From: Gemmatimonadaceae bacterium
GTDB taxonomy: Bacteria > Gemmatimonadota > Gemmatimonadetes > Gemmatimonadales > Gemmatimonadaceae
Reading direction: 5' to 3'
DNA length: 64,000 bases
NCBI GenBank assembly: GCA_025358925.1
Contig: JANYHT010000013.1
Coordinates: forward strand, 62,001 to 126,000
Shown: piece by piece, positions 1 through 64,000 of the stretch
Layout: every line of letters starts with the position of its first letter
How positions within the stretch are numbered: position 1 is the first letter of the stretch
Notes under the pieces: generated by a model
The model's database searches: none
Seen by the model: the letters and a program-made list of their open reading frames with translations, nothing else
What the model was told of the DNA's origin: nothing
Translations under genes and position numbers: made by a program

Positions 1-1524
1 GCCGTGTTGGATTACGCGAGCAAATATCGCGAACAGTTATTGTGGAATCGGTATCAAGCGGGTCGTAACGCCATTGCGCGCTATACCAGCGGCCCGCCGT
101 ACGCGTACATCATTCCGCAGCAGCAGCGCGACCCCGGAACGGCCGCCGAGATGTTGCGTCGACTGGCATTTAACGGTATTCGCGTTCAACAGCTCTCGCG
201 CGATGCCGCGTACGAAAATGTGTCCTACGCGAAGGGCACGTGGGTCATTCCCATGAATCAGGAATTTGCGGAGCTCGTACGTCAGCTGTTTGACGTGCAG
301 GAGTACCCAGATTTGCGCGAGTCCAAAGACGGACCTCCAGAGCCGCCGTACGATGCCGCCGGTTGGACATTGCCCTATCAGATGGACGTGCGGGTGGTCG
401 AAGCGCGTGTGCCACTCTCGACAGATTTCGGCGGCGCCCTCACGACGCCACAAGGCACACCCGTTGATTGGCGCACGGCCGCTGATGCACCGCTCACCAC
501 AAACGCCACAGTCGGGGGCATTACGCCGCCGCCCGCGCGCATCACGGGTGTTGGGGCCGCACTCGCAGTGGACCCTGCGCAGAACGACGCGTTCAAACTC
601 ATCAACCGCGCGCTCGCGGCTGGCGGACACGTACAATTTGAAAGTGGACGCTACGTCGTCAGTGGCGTTGCCACGTCAAAATTGGACGCCTGGGTAAACG
701 AGCTATCGCTACACGCAGAACGTCGCGCAGCGCGTGGTGCCAACGTTAAGCCACGCATTGCCCTCTTCAAACCTTACACTGCCAGCATGGATGAAGGCTG
801 GACGGAGTGGTTGTTTGACCAATACGGCTTCAACTACACCATCATCACCAATGCCGATGTGCAGGCCGGTAACCTCGGCGAGCGATTTGACGTGATCTTG
901 CTGACGTCAGAGTCATCGCGCACCATTACTGATGGCTTTGCGAAAGGCACCGTGCCCGCGAAGTATGAGGGCGGCATTGGTGACGCTGGCAGTCGCGCCC
1001 TCGACGCATTTGTGCGCGGCGGAGGCTCGTTGATTTGCGTCAATCAAAGCGCGTCGTTCGCGATTAGCGCACTTGCACTACCCGTAAAGGTCGTCACCGC
1101 CGGACTGCCGTCGAAAGACTTTTTCGCGAGCGGATCCATTCTCGAAGTGATCACCGATCCGTCGCATCCCATCATGTCGGGCATGCCAGAACGCGCAAAG
1201 GTTTTCGTAGATCGCAGTCCCGTATTCACGACGCTCGAAGGATTTGAAGGCCGCGCGTTGGCGAAGTACCAGATGTCCGGTTCACCCCGGGTGTCCGGGT
1301 ACCTCCTTGGCGAGAAATACCTTCAGGGGATGGCCGCCGCGCTCGACGTCAGACACGGCACGGGCCACGTGGTGCTCATCGGATTTCGCCCTCAATGGCG
1401 CGGACAACCGTTCGGGACGTTTCGCGTGATGTTCAACGCTGCGCTGTTTGGTCGGGAAACAGCGGCCGCATCGAAGACCGCGTCATCGTTTTGGGCGGCG
1501 CCGAAGGCAACGATAGCCCGGTAA
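1..1524 (+). CDS. M14-family zinc carboxypeptidase-like protein, C-terminal part (5' truncated by window)
   Basis: The reading frame is open from the first base and ends at a TAA at 1522-1524, so the gene begins before the window. The GTG at position 4 is only an internal codon. The visible 507 codons lack the zinc-binding catalytic half. They resemble the C-terminal region of the roughly 900-residue secreted M14 peptidases found in Gemmatimonadota and Acidobacteriota, ending in a class-I glutamine-amidotransferase-like fold (RIALFKPYTASMDEGWTEW, then a glycine-rich FVRGGGSLICVN segment near residue 340). In these proteins that domain is thought to be accessory. The family assignment rests on recollection of this tail, because the HxxE motif lies outside the window. 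The product is probably exported. Confidence 0.7.
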   Translation, partial: AVLDYASKYREQLLWNRYQAGRNAIARYTSGPPYAYIIPQQQRDPGTAAEMLRRLAFNGIRVQQLSRDAAYENVSYAKGTWVIPMNQEFAELVRQLFDVQEYPDLRESKDGPPEPPYDAAGWTLPYQMDVRVVEARVPLSTDFGGALTTPQGTPVDWRTAADAPLTTNATVGGITPPPARITGVGAALAVDPAQNDAFKLINRALAAGGHVQFESGRYVVSGVATSKLDAWVNELSLHAERRAARGANVKPRIALFKPYTASMDEGWTEWLFDQYGFNYTIITNADVQAGNLGERFDVILLTSESSRTITDGFAKGTVPAKYEGGIGDAGSRALDAFVRGGGSLICVNQSASFAISALALPVKVVTAGLPSKDFFASGSILEVITDPSHPIMSGMPERAKVFVDRSPVFTTLEGFEGRALAKYQMSGSPRVSGYLLGEKYLQGMAAALDVRHGTGHVVLIGFRPQWRGQPFGTFRVMFNAALFGRETAAASKTASSFWAAPKATIAR

Positions 1525-1529
1525 AATGA

Positions 1530-2048
1530 TTACTTCCATCGATAGATCGTAATCGTCGTCTCTTCAAAACGTCGGCGATCATCACCAAGCGGGAGCTCAT
1601 GCTCGCGGGAATGCTCAACCGCGAGCACACGTGAAAATTTCGTGGCGTGCCAACTCTCGAGCACCCGATCCAACATTTTCGAGTTGTAAGGTGGATCGGC
1701 GAACGCGAGATCGTAGCTGTCTTCTTTAAGCGCCGCCACCAACGGAATTGCGTCACGTTTAAAAATTCTTGTGTTCTTCAGCAATCGAAGCGCCGCGATA
1801 TTTGCCTTGAGCGCGTGTAAACTTGATGGGCGAATCTCGACAAAGTCTGCGTACTTTGCGCCGCGTGAAATGGCTTCAAGACCAAACGCCCCTGTACCGG
1901 CGAAGAGATCGAGCACTCGCGCGTCTGGTAAATCATCCTTCAGCATACGCAACATCTCGCCGCGCACTAACTCTGCAGTCGGGCGTACGCGAAAATCATT
2001 CGGTGAGGTGAGTTTTCGATCCGCGTACTTGCCAGCAATGATTCTCAT
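1530..2048 (-). CDS. rsmD: 16S rRNA (guanine(966)-N2)-methyltransferase RsmD
   Basis: RsmD methylates N2 of G966 in 16S rRNA using S-adenosylmethionine, acting on the assembling 30S subunit in the cytoplasm. The 172-residue product has the usual length. It starts MRIIAGKY, the conserved N-terminus, so I chose the ATG at 2048 over an upstream start. The SAM-binding motif LDLFAGTGAFG is at residues 46-56 and the catalytic DPPY motif at 118-121. Its ATG overlaps the TGA of the upstream lipid kinase gene by four bases (ATGA), so the two are probably translationally coupled. In many genomes rsmD is followed by coaD, but here a carboxypeptidase gene on the opposite strand ends 5 bp away. Confidence 0.95.
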   Translation of the reverse strand: MRIIAGKYADRKLTSPNDFRVRPTAELVRGEMLRMLKDDLPDARVLDLFAGTGAFGLEAISRGAKYADFVEIRPSSLHALKANIAALRLLKNTRIFKRDAIPLVAALKEDSYDLAFADPPYNSKMLDRVLESWHATKFSRVLAVEHSREHELPLGDDRRRFEETTITIYRWK

Positions 2049-2980
2049 ACGTGCACCAGCAACGCATGGCGGCGCAGGGTGAAGTGCGCGGGCAGACACG
2101 CACCGTTTTCGCCATCGATTTCCAAGCGGATCGGCTCACCAGTACTCTCGGTGGCGGTGAGCACTACAGATGCACCACGTGCGACCTGCACCGAGCCGTG
2201 CGCGACATGTGTCCCGCGCACCAGTTCGCTCATGCGCGCGATGACACCAAGGCGTGTTGTCGCACGCAACAAGACCACATCAAACACACCATCGTCGGGT
2301 AGCGCATCAGGCGCGACCATCATGCCTCCGCCAAAGAAGCGTCCGTTACAAATAGCGCCGATCGTCATATCCGCCGAATTATCGTAGTGAGAGTCAATCG
2401 TGATGCGCACGGTGACCCGTCGATGCCGTATCAACGCCGAGAGCGCGCCGAGTACATAGGTCAGGCGACCGCCAAAGACGCGCGATGGCCCGGCACTCGC
2501 CACGCGATTCACGACGTCGCCGCTCAATCCGAAGCTCGCCACGTTGAGAAAGAAGCGCTCGTGCTGCATCCCCTGCGCATCAACATAGCGTACGTGCCCA
2601 ACATCGACCGGTCGAGCGGGCACATCACGCAATCGGGCGATACTTGCCGCAATGCCGTCGCCAATTCCCATTGTGCGTCGAAAATCTCCACCGGTGCCGC
2701 TGGACACGATACTCAAGCTCGCGCTCGCGTTGATCGCCGTACCGTCTCTGAAGAACCCATTCACCACTTCGTTCGTCGTCCCATCACCGCCCATCGCAAC
2801 GATGCGAGTGTAACCGCGATCAAGTGCAGCGCGCGCGAGCGTCATCGCTTCCAGCGGTCGCGTCGTAAACGCCACGTCACACGCGCCAATCGCCACGCGC
2901 AATTGCGCGATGGCGCTCATGGCCACGCGCCCCGTGCGACCACCGCCCGAATGCGGATTCACAATGATGAATGTTTTCAT
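2045..2980 (-). CDS. Diacylglycerol/lipid kinase family protein (YegS/DgkB type)
   Basis: This is a cytoplasmic ATP-dependent lipid kinase, probably phosphorylating diacylglycerol or a related lipid for phospholipid recycling. The N-terminus MKTFIIVNPHSGGG is the classic start of the DAGK catalytic domain, followed by the nucleotide-binding GGDGT motif at about residues 64-68. The C-terminal beta-rich domain ends with a DGE/ENG stretch typical of the family. The length of 311 residues is normal. The ATG at 2980 is preferred because the eight residues before it are unconserved. It is the first gene of a two-gene unit with rsmD. The exact substrate cannot be told from sequence. Confidence 0.9.
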   Translation of the reverse strand: MKTFIIVNPHSGGGRTGRVAMSAIAQLRVAIGACDVAFTTRPLEAMTLARAALDRGYTRIVAMGGDGTTNEVVNGFFRDGTAINASASLSIVSSGTGGDFRRTMGIGDGIAASIARLRDVPARPVDVGHVRYVDAQGMQHERFFLNVASFGLSGDVVNRVASAGPSRVFGGRLTYVLGALSALIRHRRVTVRITIDSHYDNSADMTIGAICNGRFFGGGMMVAPDALPDDGVFDVVLLRATTRLGVIARMSELVRGTHVAHGSVQVARGASVVLTATESTGEPIRLEIDGENGACLPAHFTLRRHALLVHV

Positions 2981-3158
2981 CGTAAAGCGAGAGTCGGCCT
3001 TCACCCCAGTTTTGTCAATGGACGAGACCCGCGCGATCGACCGTTGAACAGCACGTTAAGAATGCACGCGAAGAGCCGATACCCAACACGTGAGCACCTG
3101 TTCACGCGCGTTCCCGCGTTCTCCGTGTACGTCAGGCACTCCCCAACAAACGCCTTCA

Positions 3159-4202
3159 ATGTTTCGTTTTCTGTCCAACATGTTTGATCGTACTCCTAAG
3201 ATCTCGCGCTCCGCCGACGCATCAGCGACATCGATCTTGCACGCGCGCGCGTCTGCGCCCGACTTTGATGAGCCAACTGCAGACATGATGTCCGAGTGGA
3301 GTGCGCGTGACGCGGCATTTTGGCTTGATCGGACTTCACATGTGCTTGATCGCTTGCGCAGTGATTGGCAGAAGGACCCGGAGTGTGCGAAGTGGCCCGA
3401 CGTCCTTCAGCTCATCGATCAATTGGGTGGGCCTGCTGAAGAAATTGTGCGACAGTTGCCAGCGGCCGCGCGTGATGCGATGGCTATCTGCGACAATGCG
3501 GCCATTGCGCGCACTGAACTTGCGGACCGACTGAGTCGCGATCCATCACTAGTGCAGGGATTGTTGCGTCAAGCAAATGGTGCATTTTATGGTGCGGGTC
3601 TCGCTCCTATCTTGCGCGTGGATTCGGCGATTGATCGCATTGGTGTGGTCGGAACGCGCGCCGTTGTGTTGGCAAGTTGCGTCGATGGCCTCTTAAGTAA
3701 GCCCGGGAATGCGTACGATGTGATGCTCAATGCGGTCTGGACGCATATGGTAAACACTGGCCCGCTCGCGCGTCTCATCGCACCAGAATTTGGTGCCGAT
3801 CCGGAAGAGGCGTTTGCGATCGCGTTGTTGCATGACGTTGGCAAGCTGGTAATGTTTGATCGCATTTCTACACTTCGCACTGTGAAACGACGTTCCGTCG
3901 AACTGCCGCCCGCGTGGTTATCGCTGGCCATCGAACAACTGCACGAGCCGCTTGGTGCCGTTGCCGCGCATCGCTGGGGACTTGGTCCGCATGCGGCGGA
4001 TGCCATCGGCGCACATCATCGCCGCCAACGACCGGCGATGCGTCATCCGTTGGCAGAAACGCTCTTTCTGGCCGAACGAGCTGAACACGCCGCGCGTGAT
4101 CGCGACGCGTTCGATTTTGACGGGGTGTGGAGTCTCGGCCAGTTACCCGGAGACTCCGTGTCGGGCCGCGGTATGCTCGGCCGACATCTTAGGGCCGCGT
4201 AG
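3159..4202 (+). CDS. HDOD domain-containing signalling protein
   Basis: A 347-residue cytoplasmic protein with an HDOD domain, a non-catalytic relative of HD phosphohydrolases used in regulatory signalling. The helical domain spans roughly residues 95-300. It has an RLSRDPSLVQGLLRQANGAFYG segment typical of HDOD proteins and an ALLHDVGKL motif that resembles a true HD-GYP/HD site. The first 60 residues look unstructured. I start at ATG 3159 (MFRFLSNMF), because the longer frame from 3090 adds a low-quality Ser/Pro-rich stretch. The gene is divergent from the lipid kinase, with a shared 178 bp upstream region. Its 3' end overlaps the convergent glycosidase gene by 14 bp. The signal it responds to is unknown. 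Confidence 0.85.
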   Translation: MFRFLSNMFDRTPKISRSADASATSILHARASAPDFDEPTADMMSEWSARDAAFWLDRTSHVLDRLRSDWQKDPECAKWPDVLQLIDQLGGPAEEIVRQLPAAARDAMAICDNAAIARTELADRLSRDPSLVQGLLRQANGAFYGAGLAPILRVDSAIDRIGVVGTRAVVLASCVDGLLSKPGNAYDVMLNAVWTHMVNTGPLARLIAPEFGADPEEAFAIALLHDVGKLVMFDRISTLRTVKRRSVELPPAWLSLAIEQLHEPLGAVAAHRWGLGPHAADAIGAHHRRQRPAMRHPLAETLFLAERAEHAARDRDAFDFDGVWSLGQLPGDSVSGRGMLGRHLRAA

Positions 4203-5130
4203 CGCGTCGTGATCGGGCGATAAACGCGAGGGGCACGTCACGCCATCCCGACTCCGTGATGCGCGACGCGCCCTGACCGGCAAAGAGTTGCGCCGAAATT
4301 CCTCCATCAAGCAATACCGCGTCGAGGGCGCCCAGCGCGCCCATGACGGCACTCATCTCTGGCACTGTCAATCCGAATGGTATACTGCCGAATGACGGAC
4401 CAAGCCCATCAAAGCGCGACATCACGACAATGAGTTGACCACTGACCAATCGCCCCAACGCGAGTCGTGCGTCTCGGTGCGCAACGTCTACACCACGTTC
4501 GGCCTGTCGCAACGCGAACGGTGTGTCGGACGATCGCAGGAGGACAGGGTACGATTGAAAGGCAAGCGCGACGTGTGTTGGTGTAGGTTCGTCGTCGAAA
4601 AGCCAGCGTAACGTGTTGGTCGAATCGACAGCGATCGTTGCGGCGAGCGGGCCGCGCTCTGCGGGCATCAGTCGCGTCCCATCGAGCACGACGAGTCCCC
4701 ATGGACGAATGCTGCGAAATTGACCTGCGTTCATTGCGAATACCGCATTACTCGGCGCGCGTTTGAGATTCCACGCGGGTTGACCGCTTGGCGTTGCCGC
4801 CGTGTCGAGAGAAAATGTGAGTTGCGACGGATCAAGTCGAACGGCAACGAGCCGCGTGCGCCATGCCTCTCCCGTTCCCGCCAGCAAAAGTGTCGCCGTC
4901 TCGACGCCGCGCGCGATCGTGCGCCACTGCATCGCGGGGGCGAGCGGTGCGGTGGTCCAGTGCGTGGGTGCAGAGTCGCTGCGCCAGAACGGACGCGTGG
5001 CGCTGTTCTGGCGAACGGCGAGCGTGGAGTGGGGCAAGCGTTGAGCGGATACGCTGCGTGGGGATGCACGTTGCGCCGTGACAATCGACGAGGCGATCAG
5101 CACGGCGCAGATGCCACGACGGACAGACAT
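4189..5130 (-). CDS. Secreted phosphodiester glycosidase family protein (NAGPA domain)
   Basis: A 313-residue exported protein with an N-terminal hydrophobic signal (CAVLIASSIVTA). Its NAGPA/DUF2233 phosphodiester glycosidase domain is in roughly residues 95-305. Diagnostic motifs are FAMNAGQF in the middle and the LDGGISAQLF signature near the C-terminus. The family cleaves sugar-phosphodiester bonds; the bacterial substrates are mostly unknown, and an envelope polymer is a plausible target. The start ATG shares one base with the TGA of the upstream gene (TGATG), which indicates translational coupling. Its final 14 bases overlap the end of the convergent HDOD gene, leaving no room for a classical terminator between them. 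Confidence 0.85.
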   Translation of the reverse strand: MSVRRGICAVLIASSIVTAQRASPRSVSAQRLPHSTLAVRQNSATRPFWRSDSAPTHWTTAPLAPAMQWRTIARGVETATLLLAGTGEAWRTRLVAVRLDPSQLTFSLDTAATPSGQPAWNLKRAPSNAVFAMNAGQFRSIRPWGLVVLDGTRLMPAERGPLAATIAVDSTNTLRWLFDDEPTPTHVALAFQSYPVLLRSSDTPFALRQAERGVDVAHRDARLALGRLVSGQLIVVMSRFDGLGPSFGSIPFGLTVPEMSAVMGALGALDAVLLDGGISAQLFAGQGASRITESGWRDVPLAFIARSRRATRP

Positions 5131-6002
5131 CAGGGCGTTTTTACTGCGTTTTGGATTTCCGCTTTACGTCCGTTCAGCAGCGCCTTTTCTGAGGACGACC
5201 ATTGCGAGCCGGAGCTTGAAAAGGTGACGAGCCGCTCACGCATTTGCTTGAACTTTGCTGGCGTTGTGTTGGCGGCTCGCGCTCCGTCGGCGTCGGCGCT
5301 GCTTTCGACGACGCGCATTTTCACACCAAGACCATCCATCACTTTTTGCATCCGCTCAGCCTCGATCATGCTCGCGGGTAGTGCCGGCGGGTGACCGCAC
5401 TTCTTAAATGCGATGATCGAATCCGCTTGCGGATCGACGCCTAACATTTTCATGTATGTCGCAGTCAGCTTGCGTAATGATGCCGTGTCGTTTTTGGCCA
5501 CGGCGCCTTGCATCGCCGTCGCCACCTTCACGTACTCATCACGCGTCAATTCGTCACTCATCACCGCCATCGCCTTTTGCTGCGCTACCGCTTCTCGCTC
5601 CGGCGTACGCGCAGAAATATCCTGGGAAATGCAGTTGTCGTTACTCTCGCGCTTCTTTTCATACTCGTCGATCACGCGTGCACTCTTATCCACGAGGGCC
5701 GTACGCTTCTCTTGATTGTCGACGTATTGCTTGTTCAGCGCGGCGAGTTCTGCCTGTCTAGCCTTCACCACAACCATCCCCTTCAGTGCCGCATCCAATG
5801 ACGCCGCATCAAATGGATCGCCAATTTGCGCGTTGGATGCGTTCGCCGTGCCATTGGCCGGTGCAACCGCGTCGGGTTTTGCGATCTGTTCTCTAGCCTT
5901 CTTCAATAGTCCGCTAAGCTGTGCCTCTGCGCGCAGCGGAAAGGCGAAGAGCGCCAATGCGACGGGCAAGGCGCGAACGGTACGTGCCAATAGTAACGGC
6001 AT
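5130..6002 (-). CDS. Secreted protein of unknown function, first gene of a pair with the phosphodiester glycosidase
   Basis: A 290-residue protein I do not recognise. ATG 6002 gives a clean Sec signal peptide (MPLLLARTVRALPVALALF...AEAQ), so I prefer it to the longer frame. The mature part is rich in charged helix-forming residues, with likely coiled coil around residues 70-125 (KARQAELAALNKQYVDNQEK). A second helical segment contains two Cys (NDNCISQ and FKKCGHPP) that could form a periplasmic disulfide. It overlaps the next gene by TGATG and is probably co-transcribed with it. It faces the minor-pilin operon across a 133 bp divergent intergenic region. Confidence 0.7.
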   Translation of the reverse strand: MPLLLARTVRALPVALALFAFPLRAEAQLSGLLKKAREQIAKPDAVAPANGTANASNAQIGDPFDAASLDAALKGMVVVKARQAELAALNKQYVDNQEKRTALVDKSARVIDEYEKKRESNDNCISQDISARTPEREAVAQQKAMAVMSDELTRDEYVKVATAMQGAVAKNDTASLRKLTATYMKMLGVDPQADSIIAFKKCGHPPALPASMIEAERMQKVMDGLGVKMRVVESSADADGARAANTTPAKFKQMRERLVTFSSSGSQWSSSEKALLNGRKAEIQNAVKTP

Positions 6003-6135
6003 ATGGAAACGCTCCGAGGTTGAGTAAACGATCTCCAAGGAGTCTGCACCCGGGGTGGTCGTTGTCAACCGACATGCGTGTCGCTTCACCGACAGGACCG
6101 CGGTGACGCTTTGCCGGACGACGCGTCATGCACGT

Positions 6136-6660
6136 ATGACCTTCCTTCAAGCGACGTCGCCGCTGATGCCGACCACCACTGGCCGCAAGAGCCGTTCTCG
6201 GTCGGGCTTCTCCCTGATTGAGCTATTGATCGTCATCGCAATCCTCTGCGTCGTCTACCTGCGCCTGATACCGATTGTGAGCGAGATCAAGGCGCGCAGT
6301 GCGCTTCGTGCAACGCGTCAGCAACTGATCTCGGCGGTCGCGGCGGCGCGTAACGCAGCGTTGCAGAAGGGACGTCTGGCCACGCTTACCCTGAGCAGCA
6401 CCGGGGCGAGCGTAACGGTGCTGAACGCCTCAACCGGCACCGCGTCGACGATTCTCGGTCCGCTTAGCTTCAACGCTCAATACGGGACGTTGCTGAACGC
6501 ATTGAGTAGCGCACCCACGACAGTCACGTTCGATCCGCGCGGTCTCGTGACACCTGCGGCAGCGAGTATAAGCAAGTACCAAATTAGCATTAGTCAGTGG
6601 GCCGACACTGTTTGTATGAGCGGGTCCGGCATGGTGCTTCGACGTGGGTGTCAGCTATGA
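6136..6660 (+). CDS. GspH/FimT-type minor pseudopilin
   Basis: A prepilin-like protein of 174 residues. The class III signal is SGFSLIELLIVIAIL, with cleavage expected between G and F and Glu at mature position 5. The globular part has the short beta-rich layout of GspH/FimT minor pilins and ends with CMSGSGMVLRRGCQ, a Cys pair of the kind that closes the C-terminal loop. It is the first gene of a four-gene minor-pilin operon and overlaps the next gene by ATGA. ATG 6166 is an alternative start that shortens the basic leader. Neither start has a strong ribosome site. Confidence 0.85.
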   Translation: MTFLQATSPLMPTTTGRKSRSRSGFSLIELLIVIAILCVVYLRLIPIVSEIKARSALRATRQQLISAVAAARNAALQKGRLATLTLSSTGASVTVLNASTGTASTILGPLSFNAQYGTLLNALSSAPTTVTFDPRGLVTPAAASISKYQISISQWADTVCMSGSGMVLRRGCQL

Positions 6661-7049
6661 GTCGGCAGGTGTTCGAGCCCGGGATGCGCACCGCTATGCA
6701 ACCGCGTGTCCGACGTGGAACTTCACTGATCGAGGTGCTGATTGCGTCGGTGCTGCTGACCACCGCGATCGGCGCACTCCTTGGCACGAGCAAGAAGGTG
6801 TCCGAACAAATGGCGACGAGCCGCAAGCAGATGGTGGCGTCAAGCGTGGCGCAAGCGCGTCTTGATTCGTTGCAGAGCATCTCTTGCGCAGCGTTGGTAA
6901 CCACTTCGCCCGGCGACCGCATAACCCGCGGGATTCACGAGGGTTGGACGGTGACCAGCGGAACCAACAGCAAGCTGATAACGCTTACGTTGACAATTCC
7001 TGGACTCTCCAGCGACGTCATCTACACCACAATTGTGCCATGCGTATGA
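6657..7049 (+). CDS. PilV-like minor pilin (prepilin N-terminal domain)
   Basis: A 130-residue prepilin with the cleavage motif RRGTSLIEVLIASVLLTTAIG, with Glu at the +5 position. The start ATG overlaps the stop of the preceding gene (ATGA), which fixes the start. The remainder is small for a PilV protein and contains one Cys in an SCAALV segment and one near the C-terminus (VPCV), so a disulfide is possible. By position in the operon and by the leader type it should be a minor subunit that primes or caps a type IV pilus or type II secretion pseudopilus in the inner membrane. Confidence 0.8.
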   Translation: MSRQVFEPGMRTAMQPRVRRGTSLIEVLIASVLLTTAIGALLGTSKKVSEQMATSRKQMVASSVAQARLDSLQSISCAALVTTSPGDRITRGIHEGWTVTSGTNSKLITLTLTIPGLSSDVIYTTIVPCV

Positions 7050-7957
7050 ATGCAATGCGACCCCGGCGCGGCTACACGCTCGCGGAGCTCCTCATCACGC
7101 TGACGATGCTTTCGGTGATCGGCACGGTTATCGCGCAAATTATGATGGGTCAGCAACGTTACTATCAACGAACCGTTGAGCAGATGGAGGTTCGTCGTGA
7201 GCTGCGCAGCGCTTTGAGCGTGCTGCCGGCGGAACTCCGAGGGTTGTCATCCGTTGGTGGGGACGTAGTGGATTTTACGGCCTCGTCCCTCACGTTTCGC
7301 AGTACGCTCGGCGCGTCGCTCGTCTGCGCCAAGACGGGGACATCCACTATTGATATCCCGCCACTCAACACCGCCCGCGCACTCACGACGAGTTGGTATC
7401 AGACGCCGGTCGCAGGCGACACGGTCTTCGCGTTGCGTTACGACTCGTCGGGTGTAAAGGGCGAGTTCTGGACGGCGCACAGCATCACCAGCGTGTCGTC
7501 AGCGACGAGTTATTGCGCCGTATCACCGTACATTGACGCCTCGCTTGACGCGGCAAAATCGCGTTTCCGGATTGCGGTGAGTCCGGTATTGCCGGACTCG
7601 GTTGTCGTGAGCTCGGCGCTTCGCTTTACGCGAACCGGAAAGTATTCGCTCACTCAGGGCACGTCGGGGCTCTGGTATCTCAGTCGTTCCGAGTATCTCG
7701 CTGGCGCGTGGACTGCGGCGGTGCCGTTCAGCGGACCGTACATGGCGCCGGCCGTTAGCGGTGTGAGCGGTATGACCCTCACGTTTTACGACAGCACCGG
7801 GTCACTCGTCGGCGCGGTGGCCAACGTAAAAAAGATTGCACGGATCGATGTGGCGTTGCGCGCGCAGGGGCTGAATGCATCCGGCTTGTATGGCACCGCG
7901 AGCACGACGCTGATCGATACGGTCGCGTTTAGCGTCGCGCTGAGGAATCGGCGATGA
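7046..7957 (+). CDS. PilW-like minor pilin (prepilin N-terminal domain)
   Basis: A 303-residue prepilin whose leader RPRRGYTLAELLITLTMLSVIG carries the expected G/Y cleavage site and Glu at +5. ATG 7046 overlaps the previous stop by ATGA; ATG 7040, two codons upstream, is an equally in-frame alternative. The large C-terminal domain is Ser/Thr-rich and resembles PilW in length, with two Cys (SLVCAKTG and SYCAVS). It continues the coupled minor-pilin operon. No pilin-assembly ATPase or major pilin is in the window, so those must be encoded elsewhere. Confidence 0.8.
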   Translation: MNAMRPRRGYTLAELLITLTMLSVIGTVIAQIMMGQQRYYQRTVEQMEVRRELRSALSVLPAELRGLSSVGGDVVDFTASSLTFRSTLGASLVCAKTGTSTIDIPPLNTARALTTSWYQTPVAGDTVFALRYDSSGVKGEFWTAHSITSVSSATSYCAVSPYIDASLDAAKSRFRIAVSPVLPDSVVVSSALRFTRTGKYSLTQGTSGLWYLSRSEYLAGAWTAAVPFSGPYMAPAVSGVSGMTLTFYDSTGSLVGAVANVKKIARIDVALRAQGLNASGLYGTASTTLIDTVAFSVALRNRR

Positions 7958-9108
7958 GTGGCGATCAAGTGACGCACACGACCAGGCCTGCGCGCCTTCG
8001 AGGCTGCGGCCGCCGCAAGAGCCGTGCACGGCGCGGTTCCGCACTCGTATTGGTGCTCGTGGCGATGATTGTACTCACGTTTCTTTCAACCGGTGCCATT
8101 ATGGGCTCAATGGAAGAGTTGCGCGTCGCACACAACCAACAACAGGAACAACGCGCACTTGCTGTTGCCGAATATGGACTGAACCAGCAGGTTGCGAACT
8201 GGACGAGCATCCGCAATCAAATGGCCAACGGCGCAATAGACTCCGGCAAGGTCGTGGTCGCGGACGGTGATACAGCGTCCGTGTCGGTCATGCGGCTGAA
8301 CTCTCGCTCGTTCCTCGTCGTCTCGGTCGGGCGCACGAAGGGTGGGTCCAGTCGGCTCGAGACGCAACGTCAGGTAAGCATGTTGGTGAGCATCAGCACC
8401 GCCAGTCTCAAGTCGGCCGCCACCATCACGTCATTCGGGGCAACGTCGATCAAGGGATCGGCCAACATCACTGGCGTGAACACGTTACCGCCGGGGTGGA
8501 GTGGGTGCACCAGTTCGAACGATACCCTCGCGGTCTCGGTGAATCCCGCGAGTACGTTGAGCGTGCAAAAACCGGCCAGCCAGGCGGTGAACGGGAGCAG
8601 CAATTCCGACCCGAACACCGGCAATCTCAGCACCTACAACACGTTCGGCACCGAGACTTGGGCCTCGCTGGTGGCCAAAGCCAATGTCACCGCAAATGGC
8701 GCGAACCCATCGCCATCCGGTACATCCACGACGTGCACGATGACGACCACCAACTGGGGCGAATCGCTTCGATCAGGCGGGTACATCGCCGGCTGTACCA
8801 ATTACTATCCAATCGTCTATGCATCCGGAGCCCTTTCGGTGAACGGTGGGCGAGGTCAGGGCGTGCTGATCGTAAACGGCGACTTAACGATCAACGGCAA
8901 CTTCGCGTACGACGGATTGATTCTGGTCAAGGGAAACTTCAAAGCCAACGGCACGCTCAATGTTTTTGGCGCCGTGATGGTTCAAGGCACCACGGACATC
9001 CTTGGTAACGCCAACTTCTCCTATTCGTCGTGTGCGGTGACTAACGCGTTCGCCGGCCTGAGCACACCGTCGCGCACGAAACAACGGTCCTGGGCCCAGA
9101 TGTATTGA
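7954..9108 (+). CDS. PilX-like pilus assembly protein with a C-terminal beta-helix-like domain
   Basis: A 384-residue protein whose N-terminus RRGSALVLVLVAMIVLTFLS matches PilX, which lacks the canonical prepilin Glu. Residues about 1-130 form the PilX-like membrane helix and helical region. Residues about 130-250 are a Ser/Thr/Asn-rich domain. The final part (roughly 285-365) shows regularly spaced short strands (LIVNGDLTING, GLILVKGNFKANGTL, GAVMVQGTTDILG) like a bactofilin or polymer-forming beta-helix. It is the last gene of the minor-pilin operon and overlaps its predecessor by ATGA. The tail may form a surface-exposed tip module, which is inference. Confidence 0.75.
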   Translation: MSGDQVTHTTRPARLRGCGRRKSRARRGSALVLVLVAMIVLTFLSTGAIMGSMEELRVAHNQQQEQRALAVAEYGLNQQVANWTSIRNQMANGAIDSGKVVVADGDTASVSVMRLNSRSFLVVSVGRTKGGSSRLETQRQVSMLVSISTASLKSAATITSFGATSIKGSANITGVNTLPPGWSGCTSSNDTLAVSVNPASTLSVQKPASQAVNGSSNSDPNTGNLSTYNTFGTETWASLVAKANVTANGANPSPSGTSTTCTMTTTNWGESLRSGGYIAGCTNYYPIVYASGALSVNGGRGQGVLIVNGDLTINGNFAYDGLILVKGNFKANGTLNVFGAVMVQGTTDILGNANFSYSSCAVTNAFAGLSTPSRTKQRSWAQMY

Positions 9109-9130
9109 GCACGACGACCAATTTACATTT

Positions 9131-9787
9131 TCATAAATGTCGGCTCCAGCGCCGCATCCGCTTCCACCACGACAATTTCGGTGACCGATCCACGACCGGC
9201 TCGCTCCACCCACGTCGGTACACCGTATCCGCCGCGTCGAAATACCACGCGCCATATCCCTGCTCCGACATCCAAGCGCGAATTTCTGAAATGAACGGAT
9301 TGACGTAATGCTTGCCGTGCGTCTCCACGCAAATCACCGCTGGCCGACTGCGCAAGTGTCGTAAAACATACCACTCACCGCCTTCAATATCGATCGACAG
9401 CACATCGATGCTTCCGTCGTCGATCACATCAAACGTCACCGCTTGCACGGAGAATGCGTCAGACTCCGCTCGCTGATACCCGTCATTCGCTAACGCTGGT
9501 GCATCCGGCACGTTTTGTCCAAACGTGGACGCTGCCGTGCGATACAGCGTGAGTTGTCCCGCTTCATCCGCAACGGCAACGGCTTCGATGCGTACGTGCG
9601 TGTTTGTCGAGAATCGTTGACGCAGCACCGTGACAATCAACGGATCGCACTCTACCAAGGTGGTGCGTACCCCGTCATTGATCCAACCGAGCACGTTCGA
9701 CGTGTCCGGCAAATACACGCCCACCTCGCACGCGTACGCGACCGGAACGTTCGCTGCCGTGACAAACTCGTACAGTGCTGCATTCAT
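9131..9787 (-). CDS. FkbM family methyltransferase
   Basis: A SAM-dependent methyltransferase of 218 residues in the FkbM family, which O-methylates sugars or other small substrates. It has the expected N-terminal SAM-site region (ACEVGVYLPDTSN in place of the usual GANxG) and the family hallmark IDVLSIDIEGGEW at about residues 133-145, which matches the conserved D-x-E-G motif. ATG 9787 follows an excellent ribosome site (AAGGAGA), so the ten extra codons of the longer frame are excluded. It converges on the minor-pilin operon with only 22 bp between the stops. It probably modifies a polysaccharide or glycan. Confidence 0.85.
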   Translation of the reverse strand: MNAALYEFVTAANVPVAYACEVGVYLPDTSNVLGWINDGVRTTLVECDPLIVTVLRQRFSTNTHVRIEAVAVADEAGQLTLYRTAASTFGQNVPDAPALANDGYQRAESDAFSVQAVTFDVIDDGSIDVLSIDIEGGEWYVLRHLRSRPAVICVETHGKHYVNPFISEIRAWMSEQGYGAWYFDAADTVYRRGWSEPVVDRSPKLSWWKRMRRWSRHL

Positions 9788-9963
9788 GTCTTCTCCTTGT
9801 CTGATCAACTGTCCCAACGCTCGTTCCGTCGCTTCACCACTGTTGCGTGCAGCGCATTTCCATGACGAATCATATGTCGCAGTCTCGTTTCGTAGAATCG
9901 TTGACGTTCGCGACGCGCGCGGTACCGTTGTTACAACGCGATCGCATCTGCATAAACGAACAC

Positions 9964-11211
9964 ATGCCCATCTCCCTCATGCGTAACCAATCCCTTCGCG
10001 TTATCCTCGCACTCAGCGTTGGGCTCGCGCTCGGCATGAGCATCGCCACAAGAGGCGAGTCGCAGTTCGTCGGAATGGCCGATGTCATTGGTACTCTGTG
10101 GACCAATGCAATTCGCATGACCGTGATCCCGCTTGTTACGGCACTAACGATAGCGTCAGTGGCAACTACTGGAGCAACGGCCGACCTGCGACGGGCAATG
10201 GGACGCGCATTCTCCGTATTTGTGGTGCTGCTCGTGAGCGGTGGTGTACTCGCGCTTGTGATTGGCGAGATCGCATTCGCGGATTTCGCCCTCCCGGCTG
10301 ACGTAGCAGAGCGCGTTCGAGCATCCGCGACATCGGCGGGAGCAACACCGGCACTGCCAACGCTCAGTCAACGAATCATCGAGACAATTCCGGCGAATCC
10401 AATCAGGTCGGCCGCTGACGGCGCACTGCTGCCGCTCGTGGTATTTGCGTTGACCATTGGCTTTGCGCTCAAGCGAGTCGCCGTGGATCGTCGCGACGCC
10501 GTGATCAACTTTTGTCGGGGGATTTCGGACGCGTTACTGGTCGTCGTGGGCTGGGTCGTGGCCGTCGCACCCGTTGGCGTGTTTGCCCTCGCGTTTGCGC
10601 TTGGCGCGCGGCTTGGCATCTCCAGTCTTGGCGCCCTCGCGCGGTACATCGGCACACTGTCGCTGGTACTCATTGTCTTTACCGTGCTGCTGTACCCCGT
10701 GGTCGTGCTGCTTGGTCACGTTCCGTTGCGACGATTTTTTGCCGCAGCGGCACCGGCACAGGCGCTCGCGGCAGGATCTCGCTCCTCGCTGAGTGCGTTG
10801 CCGATGATGATCATCGCGGCTCGAGAAAAGCTTGGGCTTGACGCCGCAGCCAGTGGATTTGTGCTGCCACTGGCAGTCTCCATCTTTCGCGTGAATGTCC
10901 CCATCGCGTGGGTGATTGGCGTGATCTTTCTTGGGAAGGTGTACGGCGTTGACATCAGCGTCGGCACCGTGGCGATGGTCATTCTTACGTCAACGTTGCT
11001 CAGTTTCAGCGTACCGGGCATTCCCTCAGGTAGTCTATTCATTCTTGCGCCGGTTCTCGTGGATCTCGGACTGCCCGCTGAGGCGGTGGGCATCCTCATC
11101 GCGGTGGACGTCATACCCGACATCTTCAAGACGACAGCGAATGTGACGGCGCATCTGACAGCGGCCACGCTGGCGAGCAGTTCGACTCCTCGCACTGATC
11201 CGCCGGGGTGA
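9964..11211 (+). CDS. Divergent dicarboxylate/amino acid:cation symporter (SDF family)
   Basis: An inner-membrane secondary transporter of 415 residues with the eight-helix plus two-hairpin layout of the DAACS/SDF family. The serine-rich hairpin SRSSLSALPMM lies near residue 275 and the second hairpin GIPSGSLFILAP near residue 352. Two family hallmarks are altered. The NMDGT sodium-binding motif of helix 7 is replaced by SIFRVNVPI, and the helix 8 D-xx-D-R-xR-T region reads DVIPDIFKTTANVTAH. Substrate and coupling ion are therefore uncertain. ATG 9979 is an alternative start. The gene is divergent from the FkbM gene and ends before a perfect 15-bp hairpin. Confidence 0.85.
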   Translation: MPISLMRNQSLRVILALSVGLALGMSIATRGESQFVGMADVIGTLWTNAIRMTVIPLVTALTIASVATTGATADLRRAMGRAFSVFVVLLVSGGVLALVIGEIAFADFALPADVAERVRASATSAGATPALPTLSQRIIETIPANPIRSAADGALLPLVVFALTIGFALKRVAVDRRDAVINFCRGISDALLVVVGWVVAVAPVGVFALAFALGARLGISSLGALARYIGTLSLVLIVFTVLLYPVVVLLGHVPLRRFFAAAAPAQALAAGSRSSLSALPMMIIAAREKLGLDAAASGFVLPLAVSIFRVNVPIAWVIGVIFLGKVYGVDISVGTVAMVILTSTLLSFSVPGIPSGSLFILAPVLVDLGLPAEAVGILIAVDVIPDIFKTTANVTAHLTAATLASSSTPRTDPPG

Positions 11212-11228
11212 GCGATTGATCTTACGTG

Positions 11229-11266
11229 CGCGTTCGAGGCGGGTGAATGCTCCCGCCTCGAACGCG
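11229..11266. terminator. Bidirectional hairpin terminator candidate
   Basis: A perfect 15-bp inverted repeat (CGCGTTCGAGGCGGG and its complement) with an 8-nt loop. It lies in the 60 bp between the convergent symporter and dienelactone hydrolase genes, as expected for a shared rho-independent terminator. The T-run after the stem is weak in both directions. Confidence 0.75.
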
Positions 11267-11271
11267 GCGAC

Positions 11272-12321
11272 TTATTTCACACCCAAATTCTTCTTCAAAA
11301 ATGCGACCGTCTTGGGCCACCCGTCTTTCGTCGCTGCAACATTCGCTGCTTCTTCGGCCATGTCGCGCGTTGCTTTTGGATCGTCTTGCGCGCGAAGGAA
11401 TCCGTGCGTTGCACCTTCGTAGTTGGTGCCCGAGTAGTTCTTGCCGAGCTGTTTCATAAGCGAGTCGAGTGCGGGCATGGAGGCGCCAATACGCGCGTCC
11501 TTCGATCCGCTCAGTAACATCACTGGCATCTTGATTTTCGCGAGTGAATCGGTATCAATCGTAGCCGGCACTGCGGCCGCGGTGGCCGTGGCCGGCGAAC
11601 CGCCCTTTGTGTACGGCATCCCGTAAAACGCAACACCGCCCGCAAATCCTTTCACGCCGTTGTTAATCGCGTGCATGAACACCGTCTGTCCGCCCCAGCA
11701 GTATCCGATGATGCCGTACTTCTGTTGCGCTGACGGCAACATCATGGCGTAGTTCGCGGACGCGTTGACGGCTCTATTGCGCTCTGCCGATCCGATGGCG
11801 CGAATGAGCTTCGTTGCGGTATCGCTCGCGAGTTCGACAGTGCTTGGTCCGCCGCGCACACGCGAGAGAATATCGGGCGCGACGGCGATGAATCCTTCTG
11901 CTGCTACTTGATCAGCAACGCCACGCACCCACGTGCTGAGTCCGAAGATTTCGTGTACGACCACCACGACCGGCGCTTTCGTTTTTGTGGTGGGGTAAAC
12001 GACGTACGCCATCAACGAGTCGGTCGACCCAGCCTCCCACGCGATCTTCACCCATTCAGAATGACGCGGAGAGGCTTTGAGTCGCGCGTCGGCCGTGATC
12101 GCGCTGGCGGGCAATCCCGCCATGCCTTGAGCGCTTTGATTCCTGCGTTCGACGCCGTCAACGATGATGCGCGGCGCGGCCATGTCCGCTGCACTCATAT
12201 GCGCCATATGATCGTCTGCGGGCATCGCTGACGACTTGAGCACCTGCGACTGCGGGGAACTGCGTTGCATGCTACACGCGCCAAGCGCGAGCGCGGCAAG
12301 GGCGTAAATACGTCGAGACAT
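11272..12321 (-). CDS. Dienelactone hydrolase family lipoprotein
   Basis: A secreted alpha/beta hydrolase of 349 residues. The N-terminus MSRRIYALAALALGAC is a lipoprotein signal with Cys16 as lipidation site. Residues 100-345 form a dienelactone hydrolase domain with the complete catalytic triad: nucleophile Cys208 in GYCWGG, Asp275 in GSKDARIG and His306 in GATHGF. A VVVHEIFGL segment precedes them and is typical of the family. The linker after the Cys is rich in Met and His (ADDHMAHMSAADMAA) and could bind metal. The substrate is unknown; the family hydrolyses lactones and esters. Confidence 0.88.
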   Translation of the reverse strand: MSRRIYALAALALGACSMQRSSPQSQVLKSSAMPADDHMAHMSAADMAAPRIIVDGVERRNQSAQGMAGLPASAITADARLKASPRHSEWVKIAWEAGSTDSLMAYVVYPTTKTKAPVVVVVHEIFGLSTWVRGVADQVAAEGFIAVAPDILSRVRGGPSTVELASDTATKLIRAIGSAERNRAVNASANYAMMLPSAQQKYGIIGYCWGGQTVFMHAINNGVKGFAGGVAFYGMPYTKGGSPATATAAAVPATIDTDSLAKIKMPVMLLSGSKDARIGASMPALDSLMKQLGKNYSGTNYEGATHGFLRAQDDPKATRDMAEEAANVAATKDGWPKTVAFLKKNLGVK

Positions 12322-12375
12322 GTGAAATCCGTTCGGAGGTAAGTGAACGCGTGCGGACGCATCAGAAATGTCGAG

Positions 12376-12463
12376 GAATTAGGGACGCTGCGCTAGGACT
12401 CAGCGCCAACCTCTAGTCCCTAATCCCTAATCCCCAATCCCTAATCCCTATCCCCTAATCTCC
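12376..12463. repeat. TCCCTAA heptamer array with an inverted half-copy
   Basis: About five imperfect tandem copies of TAATCCC/TAGTCCC run from 12414 to 12460. A single inverted copy (ATTAGGGAC, 12378-12386) pairs perfectly with GTCCCTAAT at 12416-12424 around a small CGCTG/CAGCG inner stem. The array extends into the end of the DUF4198 gene and contains its stop codon. The same heptamer recurs near 29.7-29.8 kb and 47.3-47.8 kb. Confidence 0.85.
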
Positions 12464-13269
12464 ATCGTCATCGTCGCCCACTTCGATTCATAGTCCACTT
12501 TGCCGTCAGACACCGGCACCATGCGGATAAACTTTACATACCAGCGACCGGCGCGGGGAAATTGAATCGTCGCGATCCCATCTCCGTTGGTACGCACCGT
12601 TTGTGTTGAGAGTCGTGTATCGCCGCTCGCTCCGGTGCGACCGCCCACCAGCACGAGCTGGTTCGCGACTGGTGCGCCGTCTACGAGGCAACGGACACGC
12701 AGCGCTCCGCCGGGATGCACCTCGTACGGATTTGACAATGGAACGATTTCGGCGGGATAGCCGAATGGGGTTTGCCAACCGGTGGTGTGCGTGTTGCCAA
12801 CTTGAAAAATGGCTTTGATGTGCTTCGAGTACCGCTCGCGCGCGGGCTTCGTGAGCGAGCCGTCCTTGCGGCGCGCGGCCAGCACATCGGGGATTCCATC
12901 ATCAGCCAAATACGCGTTGAACGCTTTGGCGTCGAGTTGAAATTCTTTCGTCTTGGTGGACAGACCAACGACATACGTACCGGCCGCCGCGGTGGTGTAG
13001 CTCATCCACGAAGTATCTGTGCGCGTGTCCCAATGTGCGCTATCCACCTTCGCGCGCCCAGTCGGCGCGACGACGCTGAGGTCCGCGACGCGCGCCCACT
13101 CGATGGCGTTTTCGCTCTTTGAGAACGTGCCGTTGAGGACGGGCATTCGCAGGGCCGTTTGCGGAGCGACGAAGAACGAGGTGAGACGCCAGAACATGTC
13201 ATGCGCGTGGAGGGCGGACGCGGTGACAGCGAGCAGCATGAACATGGCGAGGCTACGGAAAACTCGCAT
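12448..13269 (-). CDS. DUF4198 domain-containing periplasmic protein
   Basis: A 273-residue exported protein. The signal peptide RSLAMFMLLAVTASALHA is followed immediately by HDMFWRLTSFFV, the characteristic His-Asp start of mature DUF4198 proteins, which are linked to periplasmic metal (Ni/Co) binding in some genomes. An N-terminal beta-sandwich is followed by a second domain with PFGYPAEIVPLSNPY and VDGAPVANQLV motifs typical of this family. ATG 13269 has a GGAG ribosome site; the longer frame up to 13557 runs through a repeat element and is rejected. The last codons (ATT AGG GGA TAG) lie in the heptamer array. No metal transporter is adjacent, so the ligand is unknown. Confidence 0.8.
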   Translation of the reverse strand: MRVFRSLAMFMLLAVTASALHAHDMFWRLTSFFVAPQTALRMPVLNGTFSKSENAIEWARVADLSVVAPTGRAKVDSAHWDTRTDTSWMSYTTAAAGTYVVGLSTKTKEFQLDAKAFNAYLADDGIPDVLAARRKDGSLTKPARERYSKHIKAIFQVGNTHTTGWQTPFGYPAEIVPLSNPYEVHPGGALRVRCLVDGAPVANQLVLVGGRTGASGDTRLSTQTVRTNGDGIATIQFPRAGRWYVKFIRMVPVSDGKVDYESKWATMTMEIRG

Positions 13270-13307
13270 CGATACTCCGGAGGGGGGTGCCTCAACATTA
13301 ACAGCCG

Positions 13308-13509
13308 GTTTCACGCGGAGGCGCGGAACATGCGTAAAATTATCATTTTCCTTTTTTTGATTCTTTGCTTGAAAGTGCGATCTCCCGGAGCACAAAAGTG
13401 TCATTCGCGGTTGGCCGTTGCTGTTCGAGCGACACCCTCCTCGAAATTCCCCGAAGCGCCTGGTTTTGTTTTGTTTTTCCTCCGCGTCCTCCGCGCCTTC
13501 GCGTGAAAC
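13308..13509. repeat. Palindromic intergenic element, GTTTCACGCGGAG family (copy A)
   Basis: About 202 bp bounded by GTTTCACGCGGAGGCGCGG on the left and its near-complement CCGCGCCTTCGCGTGAAAC on the right. The interior is AT-richer and includes TGTCATTCGCGGTTGGCCGT at 13399-13418, which recurs almost unchanged in copy D (44541-44560). It fills most of the 318 bp between the divergent DUF4198 and BNR protein genes, so their promoters must lie at its edges or inside it. Confidence 0.85.
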
Positions 13510-13587
13510 AAAGAGGACCGCCGCTAGCCTCGCCGCATCAATTGCCGCATACTGCACGATATCTATCCCACACCGACAGGCGGACTT

Positions 13588-16500
13588 GTGCGTTCATTTC
13601 GCGTTCGTAGCACCTTCGTAATCGCGGCGCTCGCGATTTCAGCAGCAACGGCCCTTGCCCAGTCCACTGACCGCTTCGCGGGTATGCGTTGGCGACAAAT
13701 TGGACCAACGCGTGCGGGCCGAGCGCGCGGTATATCCGGCGTGCCAAGTCAACCCAATGTGTTTTACATCGGCTTTGACAATGGGGGGGTGTGGCGCTCC
13801 ACCGATTACGGCTCCAACTGGGAGCCGATCTTTGACGACATGGGAACAGGGTCCGTCGGAGCGATCGCGGTTGCCCCGTCAGATCCGAACATCATTTACG
13901 TAGGCACCGGTGCTGGCATCATTCGACCTGATCTCGCGGTTGGCGACGGTGTGTACAAATCCACGGATGCAGGCAAGACATGGACGCATCTCGGATTGCG
14001 ACAGAGCCAGATGATTGCGATGATCGACGTCGATCCGAAAGACCCCAATCGTTTGTTCGTCGCCGCACTCGGTCACCCGTATGGACCGAATGAAGAGCGC
14101 GGAATTTTTCGCTCGACTGACGGCGGTAAGTCATTTACGAAGGTGTTGTATCAGGACGAGTACACGAGCGCCAACGATGTTCGTATCGATCCGAGCAATT
14201 CCAACATCGTGTACGCAACGTTGTGGCAGCAACAACAGAGCTTCATTGAAGGTCTCGCCTTTGGTGGCACGAGCACAGGCATTTTCAAATCGGTAGACGG
14301 CGGTTCGACTTGGAAGCCGATCAGTGACGGACTTCCAAACGTCATTCAAGCAAACATTGCCATCGCGCCGAGTAATCCGCGCGTGCTGTACGCGACAGTA
14401 GCGGGTACGCCGAAAGACGGACCGGCGTCACGCAGCACGACTGGTACCGTCGGTTTCTTTAAGTCGACGGACGCCGGGGAGCATTGGCATTTAGCGTTCA
14501 ACGATCCGGTTGCGGCTGGCGGAATCAAGCCTGCAGCACCAGACCCACGACCGCTCAATCGTATTGGTGGCGGGGACCTACCAACGATCGTCGTCGATCC
14601 GAAAAACGAAAACGTTGTGTACAGTGCGTCAACCGTGTTCTGGCGTACTGAAGATGCAGGGTTGACGTGGTCCGCCGTGCGCGGTGCTCCGGGCGGAGAC
14701 GATTATCAGAAGGCATGGATCAATCCCATCAACCCGAACATCGTGCTCGTGGTGTCCGATCAAGGTGGCGTTGTGTCGGGCAATCGTGGCGTGTCGTGGA
14801 GCAATTGGTATAACCAACCCACCGCCGCGATGTATCACGTGTCCACCGACAACGGATTTCCGTACCGCGTGTGTGGTGGGCAACAGGATTCTGGCAGCGC
14901 GTGTGTAGATAGTCGATCAATGGACGGGAAGATCACGTTTCACGATTGGCATCCGGTCAACATTCAGGAATACGGCATTGCGGCGTCGGATCCGAAAGAT
15001 CCCGACCAAGTGTTTGGCAGTCAACGCAGCGGCGTGTCGTTGTACAATCGCAAGACGGCGCAAACTACGGCGGTTGGCCCCGACGCGAGTGGTACGTTGC
15101 CGGACGGCGGTGCGATGAATCGCAACGTGCGGACGATGCCGATTAACTGGTCGCCGGTGGACAACCACACGTTGTACTACGCGTCGAACGTAGTGTGGAA
15201 GAGCGTGGACCGCGCGCATAGCTGGACGCGCATTAGTGGTGACCTCGCACGCGCAACGTGGGCCGTTCCGACAAGCGCCGGTAAATATGCAAGTGGCGTG
15301 ACGCCCGCCGCGCTGGGTAGCATTACGGCGTTGTCTCCTTCACCAAGGTCATTGAGTGTCATTTGGGCGGGTACCGACGACGGTAACCTGCAGGTGACGA
15401 TGGACGGCGGATTGAAGTGGACGAACGTTACGCCAACCGCGATGCGACCGTGGACGCGCATCTTCAATATTGAGGCTGGACATTTCGATACGCAGACCGC
15501 CTATGCGGCCGCGAACACGCTACGTCTCGACGAACTTAATCCGCATTTCTTGCGCACGCATGACGGTGGCAAGACGTGGACGGAGATCAACACGGGTATC
15601 GCGGGCGGTGCGGTATCGAATTCCATTCGCGAGGATCCGCGCAAGAAGGGACTGCTGTACGCGGCCACCGATCTGGCCGTGTGGGTGTCGTTTGACGACG
15701 GCGATCATTGGCAATCGCTGAAGAACGGCATGCCCGCTGTTTCTGTGCGTGACCTGCAAGTGAAAGACGACAGCACTTGTATGTGTGCCGATCTCGTTGC
15801 CGCCACCCACGGACGCGGCTTCTATATTCTCGACGACATCACGCCATTGCGTCAGGCAGCAGCGATGCAAGCGGCGAAAAGTGCAAGCGCGGCCTATCTG
15901 TTCAAACCAATCACAGCGGTGCGTATCCGGTTTGCAACGAACGAACCGACTCCGTGGCCCGCCGAGTTGCCGTCGGGTGAAAATCCGCCGCCGGGTGGTA
16001 TTTTGAATTACTACTTGCCTTCCAATGCATCTTCGCCGGTCAAGTTGGAAATTCTCGACGCGATGGGCAAAATTGTGCGCACGTATTCAAGCGCAGAAAA
16101 AGCGCTCGATCCTGAGCCCGGTGTTGATCAAGCGGCCTACAACAAAGTGTGTCAGCAAACACCGAGCGCACCGTTTTGCGGACTCCCGTTGTATTGGCCA
16201 GCGCCCGCCATGGTGATGTCCGATAAGGCTGGATTTCATCGCTTCAGTTGGGATTTGCATTTCGATCCCGTGTCACCCGAAGATGTGGTTCCAGTCGGTG
16301 ATGATGAAGCGCAAGGTGCGGTACCGTACCGCACCTATCCCGCTGTGAATTCACCGTGGGCGCCAGCGGGTTTGTACACGGTGAAGTTGACTGTAGACGG
16401 CAAGAGCACATCGCAACCGCTCGTGCTCAAGCTTGATCCACGCGTCAAAACCAGCGCGCTCGGATTGACGCAGTTGGCCACGTTAGGTGGGGAGATGTAT

Positions 16501-16905
16501 CACGGCGCGGTCGCGACGCATAAAGCGTTTGTCGAAGCGCGCGGACTCATCGCGCAGCTCAATAAACTGAGCGGCACCGATGTCGATGCGTTCAAGGCGC
16601 AGATCGAAGCGTTGGCACCAACCGGTGCGCAGGTGCGCAACGTCCGCGGCTTTCGTCGTCGCGGGCCTGGTGGCGCGGCGGCGCCGTCACTTGAAAGCGT
16701 GAGTAACGCGATGCAAGCAGCAGCGATGGCGATGCAGGGCGCCGATGTCGCGCCAACGGCAATTCAGGTGGCTGCCTGCACAGCGGCGCGCAGGCAAGGC
16801 GCGACTGTGATGCCACAGTGGACCGCGTTGAAAACAACGGTGCTCGCGGCATTCAACTCCAAACGCAAAGCCGCCGGTCAACCAACAGTGAGTTTGGGAG
16901 AGTAG
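13588..16905 (+). CDS. Large secreted BNR/VPS10-type beta-propeller protein
   Basis: A 1105-residue exported protein starting at GTG 13588 with a clear signal peptide (RSTFVIAALAISAATALAQ). At least nine BNR/Asp-box motifs are visible, for example RSTDYGSNW, KSTDAGKTW, RSTDGGKSF, KSVDGGSTW, RTEDAGLTW, RTHDGGKTW and VSFDDGDHW. These span residues about 60-740 and predict two sortilin-like (VPS10) beta-propellers, as in secreted 'glycosyl hydrolase, BNR repeat' proteins of Gemmatimonadota. Residues 775-920 look like an Ig-type module and the end is Ala-rich and helical. The role is unknown; binding or hydrolysis of an extracellular polymer or peptide is plausible. A related gene lies at 61.9 kb. 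Confidence 0.85.
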   Translation: MRSFRVRSTFVIAALAISAATALAQSTDRFAGMRWRQIGPTRAGRARGISGVPSQPNVFYIGFDNGGVWRSTDYGSNWEPIFDDMGTGSVGAIAVAPSDPNIIYVGTGAGIIRPDLAVGDGVYKSTDAGKTWTHLGLRQSQMIAMIDVDPKDPNRLFVAALGHPYGPNEERGIFRSTDGGKSFTKVLYQDEYTSANDVRIDPSNSNIVYATLWQQQQSFIEGLAFGGTSTGIFKSVDGGSTWKPISDGLPNVIQANIAIAPSNPRVLYATVAGTPKDGPASRSTTGTVGFFKSTDAGEHWHLAFNDPVAAGGIKPAAPDPRPLNRIGGGDLPTIVVDPKNENVVYSASTVFWRTEDAGLTWSAVRGAPGGDDYQKAWINPINPNIVLVVSDQGGVVSGNRGVSWSNWYNQPTAAMYHVSTDNGFPYRVCGGQQDSGSACVDSRSMDGKITFHDWHPVNIQEYGIAASDPKDPDQVFGSQRSGVSLYNRKTAQTTAVGPDASGTLPDGGAMNRNVRTMPINWSPVDNHTLYYASNVVWKSVDRAHSWTRISGDLARATWAVPTSAGKYASGVTPAALGSITALSPSPRSLSVIWAGTDDGNLQVTMDGGLKWTNVTPTAMRPWTRIFNIEAGHFDTQTAYAAANTLRLDELNPHFLRTHDGGKTWTEINTGIAGGAVSNSIREDPRKKGLLYAATDLAVWVSFDDGDHWQSLKNGMPAVSVRDLQVKDDSTCMCADLVAATHGRGFYILDDITPLRQAAAMQAAKSASAAYLFKPITAVRIRFATNEPTPWPAELPSGENPPPGGILNYYLPSNASSPVKLEILDAMGKIVRTYSSAEKALDPEPGVDQAAYNKVCQQTPSAPFCGLPLYWPAPAMVMSDKAGFHRFSWDLHFDPVSPEDVVPVGDDEAQGAVPYRTYPAVNSPWAPAGLYTVKLTVDGKSTSQPLVLKLDPRVKTSALGLTQLATLGGEMYHGAVATHKAFVEARGLIAQLNKLSGTDVDAFKAQIEALAPTGAQVRNVRGFRRRGPGGAAAPSLESVSNAMQAAAMAMQGADVAPTAIQVAACTAARRQGATVMPQWTALKTTVLAAFNSKRKAAGQPTVSLGE

Positions 16906-16924
16906 CGCGCTATTGTAGGGTCGG

Positions 16925-16959
16925 TTCACGCGGAGACGCCGAGGGCGTCTCCGCGTGAA
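16925..16959. terminator. Perfect 16-bp hairpin of the GTTTCACGCGGAG repeat family (copy B) at a convergent junction
   Basis: TTCACGCGGAGACGCC is followed by a 3-nt GAG loop and its exact complement. The stem uses the outer sequence of the large palindromic repeats with no interior. It sits between the convergent BNR protein gene (stop 16905) and the alpha/beta hydrolase gene (stop 16980), so it probably stops transcription from both sides. Confidence 0.8.
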
Positions 16960-16979
16960 AGCTACTTTCAAACAATTCG

Positions 16980-17963
16980 TTATCTGATGCGGGGCATCCG
17001 AAGAAATCGCTCAACTTCCGGCCATACCAACTCGGGACGTTCGGCGTACGTGAAATGCGCGGCGCGCGGCACCTTAAACAGGCGCGCATGCGGCAACGCG
17101 GTTGCCCACTCTTCTACCAGATCCATCGGAATGGCCTCTTCTTCTCCGTGCACCACAAGTACGGGCGCCGTCACGGCTTTGAGCTGTTCGCGGATATCCC
17201 AATCACCATAGGATCCCATCACCAACCGATTGGTCGTACGTAAACCAAAGCGAATGCCCTTCGGATCGGACGCGCACAAATCGGATTTGATGAGCGATAA
17301 CGTGCGATCCGGCTCCGCAAGCCGTGGACGCATGGCCTCGTTCCAGTACGCGCGACAAGCGGTACGTGCGTCTTGGGTTGTGTCAACTAACATTCGATTT
17401 GCTTCACCCATACGACGACGTGACGCGCTATCCATGCGCGCATTCAACGCTTGACCAAAACGCGCGTTGAACGCCCCGCGACGCGGCGGTACCGGTCCGA
17501 AGAATACCATGCGTTGCACGACAGTCGGATGCGCGATGGCATACGTTGCGGCCAATAATGGTCCATAAGAATGCGCAATGAGTGTCACGTGTACGAGCTT
17601 GAAGTGCTGCCGCACCGCATCAAGGTCAAGCACCTGCTGTGTTGCATTCAGGCTCGACGTGTCACTCGGCAACGTAGAGCGACCCGTGCCGCGTTGATCG
17701 TAAAAAATGACCATGTGATGCTCAGCCAGTGGAGCGAAATCTCCAGCGATGCTTTCAAGATCGACGCCAGGTCCTCCGTGGATGGCAATCACGGTGTCGC
17801 GACCGCGCCCAACCACACGGTAGTACAAACGTGCGCCGTCCGGTGTCGCAACGTATCCAGTCTTCGTTGGGATGCGCTGCGCGACCAAATGTGAGGGCAC
17901 CGTTGCAAACACGAGGACGGCCAACACGAGCGTGCACACTGCGCCCATCGATTTTTGGATCAT
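16980..17963 (-). CDS. Secreted alpha/beta hydrolase, proline iminopeptidase-like (S33)
   Basis: A 327-residue exported alpha/beta hydrolase. The oxyanion-region HGGPG motif is at residues 62-66, DQRGTGRS just after residue 88, and the nucleophile Ser132 in AHSYGP (GxSxG variant with Ala-His). An HGEEEAIP segment and a final AAHFTYAE supply the likely Asp/Glu and His. This motif set is typical of prolyl aminopeptidases (S33), which release N-terminal residues from peptides, though esterase activity is possible. ATG 17963 has a GAGGGG ribosome site and gives a proper signal peptide (LVLAVLVFATVPSHLVAQ). Confidence 0.82.
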   Translation of the reverse strand: MIQKSMGAVCTLVLAVLVFATVPSHLVAQRIPTKTGYVATPDGARLYYRVVGRGRDTVIAIHGGPGVDLESIAGDFAPLAEHHMVIFYDQRGTGRSTLPSDTSSLNATQQVLDLDAVRQHFKLVHVTLIAHSYGPLLAATYAIAHPTVVQRMVFFGPVPPRRGAFNARFGQALNARMDSASRRRMGEANRMLVDTTQDARTACRAYWNEAMRPRLAEPDRTLSLIKSDLCASDPKGIRFGLRTTNRLVMGSYGDWDIREQLKAVTAPVLVVHGEEEAIPMDLVEEWATALPHARLFKVPRAAHFTYAERPELVWPEVERFLRMPRIR

Positions 17964-18047
17964 ACAAGCTCCCCTCGGTGCAAAGTTCAAACGCTGATCG
18001 TGCGTGTGCTAATTTCCTCCGATAGTGGTAAACATCGCGGTAAACGC

Positions 18048-18083
18048 GAAGCCCGGCAATCGCTACTGCGATTGCCGGGCTTC
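18048..18083. terminator. Perfect 16-bp hairpin downstream of the lipoprotein gene
   Basis: GAAGCCCGGCAATCGC, loop TACT, then the exact complement. It lies 12 bp beyond the stop of the minus-strand lipoprotein gene (18095) and upstream of the next minus-strand gene. There is no T-run, so it may act as a terminator only with help or stabilise the 3' end of the transcript. Confidence 0.65.
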
Positions 18084-18094
18084 CGCAGATGTTG

Positions 18095-18607
18095 CTAAAG
18101 GAACGCGCTTACAGTCGTCGTTGCGAGCGACTGACCAGTCTTCGTATCTACCAACGTAAGCGTGAATGTGTGAGTGGTCCGTAGGCAATTCACCAACGTC
18201 GAATTCGCGTTCCAGTTCACAGTTTCGCCGGGTGCCGTGTTCTTTGCAGCGAGGAAATGCGGCACATTGACGTGGCACACCGGATCGGGATTCACATCGT
18301 TGACCACGACTTCAAACGCTTCGTTTCTGGTGCTGCAGTTTGTCGCACTACCGTTGAAGCCGATGCCGATACGCGTAGTGTATACCACGATATTGTAGGT
18401 GTTAATGTTCGAGGACAGCGTACCGCACGACATCGCAACAGATCCACCGCCACCGCCACCTCCCAAAAGCGACGTGTCCGTCGAGGAGCTGCCTTGGAAT
18501 GCCGGACGCGCGGCTGGCGACGTCAGGGTGCTCCCGTCTTTGCTACATGCGGCGAGAAACGCGGTTGCCGCGACAACGCTGAGAAGCACGCGCGCACAAA
18601 CGAACAT
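18095..18607 (-). CDS. Lipoprotein of unknown function
   Basis: A 170-residue lipoprotein. ATG 18607 is preceded by a GGAG-like site and gives the signal LLSVVAATAFLAAC with the lipidation Cys. After a Ser/Thr/Pro linker with a run of seven glycines comes a beta-rich domain of about 110 residues with four further Cys (MSCGTL, TNCSTR, PVCHVN, VNCLRT), enough for two disulfides. Its Ig- or Fn3-like strand pattern (TFTLTLVDTKTGQSLATTTV at the end) suggests a small surface beta-sandwich. I do not recognise the family. It is flanked by unrelated genes, so context gives no role. Confidence 0.65.
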   Translation of the reverse strand: MFVCARVLLSVVAATAFLAACSKDGSTLTSPAARPAFQGSSSTDTSLLGGGGGGGSVAMSCGTLSSNINTYNIVVYTTRIGIGFNGSATNCSTRNEAFEVVVNDVNPDPVCHVNVPHFLAAKNTAPGETVNWNANSTLVNCLRTTHTFTLTLVDTKTGQSLATTTVSAFL

Positions 18608-18823
18608 GTTGGAACTCCATCGGAAGTTGGCCGGCAGTCTCCGCATCGCGATCGTCGCCACGCGTCCGCCATTGAGCATTTCCTAAGCACAACACGCGCC
18701 GCTTTTCGCAGGTGCGATGAAATAACCGCAAAGCGTGCTACGACATTGTCTTGATCCGATTGCACGCGTCAAATACATACTGATCGCGCACTATCAAACT
18801 GTGCATGCCGTATCGAATCGATG

Positions 18824-20494
18824 CTATTGTTGCCTGCTCCAATCGCCGAGTTGCATCCACCAACCGTCGGGGCGCAATCCAACAGGATGCACGTTCCGCC
18901 GCACCCCGCTCAAGTTCCACGGTTCGTACAACCATATCGCCGGCGCGTCATCCAAAATCACCGCGTACGCGTCGAGATACTTTCGACGAGCGCTCGATGT
19001 GCTCGTTTGCTGTTCGGCGCTGTCGAGCAAGGCATCGAAACGCACACTCGCATAACTCCCAAAATTCTCACCACCTTGAGCACGACCGGCACCCGAGGTC
19101 CACACGCCCCGAATGCCGCTGAGTTCCGGGTCGGCGCTCAGCGCCATCACTGCCGCCTCGAAATCACCTTTGGCGAGGCGTGCGTTCATCGTATTGAATT
19201 CAACCTTCTCAACATCCATCTGCACGCCTACCGTACGAAAGAGTTGTTGCAGCAGCACGGCGATACGCAGACGTTGACTACTCGACGATGGTACCAACGT
19301 GCTGAAGCGAAGCGTGCGTCCATTGCGCGCGCGAACCGCGCCTGGTTGTGTTGCACGCCAGCCGAGCGAGTCAAGCGTGTGGATCGCCCCCGCCGTGTCG
19401 AACGGGATGCTGCGAAGCAGCGTATCCGCACCCAATTGACTTCGCGTGACTGGTCCGAGTGCCACGCGCGCCCCTGTGTCGAACACGGCGCGCACCACGA
19501 GTGCGCGATCAACGGCCATCGACAATGCTCGCCGCAGTGCGGGATCCGCAAAGAGTGACGCGATGCGGGGCGATACACTTCGTGGCTGCAGATTGAATTG
19601 GAGAAATCCGTATACGAGCGACGGGGATTTGAGCAACTGCACGTCTGGATGTTTCGGAAACTCTGCGGCGGCGTCCGGGCGCACCGACTCCAGAAAGTCT
19701 GCGTCGCCCGTAAAGAGTCGCAGTGTTGCGACCGACGGATCTGGCGCGATAGTCCAGACAACGCGATCCAATTTCGGACGGCCGCGATAGTTGTTGCTGT
19801 CAGCCACAACTTCCAAGCGGGCGCCAGCCTGCCAGCTACGAAAGCGGAAGCGTCCACTGCCAATTGGATGTCGTGCAAACGCGGACGTGCGCCACGAAGC
19901 GCGCGGAATCGAATCAAGCAAATGCGCTGGCAAAATACGCATCTGACTCACGGCATCAGCAAACTGTTCTGTTGATCGGCGCTTGAACCATACGACTGCC
20001 GTTTGTGCGGTACGTACCTGCACGGAGTCAATGTTGTGCAGCGCCTGCGCAGTGGCGGAGCCGAGTGCAGAATCCACATACGCGGTCCACGTAAAGCGTA
20101 CGTCCGCCGCCGTCACGGGTTGTGCGTCGTGCCAGCGCGCGCGCGGATTGATTGTAAACTCGATCGAGAGTGAATCGTTCGCCCACGCCCACTGTGTTGC
20201 GAGTGCAGGTGCGTATGACGTGGTTCCGTCAGGCGCTAGCACGGGTTGCGCCAGTCGGTCGAAAACCGCGTCCACCACTTGGAGCCCTTCACCAGTTATC
20301 GTCAGCGGTGGCAGCAACACATCCGCATCAGCGAAGGCGCTGACAACAAGCGTTCCACCAACGCTTTCTCTATGTGGTGTCGCGGGCCGGTCACATCCGA
20401 ACACGGCAGCAATAATTGGCAAGGCAACGGTCAATGTTCCACGATGCAACGGGCGGACGAGGAGGGAGTGCTGGCGATGGCGCGTATTCGGCAT
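18824..20494 (-). CDS. ABC transporter substrate-binding lipoprotein, family 5 (oligopeptide/nickel type)
   Basis: The periplasmic lipoprotein of a peptide-type ABC importer, 556 residues, with lipobox VFGC around Cys34. It has the SBP_bac_5 landmarks: GGTLVVSAFADADVL at the start of the mature domain, then ARWHDAQPVTAADVRFTW, then FLQFNLQ and ADPALRRALSMAVDR in the middle. The probable ligand is an oligopeptide or similar. It is the last of a run of minus-strand genes and lies 46 bp after the TPR gene. The cognate permease genes are 3.5 kb away (23980-25808), separated by the sigma-54 activator cassette, and no ATPase gene is in the window. Confidence 0.88.
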   Translation of the reverse strand: MPNTRHRQHSLLVRPLHRGTLTVALPIIAAVFGCDRPATPHRESVGGTLVVSAFADADVLLPPLTITGEGLQVVDAVFDRLAQPVLAPDGTTSYAPALATQWAWANDSLSIEFTINPRARWHDAQPVTAADVRFTWTAYVDSALGSATAQALHNIDSVQVRTAQTAVVWFKRRSTEQFADAVSQMRILPAHLLDSIPRASWRTSAFARHPIGSGRFRFRSWQAGARLEVVADSNNYRGRPKLDRVVWTIAPDPSVATLRLFTGDADFLESVRPDAAAEFPKHPDVQLLKSPSLVYGFLQFNLQPRSVSPRIASLFADPALRRALSMAVDRALVVRAVFDTGARVALGPVTRSQLGADTLLRSIPFDTAGAIHTLDSLGWRATQPGAVRARNGRTLRFSTLVPSSSSQRLRIAVLLQQLFRTVGVQMDVEKVEFNTMNARLAKGDFEAAVMALSADPELSGIRGVWTSGAGRAQGGENFGSYASVRFDALLDSAEQQTSTSSARRKYLDAYAVILDDAPAIWLYEPWNLSGVRRNVHPVGLRPDGWWMQLGDWSRQQ

Positions 20495-20539
20495 GTCGAA
20501 TTTCTCGCGGTGAATCCACGAGGAACCGAATGCCCCTCG

Positions 20540-21541
20540 TCAGGACAGCGGACGCCGCCGCGCCGCCAGCCACGCCGTAATGGTGGCCAACTCCGCTGGT
20601 GCGTCAAGCTCACGGAATATTGCAGCGGCGCGCTCGCCATCGTCTAGAGCCGCCTCAGCCTGTCCGCTCGCAACTTCCACTTGCGCGCGCGCCCAGCGCG
20701 ATTCCGCTTCAATGAGCGCGTTCCCGCAAGTCACCGCGAGTTGCACCGCATTGTTGAGCGCCTCGCACGCTTCAATCAGTTTTCCGAGGGCGAATCGCGC
20801 AGTACCGCACAGACGGATCGCGTCGGCCTGTCGTGATGGATCGTTCACCGCCGCGAGATCTTGTGCGGCGCGAAATGCGGTCGCTTCCGCAAGCGCGGCG
20901 TCCCCGCGCAACAATGAAATTTCCGCTCGACCCACGAGCGTGAGTGCAACGAGATGTTCGTTCTTGACTTGCCGCGCAAAATCCGCCGCGCGCTGCTCAT
21001 GCTCGTCGGCCTGCTCCAACCGTCGCAACTTGCGCAACGCAATTGCCGTGTTGTGATAGCTCTCGGCAAGACCGTTCACGTTGCCGAGGCGCTGATACGT
21101 TGGCATCGCCATCGCATAAAGGCCAAGCGCTTCGTCGTGACGCCCGCGAATGGTTGCAATGACCGCGAGGTTGTTGGTGGCGCGCGCGATGAGCAAGTCA
21201 TCACCGTCGATGTGTCCGAGGTCGAGCGCGCGATGAAACGCGAGCGCCGCATTGTGTAAGTCACTCTGCTCAAAACTGGCCGCACCCGCAAAATTGGCCG
21301 CGCGACGTATCGCGGCGCGATCGCCGCTCAGCAAGAGGAAAGCCTCTCGATCGTCGAGCCACCGACGCGCCGCTCGGGGTTCGCCTGTGCGCAGGAGCGC
21401 TTCTGCGTAGAGCGTGACGAGCGACGGAGCGAGACTCGTTTCACCAAGCCGACTTGCCGCAACGCCGCACAGCTCGTTCCACGCACCGGCAGCCGCAAGC
21501 GCCCGACACTCTGTCAGCAATGTTTCTGACGACGTGTGCAT
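20540..21541 (-). CDS. Tetratricopeptide repeat protein
   Basis: A 333-residue cytoplasmic protein without a signal peptide, made almost entirely of helical TPR-like repeats. The clearest are at residues about 85-125 (HNAALAFHRALDLGH), 125-165 (RHDEALGLYAMAMPTYQRLGN) and 165-205 (LAESYHNTAIALRKLRRLEQADEHEQRA). Such proteins act as scaffolds. It follows the sigma-54-type activator and a lipoprotein on the same strand with a 34 bp gap to the lipoprotein stop, so it is probably in the same transcript. A role in sensing or regulating with the activator is possible but unproven. Confidence 0.8.
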   Translation of the reverse strand: MHTSSETLLTECRALAAAGAWNELCGVAASRLGETSLAPSLVTLYAEALLRTGEPRAARRWLDDREAFLLLSGDRAAIRRAANFAGAASFEQSDLHNAALAFHRALDLGHIDGDDLLIARATNNLAVIATIRGRHDEALGLYAMAMPTYQRLGNVNGLAESYHNTAIALRKLRRLEQADEHEQRAADFARQVKNEHLVALTLVGRAEISLLRGDAALAEATAFRAAQDLAAVNDPSRQADAIRLCGTARFALGKLIEACEALNNAVQLAVTCGNALIEAESRWARAQVEVASGQAEAALDDGERAAAIFRELDAPAELATITAWLAARRRPLS

Positions 21542-21575
21542 GTTGACGTGCAGCGAGCGGGGAACGGTCCGTGAA

Positions 21576-22229
21576 CTAGTACGCGATCACGTAGTTAGTA
21601 AAGCCGCCAATGAACGAATCCACCTGACTGCTGCCGGAGCTGACGATGCTCGACACGCGGAGAAACGGATCATTAACGCTTTCCTGTCGGTAAATGGATA
21701 ACGTGCGCTCCAACGCTCGATCCAAGTTGTCGACAACACCGTCGTGATTCAGGTCGCGATTCGTTTCGAGAAACGACATCCGAAGTTCCGCAACGTTTGG
21801 TCCAACAAAGCGAAGTCCCGATGGCTGGAACTGCACGATCAGCTTGAGCGGATCGAGGACGTTGATCGTGATCTGCACGGAGTCACCTGCCGCAAGCGGT
21901 GTTCCGTCCGGCAGAACGATTTGCGCGTTCTGACGAATGCGAAGGCGTAGCAGCGAACTCGGACTGCTCTGATCTGGTCGCGGATTATAAAAGATTTCCA
22001 CGCGACGATCCGCTCCCTGCACGGCATAGAATGACACCGGAGCGAGTGAAAGACTCGGCGCATTCGACGCGGGCGAGAGAAAATTGATCGACGTGCTACT
22101 GCTGTTGCCTGGTCCGCCCTTCGTTGACACGGGAGAAAGGTCCAATAGGACGGACGTTGGAGACGGGCTATCGCACGCCGAAAACATAAACAGCATCGCG
22201 ACGAGCGCTCCCTTCACAGAATTACGCAT
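21576..22229 (-). CDS. Lipoprotein with an EF-hand/dockerin-like loop, unknown function
   Basis: A 217-residue predicted lipoprotein (ALVAMLFMFSAC lipobox). ATG 22229 lies inside the end of the upstream activator gene (8 bp overlap), which implies coupling. The mature protein has a Ser-rich linker, then a beta-rich domain with the segment VLPDGTPLAAGDSVQITINV. Near residue 170 is DLNHDGVVDNLDRALE, a DxNxDG calcium-loop pattern like dockerin or EF-hand. I do not recognise the family by name. Its position between an enhancer-binding protein and a TPR protein suggests an envelope component controlled by, or signalling to, that regulator. Confidence 0.7.
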   Translation of the reverse strand: MRNSVKGALVAMLFMFSACDSPSPTSVLLDLSPVSTKGGPGNSSSTSINFLSPASNAPSLSLAPVSFYAVQGADRRVEIFYNPRPDQSSPSSLLRLRIRQNAQIVLPDGTPLAAGDSVQITINVLDPLKLIVQFQPSGLRFVGPNVAELRMSFLETNRDLNHDGVVDNLDRALERTLSIYRQESVNDPFLRVSSIVSSGSSQVDSFIGGFTNYVIAY

Positions 22230-23580
22230 CTTGGTCACCGGAATCAGAGAGGAGTTCGAGGGATGTATCACCGTCCAACAGGCGCATCAAACGCGGTCGC
22301 GACACTCCGAGCTGTCTCGCCGCTTCGCTCTTATTGCCATTGCAGAGGCGCAGCATTTCTTCAACGGCCGCGCGCGTGAGCGCCGACAGTGTGGAAGGAA
22401 ACGGCAAGGCACCGCCATACCGTATCGTATTGGCCGACCCGCCAAGTGCGAGGTCGGACGAATCGATAGTGGAATTGTTGCACAGCAGCACCGCGCGCTC
22501 CATTGCGTTGCGCAGCTCGCGAACATTGCCGCTCCACCTATGCAGTCGCAGCATCTGTTCGGCGGCCGCTTTGAGCACGGGTGGCTTCAGGCCGTAATCG
22601 TTCGCAAAGCGTGTGATGAAATGCTTCGCCAGCGGCACAATATCCGTCCGACGTTCGCGCAATGCAGGCAATGCGAGTGGTACCACATTGAGTCGGTAAT
22701 ACAGATCCTCGCGGAATTTGCCGAGTCGCGCGGCGGCGGCGAGATCGACGTGCGTAGCGGCGACAACTCGCACATCGACGGGGATCGAGCGTAATCCACC
22801 GACACGACGAATTTGTCGTTCCTCGAGCGCACGCAACAATTTTCCTTGAAGCGGCAGTGCAAGTTGGCCAATTTCATCCAAAAAGAGCGTGCCGCCGTTT
22901 GCCAGTTCGAAGAGCCCCGGTTTGGCGGACGTCGCATCCGTGAACGCGCCCTTCTCGTGGCCGAACAATTCACTTTCCAGCAGGTGCTCGGGAATTGCCG
23001 CGCAATTAATGTCGACAAATGGTGCGCTGCGACGCGGTCCGTTGTAATGAATCGCTCGCGCGAGTAGTTCTTTTCCTGTCCCTGTTTCTCCGGTAATGAG
23101 CACAGTGACGCCGCCGTGCGGAATAATCCGCGACGCGAGATCAAGCGCGGATCGCAAGGCCGGACTGTCACCGAAAATTCCTTCAAACGTGTACTTGGCA
23201 TGTTCACTAGCGGTGAACTTGTCAGCATTGGCGCGCGCACGCTGCCGATCGGCGCGTTCCCGAACCCACGAGCGCAACAACTCGAGATCACCTGGGAGCG
23301 CGAAGTACTCGGCGGCACCGGCGCGGACGACCGTGACAGCGAGTCGATGACTCGCGATCGCGCCGACAACGGCAATTTCGAGATCCGGCACCGGATTGCT
23401 GCGCAGCAATCGTTCGACCTGATCTTCTTCTCCACCTGCCGCGATGAGCGCGATTGTCCCAGCTACATGACCAACGTCAGCGATATCCGAGACCTCGCGC
23501 ATCGTGAGGCCGACGTCGGAGGCCAAGTCTGCCCAGACTGCGCCGAACGATGCACTGAGGCTTAAAACGGAGAGTGACAA
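22222..23580 (-). CDS. Sigma-54-dependent Fis-family activator with a degenerate receiver domain
   Basis: A bacterial enhancer-binding protein. The central AAA+ domain has Walker A GETGTGKE at residues 164-171, Walker B GGTLFLDEI at 229-237 and a sigma-54 contact loop reading GAFTDA at 211-216 instead of GAFTGA. A Fis-type helix-turn-helix is at the C-terminus (NKSEAARQLGVSRPRLMRLL). Residues 1-115 resemble a receiver domain (AVVGAIASHRLAVTVVRAGAAEYFALPGD) but lack the phosphoacceptor Asp after strand 3 and the conserved Lys, so phosphorylation control is unlikely. I start at TTG 23580 because the strand-helix pattern begins there and sequence upstream to 23838 looks non-coding. ATG 23502 is the alternative. 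Confidence 0.85.
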   Translation of the reverse strand: MSLSVLSLSASFGAVWADLASDVGLTMREVSDIADVGHVAGTIALIAAGGEEDQVERLLRSNPVPDLEIAVVGAIASHRLAVTVVRAGAAEYFALPGDLELLRSWVRERADRQRARANADKFTASEHAKYTFEGIFGDSPALRSALDLASRIIPHGGVTVLITGETGTGKELLARAIHYNGPRRSAPFVDINCAAIPEHLLESELFGHEKGAFTDATSAKPGLFELANGGTLFLDEIGQLALPLQGKLLRALEERQIRRVGGLRSIPVDVRVVAATHVDLAAAARLGKFREDLYYRLNVVPLALPALRERRTDIVPLAKHFITRFANDYGLKPPVLKAAAEQMLRLHRWSGNVRELRNAMERAVLLCNNSTIDSSDLALGGSANTIRYGGALPFPSTLSALTRAAVEEMLRLCNGNKSEAARQLGVSRPRLMRLLDGDTSLELLSDSGDQDA

Positions 23581-23979
23581 CTCGGTGTTATGGCATGAGG
23601 GCGACAAACGCGGTGCCCCCGCAATGGGAACGACTTGCGCTGCGTATTGGACGGTTTGAGACGCGAGAACATTCCCCCGCAGCGACGAGACGACGCGAGA
23701 AGTTCGGCGCGATGCAGCAGTGCGTCGTGTTACACACTCCGATGAAATGCTTCGCGCTTGCACCAGACTCCAGGAGATCGCGTGGGCTCGGCGAACCGAA
23801 TTCGTGTGCCAATAGGATTGGCACAGCATACCGCGCACGCCAGTGGTAGCAAGTCATGCGCCGTCAGTCAAAATCGTTGAGGTACCGTCAACTCTATACA
23901 CCATAAGATGTTGGTGTGAATCAGTGATCGTGCGAAGAGACTCGTGCTGTATCATTTTGTCGTACACAGGCATGAAACG
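23581..23979. other. Intergenic region upstream of the activator gene
   Basis: About 400 bp between the start of the activator gene and the end of the ABC permease gene, both minus strand. The reading frame here is open on the minus strand (to 23838) but its translation is Ser/Arg/Cys-rich and looks non-coding. It probably holds the activator promoter. The only clear structure is the 21-bp palindrome at 23805-23825. I found no convincing -24/-12 element. Confidence 0.55.
23805..23825. promoter_or_regulatory. 21-bp palindrome, candidate operator
   Basis: TGTGCCAAT, spacer AGG, then its exact complement ATTGGCACA. It lies 225 bp upstream of the activator start and could be a binding site for a dimeric regulator, including the activator itself, whose sites normally lie 80-200 bp upstream. 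It may equally be a chance hairpin. Confidence 0.4.
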
Positions 23980-24834
23980 TTACGATTGCTCACGCGCGGC
24001 AAGCGCCGTCTGCAGCCCGTCGCCGATGCGTTGGATGGCGATCACCGTGCCAACAATGACCAAACCGGGTCCGAGAGCGAGCCATCGGCTCGGACCCACC
24101 ACGTCACTGACGTCGAGAAGAATGGTGCCCCAACTCGCCGTGGGTGGCTGTATCCCGATACCCAGATACGACAGCCCCGATTCGAGTAGAATAACTTGAC
24201 CAATGCCCATCGTCGCGGAGACGATGACGAAGGGGAGTACATCCGGCAGCAGGTGACGCCACACGATATCGCGATCGCGAAGGCCGAGCGCACGGAGCGC
24301 AAGAATTCGTTCGTTGTTGCGTAAGGCGCGCAATTCGCCGCGCACGAGTCGGCTCAGTCCCATCCAACCAGTTGCCGCGAGAATTAATGCGAGCACGAAG
24401 GGGCGTGGCGAACCCCAAAGCCCGACGATCGTGAGCAACAGCAACACGCGTGGAATAGACAATCCCACATCAGCCAAGCGCATCAGCAATCGATCGCTCA
24501 TGCCTCCAATAAATCCGCTGCAAAAACCGACGAGTGTGCCGATGCCGGTGGAGAGCGTCACCGCGACGATGGCAAACGTCAACGACACGCGCGCACCAGC
24601 AAGCATACGACTCAACACATCGCGCGAATACGGATCGGTCCCAAATGGATGCGTCCACGTTGCGCGATGACTGCTTAACATTACAGGATCCAGCAGCAAT
24701 TGCGGATCGTATGGGGTAATCCACGGCGCGAGGAGCGTCGCAATTGCGAGCAACAGTAGAAAACTTCCGGCAAATCTCGCGCTTGGCTCGCCGCGTAATT
24801 GTTGCCACGCAGAGCGCGACGTCGGGTTGCTCAC
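23980..24834 (-). CDS. Peptide-type ABC transporter permease (DppC/OppC-like)
   Basis: An inner-membrane permease of 284 residues with the DppC architecture. An N-terminal helix (FLLLLAIATLLAPWITPYDP) is followed by the periplasmic DPYSRDVLSRMLAGARVSL motif diagnostic of the family, then five helices. The ATPase-contact EAA loop is around RALGLRDRDIVWRHLLPD (residues 204-221). Its start ATG overlaps the stop of the DppB-like gene by four bases (ATGA), so the two subunits are co-translated. It would form the channel with that protein and the binding protein at 18.8 kb. The two ATPases expected for a Dpp/Opp importer are absent. Confidence 0.88.
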   Translation of the reverse strand: MSNPTSRSAWQQLRGEPSARFAGSFLLLLAIATLLAPWITPYDPQLLLDPVMLSSHRATWTHPFGTDPYSRDVLSRMLAGARVSLTFAIVAVTLSTGIGTLVGFCSGFIGGMSDRLLMRLADVGLSIPRVLLLLTIVGLWGSPRPFVLALILAATGWMGLSRLVRGELRALRNNERILALRALGLRDRDIVWRHLLPDVLPFVIVSATMGIGQVILLESGLSYLGIGIQPPTASWGTILLDVSDVVGPSRWLALGPGLVIVGTVIAIQRIGDGLQTALAAREQS

Positions 24835-25808
24835 GTTGACGCGTTAGTCCATCGCGGATCGAGCAATGCGGCCACGCCATCGGTCAACAGACTTCCGAAC
24901 AGAACGAGCAGGCTGCCGATCATCGCCGTCGCTGTCACGAGTGGATAGTCGCGCACGCCAATGGCTGACACGAGCAGCGAACCCATTCCCGGCCATCCGA
25001 AGACGCGCTCGATAAACACGGATCCGCCAACCAACGCCGGTAGAGACAGTCCGACGGTTGTGGCGAGCGGCCGCGCAGCGCGTCGCATCGCGTGATGCGT
25101 GAGCAAGCGACGCTCCGACACACCTTTGGCGCGCGTGCGACGCGTGATCTCGTCGTGCAACACCGCGTGCAGTGCCACGCGTTGCACGCGGGCAAACACG
25201 GCGGAGAACAGCAGCGTCAATGTGAGTGCAGGCAGCACGAGGTGGTACCCTCCGTCAATCAATGCGCGCCAGCCGTTGCTCGTGCCACAGAGTACCGGAT
25301 CACAACGCCCGCTTAACGGAAAAATCGCAAACTCTGCACCAAGTACGGTAAGCAGCATCAATGCCAACCATACTTCGGGGATCGCACCGAGACCACTCGT
25401 GACGACGGAGAGTGTGCGATCCATTGGCTTCCCGGCGCGCACCGCTTGCCACGCTCCAATTGCGGCGCCGATAATAACGCTCGTTACGAGCGACGTTCCC
25501 ATAAGCAAAAAGGAATACGGGAGTGCTTCGCCCAACGCGTCAGCCACAGGACGAAACTGTGAGAATGAGTAGCCCAAATCTCCTCGCGCAAGCGCGGCCA
25601 CATAGCGCGCGTATTGCTCGATGAGTGGTTGATCAAGCGCATATGCGGCGCGCCAGTGCGCACGCACACTCGGCGCGACACGCGGATCGGTCATCGCGGC
25701 GGCAATGGGATCGCTTGGCGCAAGATGCAAGAGCGCGAACGAGAGCGTTCCGACGAGCCAGACGACGATTGCGGCGTCGAATAGTCGTCGTCGGGCGAGA
25801 ATCCACAT
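24831..25808 (-). CDS. Peptide-type ABC transporter permease (DppB/OppB-like)
   Basis: An inner-membrane permease of 325 residues, starting at ATG 25808 (MWILARRRLFDAAIVVW). It has the DppB pattern: first helix LVGTLSFALLHLAPSDPI, then a long periplasmic loop with ALDQPLIEQYARYVAALARGDLGYSF, then the transmembrane core. The EAA loop is in ARAKGVSERRLLTHHAMRRA. It forms a pair with the DppC-like gene through an ATGA overlap. The 3' end of the PQQ dehydrogenase gene lies just 37 bp upstream on the same strand, so there is little room for a separate promoter. Confidence 0.88.
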   Translation of the reverse strand: MWILARRRLFDAAIVVWLVGTLSFALLHLAPSDPIAAAMTDPRVAPSVRAHWRAAYALDQPLIEQYARYVAALARGDLGYSFSQFRPVADALGEALPYSFLLMGTSLVTSVIIGAAIGAWQAVRAGKPMDRTLSVVTSGLGAIPEVWLALMLLTVLGAEFAIFPLSGRCDPVLCGTSNGWRALIDGGYHLVLPALTLTLLFSAVFARVQRVALHAVLHDEITRRTRAKGVSERRLLTHHAMRRAARPLATTVGLSLPALVGGSVFIERVFGWPGMGSLLVSAIGVRDYPLVTATAMIGSLLVLFGSLLTDGVAALLDPRWTNAST

Positions 25809-25845
25809 GTGGTGAATGTAGGCGAGGACGGATGACGAGCGCTGC

Positions 25846-27783
25846 TTACTTCCCCGGCAGCGCAAATGCCACCAACTCCGCCTCACTGCCAGCGCCTGTC
25901 GCAACTACGACGTACTGCGTGCCGCTCGCTGTCCGGTATGTCATCGGCACGGAATACGCTTCTTTGCCGAGGTCAAATGACCACAATGTTTTTCCGCTCA
26001 CTTTGTCGATCGCATACAACACCGATCCACCACCGCTCACAAACAGCAGTCCACCATTCGTCACGATCGGTCCTGGCGCACCCGCTACGCCAAGTAGCGG
26101 CGGCAGTGCCACACCTTTCAGCATTGGGATTTTGCGAAGTTCCGGCGTGTCACCAAATGGAATATTCCACAGATGCTTGCCCGTATTGAGATTGATCGCC
26201 ACGAGCGTTCCGTACGGTGGTTTATTGAGCGGGATGGTGGTGCCGCGTGCAGGAGCGCGTGCGGACGACGTCTCGAGACTTACGCTCACGGACGATCCTG
26301 GTAAGTCTGCCGTGTACGGCACATCAATGGTATCGGTACGCGTGTTGTTTTTAAAAATGCGATACATCACGGGACTGTTCGTTGCCTTGATGTAGATGAT
26401 GCCCGATGACGGATCGAAAGCACCACCGCCCCACCCGGAGCCACCGATCGCGCCCGGCATGACGATGGTTCCTTGCATGGAAGGCGGCGTGTACAGCGCA
26501 CCAAAGCGATAGCGACGAAGCACCTCCAACGCGCGTTGCTTGATCTCCGGTGTGAAATCCGCCACGTCGTTTTCACTAAAACCTTGCACGGCAAATGGCG
26601 CGGGCAATGTTGGAACGGGCTGCGTTCGCGACGTGGCCTCCCCGGTGACATCGCTCTGCGGTACTGCGCGTTCGACGATCGGCCAAACAGGCTTTCCACT
26701 GACACGATCAAATACAAACAGATAACCCATCTTGGTTGGCACCGCGACAGCATCGATGCGTTTGCCAGCCACGCGAATGGTGCCGAGTACGGGTGGCGCC
26801 GGCGGATCGTAGTCCCAGAGTCCGTGATGGGTCAATTGAAAGTGCCACACGCGCCGACCAGTCTTTGCATCGAGACACACAATCGATTCGCCGTAAAGAC
26901 CGTCGCCCTTTCGCTCGCCGCCATACCAATCGTTGCTGGGTGTACTCACGGGTAAGTACACCAGGCCACGCGCCGCATCAAGTGAAAACGGCGCCCACAC
27001 ATTGGTGTGACCTGTCGTGCGCCACGAACCGTCTTTCCACGTGTTGACACCAAACTCCGATGAGTCGGGAATGGTGTGAAAACTCCACACGCGTTTCCCC
27101 GTTCGCACATCAAACGCTTGCACGTCGCCCGGCGGATCGTTCTGATATCGCAAGCGGTCGCCCACCCCGTTGCCAACGATCACAAGATTTTTATATACGA
27201 CGGGCGGCGACGTATTGGTGTAATGCGTCTTCGTGACAGCGCGTCGCAGCTGTGCGGTGAGATCCACAACACCTGTATCCCCAAAGCTGCGAATGGGTTG
27301 TCCGGTTGCGGCGTCGAGCGCGATAAGATTCCAACGACTATTCATAAACACACGTCGTTGCGTGCCATCCGTCCACGTCGCCACACCGCGATGCACAAAG
27401 CCCGTGCCATTCGACGGTTGCCCGGACTTATAGGCGGCGGGATCGTACGTCCAGAATGGACGCCCTGTTGCTGCATTCATTGCCACAACGCGATTGTACG
27501 GCGTGCTGAAAAACAGGGTGTCGCCGATCATCAGCGGTGTCGCCTGGAAATTGCCAGGGCGTGCCGCAACGGTGGAATCTGAAGTGCGAATTGGTGCTTC
27601 GCCGGTGCGCCAACGCCACGCGACCGCGAGTTGCGCTACGTTGTTGCGATCAATTTGTGCAAGCGTAGAATACTTCGAGGCGCCAGCATCGCCACCGTAC
27701 ACGGGCCATTCGACGCGCTGTGCACTAACGAGTACTGGAATCACGCACAACACGACGAGCGGAGTACGCATGATGTGGCGCAT
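25846..27783 (-). CDS. PQQ-dependent dehydrogenase (quinoprotein)
   Basis: A periplasmic quinoprotein of 645 residues with a signal peptide (LVVLCVIPVLVSA). The mature start WPVYGGDAGASKYSTLAQI and repeated tryptophan-docking blades (GRPFWTYDP, GKRVWSFHTI, GRRVWHFQ, GKHLWNIPFG, GKTLWSFDLG) identify an eight-bladed PQQ beta-propeller like glucose or alcohol dehydrogenases. It would oxidise a sugar or alcohol in the periplasm and pass electrons to quinone. There are no membrane helices and no CxxCH heme motif, so it is a soluble type. ATG 27771 is an alternative start. It is divergent from the next gene with 119 bp between starts. Confidence 0.88.
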   Translation of the reverse strand: MRHIMRTPLVVLCVIPVLVSAQRVEWPVYGGDAGASKYSTLAQIDRNNVAQLAVAWRWRTGEAPIRTSDSTVAARPGNFQATPLMIGDTLFFSTPYNRVVAMNAATGRPFWTYDPAAYKSGQPSNGTGFVHRGVATWTDGTQRRVFMNSRWNLIALDAATGQPIRSFGDTGVVDLTAQLRRAVTKTHYTNTSPPVVYKNLVIVGNGVGDRLRYQNDPPGDVQAFDVRTGKRVWSFHTIPDSSEFGVNTWKDGSWRTTGHTNVWAPFSLDAARGLVYLPVSTPSNDWYGGERKGDGLYGESIVCLDAKTGRRVWHFQLTHHGLWDYDPPAPPVLGTIRVAGKRIDAVAVPTKMGYLFVFDRVSGKPVWPIVERAVPQSDVTGEATSRTQPVPTLPAPFAVQGFSENDVADFTPEIKQRALEVLRRYRFGALYTPPSMQGTIVMPGAIGGSGWGGGAFDPSSGIIYIKATNSPVMYRIFKNNTRTDTIDVPYTADLPGSSVSVSLETSSARAPARGTTIPLNKPPYGTLVAINLNTGKHLWNIPFGDTPELRKIPMLKGVALPPLLGVAGAPGPIVTNGGLLFVSGGGSVLYAIDKVSGKTLWSFDLGKEAYSVPMTYRTASGTQYVVVATGAGSEAELVAFALPGK

Positions 27784-27902
27784 AGCAACACGAGTTCTGT
27801 GTGAGATAGTTGGCGGAGGCTGACACGCCCAGTGCGAAACTCCACAGGCCACTGCGCGCGTAGTAACGTTAGCATTATATCCGAACCGAGGCGGGAGCAC
27901 AG

Positions 27903-28634
27903 GTGACCAACGATCGTCGCTACAACGAACAGGAAATTTCGCTCATCTTGGAGCAAGCGGGTGCGGCGCACGAGCGAGCGCAGGATACGCCGTTTGCGGC
28001 ACGCTCGGTGAGTGCGCGTGACGGACTGACGCTCGCGCAATTGCAAGAGATTGGCGGAGAAGTCGGCATCGATCCCGTATTTGTTGCGAACGCGGCACAC
28101 GCAGTGGCGAGCGGTCTCCTCGTCCCGACACAACAGCGTACATGGCTTGGCTTGCCGATCGGCATTGCGCGAACGGTCGACTTTGGGCGCAACGTTTCGG
28201 ATGACGAATGGGATCGCATCGTTGTGACATTACGAGAGACATTTGATGCGCGCGGTAAACTGCAGCGAGACGGCACCTTTCGACAATGGACCAACGGCAA
28301 CTTACAAGCGCTGCTAGAGCCAACGGCTACCGGTCACCGGCTCCGGCTCAGCACGCGCAAAGGCAACATCACCGCACGCGTCGTGCTCGGCGGCACCGCC
28401 ATGCTCGGTGCAAGCATCATGTGGCTCGGCATCATGAGTCGGGGCGGTGACGTCGCCTCGGGAGCATTGCTCGCGCCAGCGATATTCGGCGCGTTCGGTA
28501 TTGCCCAATTGCTCTCGATCGGACTGCAACTTCCCCGTTGGGCACGAATGCGCGCATCACAAATGGAGACCATCGCTGCGCAAGCGATTGACGCGCGTCG
28601 ATTGTTGCCGAATGAGAGCAAATCACAATATTAG
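27903..28634 (+). CDS. Membrane-anchored protein of unknown function
   Basis: A 243-residue protein from GTG 27903, which has a GGGAG ribosome site. Residues 1-70 are helical and acidic (NEQEISLILEQAGAAHERAQ and LTLAQLQEIGGEVGI), a segment that also precedes kinase-like domains in some Gemmatimonadota proteins, but no kinase domain is present. Residues 90-160 form a beta-rich domain. Two membrane segments follow (VVLGGTAMLGASIMWLGIM and ALLAPAIFGAFGIAQLL), with a basic tail. I cannot assign a family. The cytoplasmic N-terminus would sit at the membrane. It is the divergent neighbour of the PQQ dehydrogenase. Confidence 0.7.
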   Translation: MTNDRRYNEQEISLILEQAGAAHERAQDTPFAARSVSARDGLTLAQLQEIGGEVGIDPVFVANAAHAVASGLLVPTQQRTWLGLPIGIARTVDFGRNVSDDEWDRIVVTLRETFDARGKLQRDGTFRQWTNGNLQALLEPTATGHRLRLSTRKGNITARVVLGGTAMLGASIMWLGIMSRGGDVASGALLAPAIFGAFGIAQLLSIGLQLPRWARMRASQMETIAAQAIDARRLLPNESKSQY

Positions 28635-28729
28635 GAGCACGATGTTGCGTCGTTCCCAACACGAAGGCCAACCGCTTCGTAATTTGAAGTAGCGTCTGAA
28701 GTAGCGACTGCTCCCCACCCCACGGACTT

Positions 28730-29746
28730 ATGCTTTCCGCTCGTATTGCGCTGACCGCTGCGTGCTTTGCGCTTGGCGCCCCTGCCCTGACCGTTGCGCA
28801 ATCCGCGTCGCCGGTCGCCACTCCGCCCGCGAAAGCTGCGTCCGCCGCCTCGCTCGCTTCACCAGAAATCAAAGCATTTGCGGCGGTTCATGTCGCCATC
28901 GCTACGGTTCACGATTCGATTGACGCGCAACTCGCACAGTCGCGCAACAAGACGGTGCAAATGCAAACGCAATTGCAAGAAAAGATGCGAACACTCATTG
29001 CCGAGACATTGAGGAAGAGCGGAATGACCGATGCGGAGTTTCAGAAGAAACGCTATTTGATTAGCACGGATACTCTGGCCCGCAAGTCGTTTGATGCGGT
29101 GGTGGCCGAACTGACGGGCGCGCCGACGCCGGGACAAGTGGTCGTCGTTGCGGGACCACCGCTGGTCGCAGTTCCGGCGGGTCCTGCTGGCGTACACCTC
29201 GGACACATAGTGAACAGTTTTATGGAGACGCCAGACAAAGCGGGTCTCTTACCGATGGCCATGACGGAAGCGCGCATTGCGATTCAACACGCTACGCTCG
29301 GGCTCCGTGCACCGGGCAATCTCGACATGATGAAGTTGCACGCGGGACACGTCATCAACGCGCTCAACCCCACCATCGTGACGGCGGGTCCGGGCAGAGG
29401 GTATGGAGTGATTCGTGCTGCGACCGGCGTTGCGACACACGCGGAATTGGCGGCAAAGTCTGAGGGTGCAGGACCGAATGTTTTGGTGCAAGCTCCGCGT
29501 GTCGCGACTGCGGCACGCAGCACCGTGGCGCGCGCGGAGCAGATCATCAAGCTTGCGCAGCAAGTGCAAGCAGCGACGGATGCGAACGCGGCGGCGACGT
29601 TGATGGGCGAAATGGTGTCGCTGTGCGGTCAGCTGGTAGCTGGCGCAGATCTCAATAGTGACGGACGCATTAGTTGGGATGGCGGCGAAGGTGGGCTGCA
29701 ACAGGCGCAGGAGTCTGTGACGCTGGCGTTAGGGGTTAGGGGATAG
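28730..29746 (+). CDS. Secreted His-motif protein with DUF4168-like and calcium-loop-like regions
   Basis: A 338-residue exported protein (signal IALTAACFALGAPALTVA). Residues about 45-130 form a charged helical domain resembling DUF4168. A middle part has two HxGH motifs, VHLGHIVNSF and KLHAGHVINALNP, separated by about 55 residues, which could bind metal. The C-terminus has DLNSDGRISWDGGEGGLQQAQ, a DxNxDGxI loop followed by a GEGGL helix known from other uncharacterised exported proteins. I infer a metal- or calcium-binding periplasmic role. The last codons (GTT AGG GGA TAG) are inside a heptamer repeat array that also supplies the stop codon. Confidence 0.65.
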   Translation: MLSARIALTAACFALGAPALTVAQSASPVATPPAKAASAASLASPEIKAFAAVHVAIATVHDSIDAQLAQSRNKTVQMQTQLQEKMRTLIAETLRKSGMTDAEFQKKRYLISTDTLARKSFDAVVAELTGAPTPGQVVVVAGPPLVAVPAGPAGVHLGHIVNSFMETPDKAGLLPMAMTEARIAIQHATLGLRAPGNLDMMKLHAGHVINALNPTIVTAGPGRGYGVIRAATGVATHAELAAKSEGAGPNVLVQAPRVATAARSTVARAEQIIKLAQQVQAATDANAAATLMGEMVSLCGQLVAGADLNSDGRISWDGGEGGLQQAQESVTLALGVRG

Positions 29747-29764
29747 GGAATCGGGATTAGGGAC
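29728..29764. repeat. TTAGGGG/ATTAGGG heptamer array, left arm
   Basis: Four or five imperfect copies (GTTAGGGGTTAGGGGATAGGG, then ATCGGGATTAGGG) beginning inside the last codons of the preceding gene and supplying its stop. An inverted set lies at 29810-29839 on the other side of a terminator hairpin, so the whole 112 bp is a nested palindrome between convergent genes. Confidence 0.85.
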
Positions 29765-29768
29765 TACA

Positions 29769-29803
29769 AAAGAGGCCGGGGCGTTTTTCGCCTCGGCCTC
29801 TTT
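29769..29803. terminator. Bidirectional rho-independent terminator
   Basis: A 15-bp stem (AAAGAGGCCGGGGCG / CGCCTCGGCCTCTTT, one G-T pair) with a TTTTT loop, A-run before and T-run after. It lies between the convergent genes ending at 29746 and 29836, flanked by inverted heptamer arrays. Confidence 0.85.
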
Positions 29804-29809
29804 CCGTTC

Positions 29810-29839
29810 AATCCCTAATGCCTAATCCCTAACCCCTAG
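29810..29839. repeat. TCCCTAA heptamer array, right arm (inverted)
   Basis: AATCCCTAATGCCTAATCCC followed by TAACCCCTAG: about four copies in the orientation opposite to the left arm. The final CTA at 29836 is the stop codon (TAG) of the minus-strand ankyrin gene. Confidence 0.85.
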
Positions 29840-32058
29840 CATCCGACACAGCGATGGCTGTTCTTGGCGCCGAGTTTCTCGAGCAGCGCGATTGTTTCCG
29901 GAAACGGTCGTAGGCGTTGCACTGGTCCGTTCGCCATATCGACCGTGGTACGACCGTTTCGAGCAACCGCTTTTGGATCGGCGCCCTTACTCACGAGATA
30001 TAGAATCATCTCGTTATCTCCGCGCGCGGCGGCGTGATGCATTGGTGTATATCCGTTGAGATCGCGCTGATTCACATCCGCGCCTAACTCTTCGACGAGA
30101 TACTTCATTGCGGGCATCCAACCATCGGGTGCGTGGCGATGTGAGTTACCGGCGAAACCGTTGCCGTACCCAACCCCGGCGGCGCTATGAATGGGATACA
30201 CGCCAGTGCCAGCGGGGAATGCCTTCGATGCCGAGTCCATCGCGGGATCGAGCGACGGTGGCGCGGGAATCCCTTCAAACAGTGCGGCGAGGCCAGCCGC
30301 ACCGCCTGCACCGCCACCAGCTCCACCGCGTCCTCCCCCACGCCCGCCACGTCCACCACCACCGACGGTTGCACCAGCAGCAGCGGTCGTTGTATCACCG
30401 GCAACGGCGGCACCAGCTCCCGCCGCAGCACCAGCGGCCGCAAAGCCACCAGCACCGCCTGCTCCACCACGGCCACCGCGTCCTGCCGGTCGCGTGGACG
30501 GCACGTTCACGTCAGCACCATGCGCTTTGAGCAAGCGCATCGCATCGACGTCAACCGCATAGGCCGCGCGCCAAAATGGCGATGTACCATCGAGCATTTC
30601 AAGGCCACAGTTGGCGTTGCCGCAGTTGTCGTACGCAAAGAACCATAAATTCTTTTTCAAGCGTACGTTGACGTCCGCTCCAGCCTTGATGATGGCATCC
30701 ATCAACTCCAGATGCGTGGTTTTCTGGTTCTGTACTGACTGCGGCTGCGGAAAACGTGATCGCGGCAACCATTCGGTATTGATCGCCGCATAGAGTGGCG
30801 TGAGTCCTGGTGTGCTGCTGAGTTTCACATCCGCACCGCGCTGGACCAGCTTGAGCGCAAGATCGAACTGGCCATTAATCGTCGCCATCAATAACGGCGA
30901 TGTGCTGTCACCAGCACTGCGTTCATTGATGTTTGCGCCTCCATCAAGCAAGGCCATCGCAGCCGCGATGTTGCCTTGCCGCACGGCGTGATGCAACGCG
31001 GACAATCCGCCCATCGATCCGACAGTTCCGGCAAATCCGGCCACCCGACCGTCTGCCGTGTCGGCCGGCAATATCACATCGGCGCCACGCGGTGCAAGCG
31101 AATCTTTCGGTCCGGCATTTGGCAATGCACGACCGGCCGTGATGGCGTCTTGGATTTGTGTTGCGGTGAGCGTTTGCGTGGGCGGCGCATCTGGCGGACC
31201 GCGACTGGCAAACGCGGCCAGTTGCGCGGGCGTTGGTGCTGCACCGGCAGCGAGTGGATCAACAATGCCACCGCCACCACCGCCCGCACCGCCACGACCA
31301 GCTGCCGCTGCTGCCGCGTTCTTCGCCGCTGCCGCCTTCAACGAATCGCGCATCTTCTCTGGCAAGTACGAGAGCAACACGTCGTTGCGCTTTTTCGCCT
31401 GCGCGGTTTCACGCGCGTTCTGCGCTTGCAAATCAACTGTTTTGGTGAGGATGTTGGCATCAGCATGATTCTGCAACAACACCTTGATCGCGTCCGCGCG
31501 ATTGGCGTTTGCCGCAAACATCAAGGGCGTCTGCCCCCACTCAAATTCGCGCGCATTAATGTCGGCCTTCTTTGCGATCAATGCTGCAACGGCGTCCGCA
31601 CTGGACGACGCGGCGGCCAAATGCAAAGCTGTGGCACCGCCAACCGTGAGCGCATTGGGATCAGCGCCGGCAGCAAGCAACGCCTTCACCACGGCAGCGC
31701 GACCATTGCGCGCAGCCACGTGCAACGGTGTGTTGGCGCCAATGCGCGTCGTAGCTGAAACTTTTGCACCGGCCCGCAACAACAGTTCGGTCATCGCCGC
31801 ATCACCGCGATCTGCCGCCCAATGCAACGCCGTCATGCCGTCGCCCTGCGCCGCATTCACATTCGCTTTTTGCGCGATGAGTGTGCGCACCGTGGACATC
31901 TCGCCACGCATCGCGGCGTCGGCGAGCGACGTGACAACACGCTCACTACGGGGCGGTGTTGTTGCCGCCGCCAAGAGCAGCCACGCACCCAGCAGCGCGC
32001 CCGAGCGCAACACCGTACGACGTATTCCCCACTGAGGAGCCGCAGCAACGTTCATCAT
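29836..32058 (-). CDS. Exported ankyrin repeat protein
   Basis: A 740-residue protein with an N-terminal hydrophobic export segment (LLGAWLLLAAATT). Ankyrin repeats cover residues about 45-215 (GMTALHWAADRGDAAMTELLLRAGAK is one repeat type; also ANTPLHVAARNGR and GATALHLAAASS), then 350-500 and again 665-715 (GYTPMHHAAARGDNEMILYL). Two long Gly/Ala/Arg linkers with RGG runs separate them. The protein ends LGAKNSHRCVGC, a CxxC tail also seen in ankyrin proteins of this genomic context. It starts only 6 bp after the DUF1552 gene with a strong TAGGAG site, so it is in that operon. Its periplasmic partner is unknown. Confidence 0.87.
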   Translation of the reverse strand: MMNVAAAPQWGIRRTVLRSGALLGAWLLLAAATTPPRSERVVTSLADAAMRGEMSTVRTLIAQKANVNAAQGDGMTALHWAADRGDAAMTELLLRAGAKVSATTRIGANTPLHVAARNGRAAVVKALLAAGADPNALTVGGATALHLAAASSSADAVAALIAKKADINAREFEWGQTPLMFAANANRADAIKVLLQNHADANILTKTVDLQAQNARETAQAKKRNDVLLSYLPEKMRDSLKAAAAKNAAAAAAGRGGAGGGGGGIVDPLAAGAAPTPAQLAAFASRGPPDAPPTQTLTATQIQDAITAGRALPNAGPKDSLAPRGADVILPADTADGRVAGFAGTVGSMGGLSALHHAVRQGNIAAAMALLDGGANINERSAGDSTSPLLMATINGQFDLALKLVQRGADVKLSSTPGLTPLYAAINTEWLPRSRFPQPQSVQNQKTTHLELMDAIIKAGADVNVRLKKNLWFFAYDNCGNANCGLEMLDGTSPFWRAAYAVDVDAMRLLKAHGADVNVPSTRPAGRGGRGGAGGAGGFAAAGAAAGAGAAVAGDTTTAAAGATVGGGGRGGRGGGRGGAGGGAGGAAGLAALFEGIPAPPSLDPAMDSASKAFPAGTGVYPIHSAAGVGYGNGFAGNSHRHAPDGWMPAMKYLVEELGADVNQRDLNGYTPMHHAAARGDNEMILYLVSKGADPKAVARNGRTTVDMANGPVQRLRPFPETIALLEKLGAKNSHRCVGC

Positions 32059-32064
32059 GGTCTC

Positions 32065-33465
32065 CTACGCGTTAAGCGAGAATGCACCTACGCTGTCACC
32101 GAAGCTGCGCACATCGTCTACACCGAGCTTGTGCAAGAGCGAGAGCATGACGTCGGCCATCGGCGTTCCATCAGGTGCCTTGAGATGCAGGTTATTCGCC
32201 ATCTGCCCGTTTGCACCACCCAAGAGAATGAGGGGGCACCGACGGTGATTGTGAATGTTCGGATCGCCCATCGGCGAGCCGTACATGATGAGCGTTTTGT
32301 CCAACAAATTGCTATCGCCCTCCTTCGTGTTCTTGAGCTTGTCGAGGAGGTACGGCAGCTGCGCGACGTGGTAGCGATTGATCGTATTGAAGTCCATGAT
32401 CGCCGATTCGCGCCCACCGTGATGCGACGCCGGATGAAAGCCCTTATTCGTACCGCTTTCCGGAAACGTGCGGCTGGACGCATCGCGCCCCGTTTTAAAC
32501 GAGAACACGCGCGTCATGTCCGACTCAAACGCGAGCACCTGTACGTCGAACATCAACTTGACATGCTCGTCAAACGAATCCGGCACACCGGCTGGCGCTT
32601 CAGGCAGCGCACGTTCGGCGCCACTGCTGTTCCGTGCTTCCACGAGCTGAATACGACGTTCGAGTTCGCGGATATTTTCTAAGTATTGTTCGAGACGATG
32701 CCGATCTGACGCGCCCAAGTCGCGTTTGAGCGTGGCCATTTCGCCAGTCATCCAATCCAGGATGCTGCCGTTGGCTTTCCGCCGCGCGGCACGATCCACG
32801 TTATTCGATCCAGTACCAAACAGCAGATCAAACGCCGCGCGCGGATTACGAATCATCGGCAGCGGCTGCGTGGGCGACGCCCAGCTGATCGTGTCCGTGT
32901 ACGCACACGCGTAATTGTATGTGCAGCCGCCCGCCTGATCGAGATTCTCGATGCACAATTGCATCGACGGAATCGCGGTGTCTTGGCCAAGTCGTCGCGC
33001 GACGATCTGGTCGAAGGATGTGCCGACGTACAAGTCCGATCCCTGGGTCTGTTTCGGATGCGATTGCGTGAGGAACACCGCGCTCGATCGGAAATGGTCA
33101 CCGCCAATTTCCGGCGCATCAAACGGCTCGGCCATGCGCACATCCGTGTTGCTCACCACCGTCAGGTACTTCTTCCACGGCTCGAGCGACGCGAGTGCGC
33201 CTTCGGGATTGAGCTGAAAATCTCGTCCAACGCCTGCTGGCGCCCACAAGTTTTTTGAAGCGCCCCACGTGTTACTCCCCGCCGCGCCGTGCACGGTTTC
33301 AATGCAGATAACGCGCGTTTTGTCAGTGGGGGCAGTGCTCGCGGCCATCGCCCCGAACACGCGTCCCGCCGGCTTCATCGCGTCAAGATACGGCAACGCG
33401 ATAGTCGCACTCAATCCGCGGAGGAACGTGCGACGATGCAGATGCTTCTGGGTGAGAAACGTCAT
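32065..33465 (-). CDS. DUF1552 domain-containing Tat-exported protein
   Basis: A 466-residue member of DUF1552, which is almost always encoded next to DUF1592 cytochrome-like proteins. ATG 33465 (AAGGA site) gives a Tat signal with HRRTFLRGLSATIALPYLDA. The body has the DUF1552 hallmarks: GVGRDFQLNPEGALASLEPWKKYL early on, GDHFRSSAVFLTQSHPKQT, a central SILDWMTGEMATLKRDLGASDRHRL and the final VDDVRSFGDSVGAF. Related to sulfatase/alkaline phosphatase-like DUF1501 proteins, it may be a periplasmic hydrolase or cofactor partner. Its gene lies 46 bp after DUF1592 and 6 bp before the ankyrin gene. Confidence 0.9.
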   Translation of the reverse strand: MTFLTQKHLHRRTFLRGLSATIALPYLDAMKPAGRVFGAMAASTAPTDKTRVICIETVHGAAGSNTWGASKNLWAPAGVGRDFQLNPEGALASLEPWKKYLTVVSNTDVRMAEPFDAPEIGGDHFRSSAVFLTQSHPKQTQGSDLYVGTSFDQIVARRLGQDTAIPSMQLCIENLDQAGGCTYNYACAYTDTISWASPTQPLPMIRNPRAAFDLLFGTGSNNVDRAARRKANGSILDWMTGEMATLKRDLGASDRHRLEQYLENIRELERRIQLVEARNSSGAERALPEAPAGVPDSFDEHVKLMFDVQVLAFESDMTRVFSFKTGRDASSRTFPESGTNKGFHPASHHGGRESAIMDFNTINRYHVAQLPYLLDKLKNTKEGDSNLLDKTLIMYGSPMGDPNIHNHRRCPLILLGGANGQMANNLHLKAPDGTPMADVMLSLLHKLGVDDVRSFGDSVGAFSLNA

Positions 33466-33511
33466 GACGTTGGGTCCTTGAGGGGACGAAGGAAGTGTGA
33501 AACGTGAACGA

Positions 33512-36034
33512 CTAGTGTGACGACGCGTCGGCCGAAATCGGATCGGCGCGCTTGCTGCGAAATGCACTGCTATTCACCACGCCCATCACGAACGCGGAGA
33601 TTTTATATCCCTTGGATTCGGCATCTTTCGCGATCAGGCGCACCGTGGCCTGATCGAAATCTTCCACTCGTCGACCGATGGCGTAGGCCATCAAATTTTC
33701 AGTAAAAGACCGCACCAGCGGGATGGGCCGAGAGAGCAACGATTTATAGAGATCGGTGGGCGTGGCGACTTGGACGCCGTCATACATCTGACCACGCGTG
33801 TCGAGTGGCGCCCCGTTTTCACGATAGCGCAACTTTCCTGTCACGTCGAAATTGTCAAGCGCCAACCCGATCGGATCCATGTACTGATGGCACGCTTTGC
33901 ACGTGGGATTCGCACGGTGAATTTCCATGCGCTGTCGTGTGGTGAGCGGCTTGCCGTCTTTCGAGCCTTGCGTCTCTTCTAAGTCAGGAATGTTTGGCGG
34001 CGGCGGTGGTGGCGGCATGCCGATCAACACTTCCATCACCCACTTACCACGCAGCACCGGCGACGTGCGATTGCCCAACGATGTTTGCACGAGCATGCTG
34101 CCCTGTCCGAGCAATCCGCGACGCGTGTCGTCGGGATACTGCACCCTCCGGAACTCGTCACCAGTGACGTTCGGGAAACCGTAATGCTTGGCCAATCGCT
34201 CGTTGACGAACGTGTAATTGGCGGTGTACAAATCGAGCATGCTCTTATCGTTCTTCACGAGATCGTTAAAAAACAATTCCGTCTCGCGTTGCATCGCGGT
34301 CGTTACTTGCTGGTCGTAATCCGGAAAGAGAAATGCATCCGGATGGACTTTTTCCAAGTCCTGCAAACGCAACCACTGCGCCGCAAATCGCGTTGACAAC
34401 GCTTCGGAACGCGGGTCAGCGAGCATGCGCTTGACTTCGGCGTTGAAAATAGCTTTGTCGGACAGCTGCTGATGACGCGCAAGGCTGATGAGGCGTTCAT
34501 CGGGAATCGTGCCCCACAAGAAAAACGACAACCGCGAGGCGAGGTCGAAGTCACCGATGCGATAGTCTTTACCGGCCACCGCGTTCACCGGCGCCGGTTC
34601 GAAACGGAAAATGAAATACGGACTGGCGAGCACGGCTTGCACGGCACTCTGTAAACCATCTTCGAACGCGCCCTTGTCGGCGGATTTTGCGGCGCCATCA
34701 TAGAACGTCATCAAGCTGGATTTGTCGCGCGCCGTGAGTGGACGACGGTATGCGCGCGTTGCCAACCTCGTAATGATTTGATCGGCGCAGGCACGCTGCG
34801 CAACGCGACCATTCGGATTACACGTAACCAGCAGCCGACGGCTGGGAGACTCCGACACGCCGGTGACGCGATATGGACCGTTGATGTCCACTTCCATCAA
34901 CGGCGGTGCTTCGGTCGTACCAGCCGCCGCCGTACCCTGCGACGCACGCGACCATTCATGCGGCTTGATAAGGTCTTCGTACGGCCCTTCGGTACGGCGC
35001 ACAAACGCGACGGATACTTTGCGCTGTCCGGCTTTCACTTTGATTGGCTCGCTGCGCACGTAATCTGCACCGGCAGGCGCGTCAGCCGAGCCGTTGTTGC
35101 GTGCAATGCCCTTTTCGTACTTGAGCAACGCGACCTGCTCACCGTCAATCGAAACCACGAGATCTTCGAGACGAGCACCCATACCGCCGCCAACATTTAA
35201 CTTGAACTCGTACTGGCCATCGGCGGGGAACGTGTGCGTGACAACCATACCGCCGCGCGTTCCGTACGGCGTACCGTCTACGTGGTCCCACGGATGCTGC
35301 GAACCAAACGGTGACGTCTTGTACGCGGTCTGAGCAGGCAGCGCACGTCGATCACCCAGCGCCATGCGACTTACCGCGGCCGCGGCATTCAAGTACGACT
35401 CAAGCAAGGTCGCCGACAGTGCCTGTGCGTCGGAAATGTTGTCGAAGTTCGCGCTCTTTGTGTCGAGTGGGAGATAGTCGCCGGCGATGACTTGCACGCC
35501 GAGGAGATCTTTCACGACGCGCTCATACTCGGGGCGATTGATGCGTTGAAACGTACGCGTACCCGGATTGATAGGGCCAGCGTGATCGATCGTTGATTCG
35601 ATCGTTTCGACTAACGCCAACAGTGTGTCACCCGTGGGTTTTTTGGAGCCCGGCGGTGGCATCATCTGCGCACGCAATTTACGAATCATTTTTTCGGACA
35701 CCGCCACGTGGGACGCGGCGAGATCAACGTCATACTCGGCCAATACTAAGTTGCCCTTCTTTTGCGTGGCGCTATGACATGATCCGCAGTAACGCTGCAC
35801 AACGCCGGTGAGCGCAGCACTCGAAATGCCACGCGATCCGGTGGTCACCGCGCCACGTACGGCAAGCAGCGACGGCCGAACACCCCTCGCTGGTCGCGGA
35901 ATAGACCGTAACGACGTGGTTAACGCTGAGGACGACGGCGTTGCGGGTGGCGTTGATCGCACCGATGGGGGCGAGGAAGCGCTCGTGAGCGCGAACGCCG
36001 TCAACACTCCGGTACTCGCCAAAAACAAGTTCAT
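33512..36034 (-). CDS. DUF1592-family (PSCyt1/DUF1587/1595/1592/1588/1585) cytochrome-like protein
   Basis: An exported multi-domain protein of 840 residues (signal MNLFLASTGVLTAFALTSA). The domain order matches the planctomycete-type family: a PSCyt1 cytochrome domain with CxxCH at residues 83-87 (YCGSCHS) and an MMPPPG motif, DUF1587 (INRPEYERVVKDLLGV), a carbohydrate-binding-like module, DUF1595, DUF1592, DUF1588 and DUF1585. A second CxxCH lies near the end (NPTCKACHQYMDPIG). It is probably a periplasmic electron-transfer protein acting with DUF1552. ATG 36034 has an AAGGAG site. It leads a three-gene operon with DUF1552 and ankyrin. Confidence 0.9.
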   Translation of the reverse strand: MNLFLASTGVLTAFALTSASSPPSVRSTPPATPSSSALTTSLRSIPRPARGVRPSLLAVRGAVTTGSRGISSAALTGVVQRYCGSCHSATQKKGNLVLAEYDVDLAASHVAVSEKMIRKLRAQMMPPPGSKKPTGDTLLALVETIESTIDHAGPINPGTRTFQRINRPEYERVVKDLLGVQVIAGDYLPLDTKSANFDNISDAQALSATLLESYLNAAAAVSRMALGDRRALPAQTAYKTSPFGSQHPWDHVDGTPYGTRGGMVVTHTFPADGQYEFKLNVGGGMGARLEDLVVSIDGEQVALLKYEKGIARNNGSADAPAGADYVRSEPIKVKAGQRKVSVAFVRRTEGPYEDLIKPHEWSRASQGTAAAGTTEAPPLMEVDINGPYRVTGVSESPSRRLLVTCNPNGRVAQRACADQIITRLATRAYRRPLTARDKSSLMTFYDGAAKSADKGAFEDGLQSAVQAVLASPYFIFRFEPAPVNAVAGKDYRIGDFDLASRLSFFLWGTIPDERLISLARHQQLSDKAIFNAEVKRMLADPRSEALSTRFAAQWLRLQDLEKVHPDAFLFPDYDQQVTTAMQRETELFFNDLVKNDKSMLDLYTANYTFVNERLAKHYGFPNVTGDEFRRVQYPDDTRRGLLGQGSMLVQTSLGNRTSPVLRGKWVMEVLIGMPPPPPPPNIPDLEETQGSKDGKPLTTRQRMEIHRANPTCKACHQYMDPIGLALDNFDVTGKLRYRENGAPLDTRGQMYDGVQVATPTDLYKSLLSRPIPLVRSFTENLMAYAIGRRVEDFDQATVRLIAKDAESKGYKISAFVMGVVNSSAFRSKRADPISADASSH

Positions 36035-36240
36035 GCCGAGCGCTCCTTGCACGTGGTGCAAGACTGTGCGTTACAGCCCGCGACACCTTCGGGCGTTACA
36101 AGCCGGGGGAGGGAGACCGGACTCGCAGTATATCGTATATGGAGTATTCACCAGCGTGGACGAGCCGGAAAGGGGTCCATCCACAACAAATACGCTTTGG
36201 CCGTGGTGAGCGTTACTCCGTTCGTCCCAACACGTTGCGT

Positions 36241-36257
36241 AGCGAGCCGAGCTCGCT
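36241..36257 (-). terminator. Candidate weak terminator after the GMC operon
   Basis: AGCGAGC, CGA loop, GCTCGCT: a perfect 7-bp hairpin 31 bp beyond the GMC gene stop, in the 254 bp before the DUF1592 start. It has no T-run. It may mark the border between two minus-strand operons. Confidence 0.45.
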
Positions 36258-36288
36258 ATCACAAAGCCGCCCTTGACTCAAAGAGTCT

Positions 36289-37956
36289 TCAAATCTCGTT
36301 GCGTTTGGCGAATTGCCCGATGTGATCGGCAGCGCGAAAGGCGAGTGCCTGAATCGTCATCGTTGGTTGGCCACGACCGCTCGTCACGAATGAACTTCCG
36401 TCCACGATAAAGAGATTTTTTACGTCATGCGCCCGATGGTATTTGTCCACAACTGACGTTTTTGGATCGTTTCCCATACGGCACGTCCCGAGTAAGTGCA
36501 CCGTGCTGCCGGGATCGTCGGAAATGGGCTGGTCGTGGATCTTGAGCGCGCCGGCGGCACTCAGCAGGTCACGTCCCCGGTCCTGGAAGTACTTGTAAAG
36601 ACGCAGATCGTGCTCGTGCTCCTTGAAGGTGACGCGCATGGCCGGTAGGCCCCACGCGTCCTTGAGCTCGGGATCGAGTGACACGCTGTTGCTGGCCACC
36701 GGAAGCGAAGTGGTGTGGCCGTACGACGAGAGCGAATTGAGAAACCACGGTCGCAGTCGCTGCTTAAAGCCCGCACCCCACTGTGGACCACCGCTCGGCA
36801 TTTCCATGGTGCGGAACAGCGCGGGCACGGAGATGCGAAAATCGTATCCGCCGCCGCCGATGAGATTGAGTTTTGGGTCGAGCTCGTACAATTCGTGCGT
36901 GATGCGCGTGACCACCGGCCCTTTATGCGCGTGCACTTCGTGTTCAAACTCGCCATGCGAAATACCAGCGCCGTTGAACATGAATCGTGTGCCCACCGTG
37001 CCGCTGCTATTCGCCAATCCGTTGGGAAAGCGATTGCTCTTGGACATGAGTAACAAACGCGGCGTCTCGGCACCGTTCGCGCACACCACCACCGCCTTCG
37101 CGCGTTGCACTACTTCTTTTTTGTCTCGGTCAAAATAGATGACGCCCCTCACGCGACCCGTGTCATCCGTTTCGATTTTACGCACGTAGCTGTGTGTGCG
37201 TAACTCGCAGCGACCGCTCTTTAGTGCCTCGGGAATCATGGTGTAGTTGGCGCCGGATTTCGCGCCCCACTCGCATGGAAAACCGAGACAGAAACCGCAG
37301 TTGTGGCAGGGCTGTCGTCCATTGTATTCGCGGGACAACAACGCCATCGATGCGGCCTTCGAACTCCACCCGAGTTTTTTGCACCCGACTTCGAGCAACA
37401 CGCCCGGTCCGTGCACATTGACGGGCGGCAACGGAAATGGCTTCGAGCGATGGGGCTCCCCTTTCGCGTTGCTCTCTTCGCCTGATACACCAACGGCCCA
37501 CTCGACGGCCGAGTAGTATGGTTCGAGTTCGTCGTACGTGATGGGCCAGTCGGCGAGGTCGGCGCCAGGCACGCCACCGCGTTGCGAAAATTCATTGAAG
37601 TCAATAGGACGAAAACGCCAATAGTTACCGGTGAAGTGCAGTGTGGTACCACCCACCGCTTTCGCGTACTGCACATACGGACGACGTTTCGCGACTTCGG
37701 ACGATGTCGCACGCCACGTTTGTGGTTGTGTATCAGGGTCGTTGGTCCACCGATTCCACACGAGCGCGCCCAGCTCATCGTGTTCCATGTCTTCCGGCGG
37801 CACGGCACGGCCCTGCTCCAAGAGCACGACATCAAAGCCTTGTCGCGTGAGTTCGCGTGCGACCGACGCACCGGCAACGCCGGACCCGATGATAACGAAA
37901 TCGACCGGTGTGTCCGTGGGAAATGTCTTTGTCGCGACCGGCTGTGTTTGACGCAT
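36289..37956 (-). CDS. GMC family oxidoreductase (gluconate/sorbitol dehydrogenase large-subunit type)
   Basis: An FAD-dependent dehydrogenase of 555 residues. The dinucleotide-binding motif VIIGSGVAGASVAREL is at residues 20-35 and the GMC motif AVGGTTLHFTGNYWR near 100. A four-Cys cluster CHNCGFCLGFPC around residue 214 is typical of the subgroup that pairs with a gluconate-2-dehydrogenase subunit 3, and the C-terminus has HLLGTCRMG and GSSFVTSGRGQPTMTIQALA. It would oxidise a sugar, sugar acid or polyol at the membrane. It has no signal of its own and probably travels through Tat with the small subunit, whose gene overlaps by one base (TGATG). Confidence 0.9.
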   Translation of the reverse strand: MRQTQPVATKTFPTDTPVDFVIIGSGVAGASVARELTRQGFDVVLLEQGRAVPPEDMEHDELGALVWNRWTNDPDTQPQTWRATSSEVAKRRPYVQYAKAVGGTTLHFTGNYWRFRPIDFNEFSQRGGVPGADLADWPITYDELEPYYSAVEWAVGVSGEESNAKGEPHRSKPFPLPPVNVHGPGVLLEVGCKKLGWSSKAASMALLSREYNGRQPCHNCGFCLGFPCEWGAKSGANYTMIPEALKSGRCELRTHSYVRKIETDDTGRVRGVIYFDRDKKEVVQRAKAVVVCANGAETPRLLLMSKSNRFPNGLANSSGTVGTRFMFNGAGISHGEFEHEVHAHKGPVVTRITHELYELDPKLNLIGGGGYDFRISVPALFRTMEMPSGGPQWGAGFKQRLRPWFLNSLSSYGHTTSLPVASNSVSLDPELKDAWGLPAMRVTFKEHEHDLRLYKYFQDRGRDLLSAAGALKIHDQPISDDPGSTVHLLGTCRMGNDPKTSVVDKYHRAHDVKNLFIVDGSSFVTSGRGQPTMTIQALAFRAADHIGQFAKRNEI

Positions 37957-38582
37957 CAGAGCACCCGTCCGAGCAACGTCATTTGGTTTTCCGGACGATC
38001 ATACCAACCGAACGGCGGCTTCTGCTCCATGGTGTGTTCCTGTCCAATAAACTTCCATCCGACGAAATCGCGATTGCCGCCGTATTTGGGCAAGGACAGA
38101 AAGCCCGCGATGGTGGCGAAACGCATCGCTCCAAAAAACGGCGTCTTCTCCATAGATCGCAACGTCAGATCCTGTTGCTCGGCGGTGAGTGCCGCGAATG
38201 TGGTCTTCCCGGGAAATGTGTTTGTCACGTATTTTGACAGTGCGACGAGGCCTCCATCAAATAACGGCACTTGTTCTTTGGCCGCGGCGCCGAGCATGCG
38301 ATCAATGAAATACACGACGCCGGCTTCTTTGGCGCCCGGTGCATCGTCGGTTGGAATAATGCGCGACGCGATGGCGTCGATGTCCGCACCTTGCGCGACG
38401 GAAAAGTGGGTCAGCGTCTGCGCGGGCGCCGGGGTGTCGGTCATGGTACCGAGTGGATTCGCCGCGCTCTTCACTTCGTCGCGTGCCGATTCTTTGCTAC
38501 ATGCGATGGCGGCGGTCAGCCACACGGCAGCGACACCGGACATGAAATCGCGACGTGAAACGGTATGATCGTGAGTTGTCAT
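37956..38582 (-). CDS. Gluconate 2-dehydrogenase subunit 3 family protein
   Basis: The small subunit of the flavin dehydrogenase, 208 residues. ATG 38582 gives a Tat signal with SRRDFMSGVAAVWLTAAIAC, so the complex is exported folded, carrying the FAD subunit along. The mature domain contains the family motifs VAQGADIDAIASRIIPTDD, then GVVYFIDRML and FWGAMRFATIAGFLS-like (FFGAMRFATIAGFLSLPKY), ending with GWYDRP. TGATG coupling with the GMC gene supports a stable heterodimer. The cytochrome c subunit found in classic gluconate dehydrogenases is not here; the CxxCH protein at 33.5-36 kb may take that role, which is inference. Confidence 0.9.
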   Translation of the reverse strand: MTTHDHTVSRRDFMSGVAAVWLTAAIACSKESARDEVKSAANPLGTMTDTPAPAQTLTHFSVAQGADIDAIASRIIPTDDAPGAKEAGVVYFIDRMLGAAAKEQVPLFDGGLVALSKYVTNTFPGKTTFAALTAEQQDLTLRSMEKTPFFGAMRFATIAGFLSLPKYGGNRDFVGWKFIGQEHTMEQKPPFGWYDRPENQMTLLGRVL

Positions 38583-38632
38583 GCGCGAATATACGTCCGA
38601 CAGTGCCATAGCAACAGAGTGTCCGCGATGCG

Positions 38633-39421
38633 TTATGGACGTGCCTCAAGATCCCGAAGCCAGATATTTCGAAAACGGACGGGATGCCCGTGGTCTTGCA
38701 GTGAGATAGGCAAACGATCCGCGTGCGCTGCATAGGGAGGTCGCGACTGATTTGCAGTTGGCCCCACCAGCTCCACGTGATCCTGCACTAACACTTCGTT
38801 GTGCAGCACGGTGACGATGGCCGGGGATTGCACATGGCCCGATGCATTAAAGCGCGGGCGACGAAAGATGATGTCGTAGCTTTGCCAAACCCCCGGTGGT
38901 CGGCTGGCGTTCACGAGCGGCGGATACTGCCCGTACACGGAGGCGGCCTGTCCGTCGGCATACGTGACGTTGCCGTACGAGTCGAGTACCTGCACTTCGT
39001 ACATGCCCATAAAAAAGACGCCGCTGTTGCCGCGATCTTGGTCGGTACCGTGCGCCGGGTTCGGCGACATCCATTCGATGTGGAGTTGTGCGTCGCCGAA
39101 CGACTGTCGCGTGAACATCATGCCTTTTCCCGCGGCGACTTCGACTGCGCCATCGATGAGTCGCCATGCCGCGGGCGCGCCTTTGTCGCTCTTCCAGTTG
39201 GCGAGGCTCGCGCCGTCGAACAGCACGATGGCGTCGGAGGGCGGCGGGACCGGGAGTGCCGGCGCTCCCGGTGTGATGATCGGTGGACGAGGTCGCTCTT
39301 TAGAATGCTGCGGCCACGACGACATTGGATTCGGTATAGACTGACCGTCGCCCGTTGACGGCGAGAGCGCCAGCGAAATAGCGGTGATCAAAACGAGCAG
39401 TGGCGGGAAAGCGCGCGTCAT
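38633..39421 (-). CDS. DUF1080 (3-keto-disaccharide hydrolase-like) exported protein
   Basis: A 262-residue exported protein with a signal peptide (PPLLVLITAISLALS) and a DUF1080 concanavalin-like fold. Motifs are AIVLFDGASLANWK at the domain start, then LHIEWMSPNPAHGTDQDRGNSGVFFMG and VWQSYDIIFRRPRF. Such domains occur in 3-keto-glycoside hydrolases and in sugar-binding proteins. ATG 39421 is used because the long upstream extension has no coding character. It ends 50 bp before the start of the gluconate-dehydrogenase small-subunit gene and is probably in the same transcript, which would link sugar oxidation to 3-keto-sugar cleavage. Confidence 0.85.
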   Translation of the reverse strand: MTRAFPPLLVLITAISLALSPSTGDGQSIPNPMSSWPQHSKERPRPPIITPGAPALPVPPPSDAIVLFDGASLANWKSDKGAPAAWRLIDGAVEVAAGKGMMFTRQSFGDAQLHIEWMSPNPAHGTDQDRGNSGVFFMGMYEVQVLDSYGNVTYADGQAASVYGQYPPLVNASRPPGVWQSYDIIFRRPRFNASGHVQSPAIVTVLHNEVLVQDHVELVGPTANQSRPPYAAHADRLPISLQDHGHPVRFRNIWLRDLEARP

Positions 39422-39509
39422 ACAGTGCTCCCAGATTGAAGGGACGGTGTGTTGCCAATGTACGGGTTGCACGCATCCGACGAGCAGGAGACGATGCATA
39501 TTCCGTTTT

Positions 39510-41246
39510 ATGCGACCCATCACACATGTTGCACCGCGCCCGCTGCTGCTGGCGATGTCTTTCATCCACGCATTATGCGTCGCGCCGTTGTTGCACGCGC
39601 AGATCATCACGCGTGTCGATAGTACCACATCCGCAGCGCGCGGCCCTCGTATTGTGACGCTACCTCCGTCGACACGCGCTGACACCTTGCGCGGCTCGTT
39701 CGCGACCGCCGGTCGATCGTGGTGGGACGTTACCTTCTACGATTTGCACGTGGATATTGTGCCGCGCGATAGCAGCGTGCACGGCTATAATGCGATCACA
39801 TATCGCGTGATCGCACCGGCGCGTGAGTTACAGATTGATTTAATGGAACCGCTCGTTGTTGATAGCATGCTGCAGGATAAGCGGCGCCTCAAGTATCGTC
39901 GCGAGGGTAACGCGTTTTTTGCGACCTTAGTGGCTCAGCAGCGAGCGGGTGAGCAGAAAGTGGTAACGGTGTTTTATCATGGGCGGCCGCAGGTTGCGAA
40001 AAACCCGCCATGGCAAGGAGGCGTGAGTTGGCTCGCCGACAGCCTCAAGCGGCCGTGGATCGTGACGACCGATCAAGGCATGGGTGCCTCGGTGTGGTGG
40101 CCAAACAAAGACACGCAAGCGGATGAACCGGATAGCCAACGCGTGGCGTTGACGGTGCCTGATCCGATGGTGGACGTGTCGAACGGTCGATTGCGCAGTA
40201 CGACACATCATGCGAACGGCACGACCACGTACGAATGGTTTGCGGTGAACCCGATCAACAACTATGCGATCGCGATTGCTGCGGGTAGCTACGCGCACTA
40301 CAGCGACGTGTACCAAGGCGAGAAGGGACCGCTCACGCTCGACTACTGGCCGTTGGACTACAACATCGACAATGCGCATCGACAGTTTGTGCAATCACGA
40401 TCCATGCTGCAGTGCTTCGAACATTGGTTTGGTCCGTATCCGTGGTACGAAGACGGGTACAAACTTTTAGAAGTACCAAACGCCGGCATGGAGCATCAGA
40501 GCGCCGTCGCGTATGGCAACTGGTATCAGAACGGATATCGGAAGCGGGATGGCTCAGGTACGGGGATTGGATTCAAGTTTGATTTTATCATCGTACACGA
40601 AAGCGCACACGAATGGTTTGGCAACAACATCACCACGAAAGACATGGCGGACATGTGGGTGCATGAGAGTTTCGCCAATTATGCCGAAGGTCTTTACGCG
40701 GAATGTCAGTTCGGTACTGCGGCGGGCGCGCAGTACATCATTGGAAACCGACGTGGCATTCGCAACGATCGGCCCATCATTCCCGCGTACGGCGTGAACG
40801 CGCAGGGCTCGGGCGATATGTATCCGAAGGGTGGCGAGATGCTGCACACCATTCGGCAACTTGTCGGCGACGATGAAAAATGGCGCGGCATTTTGCGAGG
40901 ACTGAGTGCAACCTTCTGGCACCAAACCGTGATGGGGCAGCAGATCGAGGATTACATCAGTACGCACGCTGGCCTTCCACTGGTGAAAGTATTCGATCAG
41001 TATTTGCGGACGACGATGGTGCCGGTGCTCGAATATGCGTTGTCTGCCGAGACACTGCGCTACCGGTGGACCAATGTGGTGCCGGGGTTTGCGATGCCGA
41101 TTCCGGCGACGGTGGTGTGGCCGACGTTGACCGTCATCCATCCGACCACGGAGTGGCAGACACTGACGGTGAAGTTGGCGAACGCGGCGGATTTTCGGGT
41201 GGATGAGAATTACTTCGTGACGACACGGCTGGTATCGGAGCGTTGA
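39510..41246 (+). CDS. Secreted M1 family zinc aminopeptidase
   Basis: A 578-residue exported metallopeptidase (signal PLLLAMSFIHALCVAPLLHA). The gluzincin active site is complete: HESAH at residues 363-367 (zinc ligands His363 and His367, catalytic Glu364) and the third ligand Glu386 in VHESFANYAE, the HExxH-x18-E arrangement. The substrate-binding GxMEN motif reads AGMEHQS. Without the full C-terminal domain of PepN it is of the short bacterial M1 type, releasing N-terminal residues from peptides outside the cytoplasm. It is divergent from the DUF1080 gene and is followed by repeat copy C. Confidence 0.9.
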   Translation: MRPITHVAPRPLLLAMSFIHALCVAPLLHAQIITRVDSTTSAARGPRIVTLPPSTRADTLRGSFATAGRSWWDVTFYDLHVDIVPRDSSVHGYNAITYRVIAPARELQIDLMEPLVVDSMLQDKRRLKYRREGNAFFATLVAQQRAGEQKVVTVFYHGRPQVAKNPPWQGGVSWLADSLKRPWIVTTDQGMGASVWWPNKDTQADEPDSQRVALTVPDPMVDVSNGRLRSTTHHANGTTTYEWFAVNPINNYAIAIAAGSYAHYSDVYQGEKGPLTLDYWPLDYNIDNAHRQFVQSRSMLQCFEHWFGPYPWYEDGYKLLEVPNAGMEHQSAVAYGNWYQNGYRKRDGSGTGIGFKFDFIIVHESAHEWFGNNITTKDMADMWVHESFANYAEGLYAECQFGTAAGAQYIIGNRRGIRNDRPIIPAYGVNAQGSGDMYPKGGEMLHTIRQLVGDDEKWRGILRGLSATFWHQTVMGQQIEDYISTHAGLPLVKVFDQYLRTTMVPVLEYALSAETLRYRWTNVVPGFAMPIPATVVWPTLTVIHPTTEWQTLTVKLANAADFRVDENYFVTTRLVSER

Positions 41247-41259
41247 TCGTTGGACCGCA

Positions 41260-41382
41260 GTTTCACGCGGAGGCGCGGAGCACGCGGAGAACAACAAAAA
41301 CTTTTTTGGGTAGGTGCGGTGAGTTTTTTTAATTTCCCTTCTCTTTGTAGTTCTCCGCGTGCTCCGCGCCTCCGCGTGAAAC
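41260..41382. repeat. Palindromic intergenic element, GTTTCACGCGGAG family (copy C), perfect 33-bp arms
   Basis: The left arm at 41260-41292 and right arm at 41350-41382 are exact reverse complements over 33 bases. They enclose a 57-bp T-rich interior with CTTTTTTGGG and GTTTTTTTAA runs. It lies between the M1 gene (stop 41246) and the gamma-glutamyltransferase start (41415). A transcript through it would fold into a very stable hairpin. Confidence 0.92.
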
Positions 41383-41414
41383 CTGTTTTCACTACACTTG
41401 CCTCGGACGACATT

Positions 41415-43115
41415 ATGCGTGCAACTCGGTTCTTCACCGCCCTGCTCTCCGCGGTCGTGCTTCAACCGAGCGCGCACGCCCAAGACCGCTCGCAAACGCG
41501 ATCCATGGTGTCGTCGTCCCTCGGCGTTGTCGCGACGGAGAGTGTGTTAGCATCGCAGGTTGGCGCCTCAATACTCGAACGCGGTGGTAACGCGATTGAC
41601 GCGGCGGTGGCGGCCAATGCGATGATGGGGCTCGTCGCGCCGATGAACGACGGCATTGGCGGCGACCTCTTTGCCATCGTGTATATCGCGAAAACCGGCA
41701 AGTTGTACGGGCTCAACGCGTCCGGATGGGCACCGAAAGCGCTCACCGCTGACTATTTGTTGGCCAAAGGCATCACGAGTATGCCACAGCACGGCATCAA
41801 TGCGGTGACAGTGCCTGGTACCGTGAACGGTTGGGATAAACTACTCAGGCGCTTCGGTCGCAAGACACTCGCCGATGTTCTAGCACCGGCAATTCGATAC
41901 GCCGACGTCGGCTTTCCCGTGGGCGAAGTCGTGAGCGTGTATTGGCGCGACAGCGAGAAAGAACTCCGCGCAGATGCACCGACGGCAAAGACATTTTTGC
42001 CGAACGGGAAATTGCCGCAGGTCGGCGAGATGTTTCGCAATCCAGAGCTCGCGTGGAGCTATCGACAACTGGCTACGCTCGGCAAAGCTGCTTTTTACAC
42101 GGGCTCTATCGCCAAACGCATTCTCGCAACGTCAGCGCGTCACGGTGGTACAATGGTAGCAGCGGATCTCGCCGATTTTGACGGCGAGTGGGTCGAACCA
42201 ATTGCTACGACATATCGCGGATGGACGGTGCATGAATTGCCGCCCAACGGTCAAGGCATTGCCGCGCTCGAAATGCTCAACATCATGGAGACGTTTCCGC
42301 TCGCTGACGTTGGACAGAATTCGGCGCGCGCGTTGCACATAATGATTGAGGCGAAAAAGCTCGCGTATGCGGACATGCAACACTACGACGCCGATCCGCG
42401 CTTCGCGACGATTCCGGTTGCCAGCCTTCGATCAAAAGCGTACGCCGCAGAACGGGCGAAGCTGATCAGCGCGACGCGCGCAAATTGCAGCGTGAGCGCA
42501 GGAACGCCCACCGTCACCGACAACGGAACGACATATCTGAGCGTTGCGGATAGCGAAGGTAACATGGTCTCGCTCATTCAAAGCAATTATTCAACCGTTG
42601 GTTTCGGATCCGGAATCGCCGTCGGCGGCGCGGGCTTCGCGCTGCACAATCGCGGCGGCGGATTTTCACTCGATAAATCGAGTCCTAATCTTTTGGCCGG
42701 TCGCAAACGTCCACTACACACCATTATTCCGGCGTTTATGGAAAAGGGTGATGTCCGGATCGCGTTCGGCATCATGGGCGGATGGAATCAGGCGCAAGCG
42801 CACGCACAATTTGTATCGAACATCGTGGACTTCGGTATGAACGTGCAGGGTGCCCTGGATGCCCCGCGTTTCTCCAAGGAAACGTTTCTTGGCTGCGACG
42901 TGAACTTCGAGTCGCGTATCTCCGAGAGTACGCGCACCGCGCTCGCGGCACTCGGGCATGAGGTAGTCATGCGCGGTGATTTCTCATCAACACGCATGGG
43001 ATCTGGGCAAGCCGTGCAGCGCAATTTCTCGACCAAAATCAACTCTGGTGCATCTGATGCGCGAAAGGATGGCGCGGCGGTGTCGCAATTGTTGTCTGCA
43101 ACCGGACGCAAGTAG
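41415..43115 (+). CDS. ggt: Gamma-glutamyltransferase
   Basis: A periplasmic Ntn-hydrolase of 566 residues that hydrolyses or transfers gamma-glutamyl groups (glutathione, gamma-glutamyl peptides). The autoprocessing nucleophile is Thr372 in DNGTTYLSVAD, where the protein splits into large and small subunits. Other hallmarks are ERGGNAIDAAVAANA early on, VPGTVNGWDKLL and GFGSGIAVGGAGFALHNRG. The signal is RFFTALLSAVVLQPSAHA. ATG 41415 is correct: the longer frame from 41250 runs through repeat copy C and gives only a repeat-derived peptide. It leaves one base before the next gene, so the two are co-transcribed. Confidence 0.92.
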   Translation: MRATRFFTALLSAVVLQPSAHAQDRSQTRSMVSSSLGVVATESVLASQVGASILERGGNAIDAAVAANAMMGLVAPMNDGIGGDLFAIVYIAKTGKLYGLNASGWAPKALTADYLLAKGITSMPQHGINAVTVPGTVNGWDKLLRRFGRKTLADVLAPAIRYADVGFPVGEVVSVYWRDSEKELRADAPTAKTFLPNGKLPQVGEMFRNPELAWSYRQLATLGKAAFYTGSIAKRILATSARHGGTMVAADLADFDGEWVEPIATTYRGWTVHELPPNGQGIAALEMLNIMETFPLADVGQNSARALHIMIEAKKLAYADMQHYDADPRFATIPVASLRSKAYAAERAKLISATRANCSVSAGTPTVTDNGTTYLSVADSEGNMVSLIQSNYSTVGFGSGIAVGGAGFALHNRGGGFSLDKSSPNLLAGRKRPLHTIIPAFMEKGDVRIAFGIMGGWNQAQAHAQFVSNIVDFGMNVQGALDAPRFSKETFLGCDVNFESRISESTRTALAALGHEVVMRGDFSSTRMGSGQAVQRNFSTKINSGASDARKDGAAVSQLLSATGRK

Positions 43116-43116
43116 C

Positions 43117-44346
43117 ATGCGCGAGTTCGGTACGCTCGCGTTATTCAGTGCGTTCGTCGCTTGTACTCCGCGTGCTGAAACGCACGTCACGTCGCAGTAC
43201 GTCAATCCGCACGCGTACGAAGCCATTGGTACCGTACGTGCGATGTACAGCGGCGCCCTTACTCCAGAAGTTGCCGTCAACACATTTCGCAATATCGATC
43301 GACTCTTTCCAACACGTGCAGTCGCGCATGGAGATACTCCATATCCGCTACCGCTCTCGGTCGTGCCATTGCGGAACGTCGACTTCACGGTTGAAGGAAA
43401 GGCGTACTCGCTTGACGAGTACGTCCGTGTCAATCGTGTCAGTGCGCTCCTCGTCATCAAAAACGGTCAGGTCGTTTACGAACACTATGGACTCGGCAAC
43501 ACGTCACGGACACGATGGATGTCCATGTCGGTCGCGAAGTCCATCACCTCAACACTGATTGGCGCAGCAATTAAAGACGGTAAGATTCGCAGTATCGACG
43601 ATATGGTGACGAGATACCTGCCCCGCTTGGTCGGGAGCGCGTATGACGGCGTTTCGATACGGCAGCTGCTCATGATGGCGTCTGGCGTGCGGTGGAACGA
43701 GACGTACACCGACCCAACGTCAGACCGTCGTCGATTGCTCGAAGTCCAAATTGCACAACGGCCCGGGAGCGCGGTGGAACTGATGCGTTCGTTGGGCCGT
43801 GCGGCTCCTCCGGGCGCCGTGAACAACTACAGTACGGGTGAAACGCAGGTCGCGGGGGAAGTCGTGCGTGGCGCTGTTGGCAAACCACTCGCGCAGTACT
43901 TAAGCGAAAAAATCTGGCGGCCTTTTGGCATGGAGACTGACGCGAGTTGGTGGTTGGATTCACCCGACGGTCACGAAATCGGCGGCAGTGGATTTAGCGC
44001 CACTCTGCGCGACTATGGGAGATTTGGGCTGTTCGTTCTGCAGGGCGGACGGATTGGGAACATCAGCATTCTACCGGATGGCTGGACTGCAGAGGCAGGT
44101 GCGCCCAAGACACTCCCCACGGGAATGCCGCTGGACTACGGATATATGTGGTGGCCGACGCACGGCGGCATCGGCGCGATTAATAATGGTGCGTTTAGTG
44201 CGGTTGGAATTTTTGGCCAGGCGATTTACATCAACCCGCGAGAGAACGTCGTCATTGTGCAGTGGGGCGCGCAGACGAAACCCACTGGTGGCGATGTGGT
44301 GACGCCAGTGGATTTCTTCGCCGCCGTTTCAATGGCGGTGCGGTAG
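43117..44346 (+). CDS. Serine hydrolase lipoprotein (beta-lactamase/AmpC-like fold)
   Basis: A 409-residue lipoprotein (TLALFSAFVAC lipobox) in the beta-lactamase-related serine hydrolase family. The nucleophile motif SVAK is at residues 138-141, followed by a YSTGETQ motif in the YxN position and GGSGFSATLRDYGRFG further on. Such proteins include esterases, D-aminopeptidases and acyl hydrolases, so true beta-lactamase activity is not implied. ATG 43117 lies one base after the gamma-glutamyltransferase stop; the pair may process peptides in the periplasm. Confidence 0.87.
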   Translation: MREFGTLALFSAFVACTPRAETHVTSQYVNPHAYEAIGTVRAMYSGALTPEVAVNTFRNIDRLFPTRAVAHGDTPYPLPLSVVPLRNVDFTVEGKAYSLDEYVRVNRVSALLVIKNGQVVYEHYGLGNTSRTRWMSMSVAKSITSTLIGAAIKDGKIRSIDDMVTRYLPRLVGSAYDGVSIRQLLMMASGVRWNETYTDPTSDRRRLLEVQIAQRPGSAVELMRSLGRAAPPGAVNNYSTGETQVAGEVVRGAVGKPLAQYLSEKIWRPFGMETDASWWLDSPDGHEIGGSGFSATLRDYGRFGLFVLQGGRIGNISILPDGWTAEAGAPKTLPTGMPLDYGYMWWPTHGGIGAINNGAFSAVGIFGQAIYINPRENVVIVQWGAQTKPTGGDVVTPVDFFAAVSMAVR

Positions 44347-44367
44347 CACGAAATCGCAACAGCAACT

Positions 44368-44642
44368 GCGGTTTCACGCGGAGGCGCGGAGGACGCGGAG
44401 AACAACACTACGGGCCGCGAATTGCGCGAATGCGAGATTGGCTGGCGTGTCAGCGGGCAGCTGGCGTGACACTTTTTTTGAACAGAAAATGCGATATCGA
44501 CCTCACGCGATGCCGACGCAACCAATTCGGCTCAAATTCATGTCATTCGCGGTCAGCCGTTGCGGTTTCAGACGGAGGATCACGGAGAACACCAAAGCGT
44601 TTGCATATGCTCGGCGACCTCCGCGCCTCCGCGTGAAACCGC
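44368..44642. repeat. Palindromic intergenic element, GTTTCACGCGGAG family (copy D)
   Basis: Perfect 25-bp inverted arms at 44368-44392 and 44618-44642 enclose about 225 bp. The interior carries TGTCATTCGCGGTCAGCCGT (44541-44560), shared with copy A, and a degenerate inner arm copy (GTTTCAGACGGAGGATCACG, 44564-44583). It fills the gap between the convergent serine hydrolase and amino acid permease genes and ends two bases from the permease stop codon. Confidence 0.9.
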
Positions 44643-44644
44643 TG

Positions 44645-46177
44645 TTACGCCGTTCGCGCTAAGCGACTATGTCGAATGCCGTAGAGGAAATAGATTACAA
44701 AGCCGATCAACAGCCACACACCAAATCGGATCCACGTGACGGACGGCAACTGAAACATCAAATACAAACATGCGGCGACGCTCAGCAGCGGTGTGAAGGG
44801 CACGCCTGGCACACGGAACGGCCGCTTGCGATCTGGGTCCGTTTTACGTAACACGATGACGCCGAGTGAGACCAACACAAACGCGAACAGCGTGCCGATA
44901 TTGGTGAGATCTACCACCTCGGCGATATTCGCAAATGCGGCGAAGCAGCCGACGAATATTCCAGTTAGGAGTGTGCCGACCCACGGTGTCTTGTACTTCG
45001 GGTGAATTTTTGCCATTACGGGCGGCAACAGACCGTCGCGTGCCATCGAAAGAAAAATGCGTGGCTGCCCTAACTGAAATACCAGCAACACACTGCCCAT
45101 CGAGATCACGGCGCCGAGCGCGATGATGATGCGCGACACTTTGACGAGCGACTCGTGGCCAGTGGTGAAACTCAGCGCGGTGATCATCGGGTCTGCCGTT
45201 CCCAACTTATTCCACGGTGCAAGGCCGGTCATGACCACCGAAAGTGCGATATACAACACAGTGCAAATCACGAGGCTCATGATAATGCCGAAGGGCATAT
45301 CACGTCCTGGATTTTCTGCTTCCTCAGCCGCAGTGGAGACTGCGTCAAATCCGATGTAGCTGAAGAAAATAATGGCCGCACCCGCGCTGATGCCCGCAAA
45401 CCCGTTGGGTGCAAATCCGCCAATTGCCGGATTTGTCCAGTTGTCGGGTTTGAGCAAGAAAATGCCGATGCCAACGAAGAAAATGATGATGAGGATTTTG
45501 AGAATCACCATCACGTTGTTCGAATTGGCCGACTCTTTGATGCCACGTATCAGTACAACCGTCACGAGCGCGACGACAAGAAATGCCGGCAAATTGGCAA
45601 TCATGCGAACGCCAAACAGCAGTGGCGCACTCGTAAGCGCAGAGGCCAAATACATATTCGAGGCGTCTGTGGCACCGGCGGCTACGGCGGCTGCGGCGTC
45701 ATGTGCGGAGCGAAAGTCTGTCGCCAACCACGCGGGAATATTGATGCCCACGTGACTGACAAGTTCTCGAAAATAGCTCGACCATCCAATCGCGACACCG
45801 ATGTTGCCCACGGCATATTCGACGATCAGATCCCAACCGATGATCCATGCAATGAGCTCGCCGAGTGAGGCATAGGCATAGGTGTACGCGCTGCCAGAAA
45901 TCGGCACGATAGCCGCAAACTCCGCGTAACAGAGCGCGGCAAATCCACACGCAACTGCAGTGAGAATGAACGACAGAATGATGGCCGGTCCGGCGCCGGG
46001 TCGTAACGCATCACCGGCGATAGCTGTACCTGTGGTGACGAAGACTCCGGCACCAATTGTTGCGCCCACACCGAGCGCGGTGAGATGCCATTTGTTGAGA
46101 GAACGTTTGAGACCGCCGCGTTCGGTGAGGTCGTTTTCACAATCCGTGATCGATTTTCGACGGAAGAGTTGGTTCAT
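44645..46177 (-). CDS. APC-family amino acid permease (CAT type)
   Basis: An inner-membrane amino acid transporter of 510 residues with about 12-13 helices. The N-terminal GVGATIGAGVFVTTGTAIAG is the substrate-binding unwound helix 1 of APC permeases, and helix 2 carries FAALCYAEFAAIVPISGSAYTY. The C-terminal RKTDPDRKRPFRVPGVPFTPLLS matches the cationic amino acid transporter (CAT) subgroup, although the substrate could be any amino acid. It starts 12 bp after the upstream Fn3 lipoprotein gene on the same strand, so they may be co-transcribed. It converges on repeat copy D. Confidence 0.9.
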   Translation of the reverse strand: MNQLFRRKSITDCENDLTERGGLKRSLNKWHLTALGVGATIGAGVFVTTGTAIAGDALRPGAGPAIILSFILTAVACGFAALCYAEFAAIVPISGSAYTYAYASLGELIAWIIGWDLIVEYAVGNIGVAIGWSSYFRELVSHVGINIPAWLATDFRSAHDAAAAVAAGATDASNMYLASALTSAPLLFGVRMIANLPAFLVVALVTVVLIRGIKESANSNNVMVILKILIIIFFVGIGIFLLKPDNWTNPAIGGFAPNGFAGISAGAAIIFFSYIGFDAVSTAAEEAENPGRDMPFGIIMSLVICTVLYIALSVVMTGLAPWNKLGTADPMITALSFTTGHESLVKVSRIIIALGAVISMGSVLLVFQLGQPRIFLSMARDGLLPPVMAKIHPKYKTPWVGTLLTGIFVGCFAAFANIAEVVDLTNIGTLFAFVLVSLGVIVLRKTDPDRKRPFRVPGVPFTPLLSVAACLYLMFQLPSVTWIRFGVWLLIGFVIYFLYGIRHSRLARTA

Positions 46178-46189
46178 CGTCTGGTCGGA

Positions 46190-46639
46190 TTAGTTGGGGG
46201 AAGATCGTGGCGCAGGCGTCACCGAGACACTGGGAGATGCGCTGCCAGTACCCGATGCGTTGATCGCGCGCACGGAGCAACTGTAGCTGATGCCATTTGT
46301 TAGTCCGATCACGAGCACTGGGCTGATCGGGTTGCTGCCGGTTTTCGTGTCGGTGCCGGCGATGCACGCGGCGATAAATCCCGTGATCGACGAACCACCG
46401 TTCGATGCTGGCGCGTTGAATGCGATGCTTGCGCTGGTGTTCCCTGAGGTTGCGACGGGACTTGTCGGCGCTCCAGGCACAGTGGCGACGGGTTCTATGG
46501 AGGAAGCAGCGCTGCACGCCACGAAAACAAGTGCGCACCAAACCGCGGCGATGATCTTCAAGGTGTGCCGGATGATCGGCGTTGACGGAGGGCAGCGGTA
46601 ATCTGTGGACAACGCCAATGTGCGCGCGTGACATGGCAT
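46190..46639 (-). CDS. Fibronectin type III domain lipoprotein
   Basis: A small exported lipoprotein (AAVWCALVFVAC lipobox) whose mature part is one Fn3 domain of about 90 residues. Typical features are VPGAPTSPVATSGNTSASIAF at the start and GLTNGISYSCSVRAINASG before the last strand. It is one repeat as used in cell-surface binding. The ORF start at ATG 46639 gives an unusually long n-region; the TTG 26 codons in would give a better signal peptide. The gene ends 12 bp before the permease gene. The role is unknown; surface display of a single Fn3 domain is suggested. Confidence 0.72.
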   Translation of the reverse strand: MPCHARTLALSTDYRCPPSTPIIRHTLKIIAAVWCALVFVACSAASSIEPVATVPGAPTSPVATSGNTSASIAFNAPASNGGSSITGFIAACIAGTDTKTGSNPISPVLVIGLTNGISYSCSVRAINASGTGSASPSVSVTPAPRSSPN

Positions 46640-46656
46640 TCGCCATATTCATCCTT

Positions 46657-47256
46657 ATGTCCTTTTCTCAATTTACCCGCGCGGCGCTGTTAGCTGCGGC
46701 GTTTCTACTCGTGCTTCCGACGAACGGGCGGGCGCAGGACACGCGCGTCGTCAACGAGCCAGTCATACCGCCCGCATGCGCGATCCTGTTTTTGGTGACG
46801 GATCTTTCAGTCGACGGCGCAGATAACGGATTGCGGATCAAATCGAACGCGAGTCGCGGTGGACTTGTGACCAATGTGACGTACGACGATGTGTGCATTC
46901 GCAACACAAAGGAACCGATTTTTATGGACACGCATTACACGGCGTCCGCAGAAACAACGGGCACCCGTGTTCCTGTCTTTACGCCCATTCTGTTGCGCAA
47001 CGTGCGCATTGTGGATGGCGGCAAGACCACATTCGACGGCTATGACAATGCGCGGCGCATGGAATTAACGCTCGATAATGTAGTGACCGATGCAATCGGC
47101 AAGACCACGGTGACGTCTCGCTTCGTGGATGTGCGCGTTGCAACAGGTGGTACACATTTGCGCATCGAAGGCGAGTCAGTTCGTGTGACACAATCGGCTG
47201 GCAGTGGAGCACCCATGCCATGCGCAGCGAAGTTCGTCCCGTTCGTTGGTCGGTAA
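46657..47256 (+). pseudogene. Polygalacturonase-like GH28 remnant with an in-frame internal deletion
   Basis: A 199-codon frame starting with a complete signal peptide (ALLAAAFLLVLPTNGRA) and the normal mature start QDTRVVNEPVIPPAC of a GH28 pectinase. The sequence then jumps directly to the C-terminal half of the beta-helix: LSVDGADNGLRIKSNASRGG, where RIK is the GH28 substrate-binding motif, followed by YDDVCIRNTKEPI. Full family members have roughly 430-480 residues. The missing middle, around nt 46790, contained the catalytic Asp residues and the GHG motif. The frame stays open, so a protein could be made but should lack pectinase activity. ATG 46633 is an alternative start. Confidence 0.75.
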
Positions 47257-47270
47257 CCTTTCATTCCCAA

Positions 47271-47307
47271 AATCCCTAATCCCTATCCTCTGATCCCTTG
47301 TCCCTAT
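47271..47307. repeat. TCCCTAA heptamer array upstream of the WXXGXW gene
   Basis: AATCCCTAATCCCTATCCTC then GATCCCTTGTCCCTATT: about five degenerate copies 15 bp after the GH28 remnant. It is inverted relative to the array at 47687-47713, so the small gene between them is bracketed by inverted repeats of at least 15 matching bases. Confidence 0.8.
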
Positions 47308-47363
47308 TAACGGTGTCCGCCTTTCACCGTCTCATTGAATGACCTGATCACACTGGAGAATTC

Positions 47364-47684
47364 ATGCGACATATTCCAAAGTTCCGCGCAGCGGCTGTGC
47401 TCACAAGCATGTTGCTGTTTTCTGCCTGCGCCGTGGCGCAACGTCCGCGAGCGGGCGTGGTATACGTGCAGCAGCGACCACCCGCGCGCATTGTTGAAGT
47501 CCTCGCCGTCGCACCATCGCGTGCGCATGTATGGATGTCCGGCCACTACGATTGGCGTGGTCGCGAGTACGTGTGGATTCCCGGTCGCTATGAACTGCCA
47601 CTTGCAGGTTTCCGCCGTTATGAGGACGGAAGGTGGGTGCATAACAGACAAGGATGGTATTTCGTTGATGGACGATGGAGGTAG
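47364..47684 (+). CDS. Small WXXGXW/YXWGXW repeat lipoprotein
   Basis: A 106-residue exported protein. ATG 47364 has a TGGAGAA ribosome site and gives the signal VLTSMLLFSACAVA with a Cys as lipidation site. The mature 80 residues contain the short aromatic repeats of the YXWGXW family: MSGHYDWRGREYVWIPGRYELP and DGRWVHNRQGWYFVDGRWR, each a hairpin of HYxW/G/W strands. The family is found in envelope stress-related proteins of soil bacteria; the molecular role is unknown. The gene is bracketed by heptamer arrays on both sides. Confidence 0.85.
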   Translation: MRHIPKFRAAAVLTSMLLFSACAVAQRPRAGVVYVQQRPPARIVEVLAVAPSRAHVWMSGHYDWRGREYVWIPGRYELPLAGFRRYEDGRWVHNRQGWYFVDGRWR

Positions 47685-47686
47685 CG

Positions 47687-47713
47687 GTTAGGGATTAGGG
47701 ATTAGGGATTAGG
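47687..47713. repeat. TTAGGGA heptamer array, left arm
   Basis: GTTAGGGATTAGGGATTAGG then GATTAGG: four nearly perfect tandem copies beginning two bases after the WXXGXW stop codon. This is the cleanest array in the window. Its G-runs could form a quadruplex. An inverted set follows at 47789-47815. Confidence 0.9.
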
Positions 47714-47788
47714 AACAGCGGAGTTGCCGACAGGCGCAGTATCGGTGACCTTGCAACGGCGACTGCAACGGCGTCATCCGCTGACCGT

Positions 47789-47815
47789 AGTGCCTAACCC
47801 CTAACCCCTAGTCCC
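47789..47815. repeat. CCTAACCCC heptamer/octamer array, right arm (inverted)
   Basis: TGCCTAACCCCTAACCCCTA then GTCCC: three copies, inverted relative to 47687-47713. The 75 bp between the arms has an inner CAGCGGA / TCCGCTG stem. The array ends at the base before the TTG start of the aminotransferase gene. Confidence 0.85.
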
Positions 47816-49033
47816 TTGCTGTCAGCCCATCTTGTTCCTGCACGCAACGCATTCGACGGTACGGATTTGATTTTCACGCTGAATTCCGCGGCGCAAGCGC
47901 GTGCGGCGTTGGGCGAGTCGGTGATCAATGCCACCGTTGGCGCGCTGCTTGATGACAATGGTCGGCTTGTGGTGCACGAATCGGTGATGGGGTTGTATCG
48001 TCAACTCACTGCGCCAGAAATTGCGCCGTACGCGCCGATCACCGGCGATCCCGCATACCTCCTCGCGCTCACACAGCGTCATTGGCCGATGCTCACGTCG
48101 TACGGTATTGGTGTGGCAACGCCGGGTGGAACGGGCGCGCTCGCCGTCAGCTTGCGCAACATGTTAGAGCCGGGACAACGACTGCTTACCGCCGCACCGT
48201 ATTGGGGGCCGTATGTAACCCTCGCCGTCGAGAACGGCATCGTGATGGACACGGTGCCGTATCCGGCCGATGGTGAACTGTTGGATGTTGTCGCGTGGCG
48301 TGGTGCATGCGAAGCGATCTTGCGCACACAAGGGCGATTGCTGTTGTGGTTGAACGATCCGTGCCACAACCCGACGGGCCGAAGTTTGACAACCGCCGAT
48401 CGTCGCGCATTACTGCAGATGCTGCGAGACCTCACGCCGCTTGGTCCGGTGACACTACTACTTGATTTCGCGTATCTCGACTACGCGCGTGATCAGCGTA
48501 CGGTACGCGCCGCATTGGACGAATACGCGGCAATCGGCGCCGAACGTGATGTATTAGTGGGCGCGAGTCTGAGTCTGAGTAAGGCCTTTACGCTGTACGG
48601 TGCACGCGCCGGTGCGCTCGTGTTCCCTTGGAGCACCGACACCGCACTTGGCGCTGCATTGGCGACCAGTTGTCGCGGCACATTTTCCAATTGCGCGCGA
48701 GCGCCGATGAGCGTATTGCTGCGCATGACGCGCGACGAATCAGCGCAGCGTGCGCTCGCAGATGAACACTTACGCTGGAGCACAATACTCACGCAGCGCG
48801 CCGATGCGCTTGATACTGCGCTGCAAGCAGAAGGACTCCGCGCTGCGCCGTGGGACGGGGGATTTTTCGTAGCCATTTTGCTCGACGAGCCGTTTGCAGT
48901 AGCCGAGCGATTGCAAGCAGAAGGTGTGTTTGTCGTGCCGATGAAAGAGGGATTGCGCGTAGGTGTGTGCGGATTGAAAGTGTCGGATGCGCCGCGATTT
49001 GCCGCAGCGTTGCGCAAGTGTCTGGCGGCATAG
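47816..49033 (+). CDS. Aspartate/aromatic aminotransferase-like enzyme (class Ia)
   Basis: A PLP-dependent aminotransferase of 405 residues. It matches the class Ia aspartate/tyrosine aminotransferases more closely than class Ib: TPGGTGALAVSL, NDPCHNPTGRSL, DFAYLDYARD, the PLP-lysine segment SLSKAFTLYGARAGAL and the carboxylate-binding Arg in RVGVCGLKV near the end. It interconverts an amino acid and a 2-oxo acid with glutamate or aspartate. The only start that keeps the conserved N-terminus (FDGTDLIFTLNSAAQA) is TTG 47816, which lies directly against a heptamer array and has no ribosome site, so expression may be low. Its stop TAG is followed at once by the GTG of the M14 gene. Confidence 0.82.
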   Translation: MLSAHLVPARNAFDGTDLIFTLNSAAQARAALGESVINATVGALLDDNGRLVVHESVMGLYRQLTAPEIAPYAPITGDPAYLLALTQRHWPMLTSYGIGVATPGGTGALAVSLRNMLEPGQRLLTAAPYWGPYVTLAVENGIVMDTVPYPADGELLDVVAWRGACEAILRTQGRLLLWLNDPCHNPTGRSLTTADRRALLQMLRDLTPLGPVTLLLDFAYLDYARDQRTVRAALDEYAAIGAERDVLVGASLSLSKAFTLYGARAGALVFPWSTDTALGAALATSCRGTFSNCARAPMSVLLRMTRDESAQRALADEHLRWSTILTQRADALDTALQAEGLRAAPWDGGFFVAILLDEPFAVAERLQAEGVFVVPMKEGLRVGVCGLKVSDAPRFAAALRKCLAA

Positions 49034-50473
49034 GTGCGCGCGGACATCAGGCGGACGATACACTGTGCTGCGGCGCATCTCACACTGCTGGTGGCGTTCG
49101 CAGCAAGTTCCGCGCTGGCGCAAACGCCGCGAACCGCGCCCGTGACGGTTCCAGTCCCCTACCCGTCGCCGCTGCCCACAGGTCGCGTCACGTATCGCAC
49201 GCTGAGCGAGGCGTATAGTGAATTGGAGCGCATGGCCGTCGCATATCCATTACTCGTCAAGCGATTTGCACTGTCGCACCGCTCGTTGCTCGGTCAAACG
49301 ATGTGGGGGCTCGAGATTTCGCGTGACGTGCAACGAAGCTCGGGCAAGCCCGTTTTCTTGATGACGGGATTGCATCATGCGCGCGAATGGCCGACGGTAG
49401 AGTTGACGATGGAATTTGTGTGGGATGTTCTCAAAAATGATGGCGTCGATGCGCGCATCACCGCGTTGCTTGACGACGTGCGTTTGATCGTGGTGCCTAT
49501 CGTCAATCCAGACGGCTTCGACATGTCGCGTTCGCTCATCAATGAACAGAAACGCAAGAACTGTCGTGTGACGATTGGGAAAGTGCCGACGTGGGCAGAG
49601 TGTGCAGCTCCGCTCAATGCAGACGCTGGCGTGGACAACAACCGCAACTACGGTGCGTTTTGGGGCGGAGGTGGCGCGACCATTGGCGTGTCAGGCGGCA
49701 GTTCACGCGGAGAAGCGCCGTTTTCCGAACCGGAAAATCAGAGTATTCGCGACCTGTTGTCGTCGCATCAAGTGGTGGTCGCACTAAGTAATCACACGCC
49801 GGATGCGAAAGTGTTGCGCGTTCCAAGTGCCGCGGAAGAACCAATTCCGGCCGACGTCATTCCATACGATTCACTCGCACAGGCGCTGGGCGGTGATCTC
49901 AAGTGGCCTGCCGGTCCGTGGCCGAAGATTTATTACGTCGCCAGTGGCACGTTGGAAGAAATTGCGTACTACTCGGCCGGCACTTTTGCTTTCACGTTTG
50001 AAAACGCGCCGGGGCAACGATCATTTCATCCGGCGTATTCATTCGTCATCGATCAATACTTTGGAACCGGCGCATATCCCGGCTCAAGTGCTCGCGCAGG
50101 ATTCATGCGGCTCTACGAAGCAGCGGCAAACCCTGCGCTCCACTCGGTGCTGAACATCAAAGCGCCGGCCGGTGCGACGCTCACGTTACACAAACTGTTC
50201 ACGATGGAGTCATCACCGGTGATTGGCGCGGACAGCGGCAAAGCGCCGGCGCTTACCTTTCCGATGGAGTTGACGTCCACGTTCATTGTGCCACGTGGAC
50301 TCACCGCCGTCACGTGGCATGTAAATCCGTCGGTGCGTCCGAGTCAGCACGCGCAAGCACATCTGCAAGAATCGTGGACGTTGACTTGCGCGTTAGCCGG
50401 GAAGAAACAGTCCGTATCCGTCATGGTGTTGCGCGGCGCCGCCGCTGACGTTGACCTGCATCGGTGTCGGTAG
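49034..50473 (+). CDS. Secreted M14 family zinc carboxypeptidase
   Basis: A 479-residue exported metallocarboxypeptidase. After a signal peptide (LTLLVAFAASSALAQ) the domain holds the zinc ligands His115 and Glu118 in HHAREW and a later His in ALSNHTPDAK, plus the substrate-binding VDNNRNYGAFWGG (Asn-Arg pair). A Glu in the FTFENAPG segment is the likely catalytic base. Unlike the truncated M14 protein at the start of the window it has no glutamine-amidotransferase-like tail but a 110-residue beta-domain. It removes C-terminal residues from peptides. GTG 49034 abuts the upstream TAG, which implies coupled translation. Confidence 0.88.
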   Translation: MRADIRRTIHCAAAHLTLLVAFAASSALAQTPRTAPVTVPVPYPSPLPTGRVTYRTLSEAYSELERMAVAYPLLVKRFALSHRSLLGQTMWGLEISRDVQRSSGKPVFLMTGLHHAREWPTVELTMEFVWDVLKNDGVDARITALLDDVRLIVVPIVNPDGFDMSRSLINEQKRKNCRVTIGKVPTWAECAAPLNADAGVDNNRNYGAFWGGGGATIGVSGGSSRGEAPFSEPENQSIRDLLSSHQVVVALSNHTPDAKVLRVPSAAEEPIPADVIPYDSLAQALGGDLKWPAGPWPKIYYVASGTLEEIAYYSAGTFAFTFENAPGQRSFHPAYSFVIDQYFGTGAYPGSSARAGFMRLYEAAANPALHSVLNIKAPAGATLTLHKLFTMESSPVIGADSGKAPALTFPMELTSTFIVPRGLTAVTWHVNPSVRPSQHAQAHLQESWTLTCALAGKKQSVSVMVLRGAAADVDLHRCR

Positions 50474-50480
50474 TCGCGCT

Positions 50481-53400
50481 TCAGCGCTGCGAAGTCGCTC
50501 GCGCCGTCCCCGTTTTCAACATCCGCATTACTTCGTCGATCGCCGCTTTCAGCTCGCGATCCATCCCCTTTGCGTCGTCCGCCGGTGAGTTTTTGACCCA
50601 AACATCTGGCGGGACACCGAAGTTCTCGAGATCGAATCCATAATTGTTGGGCTTTGTCGGATCCCAACTTACCACCAGCGACCCCGGCGTGCGTACGGCG
50701 CCGCCATTGATCAGCGCGTAGCTGCCCGTTGCGATGACTTGTGCCGACGTTGGATTGCCGACGATGCGGCCGAGGCCAAGCTGACGAAAACCGGCAGGCG
50801 TTACTTCCGCATCCGAGACCGAGCGATAGTTAATCATCATCACCTTCGGTCCAACAATCGCTTGACGCGGACGACGTCCCCATACGCGCGAGCCGTTGCG
50901 ATTATTCCAGAATTGATACGGCTGACGCTCGAGAATATCGAGCAATTCTTGATCGATGTTTCCACCACCGTTGTTTCGAATGTCCACGATGATGCCCTTC
51001 TTTTGCCAGAAGCGATCGATCTCGTTTTGGAAGCGCTCGAGTGACGGTTGGTCCATGGCTTTAATGTGGACGTACGCAATTTGCCCGCTCGTGGCTTTGT
51101 CGACCGAGTCACGATTGTTTTCCACCCACTCCTCGTATTTCGTAATCGCCAAGTTCGTAACGCTCGCGATCCGATATGTTTTTGCATTCGCACCGTCGGT
51201 CGTCTTCGAGACTTTCACGGGCACGTATTCGTTCTCGCTGTCGCTGAGAATTTTCCAGTAGTCGTCACCGGCTTTGACATCAGTGCCGTCGATCGCGAGC
51301 ACGTAGTCGCCGGTGTGAACATCCACCCACTCTTTGTCCGCTGGGCCATCGCGGTACACATGTGACACGCGATATTTGCCGTTCGACGGCTCAAGTTCCA
51401 TGCCTAAGTAGCGCGTACCGTACGTCCGATCGATGGTAACGGAGGACGGACCGCTGACGCCTGTATGCGACGAGCTCAGTTCACCGATCGCGGCGTTCGC
51501 AATGTCGTACACGTCTTCGTTGGTGCCCGCGTATTTCAGTAACGGCTCGTACTTCGCTTTAATTGCGGCCCAGTCTTTCCCGTGCATCTTCGGGTCGTAG
51601 TAGCGGTACTTCATGACGCGATACGACTCATCGAAGATTTGCTGCCATTCTTTGCGACGGTCCACCTTCACGTTGAAGGCAAAGTTGATCGTCTCACCGG
51701 CGCTCGCGGTCGCGCCACCAGTGTTCGCACCACCGCGTCCACCACCGACGCCTACCGCAATCGGAGTACCGCCATTGGCCGGAATGGCGAGGCGTTCGAT
51801 AGGCACCCCAACCTCTGGTGCACCACCACGACCACCGCGACCCGGTGTGCCCGCCGCAATTTGTCCACGGAAATACACTGTGCGTCGATCTGCGGTGGGT
51901 TGCATGCCGACAAACGTTCCGCTGGCGATGCGACGACGGTCACGACCATCGATGCTGACAGAATACAATCCATTCGCTGATGCATCAGGCGCGGCGCCAA
52001 CGGCGCGAGCACCTTGCCCGCCGCGTCCCCCACCACCGCCGATCGCGTAATACACCGTGCGTCCATCACGTGAGAGGAAAAATTGTCCGACACCATTGGT
52101 GCCACTTGTCAGTTCAATCGCACGACGCCCGATCCCAGCGAGATCGGGACGAATGTTGCTCACGTCAGTTGCCAACGCGTCATCTGCAACAACGCCTCCC
52201 GCACCGCCGGTTCGACCACCACGATTGGCCGCACCGCCGTTCACACGACGCGTGCGCTCGCGCACCAACGGATCGTTCGGATCTTCCGCCACTTTCGACA
52301 ACGTCACCGCGAACAACTGATTGCTCGTGCCGTTCCTGTTGGAGGTGAACACCACCGTTTTCCCATCAGGTGTGAGCGCCGCCAAACGTTCATTCCACGG
52401 ATTCTGCGTGACGTTGTACTCCTTCTTCGCCCGAATATCGAAGAGATAGACGTCGGAGTTTTGCTCATCATCGCTATGACTATACAGCAACCAATTTCCG
52501 TCAGCCGAGTATTGGTCGAGCGCAAAACCACCTGCTTGGTTATGCGCGAGTTCCCGCGCGGGCGCCCCCGTGAGGTCTACTTCGAAAATGCGATTGTCTG
52601 ACGTGAACGCGAGCTTTTGTGAATTGTTTGCCCACGTGATTGCACTTTTTTCCGCTGCAATTTTTGTCAGCTTTTTGCGTCCGCCGCTCACGAGATCAAA
52701 CACCCAGATTTCCTGATCGCCCGATTCATCGCTGACGTACGCCAACTTCTTTCCGTCGGGAGAATATGCTTCTTGAACATCGCGCCACGGCGAATTGGTG
52801 ACCTGCGTCCGCTCACCCACACCCTGCTCCGTCGGGACGATCATGATCTCGCCGTGGTAATCGACGGCCAAGTATTCGCCCGAGGGAGAAATGCTGAAGC
52901 CTTCGGCTCTGCTTTGCACCGGTAGAAGGGAGATGTCATTCTCTTTCCGATCAAACGACATCGCAATGGTCAACTTCTTCGACTTGCCGTTCGGTATATC
53001 GATCGTATACAAATCAAAATCGTGCTGGTACACGATGTGTTTGCCATCGGGTGAGATAGAGGGGAAAAATACGCCGCCGTCCTTATGCGACGTGACCTGT
53101 TGCGGTGCCCCACCTTTGGGCGACATACGCCACAAATTGTATGGACCATCGTGTTCGGTCGCGTAGTAAATCATGCCGTCCGCGCCCCACATGGGAAACA
53201 CATTGTTCGACATCGTTTTGAATTGCTTGAGATCGGTGTTGGTGATCTCCGTGATGTCGCCACTCTTGACATTCATCACCGCGATATTTGCCGACGCATT
53301 GCCGCGATATTCTTTCCGCCACGCACTTGGCAAGTTGCGATTGAACGCGATGGTCGCGCCGTCTTGACTTAGCATCCCGGCACGCGCGATGCCCATGCCG

Positions 53401-53879
53401 AGCGGCGATGCTATGCTGCCGTCGAGTAACTGCACGTACAGCGGTGAGCCCCATGCATTGGCGCCGCGCTGACTCGACATGACAACGCCCTTGCCATCCG
53501 GCGTCCAATAGAGCGCTTCATCGTTGCCCGCGTACCACGTAAGCTGTTTCGGCTCGCCGCCATTTGACGGTACGATATACACATCATTGTTGCCGTTGCG
53601 ATTGGAGGTAAACGCAATCGTCCGGCCATCCGGCGAAAATCGTGGTGAAAAGTCGCGGGCCATGTGCGCGGTGATGCGTCGAGGATTCGTGCCGTCGGCG
53701 TCTACCATCCAGATATCGTCCTGATAGGTAAACGCGACGCGCCCATCATTCGCGATGCCGGCCAATCGCGCAAAGCGGATCGGTTCCGGTGCCTGCGCGG
53801 GTAACGTTTGGCCAAGCACAACGACTATCGTTGAAAGCGCGAACCGAACGAGCGGCAGCCGCCACGATGTGCAAACCAT
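50481..53879 (-). CDS. Tricorn-like protease with WD40/TolB propeller and S41-type domain
   Basis: An exported giant peptidase of 1132 residues (signal LPLVRFALSTIVVVLGQTLPA). Residues about 40-540 are TolB-like propeller repeats (DFSPRFSPDGRTIAFTSNRNG, FPSISPDGKHIVYQHD and others). Residues 540-760 form a second propeller interrupted by Gly/Arg-rich loops. A PDZ-like domain (GLGELS..DYVLAIDGTDVKAGD) and the S41/tricorn catalytic domain follow, with SSSHTGV (His) and YRSVSDAE (nucleophile region) and a VDIRNNGGGNID segment. It would degrade peptides in the periplasm. ATG 53879 has a GGAG site. It is the last gene of an operon with a kinase and an S9 peptidase. Confidence 0.87.
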   Translation of the reverse strand: MVCTSWRLPLVRFALSTIVVVLGQTLPAQAPEPIRFARLAGIANDGRVAFTYQDDIWMVDADGTNPRRITAHMARDFSPRFSPDGRTIAFTSNRNGNNDVYIVPSNGGEPKQLTWYAGNDEALYWTPDGKGVVMSSQRGANAWGSPLYVQLLDGSIASPLGMGIARAGMLSQDGATIAFNRNLPSAWRKEYRGNASANIAVMNVKSGDITEITNTDLKQFKTMSNNVFPMWGADGMIYYATEHDGPYNLWRMSPKGGAPQQVTSHKDGGVFFPSISPDGKHIVYQHDFDLYTIDIPNGKSKKLTIAMSFDRKENDISLLPVQSRAEGFSISPSGEYLAVDYHGEIMIVPTEQGVGERTQVTNSPWRDVQEAYSPDGKKLAYVSDESGDQEIWVFDLVSGGRKKLTKIAAEKSAITWANNSQKLAFTSDNRIFEVDLTGAPARELAHNQAGGFALDQYSADGNWLLYSHSDDEQNSDVYLFDIRAKKEYNVTQNPWNERLAALTPDGKTVVFTSNRNGTSNQLFAVTLSKVAEDPNDPLVRERTRRVNGGAANRGGRTGGAGGVVADDALATDVSNIRPDLAGIGRRAIELTSGTNGVGQFFLSRDGRTVYYAIGGGGGRGGQGARAVGAAPDASANGLYSVSIDGRDRRRIASGTFVGMQPTADRRTVYFRGQIAAGTPGRGGRGGAPEVGVPIERLAIPANGGTPIAVGVGGGRGGANTGGATASAGETINFAFNVKVDRRKEWQQIFDESYRVMKYRYYDPKMHGKDWAAIKAKYEPLLKYAGTNEDVYDIANAAIGELSSSHTGVSGPSSVTIDRTYGTRYLGMELEPSNGKYRVSHVYRDGPADKEWVDVHTGDYVLAIDGTDVKAGDDYWKILSDSENEYVPVKVSKTTDGANAKTYRIASVTNLAITKYEEWVENNRDSVDKATSGQIAYVHIKAMDQPSLERFQNEIDRFWQKKGIIVDIRNNGGGNIDQELLDILERQPYQFWNNRNGSRVWGRRPRQAIVGPKVMMINYRSVSDAEVTPAGFRQLGLGRIVGNPTSAQVIATGSYALINGGAVRTPGSLVVSWDPTKPNNYGFDLENFGVPPDVWVKNSPADDAKGMDRELKAAIDEVMRMLKTGTARATSQR

Positions 53880-53961
53880 ACGACACTCCGAACAGATGAT
53901 GGACAAACGGTGACCTGCAGCGCTGGAGCCGACAACCGGCTCAGCACTTGCCAACAATACG

Positions 53962-55581
53962 TCATCGAGAATCGAGACGTTGTTCCAGCACTCGCAACCG
54001 ACACTCAATGTCGTCTAGCCGACCATCGGGTGCCGCAACGGACTTTGCACTCACCGGTTTCGCTGTTGCCCTCGCAACGGCGACGACTGCACGCGCTTTT
54101 GGACGCGTGATGCCGGAGGACATTTGTGACGTGCGCGAGCCGCCCATCAGCAACGCACCAAGCGGACCGCCCCAAAACGCATTGGCAATGCGTTGGAGTA
54201 TCGGGCGTCGATATGGGTCGATCACGAAGAGCATCGCCGCCACGACCATGCCGCACACACCAAAAATCGCCAGCGTTGCGCCGGATCGCGACAGCGAGAA
54301 ATAGCCTGGCTTGTACTCAACGCGCCGCGCCATGCCCGCGATCACATTATACAGTCCGATCAAAAACGCCGGACCTGCAAAGAACAAGCGGATACGACGT
54401 CTGCGCGCGACGCCCGGTACGGTCAGCCCCTGCGCTCGCGCCTCGTCGCCTTCGTCCATAATCGCGCGCAATCCTTTGCGCAGCGCGCCGTGATCAAACC
54501 CTAAGCTTCGCAACGTACGCGCTTGCCGAGCGATGGTCATCAACAGCACGAACTCTAGGGCGACGGCGACGCTGACCGTCATCAACTGATCAAGTCTCGC
54601 CTCTCGTTCGGCACGTGTGTAGTTCACGACTGCGAGCACGGCAACCATCCCGGCATTGACGACATAGCTCTTGCCGTTTTGTTGAAATAGTCGCACGGGC
54701 AATGGTACATCGGGCGCGGAGAGTTGCGCGGCGTCAATTGCTTCAACAAGCGACTCTGCCGTTGGGAACCGTTCGACCGGATCTTTGCGCAGCAACCGAT
54801 CGATAGCGTCGGCCAACGGGGCTGGCAAGTCGGCGCGCGCACTGGATACCGGCGGCACTGTTTCCGTGAGTTGTTTGACCAGCGTTTTTTGCGTGGTCTC
54901 GCCACTGATCGCCAACACTCCAGTCACCGTATACCACGCAACAAGTCCGAGCGAATACAAATCGCTGCGTCCATCCACTTGGTCGCCCGACGCTTGCTCC
55001 GGACTCATAAATTCAGGCGTTCCCACGACTTCGCCAACGCGCGTTAATCCGGCGCGCGATTCAGTCGGCGCGGCGGCAATCGTACGCGAAATTCCAAAGT
55101 CCATGACCAGTGCGCGACCAGTCGCACGCTCCAACATGATGTTATCCGGTTTGATGTCGCGGTGCACGACACCACGCCCGTGCGCATAGGCCAGCGCGTA
55201 CCCAACATCCTGCAGCAATCGCACCGCTTCTTTTATCGTGAGTGGGCCTGCGCGCAGCACGCGCTCCGCAACACTTTCTCCTTCGACATAACCCATCGCC
55301 ATCGCCAATACGTTGCCGCGGTCTTCGACCGCAAACACCGGCACAATATTGGGATGCGAAAATCCCGCCGCCGTTCGTGTCTCCCGCAAAAAGCGTTCAC
55401 GCAAATCCGGTTGCGACGCAAACTCACTTGGCAACACCTTGATGGCGACCGAGCGGTCCAGTTGCAAATCCCGCGCGAGATACACGGCACCCATGCCGCC
55501 GCGGCCGAGCTGCCGACCAATTGAATATCGATCGGCTAACAAAGTACGCAGCGCATCAAGATCGAGCGTTGCGTCAGTCAC
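53962..55581 (-). CDS. Membrane-bound Ser/Thr protein kinase (PknB type)
   Basis: A transmembrane Hanks-type kinase of 539 residues. The glycine loop LGRGGMGAVYL is at about residues 25-35, the ATP lysine at 48 (VAIKV), the catalytic HRDIKPDN at 140-147, DFG at 161-163 and the SPEQA segment near 193. The kinase domain is followed by about four membrane helices (MVAVLAVVNY, VALEFVLLMTIA, AGPAFLIGLYNVIAG, LAIFGVCGMVVAAMLFVI) and a C-terminal coiled tail. GTG 55581 overlaps the stop of the S9 peptidase gene by GTGA, which I prefer over ATG 55644, where the overlap would be 67 bp. The signal it senses is unknown. Confidence 0.88.
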   Translation of the reverse strand: MTDATLDLDALRTLLADRYSIGRQLGRGGMGAVYLARDLQLDRSVAIKVLPSEFASQPDLRERFLRETRTAAGFSHPNIVPVFAVEDRGNVLAMAMGYVEGESVAERVLRAGPLTIKEAVRLLQDVGYALAYAHGRGVVHRDIKPDNIMLERATGRALVMDFGISRTIAAAPTESRAGLTRVGEVVGTPEFMSPEQASGDQVDGRSDLYSLGLVAWYTVTGVLAISGETTQKTLVKQLTETVPPVSSARADLPAPLADAIDRLLRKDPVERFPTAESLVEAIDAAQLSAPDVPLPVRLFQQNGKSYVVNAGMVAVLAVVNYTRAEREARLDQLMTVSVAVALEFVLLMTIARQARTLRSLGFDHGALRKGLRAIMDEGDEARAQGLTVPGVARRRRIRLFFAGPAFLIGLYNVIAGMARRVEYKPGYFSLSRSGATLAIFGVCGMVVAAMLFVIDPYRRPILQRIANAFWGGPLGALLMGGSRTSQMSSGITRPKARAVVAVARATAKPVSAKSVAAPDGRLDDIECRLRVLEQRLDSR

Positions 55582-56753
55582 TCCGGTTGCACGCGCACGG
55601 GTGCGATTGGTTTCGAGCGATCTTCTGCTGGTTTCAGGTTCCATTCAAAAAATGTCCACGTGCGATTCCAGGAATCGATCTGTGCTGGCGAATCCACCCG
55701 TACGAGCGTTACGGGATCAACACGGCGACTAAACGCATGTCCGACCGATGCGCCCCACGGCGCGGGGTCAACGTAAATTTTTGTTTCTGCGAGATCGGGT
55801 TTCAGTGCGCGCAGTTTCCAGACTAACTGCTGATCTTCGACATAGTTCACGTCCTGATCATTCGTTGCGACATGCACCAACAGTGGAATGTTCAAATTCT
55901 CGACGTGGTAAAGCGGCGAGCGCTTGATGTATTCTTCCGGTTTCTCGTACGGCAATCCACGAATTGCTGGTTCGGCCGCAAAGTCGCGCGCGTAACTCGG
56001 CCCTTTGTAGCCTAACCGAAAGATCAAATTGGTCACGGGCACGATGGCGGCCGCCGCTTTGATGCGCGTCCCCGGCTTCGTGGCGTTCAGCGTGGCGATA
56101 AAGCCGCCGTGACTCCATCCCATCATGCCCACGCGCGCCGTATCCACGTACGCGAGAGTTTTGAGATACTCAAATGCTGACATCGCATCAGCGACTTCGT
56201 TCCCACCGTAGTCGATAGCCATATGCCATGCTTCGCCGTGCCCCGTGCTACCGCGATAATCAGGCGTGACTACCACATACCCGCGGTCAACCGCTTCCTT
56301 CACAAACGGCAACATGGACTGATCCCAGTTGCCATGAACGCCGCCATGCACCCAAATCATGGCCGCATGTCCACGTGCGCCTCGCTTGTTCAATGGCGCG
56401 AACAGATACGCCGGCACATCGGCACCGTCGGCTGTGCTTTTATACGTGATCTTTTTGAAGTCGACGAGACCTTTAAAGCGCGCGGCGTAAATGCTGTCCG
56501 TTTTTGCCTTGGCCACGACACTCGTATTGAAGTTGGCCGTGGGCAGGTCTTTCGGATCGTTGCTGACATAGAGTTGTCGCGCCCGTACGCTGTCCACCGT
56601 ACCTTGAAAACCGCGGGTCGCGGCACCGCTGGGTGCTGGCGCGACTGACGATGACTGCGGATTGACTGCACCAGATGAGGTGCCGCTTTTCGCGCTTGCA
56701 CAAGCGCTAAGGAGCAGCATGCATGCGGCGGAACAAACAGTGGTACGACGCAT
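55578..56753 (-). CDS. S9 (prolyl oligopeptidase) family lipoprotein
   Basis: A secreted lipoprotein of 391 residues (CSAACMLLLSAC lipobox) in the alpha/beta-hydrolase part of the S9 family, without an N-terminal propeller. The catalytic triad is complete: Ser in GWSHGGF, Asp in NDQDVN and His in GHAFSRR. An ITYKSTADGADVPAYLFAP segment and MIWVHGGVHGNW (oxyanion hole) precede it. It probably hydrolyses peptides or esters outside the cytoplasm. ATG 56753 is used because the longer frame upstream is unconserved. It is coupled to the kinase gene by a GTGA overlap and forms an operon with the tricorn protease. Confidence 0.87.
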   Translation of the reverse strand: MRRTTVCSAACMLLLSACASAKSGTSSGAVNPQSSSVAPAPSGAATRGFQGTVDSVRARQLYVSNDPKDLPTANFNTSVVAKAKTDSIYAARFKGLVDFKKITYKSTADGADVPAYLFAPLNKRGARGHAAMIWVHGGVHGNWDQSMLPFVKEAVDRGYVVVTPDYRGSTGHGEAWHMAIDYGGNEVADAMSAFEYLKTLAYVDTARVGMMGWSHGGFIATLNATKPGTRIKAAAAIVPVTNLIFRLGYKGPSYARDFAAEPAIRGLPYEKPEEYIKRSPLYHVENLNIPLLVHVATNDQDVNYVEDQQLVWKLRALKPDLAETKIYVDPAPWGASVGHAFSRRVDPVTLVRVDSPAQIDSWNRTWTFFEWNLKPAEDRSKPIAPVRVQPE

Positions 56754-56852
56754 CGACCGATTCTCGAAAGATGAGGAAGGAATAACCTTCGAGAGGATCG
56801 TGCCCGCCCGCACCCGACGCAAGCCCTTCGCACAGTCGAATCAAGCCAATCC

Positions 56853-57833
56853 TTACATTTTATCCGCAAGCACACGCGCAAAGACGTCTGCATCCACATT
56901 GCTGCCGCACAGCGTAATGCCAACACGTTGCAACGCCAACAGCTTTCGCTGTTGCATCGCCGCCGCCCACGACGCCGCACCCGCACCCTCGGCAACATTG
57001 TGTGTATCGGTAAAGAGCTGTCGCATCGCGATGGCCACTTCATCATCCGTGACGGCCACAATGCTGTGCACGTGCTGCAAAATCAGCGCGAGCGAAGCGG
57101 CATCGGGGACACGACACGCTAAACCGTCGGCCAGCTTTGTCGTGACCGCACGCTCCACTGCATGCCCAGCAAGAAACGAATCGTGATAGGCCATCGCGTG
57201 CGCCGACACTACACCCACAACGCGCGTTGATGCGCCAACAATGGCTTTCGCAGACACGCACGCGCTAATGCCCGACCCTTGTCCAATCGGCACGAAAACA
57301 ACATCGGGAAAGTCAATGTCGCGATTCGCAAAACTCTCAAAGAATTCCATCCAACTCGTCGCCACACCGCGCACCAAGTCGCGATGAAAGCTCGGCACAA
57401 AATGCAGGTCGCGTTGTTGTGACAAGTGCGCCGCGTGTTCGCGCGCTTGCTGAAAATCGTTACCATGTTCAACGAGTGTAGCGCCAAGCGCGCGCATGGC
57501 CGCGTTCTTTTCTTTTGAATTGCCAAACGGCACGACAACGGTGCACGGCAGGTTGAACGCTGCCGCAGCACGCGCAACTGACTGTCCGTGATTCCCGCGC
57601 GTTGCCGCAACAACACCAGGACAATTTGCGTTGCGCGCAATGAGTTCGTGCATATACACCACGCCACCGCGCACCTTGAAGGCACCAAGTGGTGCGTGAT
57701 TTTCGTGCTTCACATAAGCGTCCGCGCCAAGGCGCTCGCTTAGGAGCGGCCACCAATGGGTTGGCGTGGGCATGACATGCGGCGCCACAATTGCGCGCGC
57801 GGTTTCCACTTCGTGTGCAGTGAGCAGATCCAT
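56853..57833 (-). CDS. PLP-dependent threonine/serine dehydratase-like enzyme
   Basis: A fold-type II PLP enzyme of 326 residues. The PLP lysine is Lys53 in LGAFKVRGG, the substrate-binding loop is ATRGNHGQ (residues about 79-86) and the phosphate-binding glycine loop is PIGQGSG. The family includes threonine dehydratase and serine/threonine deaminases, which make 2-oxo acids and ammonia. There is no C-terminal ACT domain, so it is of the catabolic or racemase-like type and not allosterically controlled by isoleucine. ATG 57833 is preferred over the TTG at 57848. It is 17 bp downstream of the adhesin-E-like gene. Confidence 0.85.
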   Translation of the reverse strand: MDLLTAHEVETARAIVAPHVMPTPTHWWPLLSERLGADAYVKHENHAPLGAFKVRGGVVYMHELIARNANCPGVVAATRGNHGQSVARAAAAFNLPCTVVVPFGNSKEKNAAMRALGATLVEHGNDFQQAREHAAHLSQQRDLHFVPSFHRDLVRGVATSWMEFFESFANRDIDFPDVVFVPIGQGSGISACVSAKAIVGASTRVVGVVSAHAMAYHDSFLAGHAVERAVTTKLADGLACRVPDAASLALILQHVHSIVAVTDDEVAIAMRQLFTDTHNVAEGAGAASWAAAMQQRKLLALQRVGITLCGSNVDADVFARVLADKM

Positions 57834-57850
57834 GGAATGTGCTGTCAACG

Positions 57851-58276
57851 TTACGGTTTTTTGCAGAGATAGGTCATCGCGACATCGGGCAGTGAGCCTT
57901 TGATTGGCGATCCGTACCCCGGAATCCCAACCACTTTATGACTGCCGATTTTCTGCCCTTTCTCATCGAGGAAATACCAATTTTCTTTCACCGCGACGAC
58001 CCACTTCGCGCAATCAAACATCGCAATCGTCCGTGAACTCCGCAAATCTCCGCCCGGCGTTTTCACTGGCTGAATGAAGCGCGCACGAACCGTGGCATGT
58101 ACAATACCATTCGCGCGGCGCACGGACCCAATCTCGAGCAACACCGGGTTGCCGACCATCGTCGTGCCGATTTCCACAAGTTCTTGCGCAGCCGCTGGCG
58201 CAACCAAAAATGACATATGGTACGAAGCAACGCCCGCAGCGCACACGATTAAACGGCAACGCGACGTCCAATTCAC
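57851..58276 (-). CDS. Surface-adhesin-E-like exported protein
   Basis: A 141-residue exported protein with a signal peptide (LIVCAAGVASYHMSFLVAPAAA). The mature domain resembles the surface-adhesin E/CNP1 family: MVGNPVLLEIGSVRR, VRARFIQPVKTPGG, IAMFDCAKWVVAVKENWYF and a final Cys in TYLCKK, with one likely disulfide. GTG 58276 is chosen because it has a strong AGGGAG site; the ORF start at 58306 is a TTG with none. The family is small and its exact role is unknown, though related proteins bind the envelope. Confidence 0.75.
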   Translation of the reverse strand: MNWTSRCRLIVCAAGVASYHMSFLVAPAAAQELVEIGTTMVGNPVLLEIGSVRRANGIVHATVRARFIQPVKTPGGDLRSSRTIAMFDCAKWVVAVKENWYFLDEKGQKIGSHKVVGIPGYGSPIKGSLPDVAMTYLCKKP

Positions 58277-58361
58277 GGAGACTCCCTGGTAACGAGACTC
58301 TCGCAAAGTGGCGTCGCGCTCAGCGTGGGGCTACTGCGTTCCCATCATGCCTGCGCCCGCA

Positions 58362-59096
58362 TCAACGCCGACCGTGGCCGCGATAGACTGGACGAAGGAT
58401 CGGAAAGTATCCGCCATATCCCAGTCCGAACGAGAGTCCGGAGCGGTAATACGGATCGTACATGCCGTACGGTGAAAACCATGGGTCATACCAACTGCCG
58501 TATCGTGCATATCGCGACGGCGCATTCCGCGACGTTCCGTATGCGTTTTTCGGCAACGGCGCACCCACGTGATACGCAGCGACATCATAATCGAAGTGGC
58601 CACCCGTCATCCGGTCAACGATGCTGAGCAGCGCGCTTTCCGGATCACGTCCGCCGCTATCGGGCACGAAGGCAGCAACATTCCAACGGTCACCAGTGAC
58701 AAATGCGGCGACGTTGAACGGTTGATCAGTTCGGGCAGCGAGAATAAGCCCCGAACCCGCGCGTTCGCTGACGGTGAACGCGTCACGATCACCGCGACCG
58801 CGCACCTCTAACTCTTTTCCGCCGCGAACCCGATCTTGGTCAGTGGGGTCCACCGGGAAAAGCACCTTAACGCGCCCTTCACTATCCATGCGCAAGACGA
58901 TGAGATGCCCATCAGCTGCAGTTTTTACCTTCACCTTCGCGTTGTCGCCCGTGAGGAGCGCGTCTTCGGACAAGCGCACTCGGACCTTCGGGTCTCCGTT
59001 GAAATTCCCTTTGGCTATCCCGTTGGCATGCTCGGCCGACGCAGTGTGCGCCGCTGCAAGCAGCATGATCGAGGCAGTGAGTGTGACGTGCTTCAT
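58362..59096 (-). CDS. DUF4384 domain-containing exported protein
   Basis: A 244-residue exported protein (signal VTLTASIMLLAAAHTASA). Residues about 35-130 form the DUF4384 beta-domain with KVRVRLSEDALLTGDNAKVK, then HLIVLRMDSEGRVKVLFP. The C-terminal 70 residues are low-complexity and rich in Tyr, Gly, Arg and Pro (RYARYGSWYDPWFSPYG...). DUF4384 often accompanies caspase-like or kinase-linked signalling proteins but none is adjacent here. It faces the DUF3300 gene across 216 bp of divergent sequence. Its start ATG has a TTGGAG site. Confidence 0.82.
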   Translation of the reverse strand: MKHVTLTASIMLLAAAHTASAEHANGIAKGNFNGDPKVRVRLSEDALLTGDNAKVKVKTAADGHLIVLRMDSEGRVKVLFPVDPTDQDRVRGGKELEVRGRGDRDAFTVSERAGSGLILAARTDQPFNVAAFVTGDRWNVAAFVPDSGGRDPESALLSIVDRMTGGHFDYDVAAYHVGAPLPKNAYGTSRNAPSRYARYGSWYDPWFSPYGMYDPYYRSGLSFGLGYGGYFPILRPVYRGHGRR

Positions 59097-59312
59097 CTAG
59101 GTCTCCAAGGTTGAAGTGACCGGCACTAGTCCTGCACTATCAACACGCATGCCAGTTGCGACACTATGCGGACGTCGGCGATCACTGTTGCGCTACAACG
59201 ACTTACGTGCGGTGTATCAACAAGTACTGTCCTCGAATTGGGAATTCGGTGTCCTCCGCGCGAGAACGTTGCGATGCGCTGTAACACCGATCACTTGCTG
59301 GAGATCGGAGCC

Positions 59313-60569
59313 ATGACTTTCAGAACCGCATTGCGAGTCTCACAATCACCGTCGGGCGGCGCGCGCGCGAGCGTTCCGCGAGCATTCGCGGCATTCCTCG
59401 TGTTGGCGAGCATCGCGAGTGTGCTCACCGTGTCACGCGTGGCTTACGGGCAGGCAGGCCGCGGGGCGCCGTTGCCCACCGCGCCAAAGCCTCCGGTGAT
59501 CGAGTCACAGCGTTCATACGATGCGACCGAGTTGGACCGTATCGTCTCGCCCATCGCGTTGTATCCCGATCCGCTGCTCGCCCAGCTATTAAACGCTGCC
59601 ACATTCCCGCAGCAGATTCCTGTCGCCGCGCAGTGGCTTGATGCGCATCGTGGGATGTCGGGTCAACAACTTACCGATCAATTAGCGAATGATCGGGTGA
59701 CGTGGGATCCCAGCGTACAGGCGATGGTCGCGTTTCCAACAGTCTTGCAGATGATGGCGTCAGCGGCGCCATGGACGGACGAAATCGGTGATGCATTTAC
59801 GATTCAGCATGCCGACGTCATGGACGCGGTGCAGCGCATGCGCGCGCAGGCACAACGGTATGGCTATTTGCAGTCCAACGAGCAGATGCAGGTTTCATCG
59901 TCACCGGTCATCGAAATTCTTCCAGTAAATCCGGCGTACATCGTCGTGCCATACTACGACCCGTACGTTGTGTACTATCCGCCGCGCCCACGCTTTGTGG
60001 TGTCGTCCGCCATCTACTTTGGCTACGGCGTACGGTTGGGTGGATGGTATGAGCCTTGGGGCTGGAGACAGAGCGGGTTTGAGTGGAGCAACCATCGTGT
60101 TGTGTACGGCTATCCGGGCTGGAATCATCCGCGGGACTATCGCGTTGTGAACCCGCGCGGCTACGGCAACGCGCCTCGGTACGAACCACGCAACGATCCG
60201 CGCAATGATCCGCGCCCCATCACTCGCACACCGGAGCTGTTTCGACGTGTCGGGCCGCGCGATGCTGACGCACGTCAGGGCAACAATAACAACGTGCGTG
60301 TGACGCAGCGTGAACTCGAGCGTGAGCGGCCGCGAGACGCGCAACGCGGTGGCAGTCGCGAAACCATGCAGATTCAACGCGGTGGCAATCAGCCGTCGCG
60401 CGAATCGCAACCCACCCGCGAATCGCAACCGAGAAATGAAGAGCGCAGCGCACCACATGGCGAGAGGCGGAGCGCACCGCCCGCTGGTGAAATGCGAACC
60501 GCACAACCGCGTCCGCCGCGCGACGCGCCAAAGAACGGCCCGCCCGCTGAACGTGAGCGTCGCAACTAG
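59313..60569 (+). CDS. DUF3300 domain-containing exported protein with a low-complexity tail
   Basis: A 418-residue exported protein. The signal is weak (AAFLVLASIASVLTVSRVAYG). The DUF3300 domain occupies residues about 60-250 with its hallmarks YDATELDRIVSPIALYPDPL and VAAQWLDAHRGM. A Tyr/Trp/Pro-rich strand region follows (YYDPYVVYYPPRPRF). The last 150 residues are almost unstructured, rich in Arg, Asn, Gln and Pro with repeats of NDPRNDPR and ESQPTRESQPRN. The function is unknown; such tails suggest binding to polyanions or peptidoglycan. ATG 59313 has a GATCGGAG site. Confidence 0.85.
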   Translation: MTFRTALRVSQSPSGGARASVPRAFAAFLVLASIASVLTVSRVAYGQAGRGAPLPTAPKPPVIESQRSYDATELDRIVSPIALYPDPLLAQLLNAATFPQQIPVAAQWLDAHRGMSGQQLTDQLANDRVTWDPSVQAMVAFPTVLQMMASAAPWTDEIGDAFTIQHADVMDAVQRMRAQAQRYGYLQSNEQMQVSSSPVIEILPVNPAYIVVPYYDPYVVYYPPRPRFVVSSAIYFGYGVRLGGWYEPWGWRQSGFEWSNHRVVYGYPGWNHPRDYRVVNPRGYGNAPRYEPRNDPRNDPRPITRTPELFRRVGPRDADARQGNNNNVRVTQRELERERPRDAQRGGSRETMQIQRGGNQPSRESQPTRESQPRNEERSAPHGERRSAPPAGEMRTAQPRPPRDAPKNGPPAERERRN

Positions 60570-60641
60570 CGGCGCGTCCGTGACTTAGTTTTCGAAGGAA
60601 GATCGCCGTTGGTATTCGCGCCACTTCTTTCGAGCGTATTA

Positions 60642-61556
60642 ATGAACCGTGGCTCGGCTTCGCGTCATCACATCGCACGCGTTCTCTTTTTTCTGTTGTT
60701 ACCACTGCACGCTGGGTCCGCTCAGCGTGTTAGTGCGGATACCATCCGTGCACGGCTTGAGGCGCGCATCGCGTCCGTACCCGGTGCGCTGGTCGGCATC
60801 GCCGTTCGCGATCTCTCGACCGGACGTCGATTGTCGCTCAACGGCGATAGCGTGTTTCACGCCGCCAGTACGATGAAGGTGCCCGTGCTCTTCGCACTGT
60901 ATCGCGAGTTTCAAGCGAAGCGGCTCGCACCAACACAGCCTTTTCCGCTCGTGAATATGTTCAAGTCGATTGCTGACGGATCGCGCTATTCACTTAGTCC
61001 GACTGATGACAGTGACAGCACGGTGTACGCGCTCGTTGGCAAAACAGTGCCGGTACGCGACCTCGCGTTCCGGATGATCACGCACTCCAGTAATCTCGCA
61101 ACCAACGCCCTCATCACGCTGCTCGATCCAACGCGCATCACGGCGCTCACGCGCTCGTTTGGCGCAACACAGATGATGGTACGACGCGGCGTGGAAGATA
61201 ACGCGGCGTTCCGCGCAGGGCTCAACAACACCACCACCGCAAACGATCTGGTTGCGATCTTTGTTGCTTTACAGCAAGGCAAAGTGGCAAATGCAGCGCA
61301 AACGCGCGACATGCTCTCGATTCTTGAAGCACAAGCGTTTAACGACGAGATTCCGGCCGGCCTGCCCGTCGGCACACGCATCGCGCACAAGACGGGCTCC
61401 ATCACTGGCGTGTTGCACGACGCCGGCATTGTCTATCCGAATGCGCGCGCGCCCTATGTGATTGCCGTACTCACGCGAGGCATTCCCGATGAAAAGGTCG
61501 CGCAGCGGCTCATCGCCGACTGCTCACGCATTGTGTGGGACTGGTTAGCGCAGTAA
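60642..61556 (+). CDS. Class A beta-lactamase-like serine hydrolase
   Basis: A 304-residue exported protein of the penicillin-binding/class A beta-lactamase fold. The nucleophile motif STMK is at residues 76-79, a KTG triad at HKTGSITG, and a Glu candidate in the omega loop at VRRGVEDNAAF. The SDN motif reads HSSNLATN, so Asp is replaced by Ser. The signal peptide is VLFFLLLPLHAGSA. The family contains true beta-lactamases and D,D-peptidase-like proteins; the substitution and setting make activity on antibiotics uncertain. ATG 60642 is preferred over the 60609 start, whose first eleven codons look untranslated. Confidence 0.8.
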   Translation: MNRGSASRHHIARVLFFLLLPLHAGSAQRVSADTIRARLEARIASVPGALVGIAVRDLSTGRRLSLNGDSVFHAASTMKVPVLFALYREFQAKRLAPTQPFPLVNMFKSIADGSRYSLSPTDDSDSTVYALVGKTVPVRDLAFRMITHSSNLATNALITLLDPTRITALTRSFGATQMMVRRGVEDNAAFRAGLNNTTTANDLVAIFVALQQGKVANAAQTRDMLSILEAQAFNDEIPAGLPVGTRIAHKTGSITGVLHDAGIVYPNARAPYVIAVLTRGIPDEKVAQRLIADCSRIVWDWLAQ

Positions 61557-61873
61557 TCCTCTTCATTAGACAAATGTTGGGCGACACCACGTTCGCGCCA
61601 CTCGTCCCATGTATTGATCTATGCGTATCGTGAAGTTTCTGGTGAAAGAATGTTGAGTGGGCGACCGACTGGCGTATGAAGCTCTGGCAATTCAGAAGTA
61701 AAACGCCGGAAATTGAATTGATCATGTCATCGGACATGTTCGCGTCAGCGATAATTGCGCATACGCTATCATCAATGCAAAACGAATGATTGCTACGCGC
61801 TGCTTCCTTCCGACCGCGCTTGGCGCATCTTTCGCCATCCTCCTCCTCTCCACCGTCACGCCGAGATGTCGCG
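61557..61873. other. Intergenic region before the second BNR protein
   Basis: About 317 bp. It contains two short hairpins (CAATTCA/TGAATTG at 61688-61720 and CATGTC/GACATG at 61723-61738) that may end the upstream transcript, and presumably a promoter for the BNR protein gene. I see no gene; the minus-strand frame across it looks like noise. Confidence 0.5.
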
Positions 61874-64000
61874 ATGAAGGTTGTATCCGCAGTTGTAGCG
61901 TTGGTTGTGGGTCTCGTCCCAAGTATGGCGGCGACGGCGCAAAAGGCGCCCGCATCAAACGTCTCGATTAAAAAGCCGTTAGTAAGACCACGTGCGGTCG
62001 TTACTCGCGCTCCGCTGATGGCCTCGGTTGACACCACCCTGCTGAGCGGTCTGCAGTATCGCCTCGTTGGGCATTCGCGCGGTGGTCGCGTGACCACGGT
62101 AACCGGTGTGCCGTCGGAGCCACGCACGTTCTACATGGGTGTGGCAAGCGGTGGCGTTTTCAAAACTCTCGACGGTGGTGAAAACTGGACGCCGATTACT
62201 GATGGCAAAGTGCCCCTCGGTTCGTCCGGATCCATTGTGGTCGCCCAATCAGATCCAAACATCGTGTACCTCGGCACCGGTTCCGACGGGGTGCGCAGCA
62301 ATGTCTCGACGGGCCGTGGCGTGTACCGGTCAGCGGACGCCGGAAAGACATGGGACTTCGCCGGATTGTACGACGTTGGGCAGATTGGCGCCGTTCGCGT
62401 GCACCCAACCAATCCGAATATCGTGTGGACGGCCGCGTACGGTGACGTATTCAAAAAGAGTACATCGCGTGGTGTGTTTAAATCGGTTGACGGTGGAAAA
62501 TCGTGGAAGAAAACGTTGTACGTGAGCGACAGCGTGGGCGCGATGGACGTTGAGGTGCAACCCGGCAATCCAAACATTGTGTACGCGTGGATGTCGCGGA
62601 TCGAACGGAAGCCGTGGACGATCATCAGTGGATCGCGCGAAGGTGGTTTTTACAAGAGCACGGATGCTGGCGACACCTGGACACGCGGAATGAACGGCCT
62701 GCCACAAGAGCTTATCGGCAAGGCAAATCTCGCGGTGACGGCCGCGAATCCGCAACGCATTTATGCACTGATTGAGGCGCTGCCAGGCGGCGGCTTGTAT
62801 CGCTCAGACAACGCGGGTGTGTCGTGGACGCTGATGAACTCCAATGCGGCGTTATTGCAACGTCCGTTTTACTACACCACGCTCGGTACGGATCCAAGTA
62901 ACGCGGATGTGGTCTACGCGGGCGCAGAAGGATTTTATAAGTCAGTGGACGGCGGCAAGACAATGACGACGATGCGAACGCCGCACGGTGACAATCACGA
63001 CATTTGGATCAATCCGAACAATAGCAACACCATGATTCAGTCCAACGACGGCGGTGCGAATGTGTCGTTCGACGGCGGGAAGACATGGTCCACGCAAGAC
63101 AATCAACCGACGGCAGAATTTTACGGCATCTCCACCGACAATACGTTTCCGTACAAACTGTATTCGGCGCAGCAGGACAACTCGACGTACATCTTCAGTT
63201 CGGTGACGGATCCGTTCAACACGGTAAACTTTCGCACGGGCCCCGGTTGCGAAACTGGTCCGATCATGCCGCATCCAACAGAACGGAATACCGTGTACGG
63301 CTCCTGCAAGGGGCAGTACAGCGTGATGAATACCGAAACGGGACAGTCGCGAAATTATTGGATTGGCGGACAGTCACTGTATGGCAATGCGGGCGGTGAG
63401 TTGGAGTTTCGCTTTCAACGCGTATCACCGATGGCGCTGTCGCCGCATGACCCGAATGTGCTGTACTATGGTTCGCAGTATTTGCATCGCACGCGCGACA
63501 AAGGCGTGACGTGGGAAAAGATTTCACCCGACCTCACGGCGTTTCCTGCCTGCTGCCAAGGGGCGAGTGGTGAACCGATTACGCGTGACGTCACGGGTGA
63601 AGAATTCTACAGCACGTTGTACGCGATCACGGAATCTCCGCGCGAGGCTGGTCTTATCTGGACGGGTTCAAACGACGGTCCATTTTTCGTCACGCGTGAC
63701 AACGGCAAAACGTGGAAGAACGTGACGCCGAAAGATTTACCAACTGGCGGTCGTGTCGCGTGGATTGAGGCATCGCCACATCGCAATGGTTCGGCGTACT
63801 TTGCCGTCTATCGCTATCTCTTGGGCGACTACGCGCCGTACATCTATCGCACGGACAACTACGGCGCGTCGTGGACGCGAATTACAGACGGCGCGAATGG
63901 CATTCCGGCTGATGCGCCAACACGCGTTGTGCGCGAAGACCCCGACCGCGAAGGTTTGTTGTACGCCGGTACCGAGTTTGGCATGTACATCTCGTTTGAC
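61874..64000 (+). CDS. Second large BNR/VPS10-type protein (3' end beyond window)
   Basis: An open frame of 709 codons from ATG 61874 to the end of the window without a stop. It has a signal peptide (VVSAVVALVVGLVPSMAATA) and at least ten Asp-box motifs, for example KTLDGGENW, RSADAGKTW, KSVDGGKSW, KSTDAGDTW, VSFDGGKTW, VTRDNGKTW and RTDNYGASW. It is a distant paralogue of the protein at 13.6 kb, with the same propeller type. It probably continues for another 300-400 residues. The role is as uncertain as for the first copy: sortilin-like ligand binding or a secreted hydrolase. Confidence 0.85.
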   Translation, partial: MKVVSAVVALVVGLVPSMAATAQKAPASNVSIKKPLVRPRAVVTRAPLMASVDTTLLSGLQYRLVGHSRGGRVTTVTGVPSEPRTFYMGVASGGVFKTLDGGENWTPITDGKVPLGSSGSIVVAQSDPNIVYLGTGSDGVRSNVSTGRGVYRSADAGKTWDFAGLYDVGQIGAVRVHPTNPNIVWTAAYGDVFKKSTSRGVFKSVDGGKSWKKTLYVSDSVGAMDVEVQPGNPNIVYAWMSRIERKPWTIISGSREGGFYKSTDAGDTWTRGMNGLPQELIGKANLAVTAANPQRIYALIEALPGGGLYRSDNAGVSWTLMNSNAALLQRPFYYTTLGTDPSNADVVYAGAEGFYKSVDGGKTMTTMRTPHGDNHDIWINPNNSNTMIQSNDGGANVSFDGGKTWSTQDNQPTAEFYGISTDNTFPYKLYSAQQDNSTYIFSSVTDPFNTVNFRTGPGCETGPIMPHPTERNTVYGSCKGQYSVMNTETGQSRNYWIGGQSLYGNAGGELEFRFQRVSPMALSPHDPNVLYYGSQYLHRTRDKGVTWEKISPDLTAFPACCQGASGEPITRDVTGEEFYSTLYAITESPREAGLIWTGSNDGPFFVTRDNGKTWKNVTPKDLPTGGRVAWIEASPHRNGSAYFAVYRYLLGDYAPYIYRTDNYGASWTRITDGANGIPADAPTRVVREDPDREGLLYAGTEFGMYISFD

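Follow-up and report, generated by a model that had tools for sequence, protein, structure and literature searches.

In Verrucomicrobia, PSCyt and PSD genes stand beside genes of unknown function, the function of the PSCyt genes themselves is also unknown, and sulfatase genes are often found near them (PMC5615132). Among proteins that have been studied, the closest relatives are Cbp2D of Cellvibrio japonicus and TERTU_2913 and TERTU_3803 of Teredinibacter turnerae, redox proteins associated with cellulose and at first linked to an LPMO. These carbohydrate-linked proteins join a c-type cytochrome domain to a C-terminal domain with CxxCH (PMC8981238, PMC12542752, PMC10916295). Their X183 domains are heme-binding, cbp2D is important when cells grow on cellulose (PMC8981238, PMC10916295, PMC12542752), and the Teredinibacter X183 domains failed to drive the LPMO (PMC10916295). 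Ankyrin proteins paired with catalases are also described: KatB reaches full activity only with periplasmic AnkB, and the trafficking of hemin to KatA goes through Cj1386 (PMC10294975). Our literature search found no work on DUF1592 together with DUF1552.

The locus described here lies in the window, the whole stretch of 64,000 nucleotides of Gemmatimonadaceae bacterium DNA that was analyzed, where DUF1592, DUF1552 and ankyrin genes form a triad at positions 29836-36034 of the minus strand. The triad resembles the PSCyt3/PSD loci of Verrucomicrobia in its PSCyt/PSD domain set and in having a conserved neighbor of unknown function, but it adds the ankyrin gene as a near-constant third component (PMC5615132). 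The window's DUF1592 protein shares PSD3 (DUF1587) and two CxxCH motifs with Cbp2D as published (PMC8981238), and its DUF1592 region may correspond to X132. Unlike the triad proteins, the Cbp2D and TERTU proteins are secreted and multidomain, some have separate CBMs, and the portions of the reports at hand mention no ankyrin partner. The catalase-ankyrin pairs are similar in that an ankyrin gene is linked to a heme protein, here a predicted one, and in the periplasmic location of AnkB; however, the neighbors identified around the triad are not catalases and the partner families differ.

The gene unit and its encoded proteins

Exactly 46 and 6 bp separate the three genes, which confirms the single tight unit claimed in an earlier sequence-only reading of this DNA. 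The closest related contigs to that of the window come from Gemmatimonadota. A second complete triad is present on another contig of the same genome, near TonB-receptor/SusD-like genes and an HpcH/HpaI-like gene (named by homology and sequence). Because of this second full triad and the co-occurrence of the three families across the phylum (see below), the arrangement is not a chance one. Upstream of the triad in the window (36289-39685, minus strand) are genes for a GMC oxidoreductase, gluconate 2-dehydrogenase subunit 3 and DUF1080 (3-keto-disaccharide hydrolase); among the fetched loci, the GMC gene was seen near the triad only in one close relative, L006. A PQQ-type dehydrogenase gene is found downstream (25846-27900, minus strand), and six loci from the same genus have a homologue on that side too, ~4 kb from the triad.

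The first gene (33512-36034, minus strand) starts with an ATG at 36034, preceded by aaggag, and encodes a predicted exported two-heme c-type cytochrome of 840 aa. Pfam matches gave the order PSD3-PSD5-PSD4-PSCyt3-PSD2, with PSD4 (DUF1592) at 154.7 bits and PSCyt3 at 115.3 bits, both above the curated cut-off. As claimed earlier, two CxxCH motifs are present, and both are invariant in the Gemmatimonadota alignment. The first is CGSCH (residues 83-87; 35774-35788, minus strand) and is followed by the invariant M125 in MMPPPG; the second is CKACH (residues 712-716; 33887-33901, minus strand), within PSCyt3 and close to the conserved H706. M125 and H706 are possible axial heme ligands. C712, C715 and H716 are kept in every aligned sequence from all phyla examined. 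The N-terminal motif occurs in Gemmatimonadota, in Pseudoalteromonas and in one Novosphingobium and is absent from Sphingobium; Planctomyces has it in a distinct gene upstream, which also encodes PSCyt1 and PSD3. Among PDB sequences, the region of the N-terminal heme matched cytochrome c555 weakly (E 0.012); PDB sequence searches with DUF1592 returned no relative and no X183 match. An inserted beta-sandwich (residues 234-388; 34871-35335, minus strand) resembles CBM6/CBM35/CBM36: in the low-confidence AlphaFold2 model (mean pLDDT 63.6) the insert (model residues 166-323, protein residues ~231-388) matched CBM36, CBM6 and CBM35 at Z ~10 over ~100 aligned residues, these families heading the listed matches. 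Since this fold is shared by proteins that do not bind sugar, sugar binding by the insert is a suggestion only.

The second gene (32065-33465, minus strand) encodes a probable metalloprotein of 466 aa that matches HXXSHH/DUF1552 (PF07586) at 287 bits, above the cut-off. Its predicted export through Tat, also proposed in the earlier reading, agrees with the motif RRTFL in HRRTFLRG (residues 11-15; 33421-33435, minus strand), and the pattern RRx[FLVM][LIVMF] is found in 71 of 76 relatives. Confidence in the structure model is low (mean pLDDT 51, pTM 0.61), and in VIA-align all 50 of the 50 listed rows belonged to the alkaline phosphatase superfamily at Z ~11-12, so the core is predicted to adopt an alkaline-phosphatase-type fold. 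Foldseek with the DUF1592 and DUF1552 models gave no match at E<=0.001, and PDB sequence searches with DUF1552 gave a chance match only. The model fold is common to ENPP and sulfatases, but DUF1552 differs from them in an apparent loss of the nucleophile and in a His-rich conserved set. When HFRSSAVFLTQ is aligned by eye to the sulfatase signature CxPSRxxLLTG, the invariant H124 (33094-33096, minus strand) would take the place of the nucleophile, which is Ser, Thr or Cys in this superfamily, so that the protein seems to carry a His-rich site at this position. H124, D152, H344 and H405 are conserved in 19-20 of 20 diverse sequences, H344 being the first residue of the HXXSHH motif (H344-H349; 32419-32436, minus strand). 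C181 and C187 are kept only in Gemmatimonadota and in the ankyrin-linked Novosphingobium. A profile comparison of DUF1552 with DUF1501 of the same genome detected no relation (probability 0.2, from a shallow alignment). A comparable two-gene arrangement, a DUF1501 gene beside a DUF1800-like gene of 662 aa, was observed at L129 (6439-9735, minus strand).

The third gene (29836-32058, minus strand) encodes a 740-aa protein in which Pfam recognizes Ank repeats, conserved repeat blocks alternating with low-complexity Gly/Ala-rich linkers. It is predicted to be exported, as had been proposed, from an N-terminal hydrophobic stretch found in 71 of 76 rows. The protein ends in CVGC (C737 and C740; 29839-29850, minus strand), part of a family motif N(N/S)HxCxxC that stands at the C-terminus or within a few residues of it, each of the two cysteines being 92% conserved. 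The motif is missing from the last 24 residues of L113 and of seven divergent rows (L083-L088, L100); these seven are partners without the CxxC, and in L084 and L086 the ankyrin copies are on the opposite strand.

Co-inheritance across the Gemmatimonadota

To follow the three families, 150 Gemmatimonadota genomes were surveyed, the ankyrin family being recognized by a profile of its C-terminus at E<=1e-12. DUF1552 was found in 56 genomes and the ankyrin family in exactly the same 56; DUF1592 was found in 57, the extra one (G013) having it at a contig end. Since related genomes do not count as independent, the Fisher value calculated for this co-occurrence should be read with caution; the family is present in 22 of the 74 genera. 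Family totals were 247, 246 and 235 copies, with up to 12 per genome, and the numbers of DUF1552 and ankyrin copies in each genome were nearly equal. Copy numbers correlated at 0.99 for DUF1552/DUF1592 and 0.96 for DUF1552/ankyrin. The multiple copies within one genome suggest different substrates.

The gene neighborhood was explored at 60 DUF1552 sites fetched from the listed matches; neighbors were disregarded in the choice, yet the sample is not random. All 60 loci held a DUF1592 open reading frame and one matching the ankyrin profile, and the gene order was the same at nearly all of the ~60 sites. By script, 61 of 62 DUF1552 open reading frames had DUF1592 adjacent on the same strand, and 58 of 62 had the ankyrin gene there. 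L097, L098 and L107 fall out of this count because of long stop-to-stop frames. The ankyrin gene of L084 and L086 lies on the other side as well as on the other strand, and L100 has a gap of ~1.8 kb. The distance matrices of the three proteins agreed closely (Mantel r 0.93-0.955), a value reached in 0 of 2000 permutations. A constant fourth gene, which might have pointed to the substrate, was sought across the 60 loci and none was found.

Some neighbors recur at several of these sites. A creatininase-family gene is near the triad in 11 of the 60 loci; in L074, L075, L081, L092 and L104, which represent several families of the phylum, it is directly upstream of DUF1592, at 4-89 bp. HpcH/HpaI aldolase-like genes are found in 9 of the 60 loci. 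A number of Gemmatimonadota loci have SusC/SusD-type neighbors, among them the second triad of the window's genome.

Since they are strictly co-inherited across the phylum, the three proteins are almost certainly one extracytoplasmic working unit, and the view that they form one exported module is strongly supported. The earlier idea of the ankyrin gene as a recurring partner thus holds within the Gemmatimonadota, where it is a regular neighbor, but not universally beyond the phylum.

Relatives in other phyla and in phages

Among the individual loci examined from outside the phylum, the full triad was found in the same order on a Novosphingobium plasmid (L117). A Planctomyces plasmid (L118) carries the DUF1592/DUF1552 pair followed by DUF1080. 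On three Sphingobium plasmids (L115, L116, L122) a cytochrome b561-type gene comes after the pair, and L115 and L116 also have a cytochrome c or c'. In Pseudoalteromonas (L120), DUF1552 follows a CBM26-GSDH-cytochrome c-PSD fusion, GSDH being a sugar dehydrogenase domain. A search with the ankyrin profile beside the Planctomyces, Sphingobium, other Novosphingobium and Pseudoalteromonas pairs gave no match. The Sphingobium relatives have no N-terminal heme motif and are not long enough to contain the CBM-like insert; their genes lie near those for a TonB receptor, Rieske oxygenase, acyl-CoA dehydrogenase and CoA ligase, as in aromatic- or steroid-type catabolism.

Scanning IMG/VR with the DUF1552 alignment uncovered five loci (L131-L135) on contigs of T4-like phages. 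L132, L133 and L134 hold the same DUF1552 gene, 100% identical over the query, and the L132 record also contains genes for a T4-type DNA polymerase, UvsX, DnaB helicase, a sliding clamp and dNMP kinase. In L131, DUF1552 is duplicated in tandem, in a record with baseplate wedge genes; the L135 record has a PhoH-like gene, and the L131 and L135 records each contain a phage-type adenylosuccinate synthetase gene. In a maximum-likelihood tree the phage sequences fell among those of Gemmatimonadota, with three label changes needed. The second L131 copy and L135 form a group next to a class-level clade, and the first L131 copy stands beside a clade of the window's family; the tree gave the L132 sequence no resolved placement. 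From these positions, the hosts are presumably Gemmatimonadota. Key residues are intact in the full-length phage copies, and the L135 gene is cut by the contig end. Neither DUF1592 nor the ankyrin family was found in the five phage records, which are fragments. No INPHARED phage had DUF1552, and scans of viral contigs with the Planctomyces and Novosphingobium copies gave no relatives. The carriage of DUF1552 alone by phages points to it as a key component of the module.

A probable redox role for the module and its alternatives

The sequence-only reading had proposed electron transfer or modification; the former we infer with good support from the two conserved CxxCH motifs and the invariant Met in MMPPPG, together with the contexts found elsewhere, namely cytochrome c' and b561 in Sphingobium and the cytochrome c/sugar dehydrogenase fusion in Pseudoalteromonas. 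DUF1552 is probably the catalytic subunit and DUF1592 the electron carrier. We give an even chance to the fuller proposal that the triad is an exported redox complex in which DUF1592 also docks the substrate and the ankyrin protein is a partner. The DUF1080 gene beside the Planctomyces pair and the heme-binding X183 domains of the published relatives also speak for it. In such a complex, DUF1552 would be exported through Tat in a folded and probably metal-loaded state, and catalysis would take place at the His-rich site in the alkaline-phosphatase fold. One heme of DUF1592 would reside in the conserved PSCyt3 core and the second, class-I-like N-terminal heme would be the electron outlet, the CBM-like insert positioning a carbohydrate-like substrate. 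Electrons may then leave the DUF1552 site for the PSCyt3 heme, move on to the N-terminal heme and end up on periplasmic cytochromes. The ankyrin protein would be a dedicated partner in assembly, cofactor loading or docking.

The match of the DUF1552 model to ENPP and sulfatases, as well as the sulfatase genes near PSCyt genes in Verrucomicrobia, could instead suggest a phosphatase- or sulfatase-like hydrolase, with DUF1592 as a sensor or accessory and the module stripping a charged group from a polymer. This seems improbable, as the by-eye alignment places an invariant His where the nucleophile would be, and a predicted two-heme partner, with cytochrome c' and b561 elsewhere, fits redox chemistry better. 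The features shared with Cbp2D and the CBM-like insert would also suit a DUF1592 that donates electrons to an LPMO as proposed for Cbp2D, with DUF1552 and the ankyrin protein in support. However, LPMO_10, the class searched, was found in only 1 of the 150 genomes (G137, one of the 56 with the triad) and was not found in the window's genome, and the X183 result from Teredinibacter also speaks against it. With no LPMO_10 in 55 of the 56 genomes that carry the triad, LPMO reduction is not its general role in Gemmatimonadota; we rejected the partnership for this phylum and consider it very improbable overall.

Alternatively, the ankyrin protein might take no part in turnover and act as a cofactor-loading or stabilizing chaperone, as in the AnkB/KatB and Cj1386/KatA precedents (PMC10294975). 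Co-inheritance and the conserved terminal CxxC agree with this, whereas the divergent members without CxxC and the pairs of other phyla without a neighboring ankyrin gene do not; we put its chances somewhat below even. Because such pairs exist, the ankyrin protein is not needed by every pair. The substrate, too, could be of another kind. The Sphingobium relatives, which have no insert, adjoin genes of aromatic- or steroid-type catabolism, so carbohydrate is not the substrate of all members. That context and the HpcH/HpaI aldolase-like neighbors would favor aromatic, terpenoid or steroid-like compounds for the module in general; the CBM-like insert and the SusC/SusD-type neighbors argue against this, which makes it unlikely.

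Tentatively, the redox complex could represent a new kind of exported oxidoreductase, in which an alkaline-phosphatase fold has become a redox metal site feeding a CBM-bearing two-heme cytochrome, with a dedicated ankyrin activator; T4-like phages of Gemmatimonadota would then carry its catalytic subunit, as an auxiliary metabolic gene sustaining the host module during infection. Some environmental bacteria have many cytochrome genes of the planctomycete type, and the literature that we found reports no function for them. A strict triad with a defined partner, defined motifs and a phage-carried subunit makes the function of these cytochromes directly testable.
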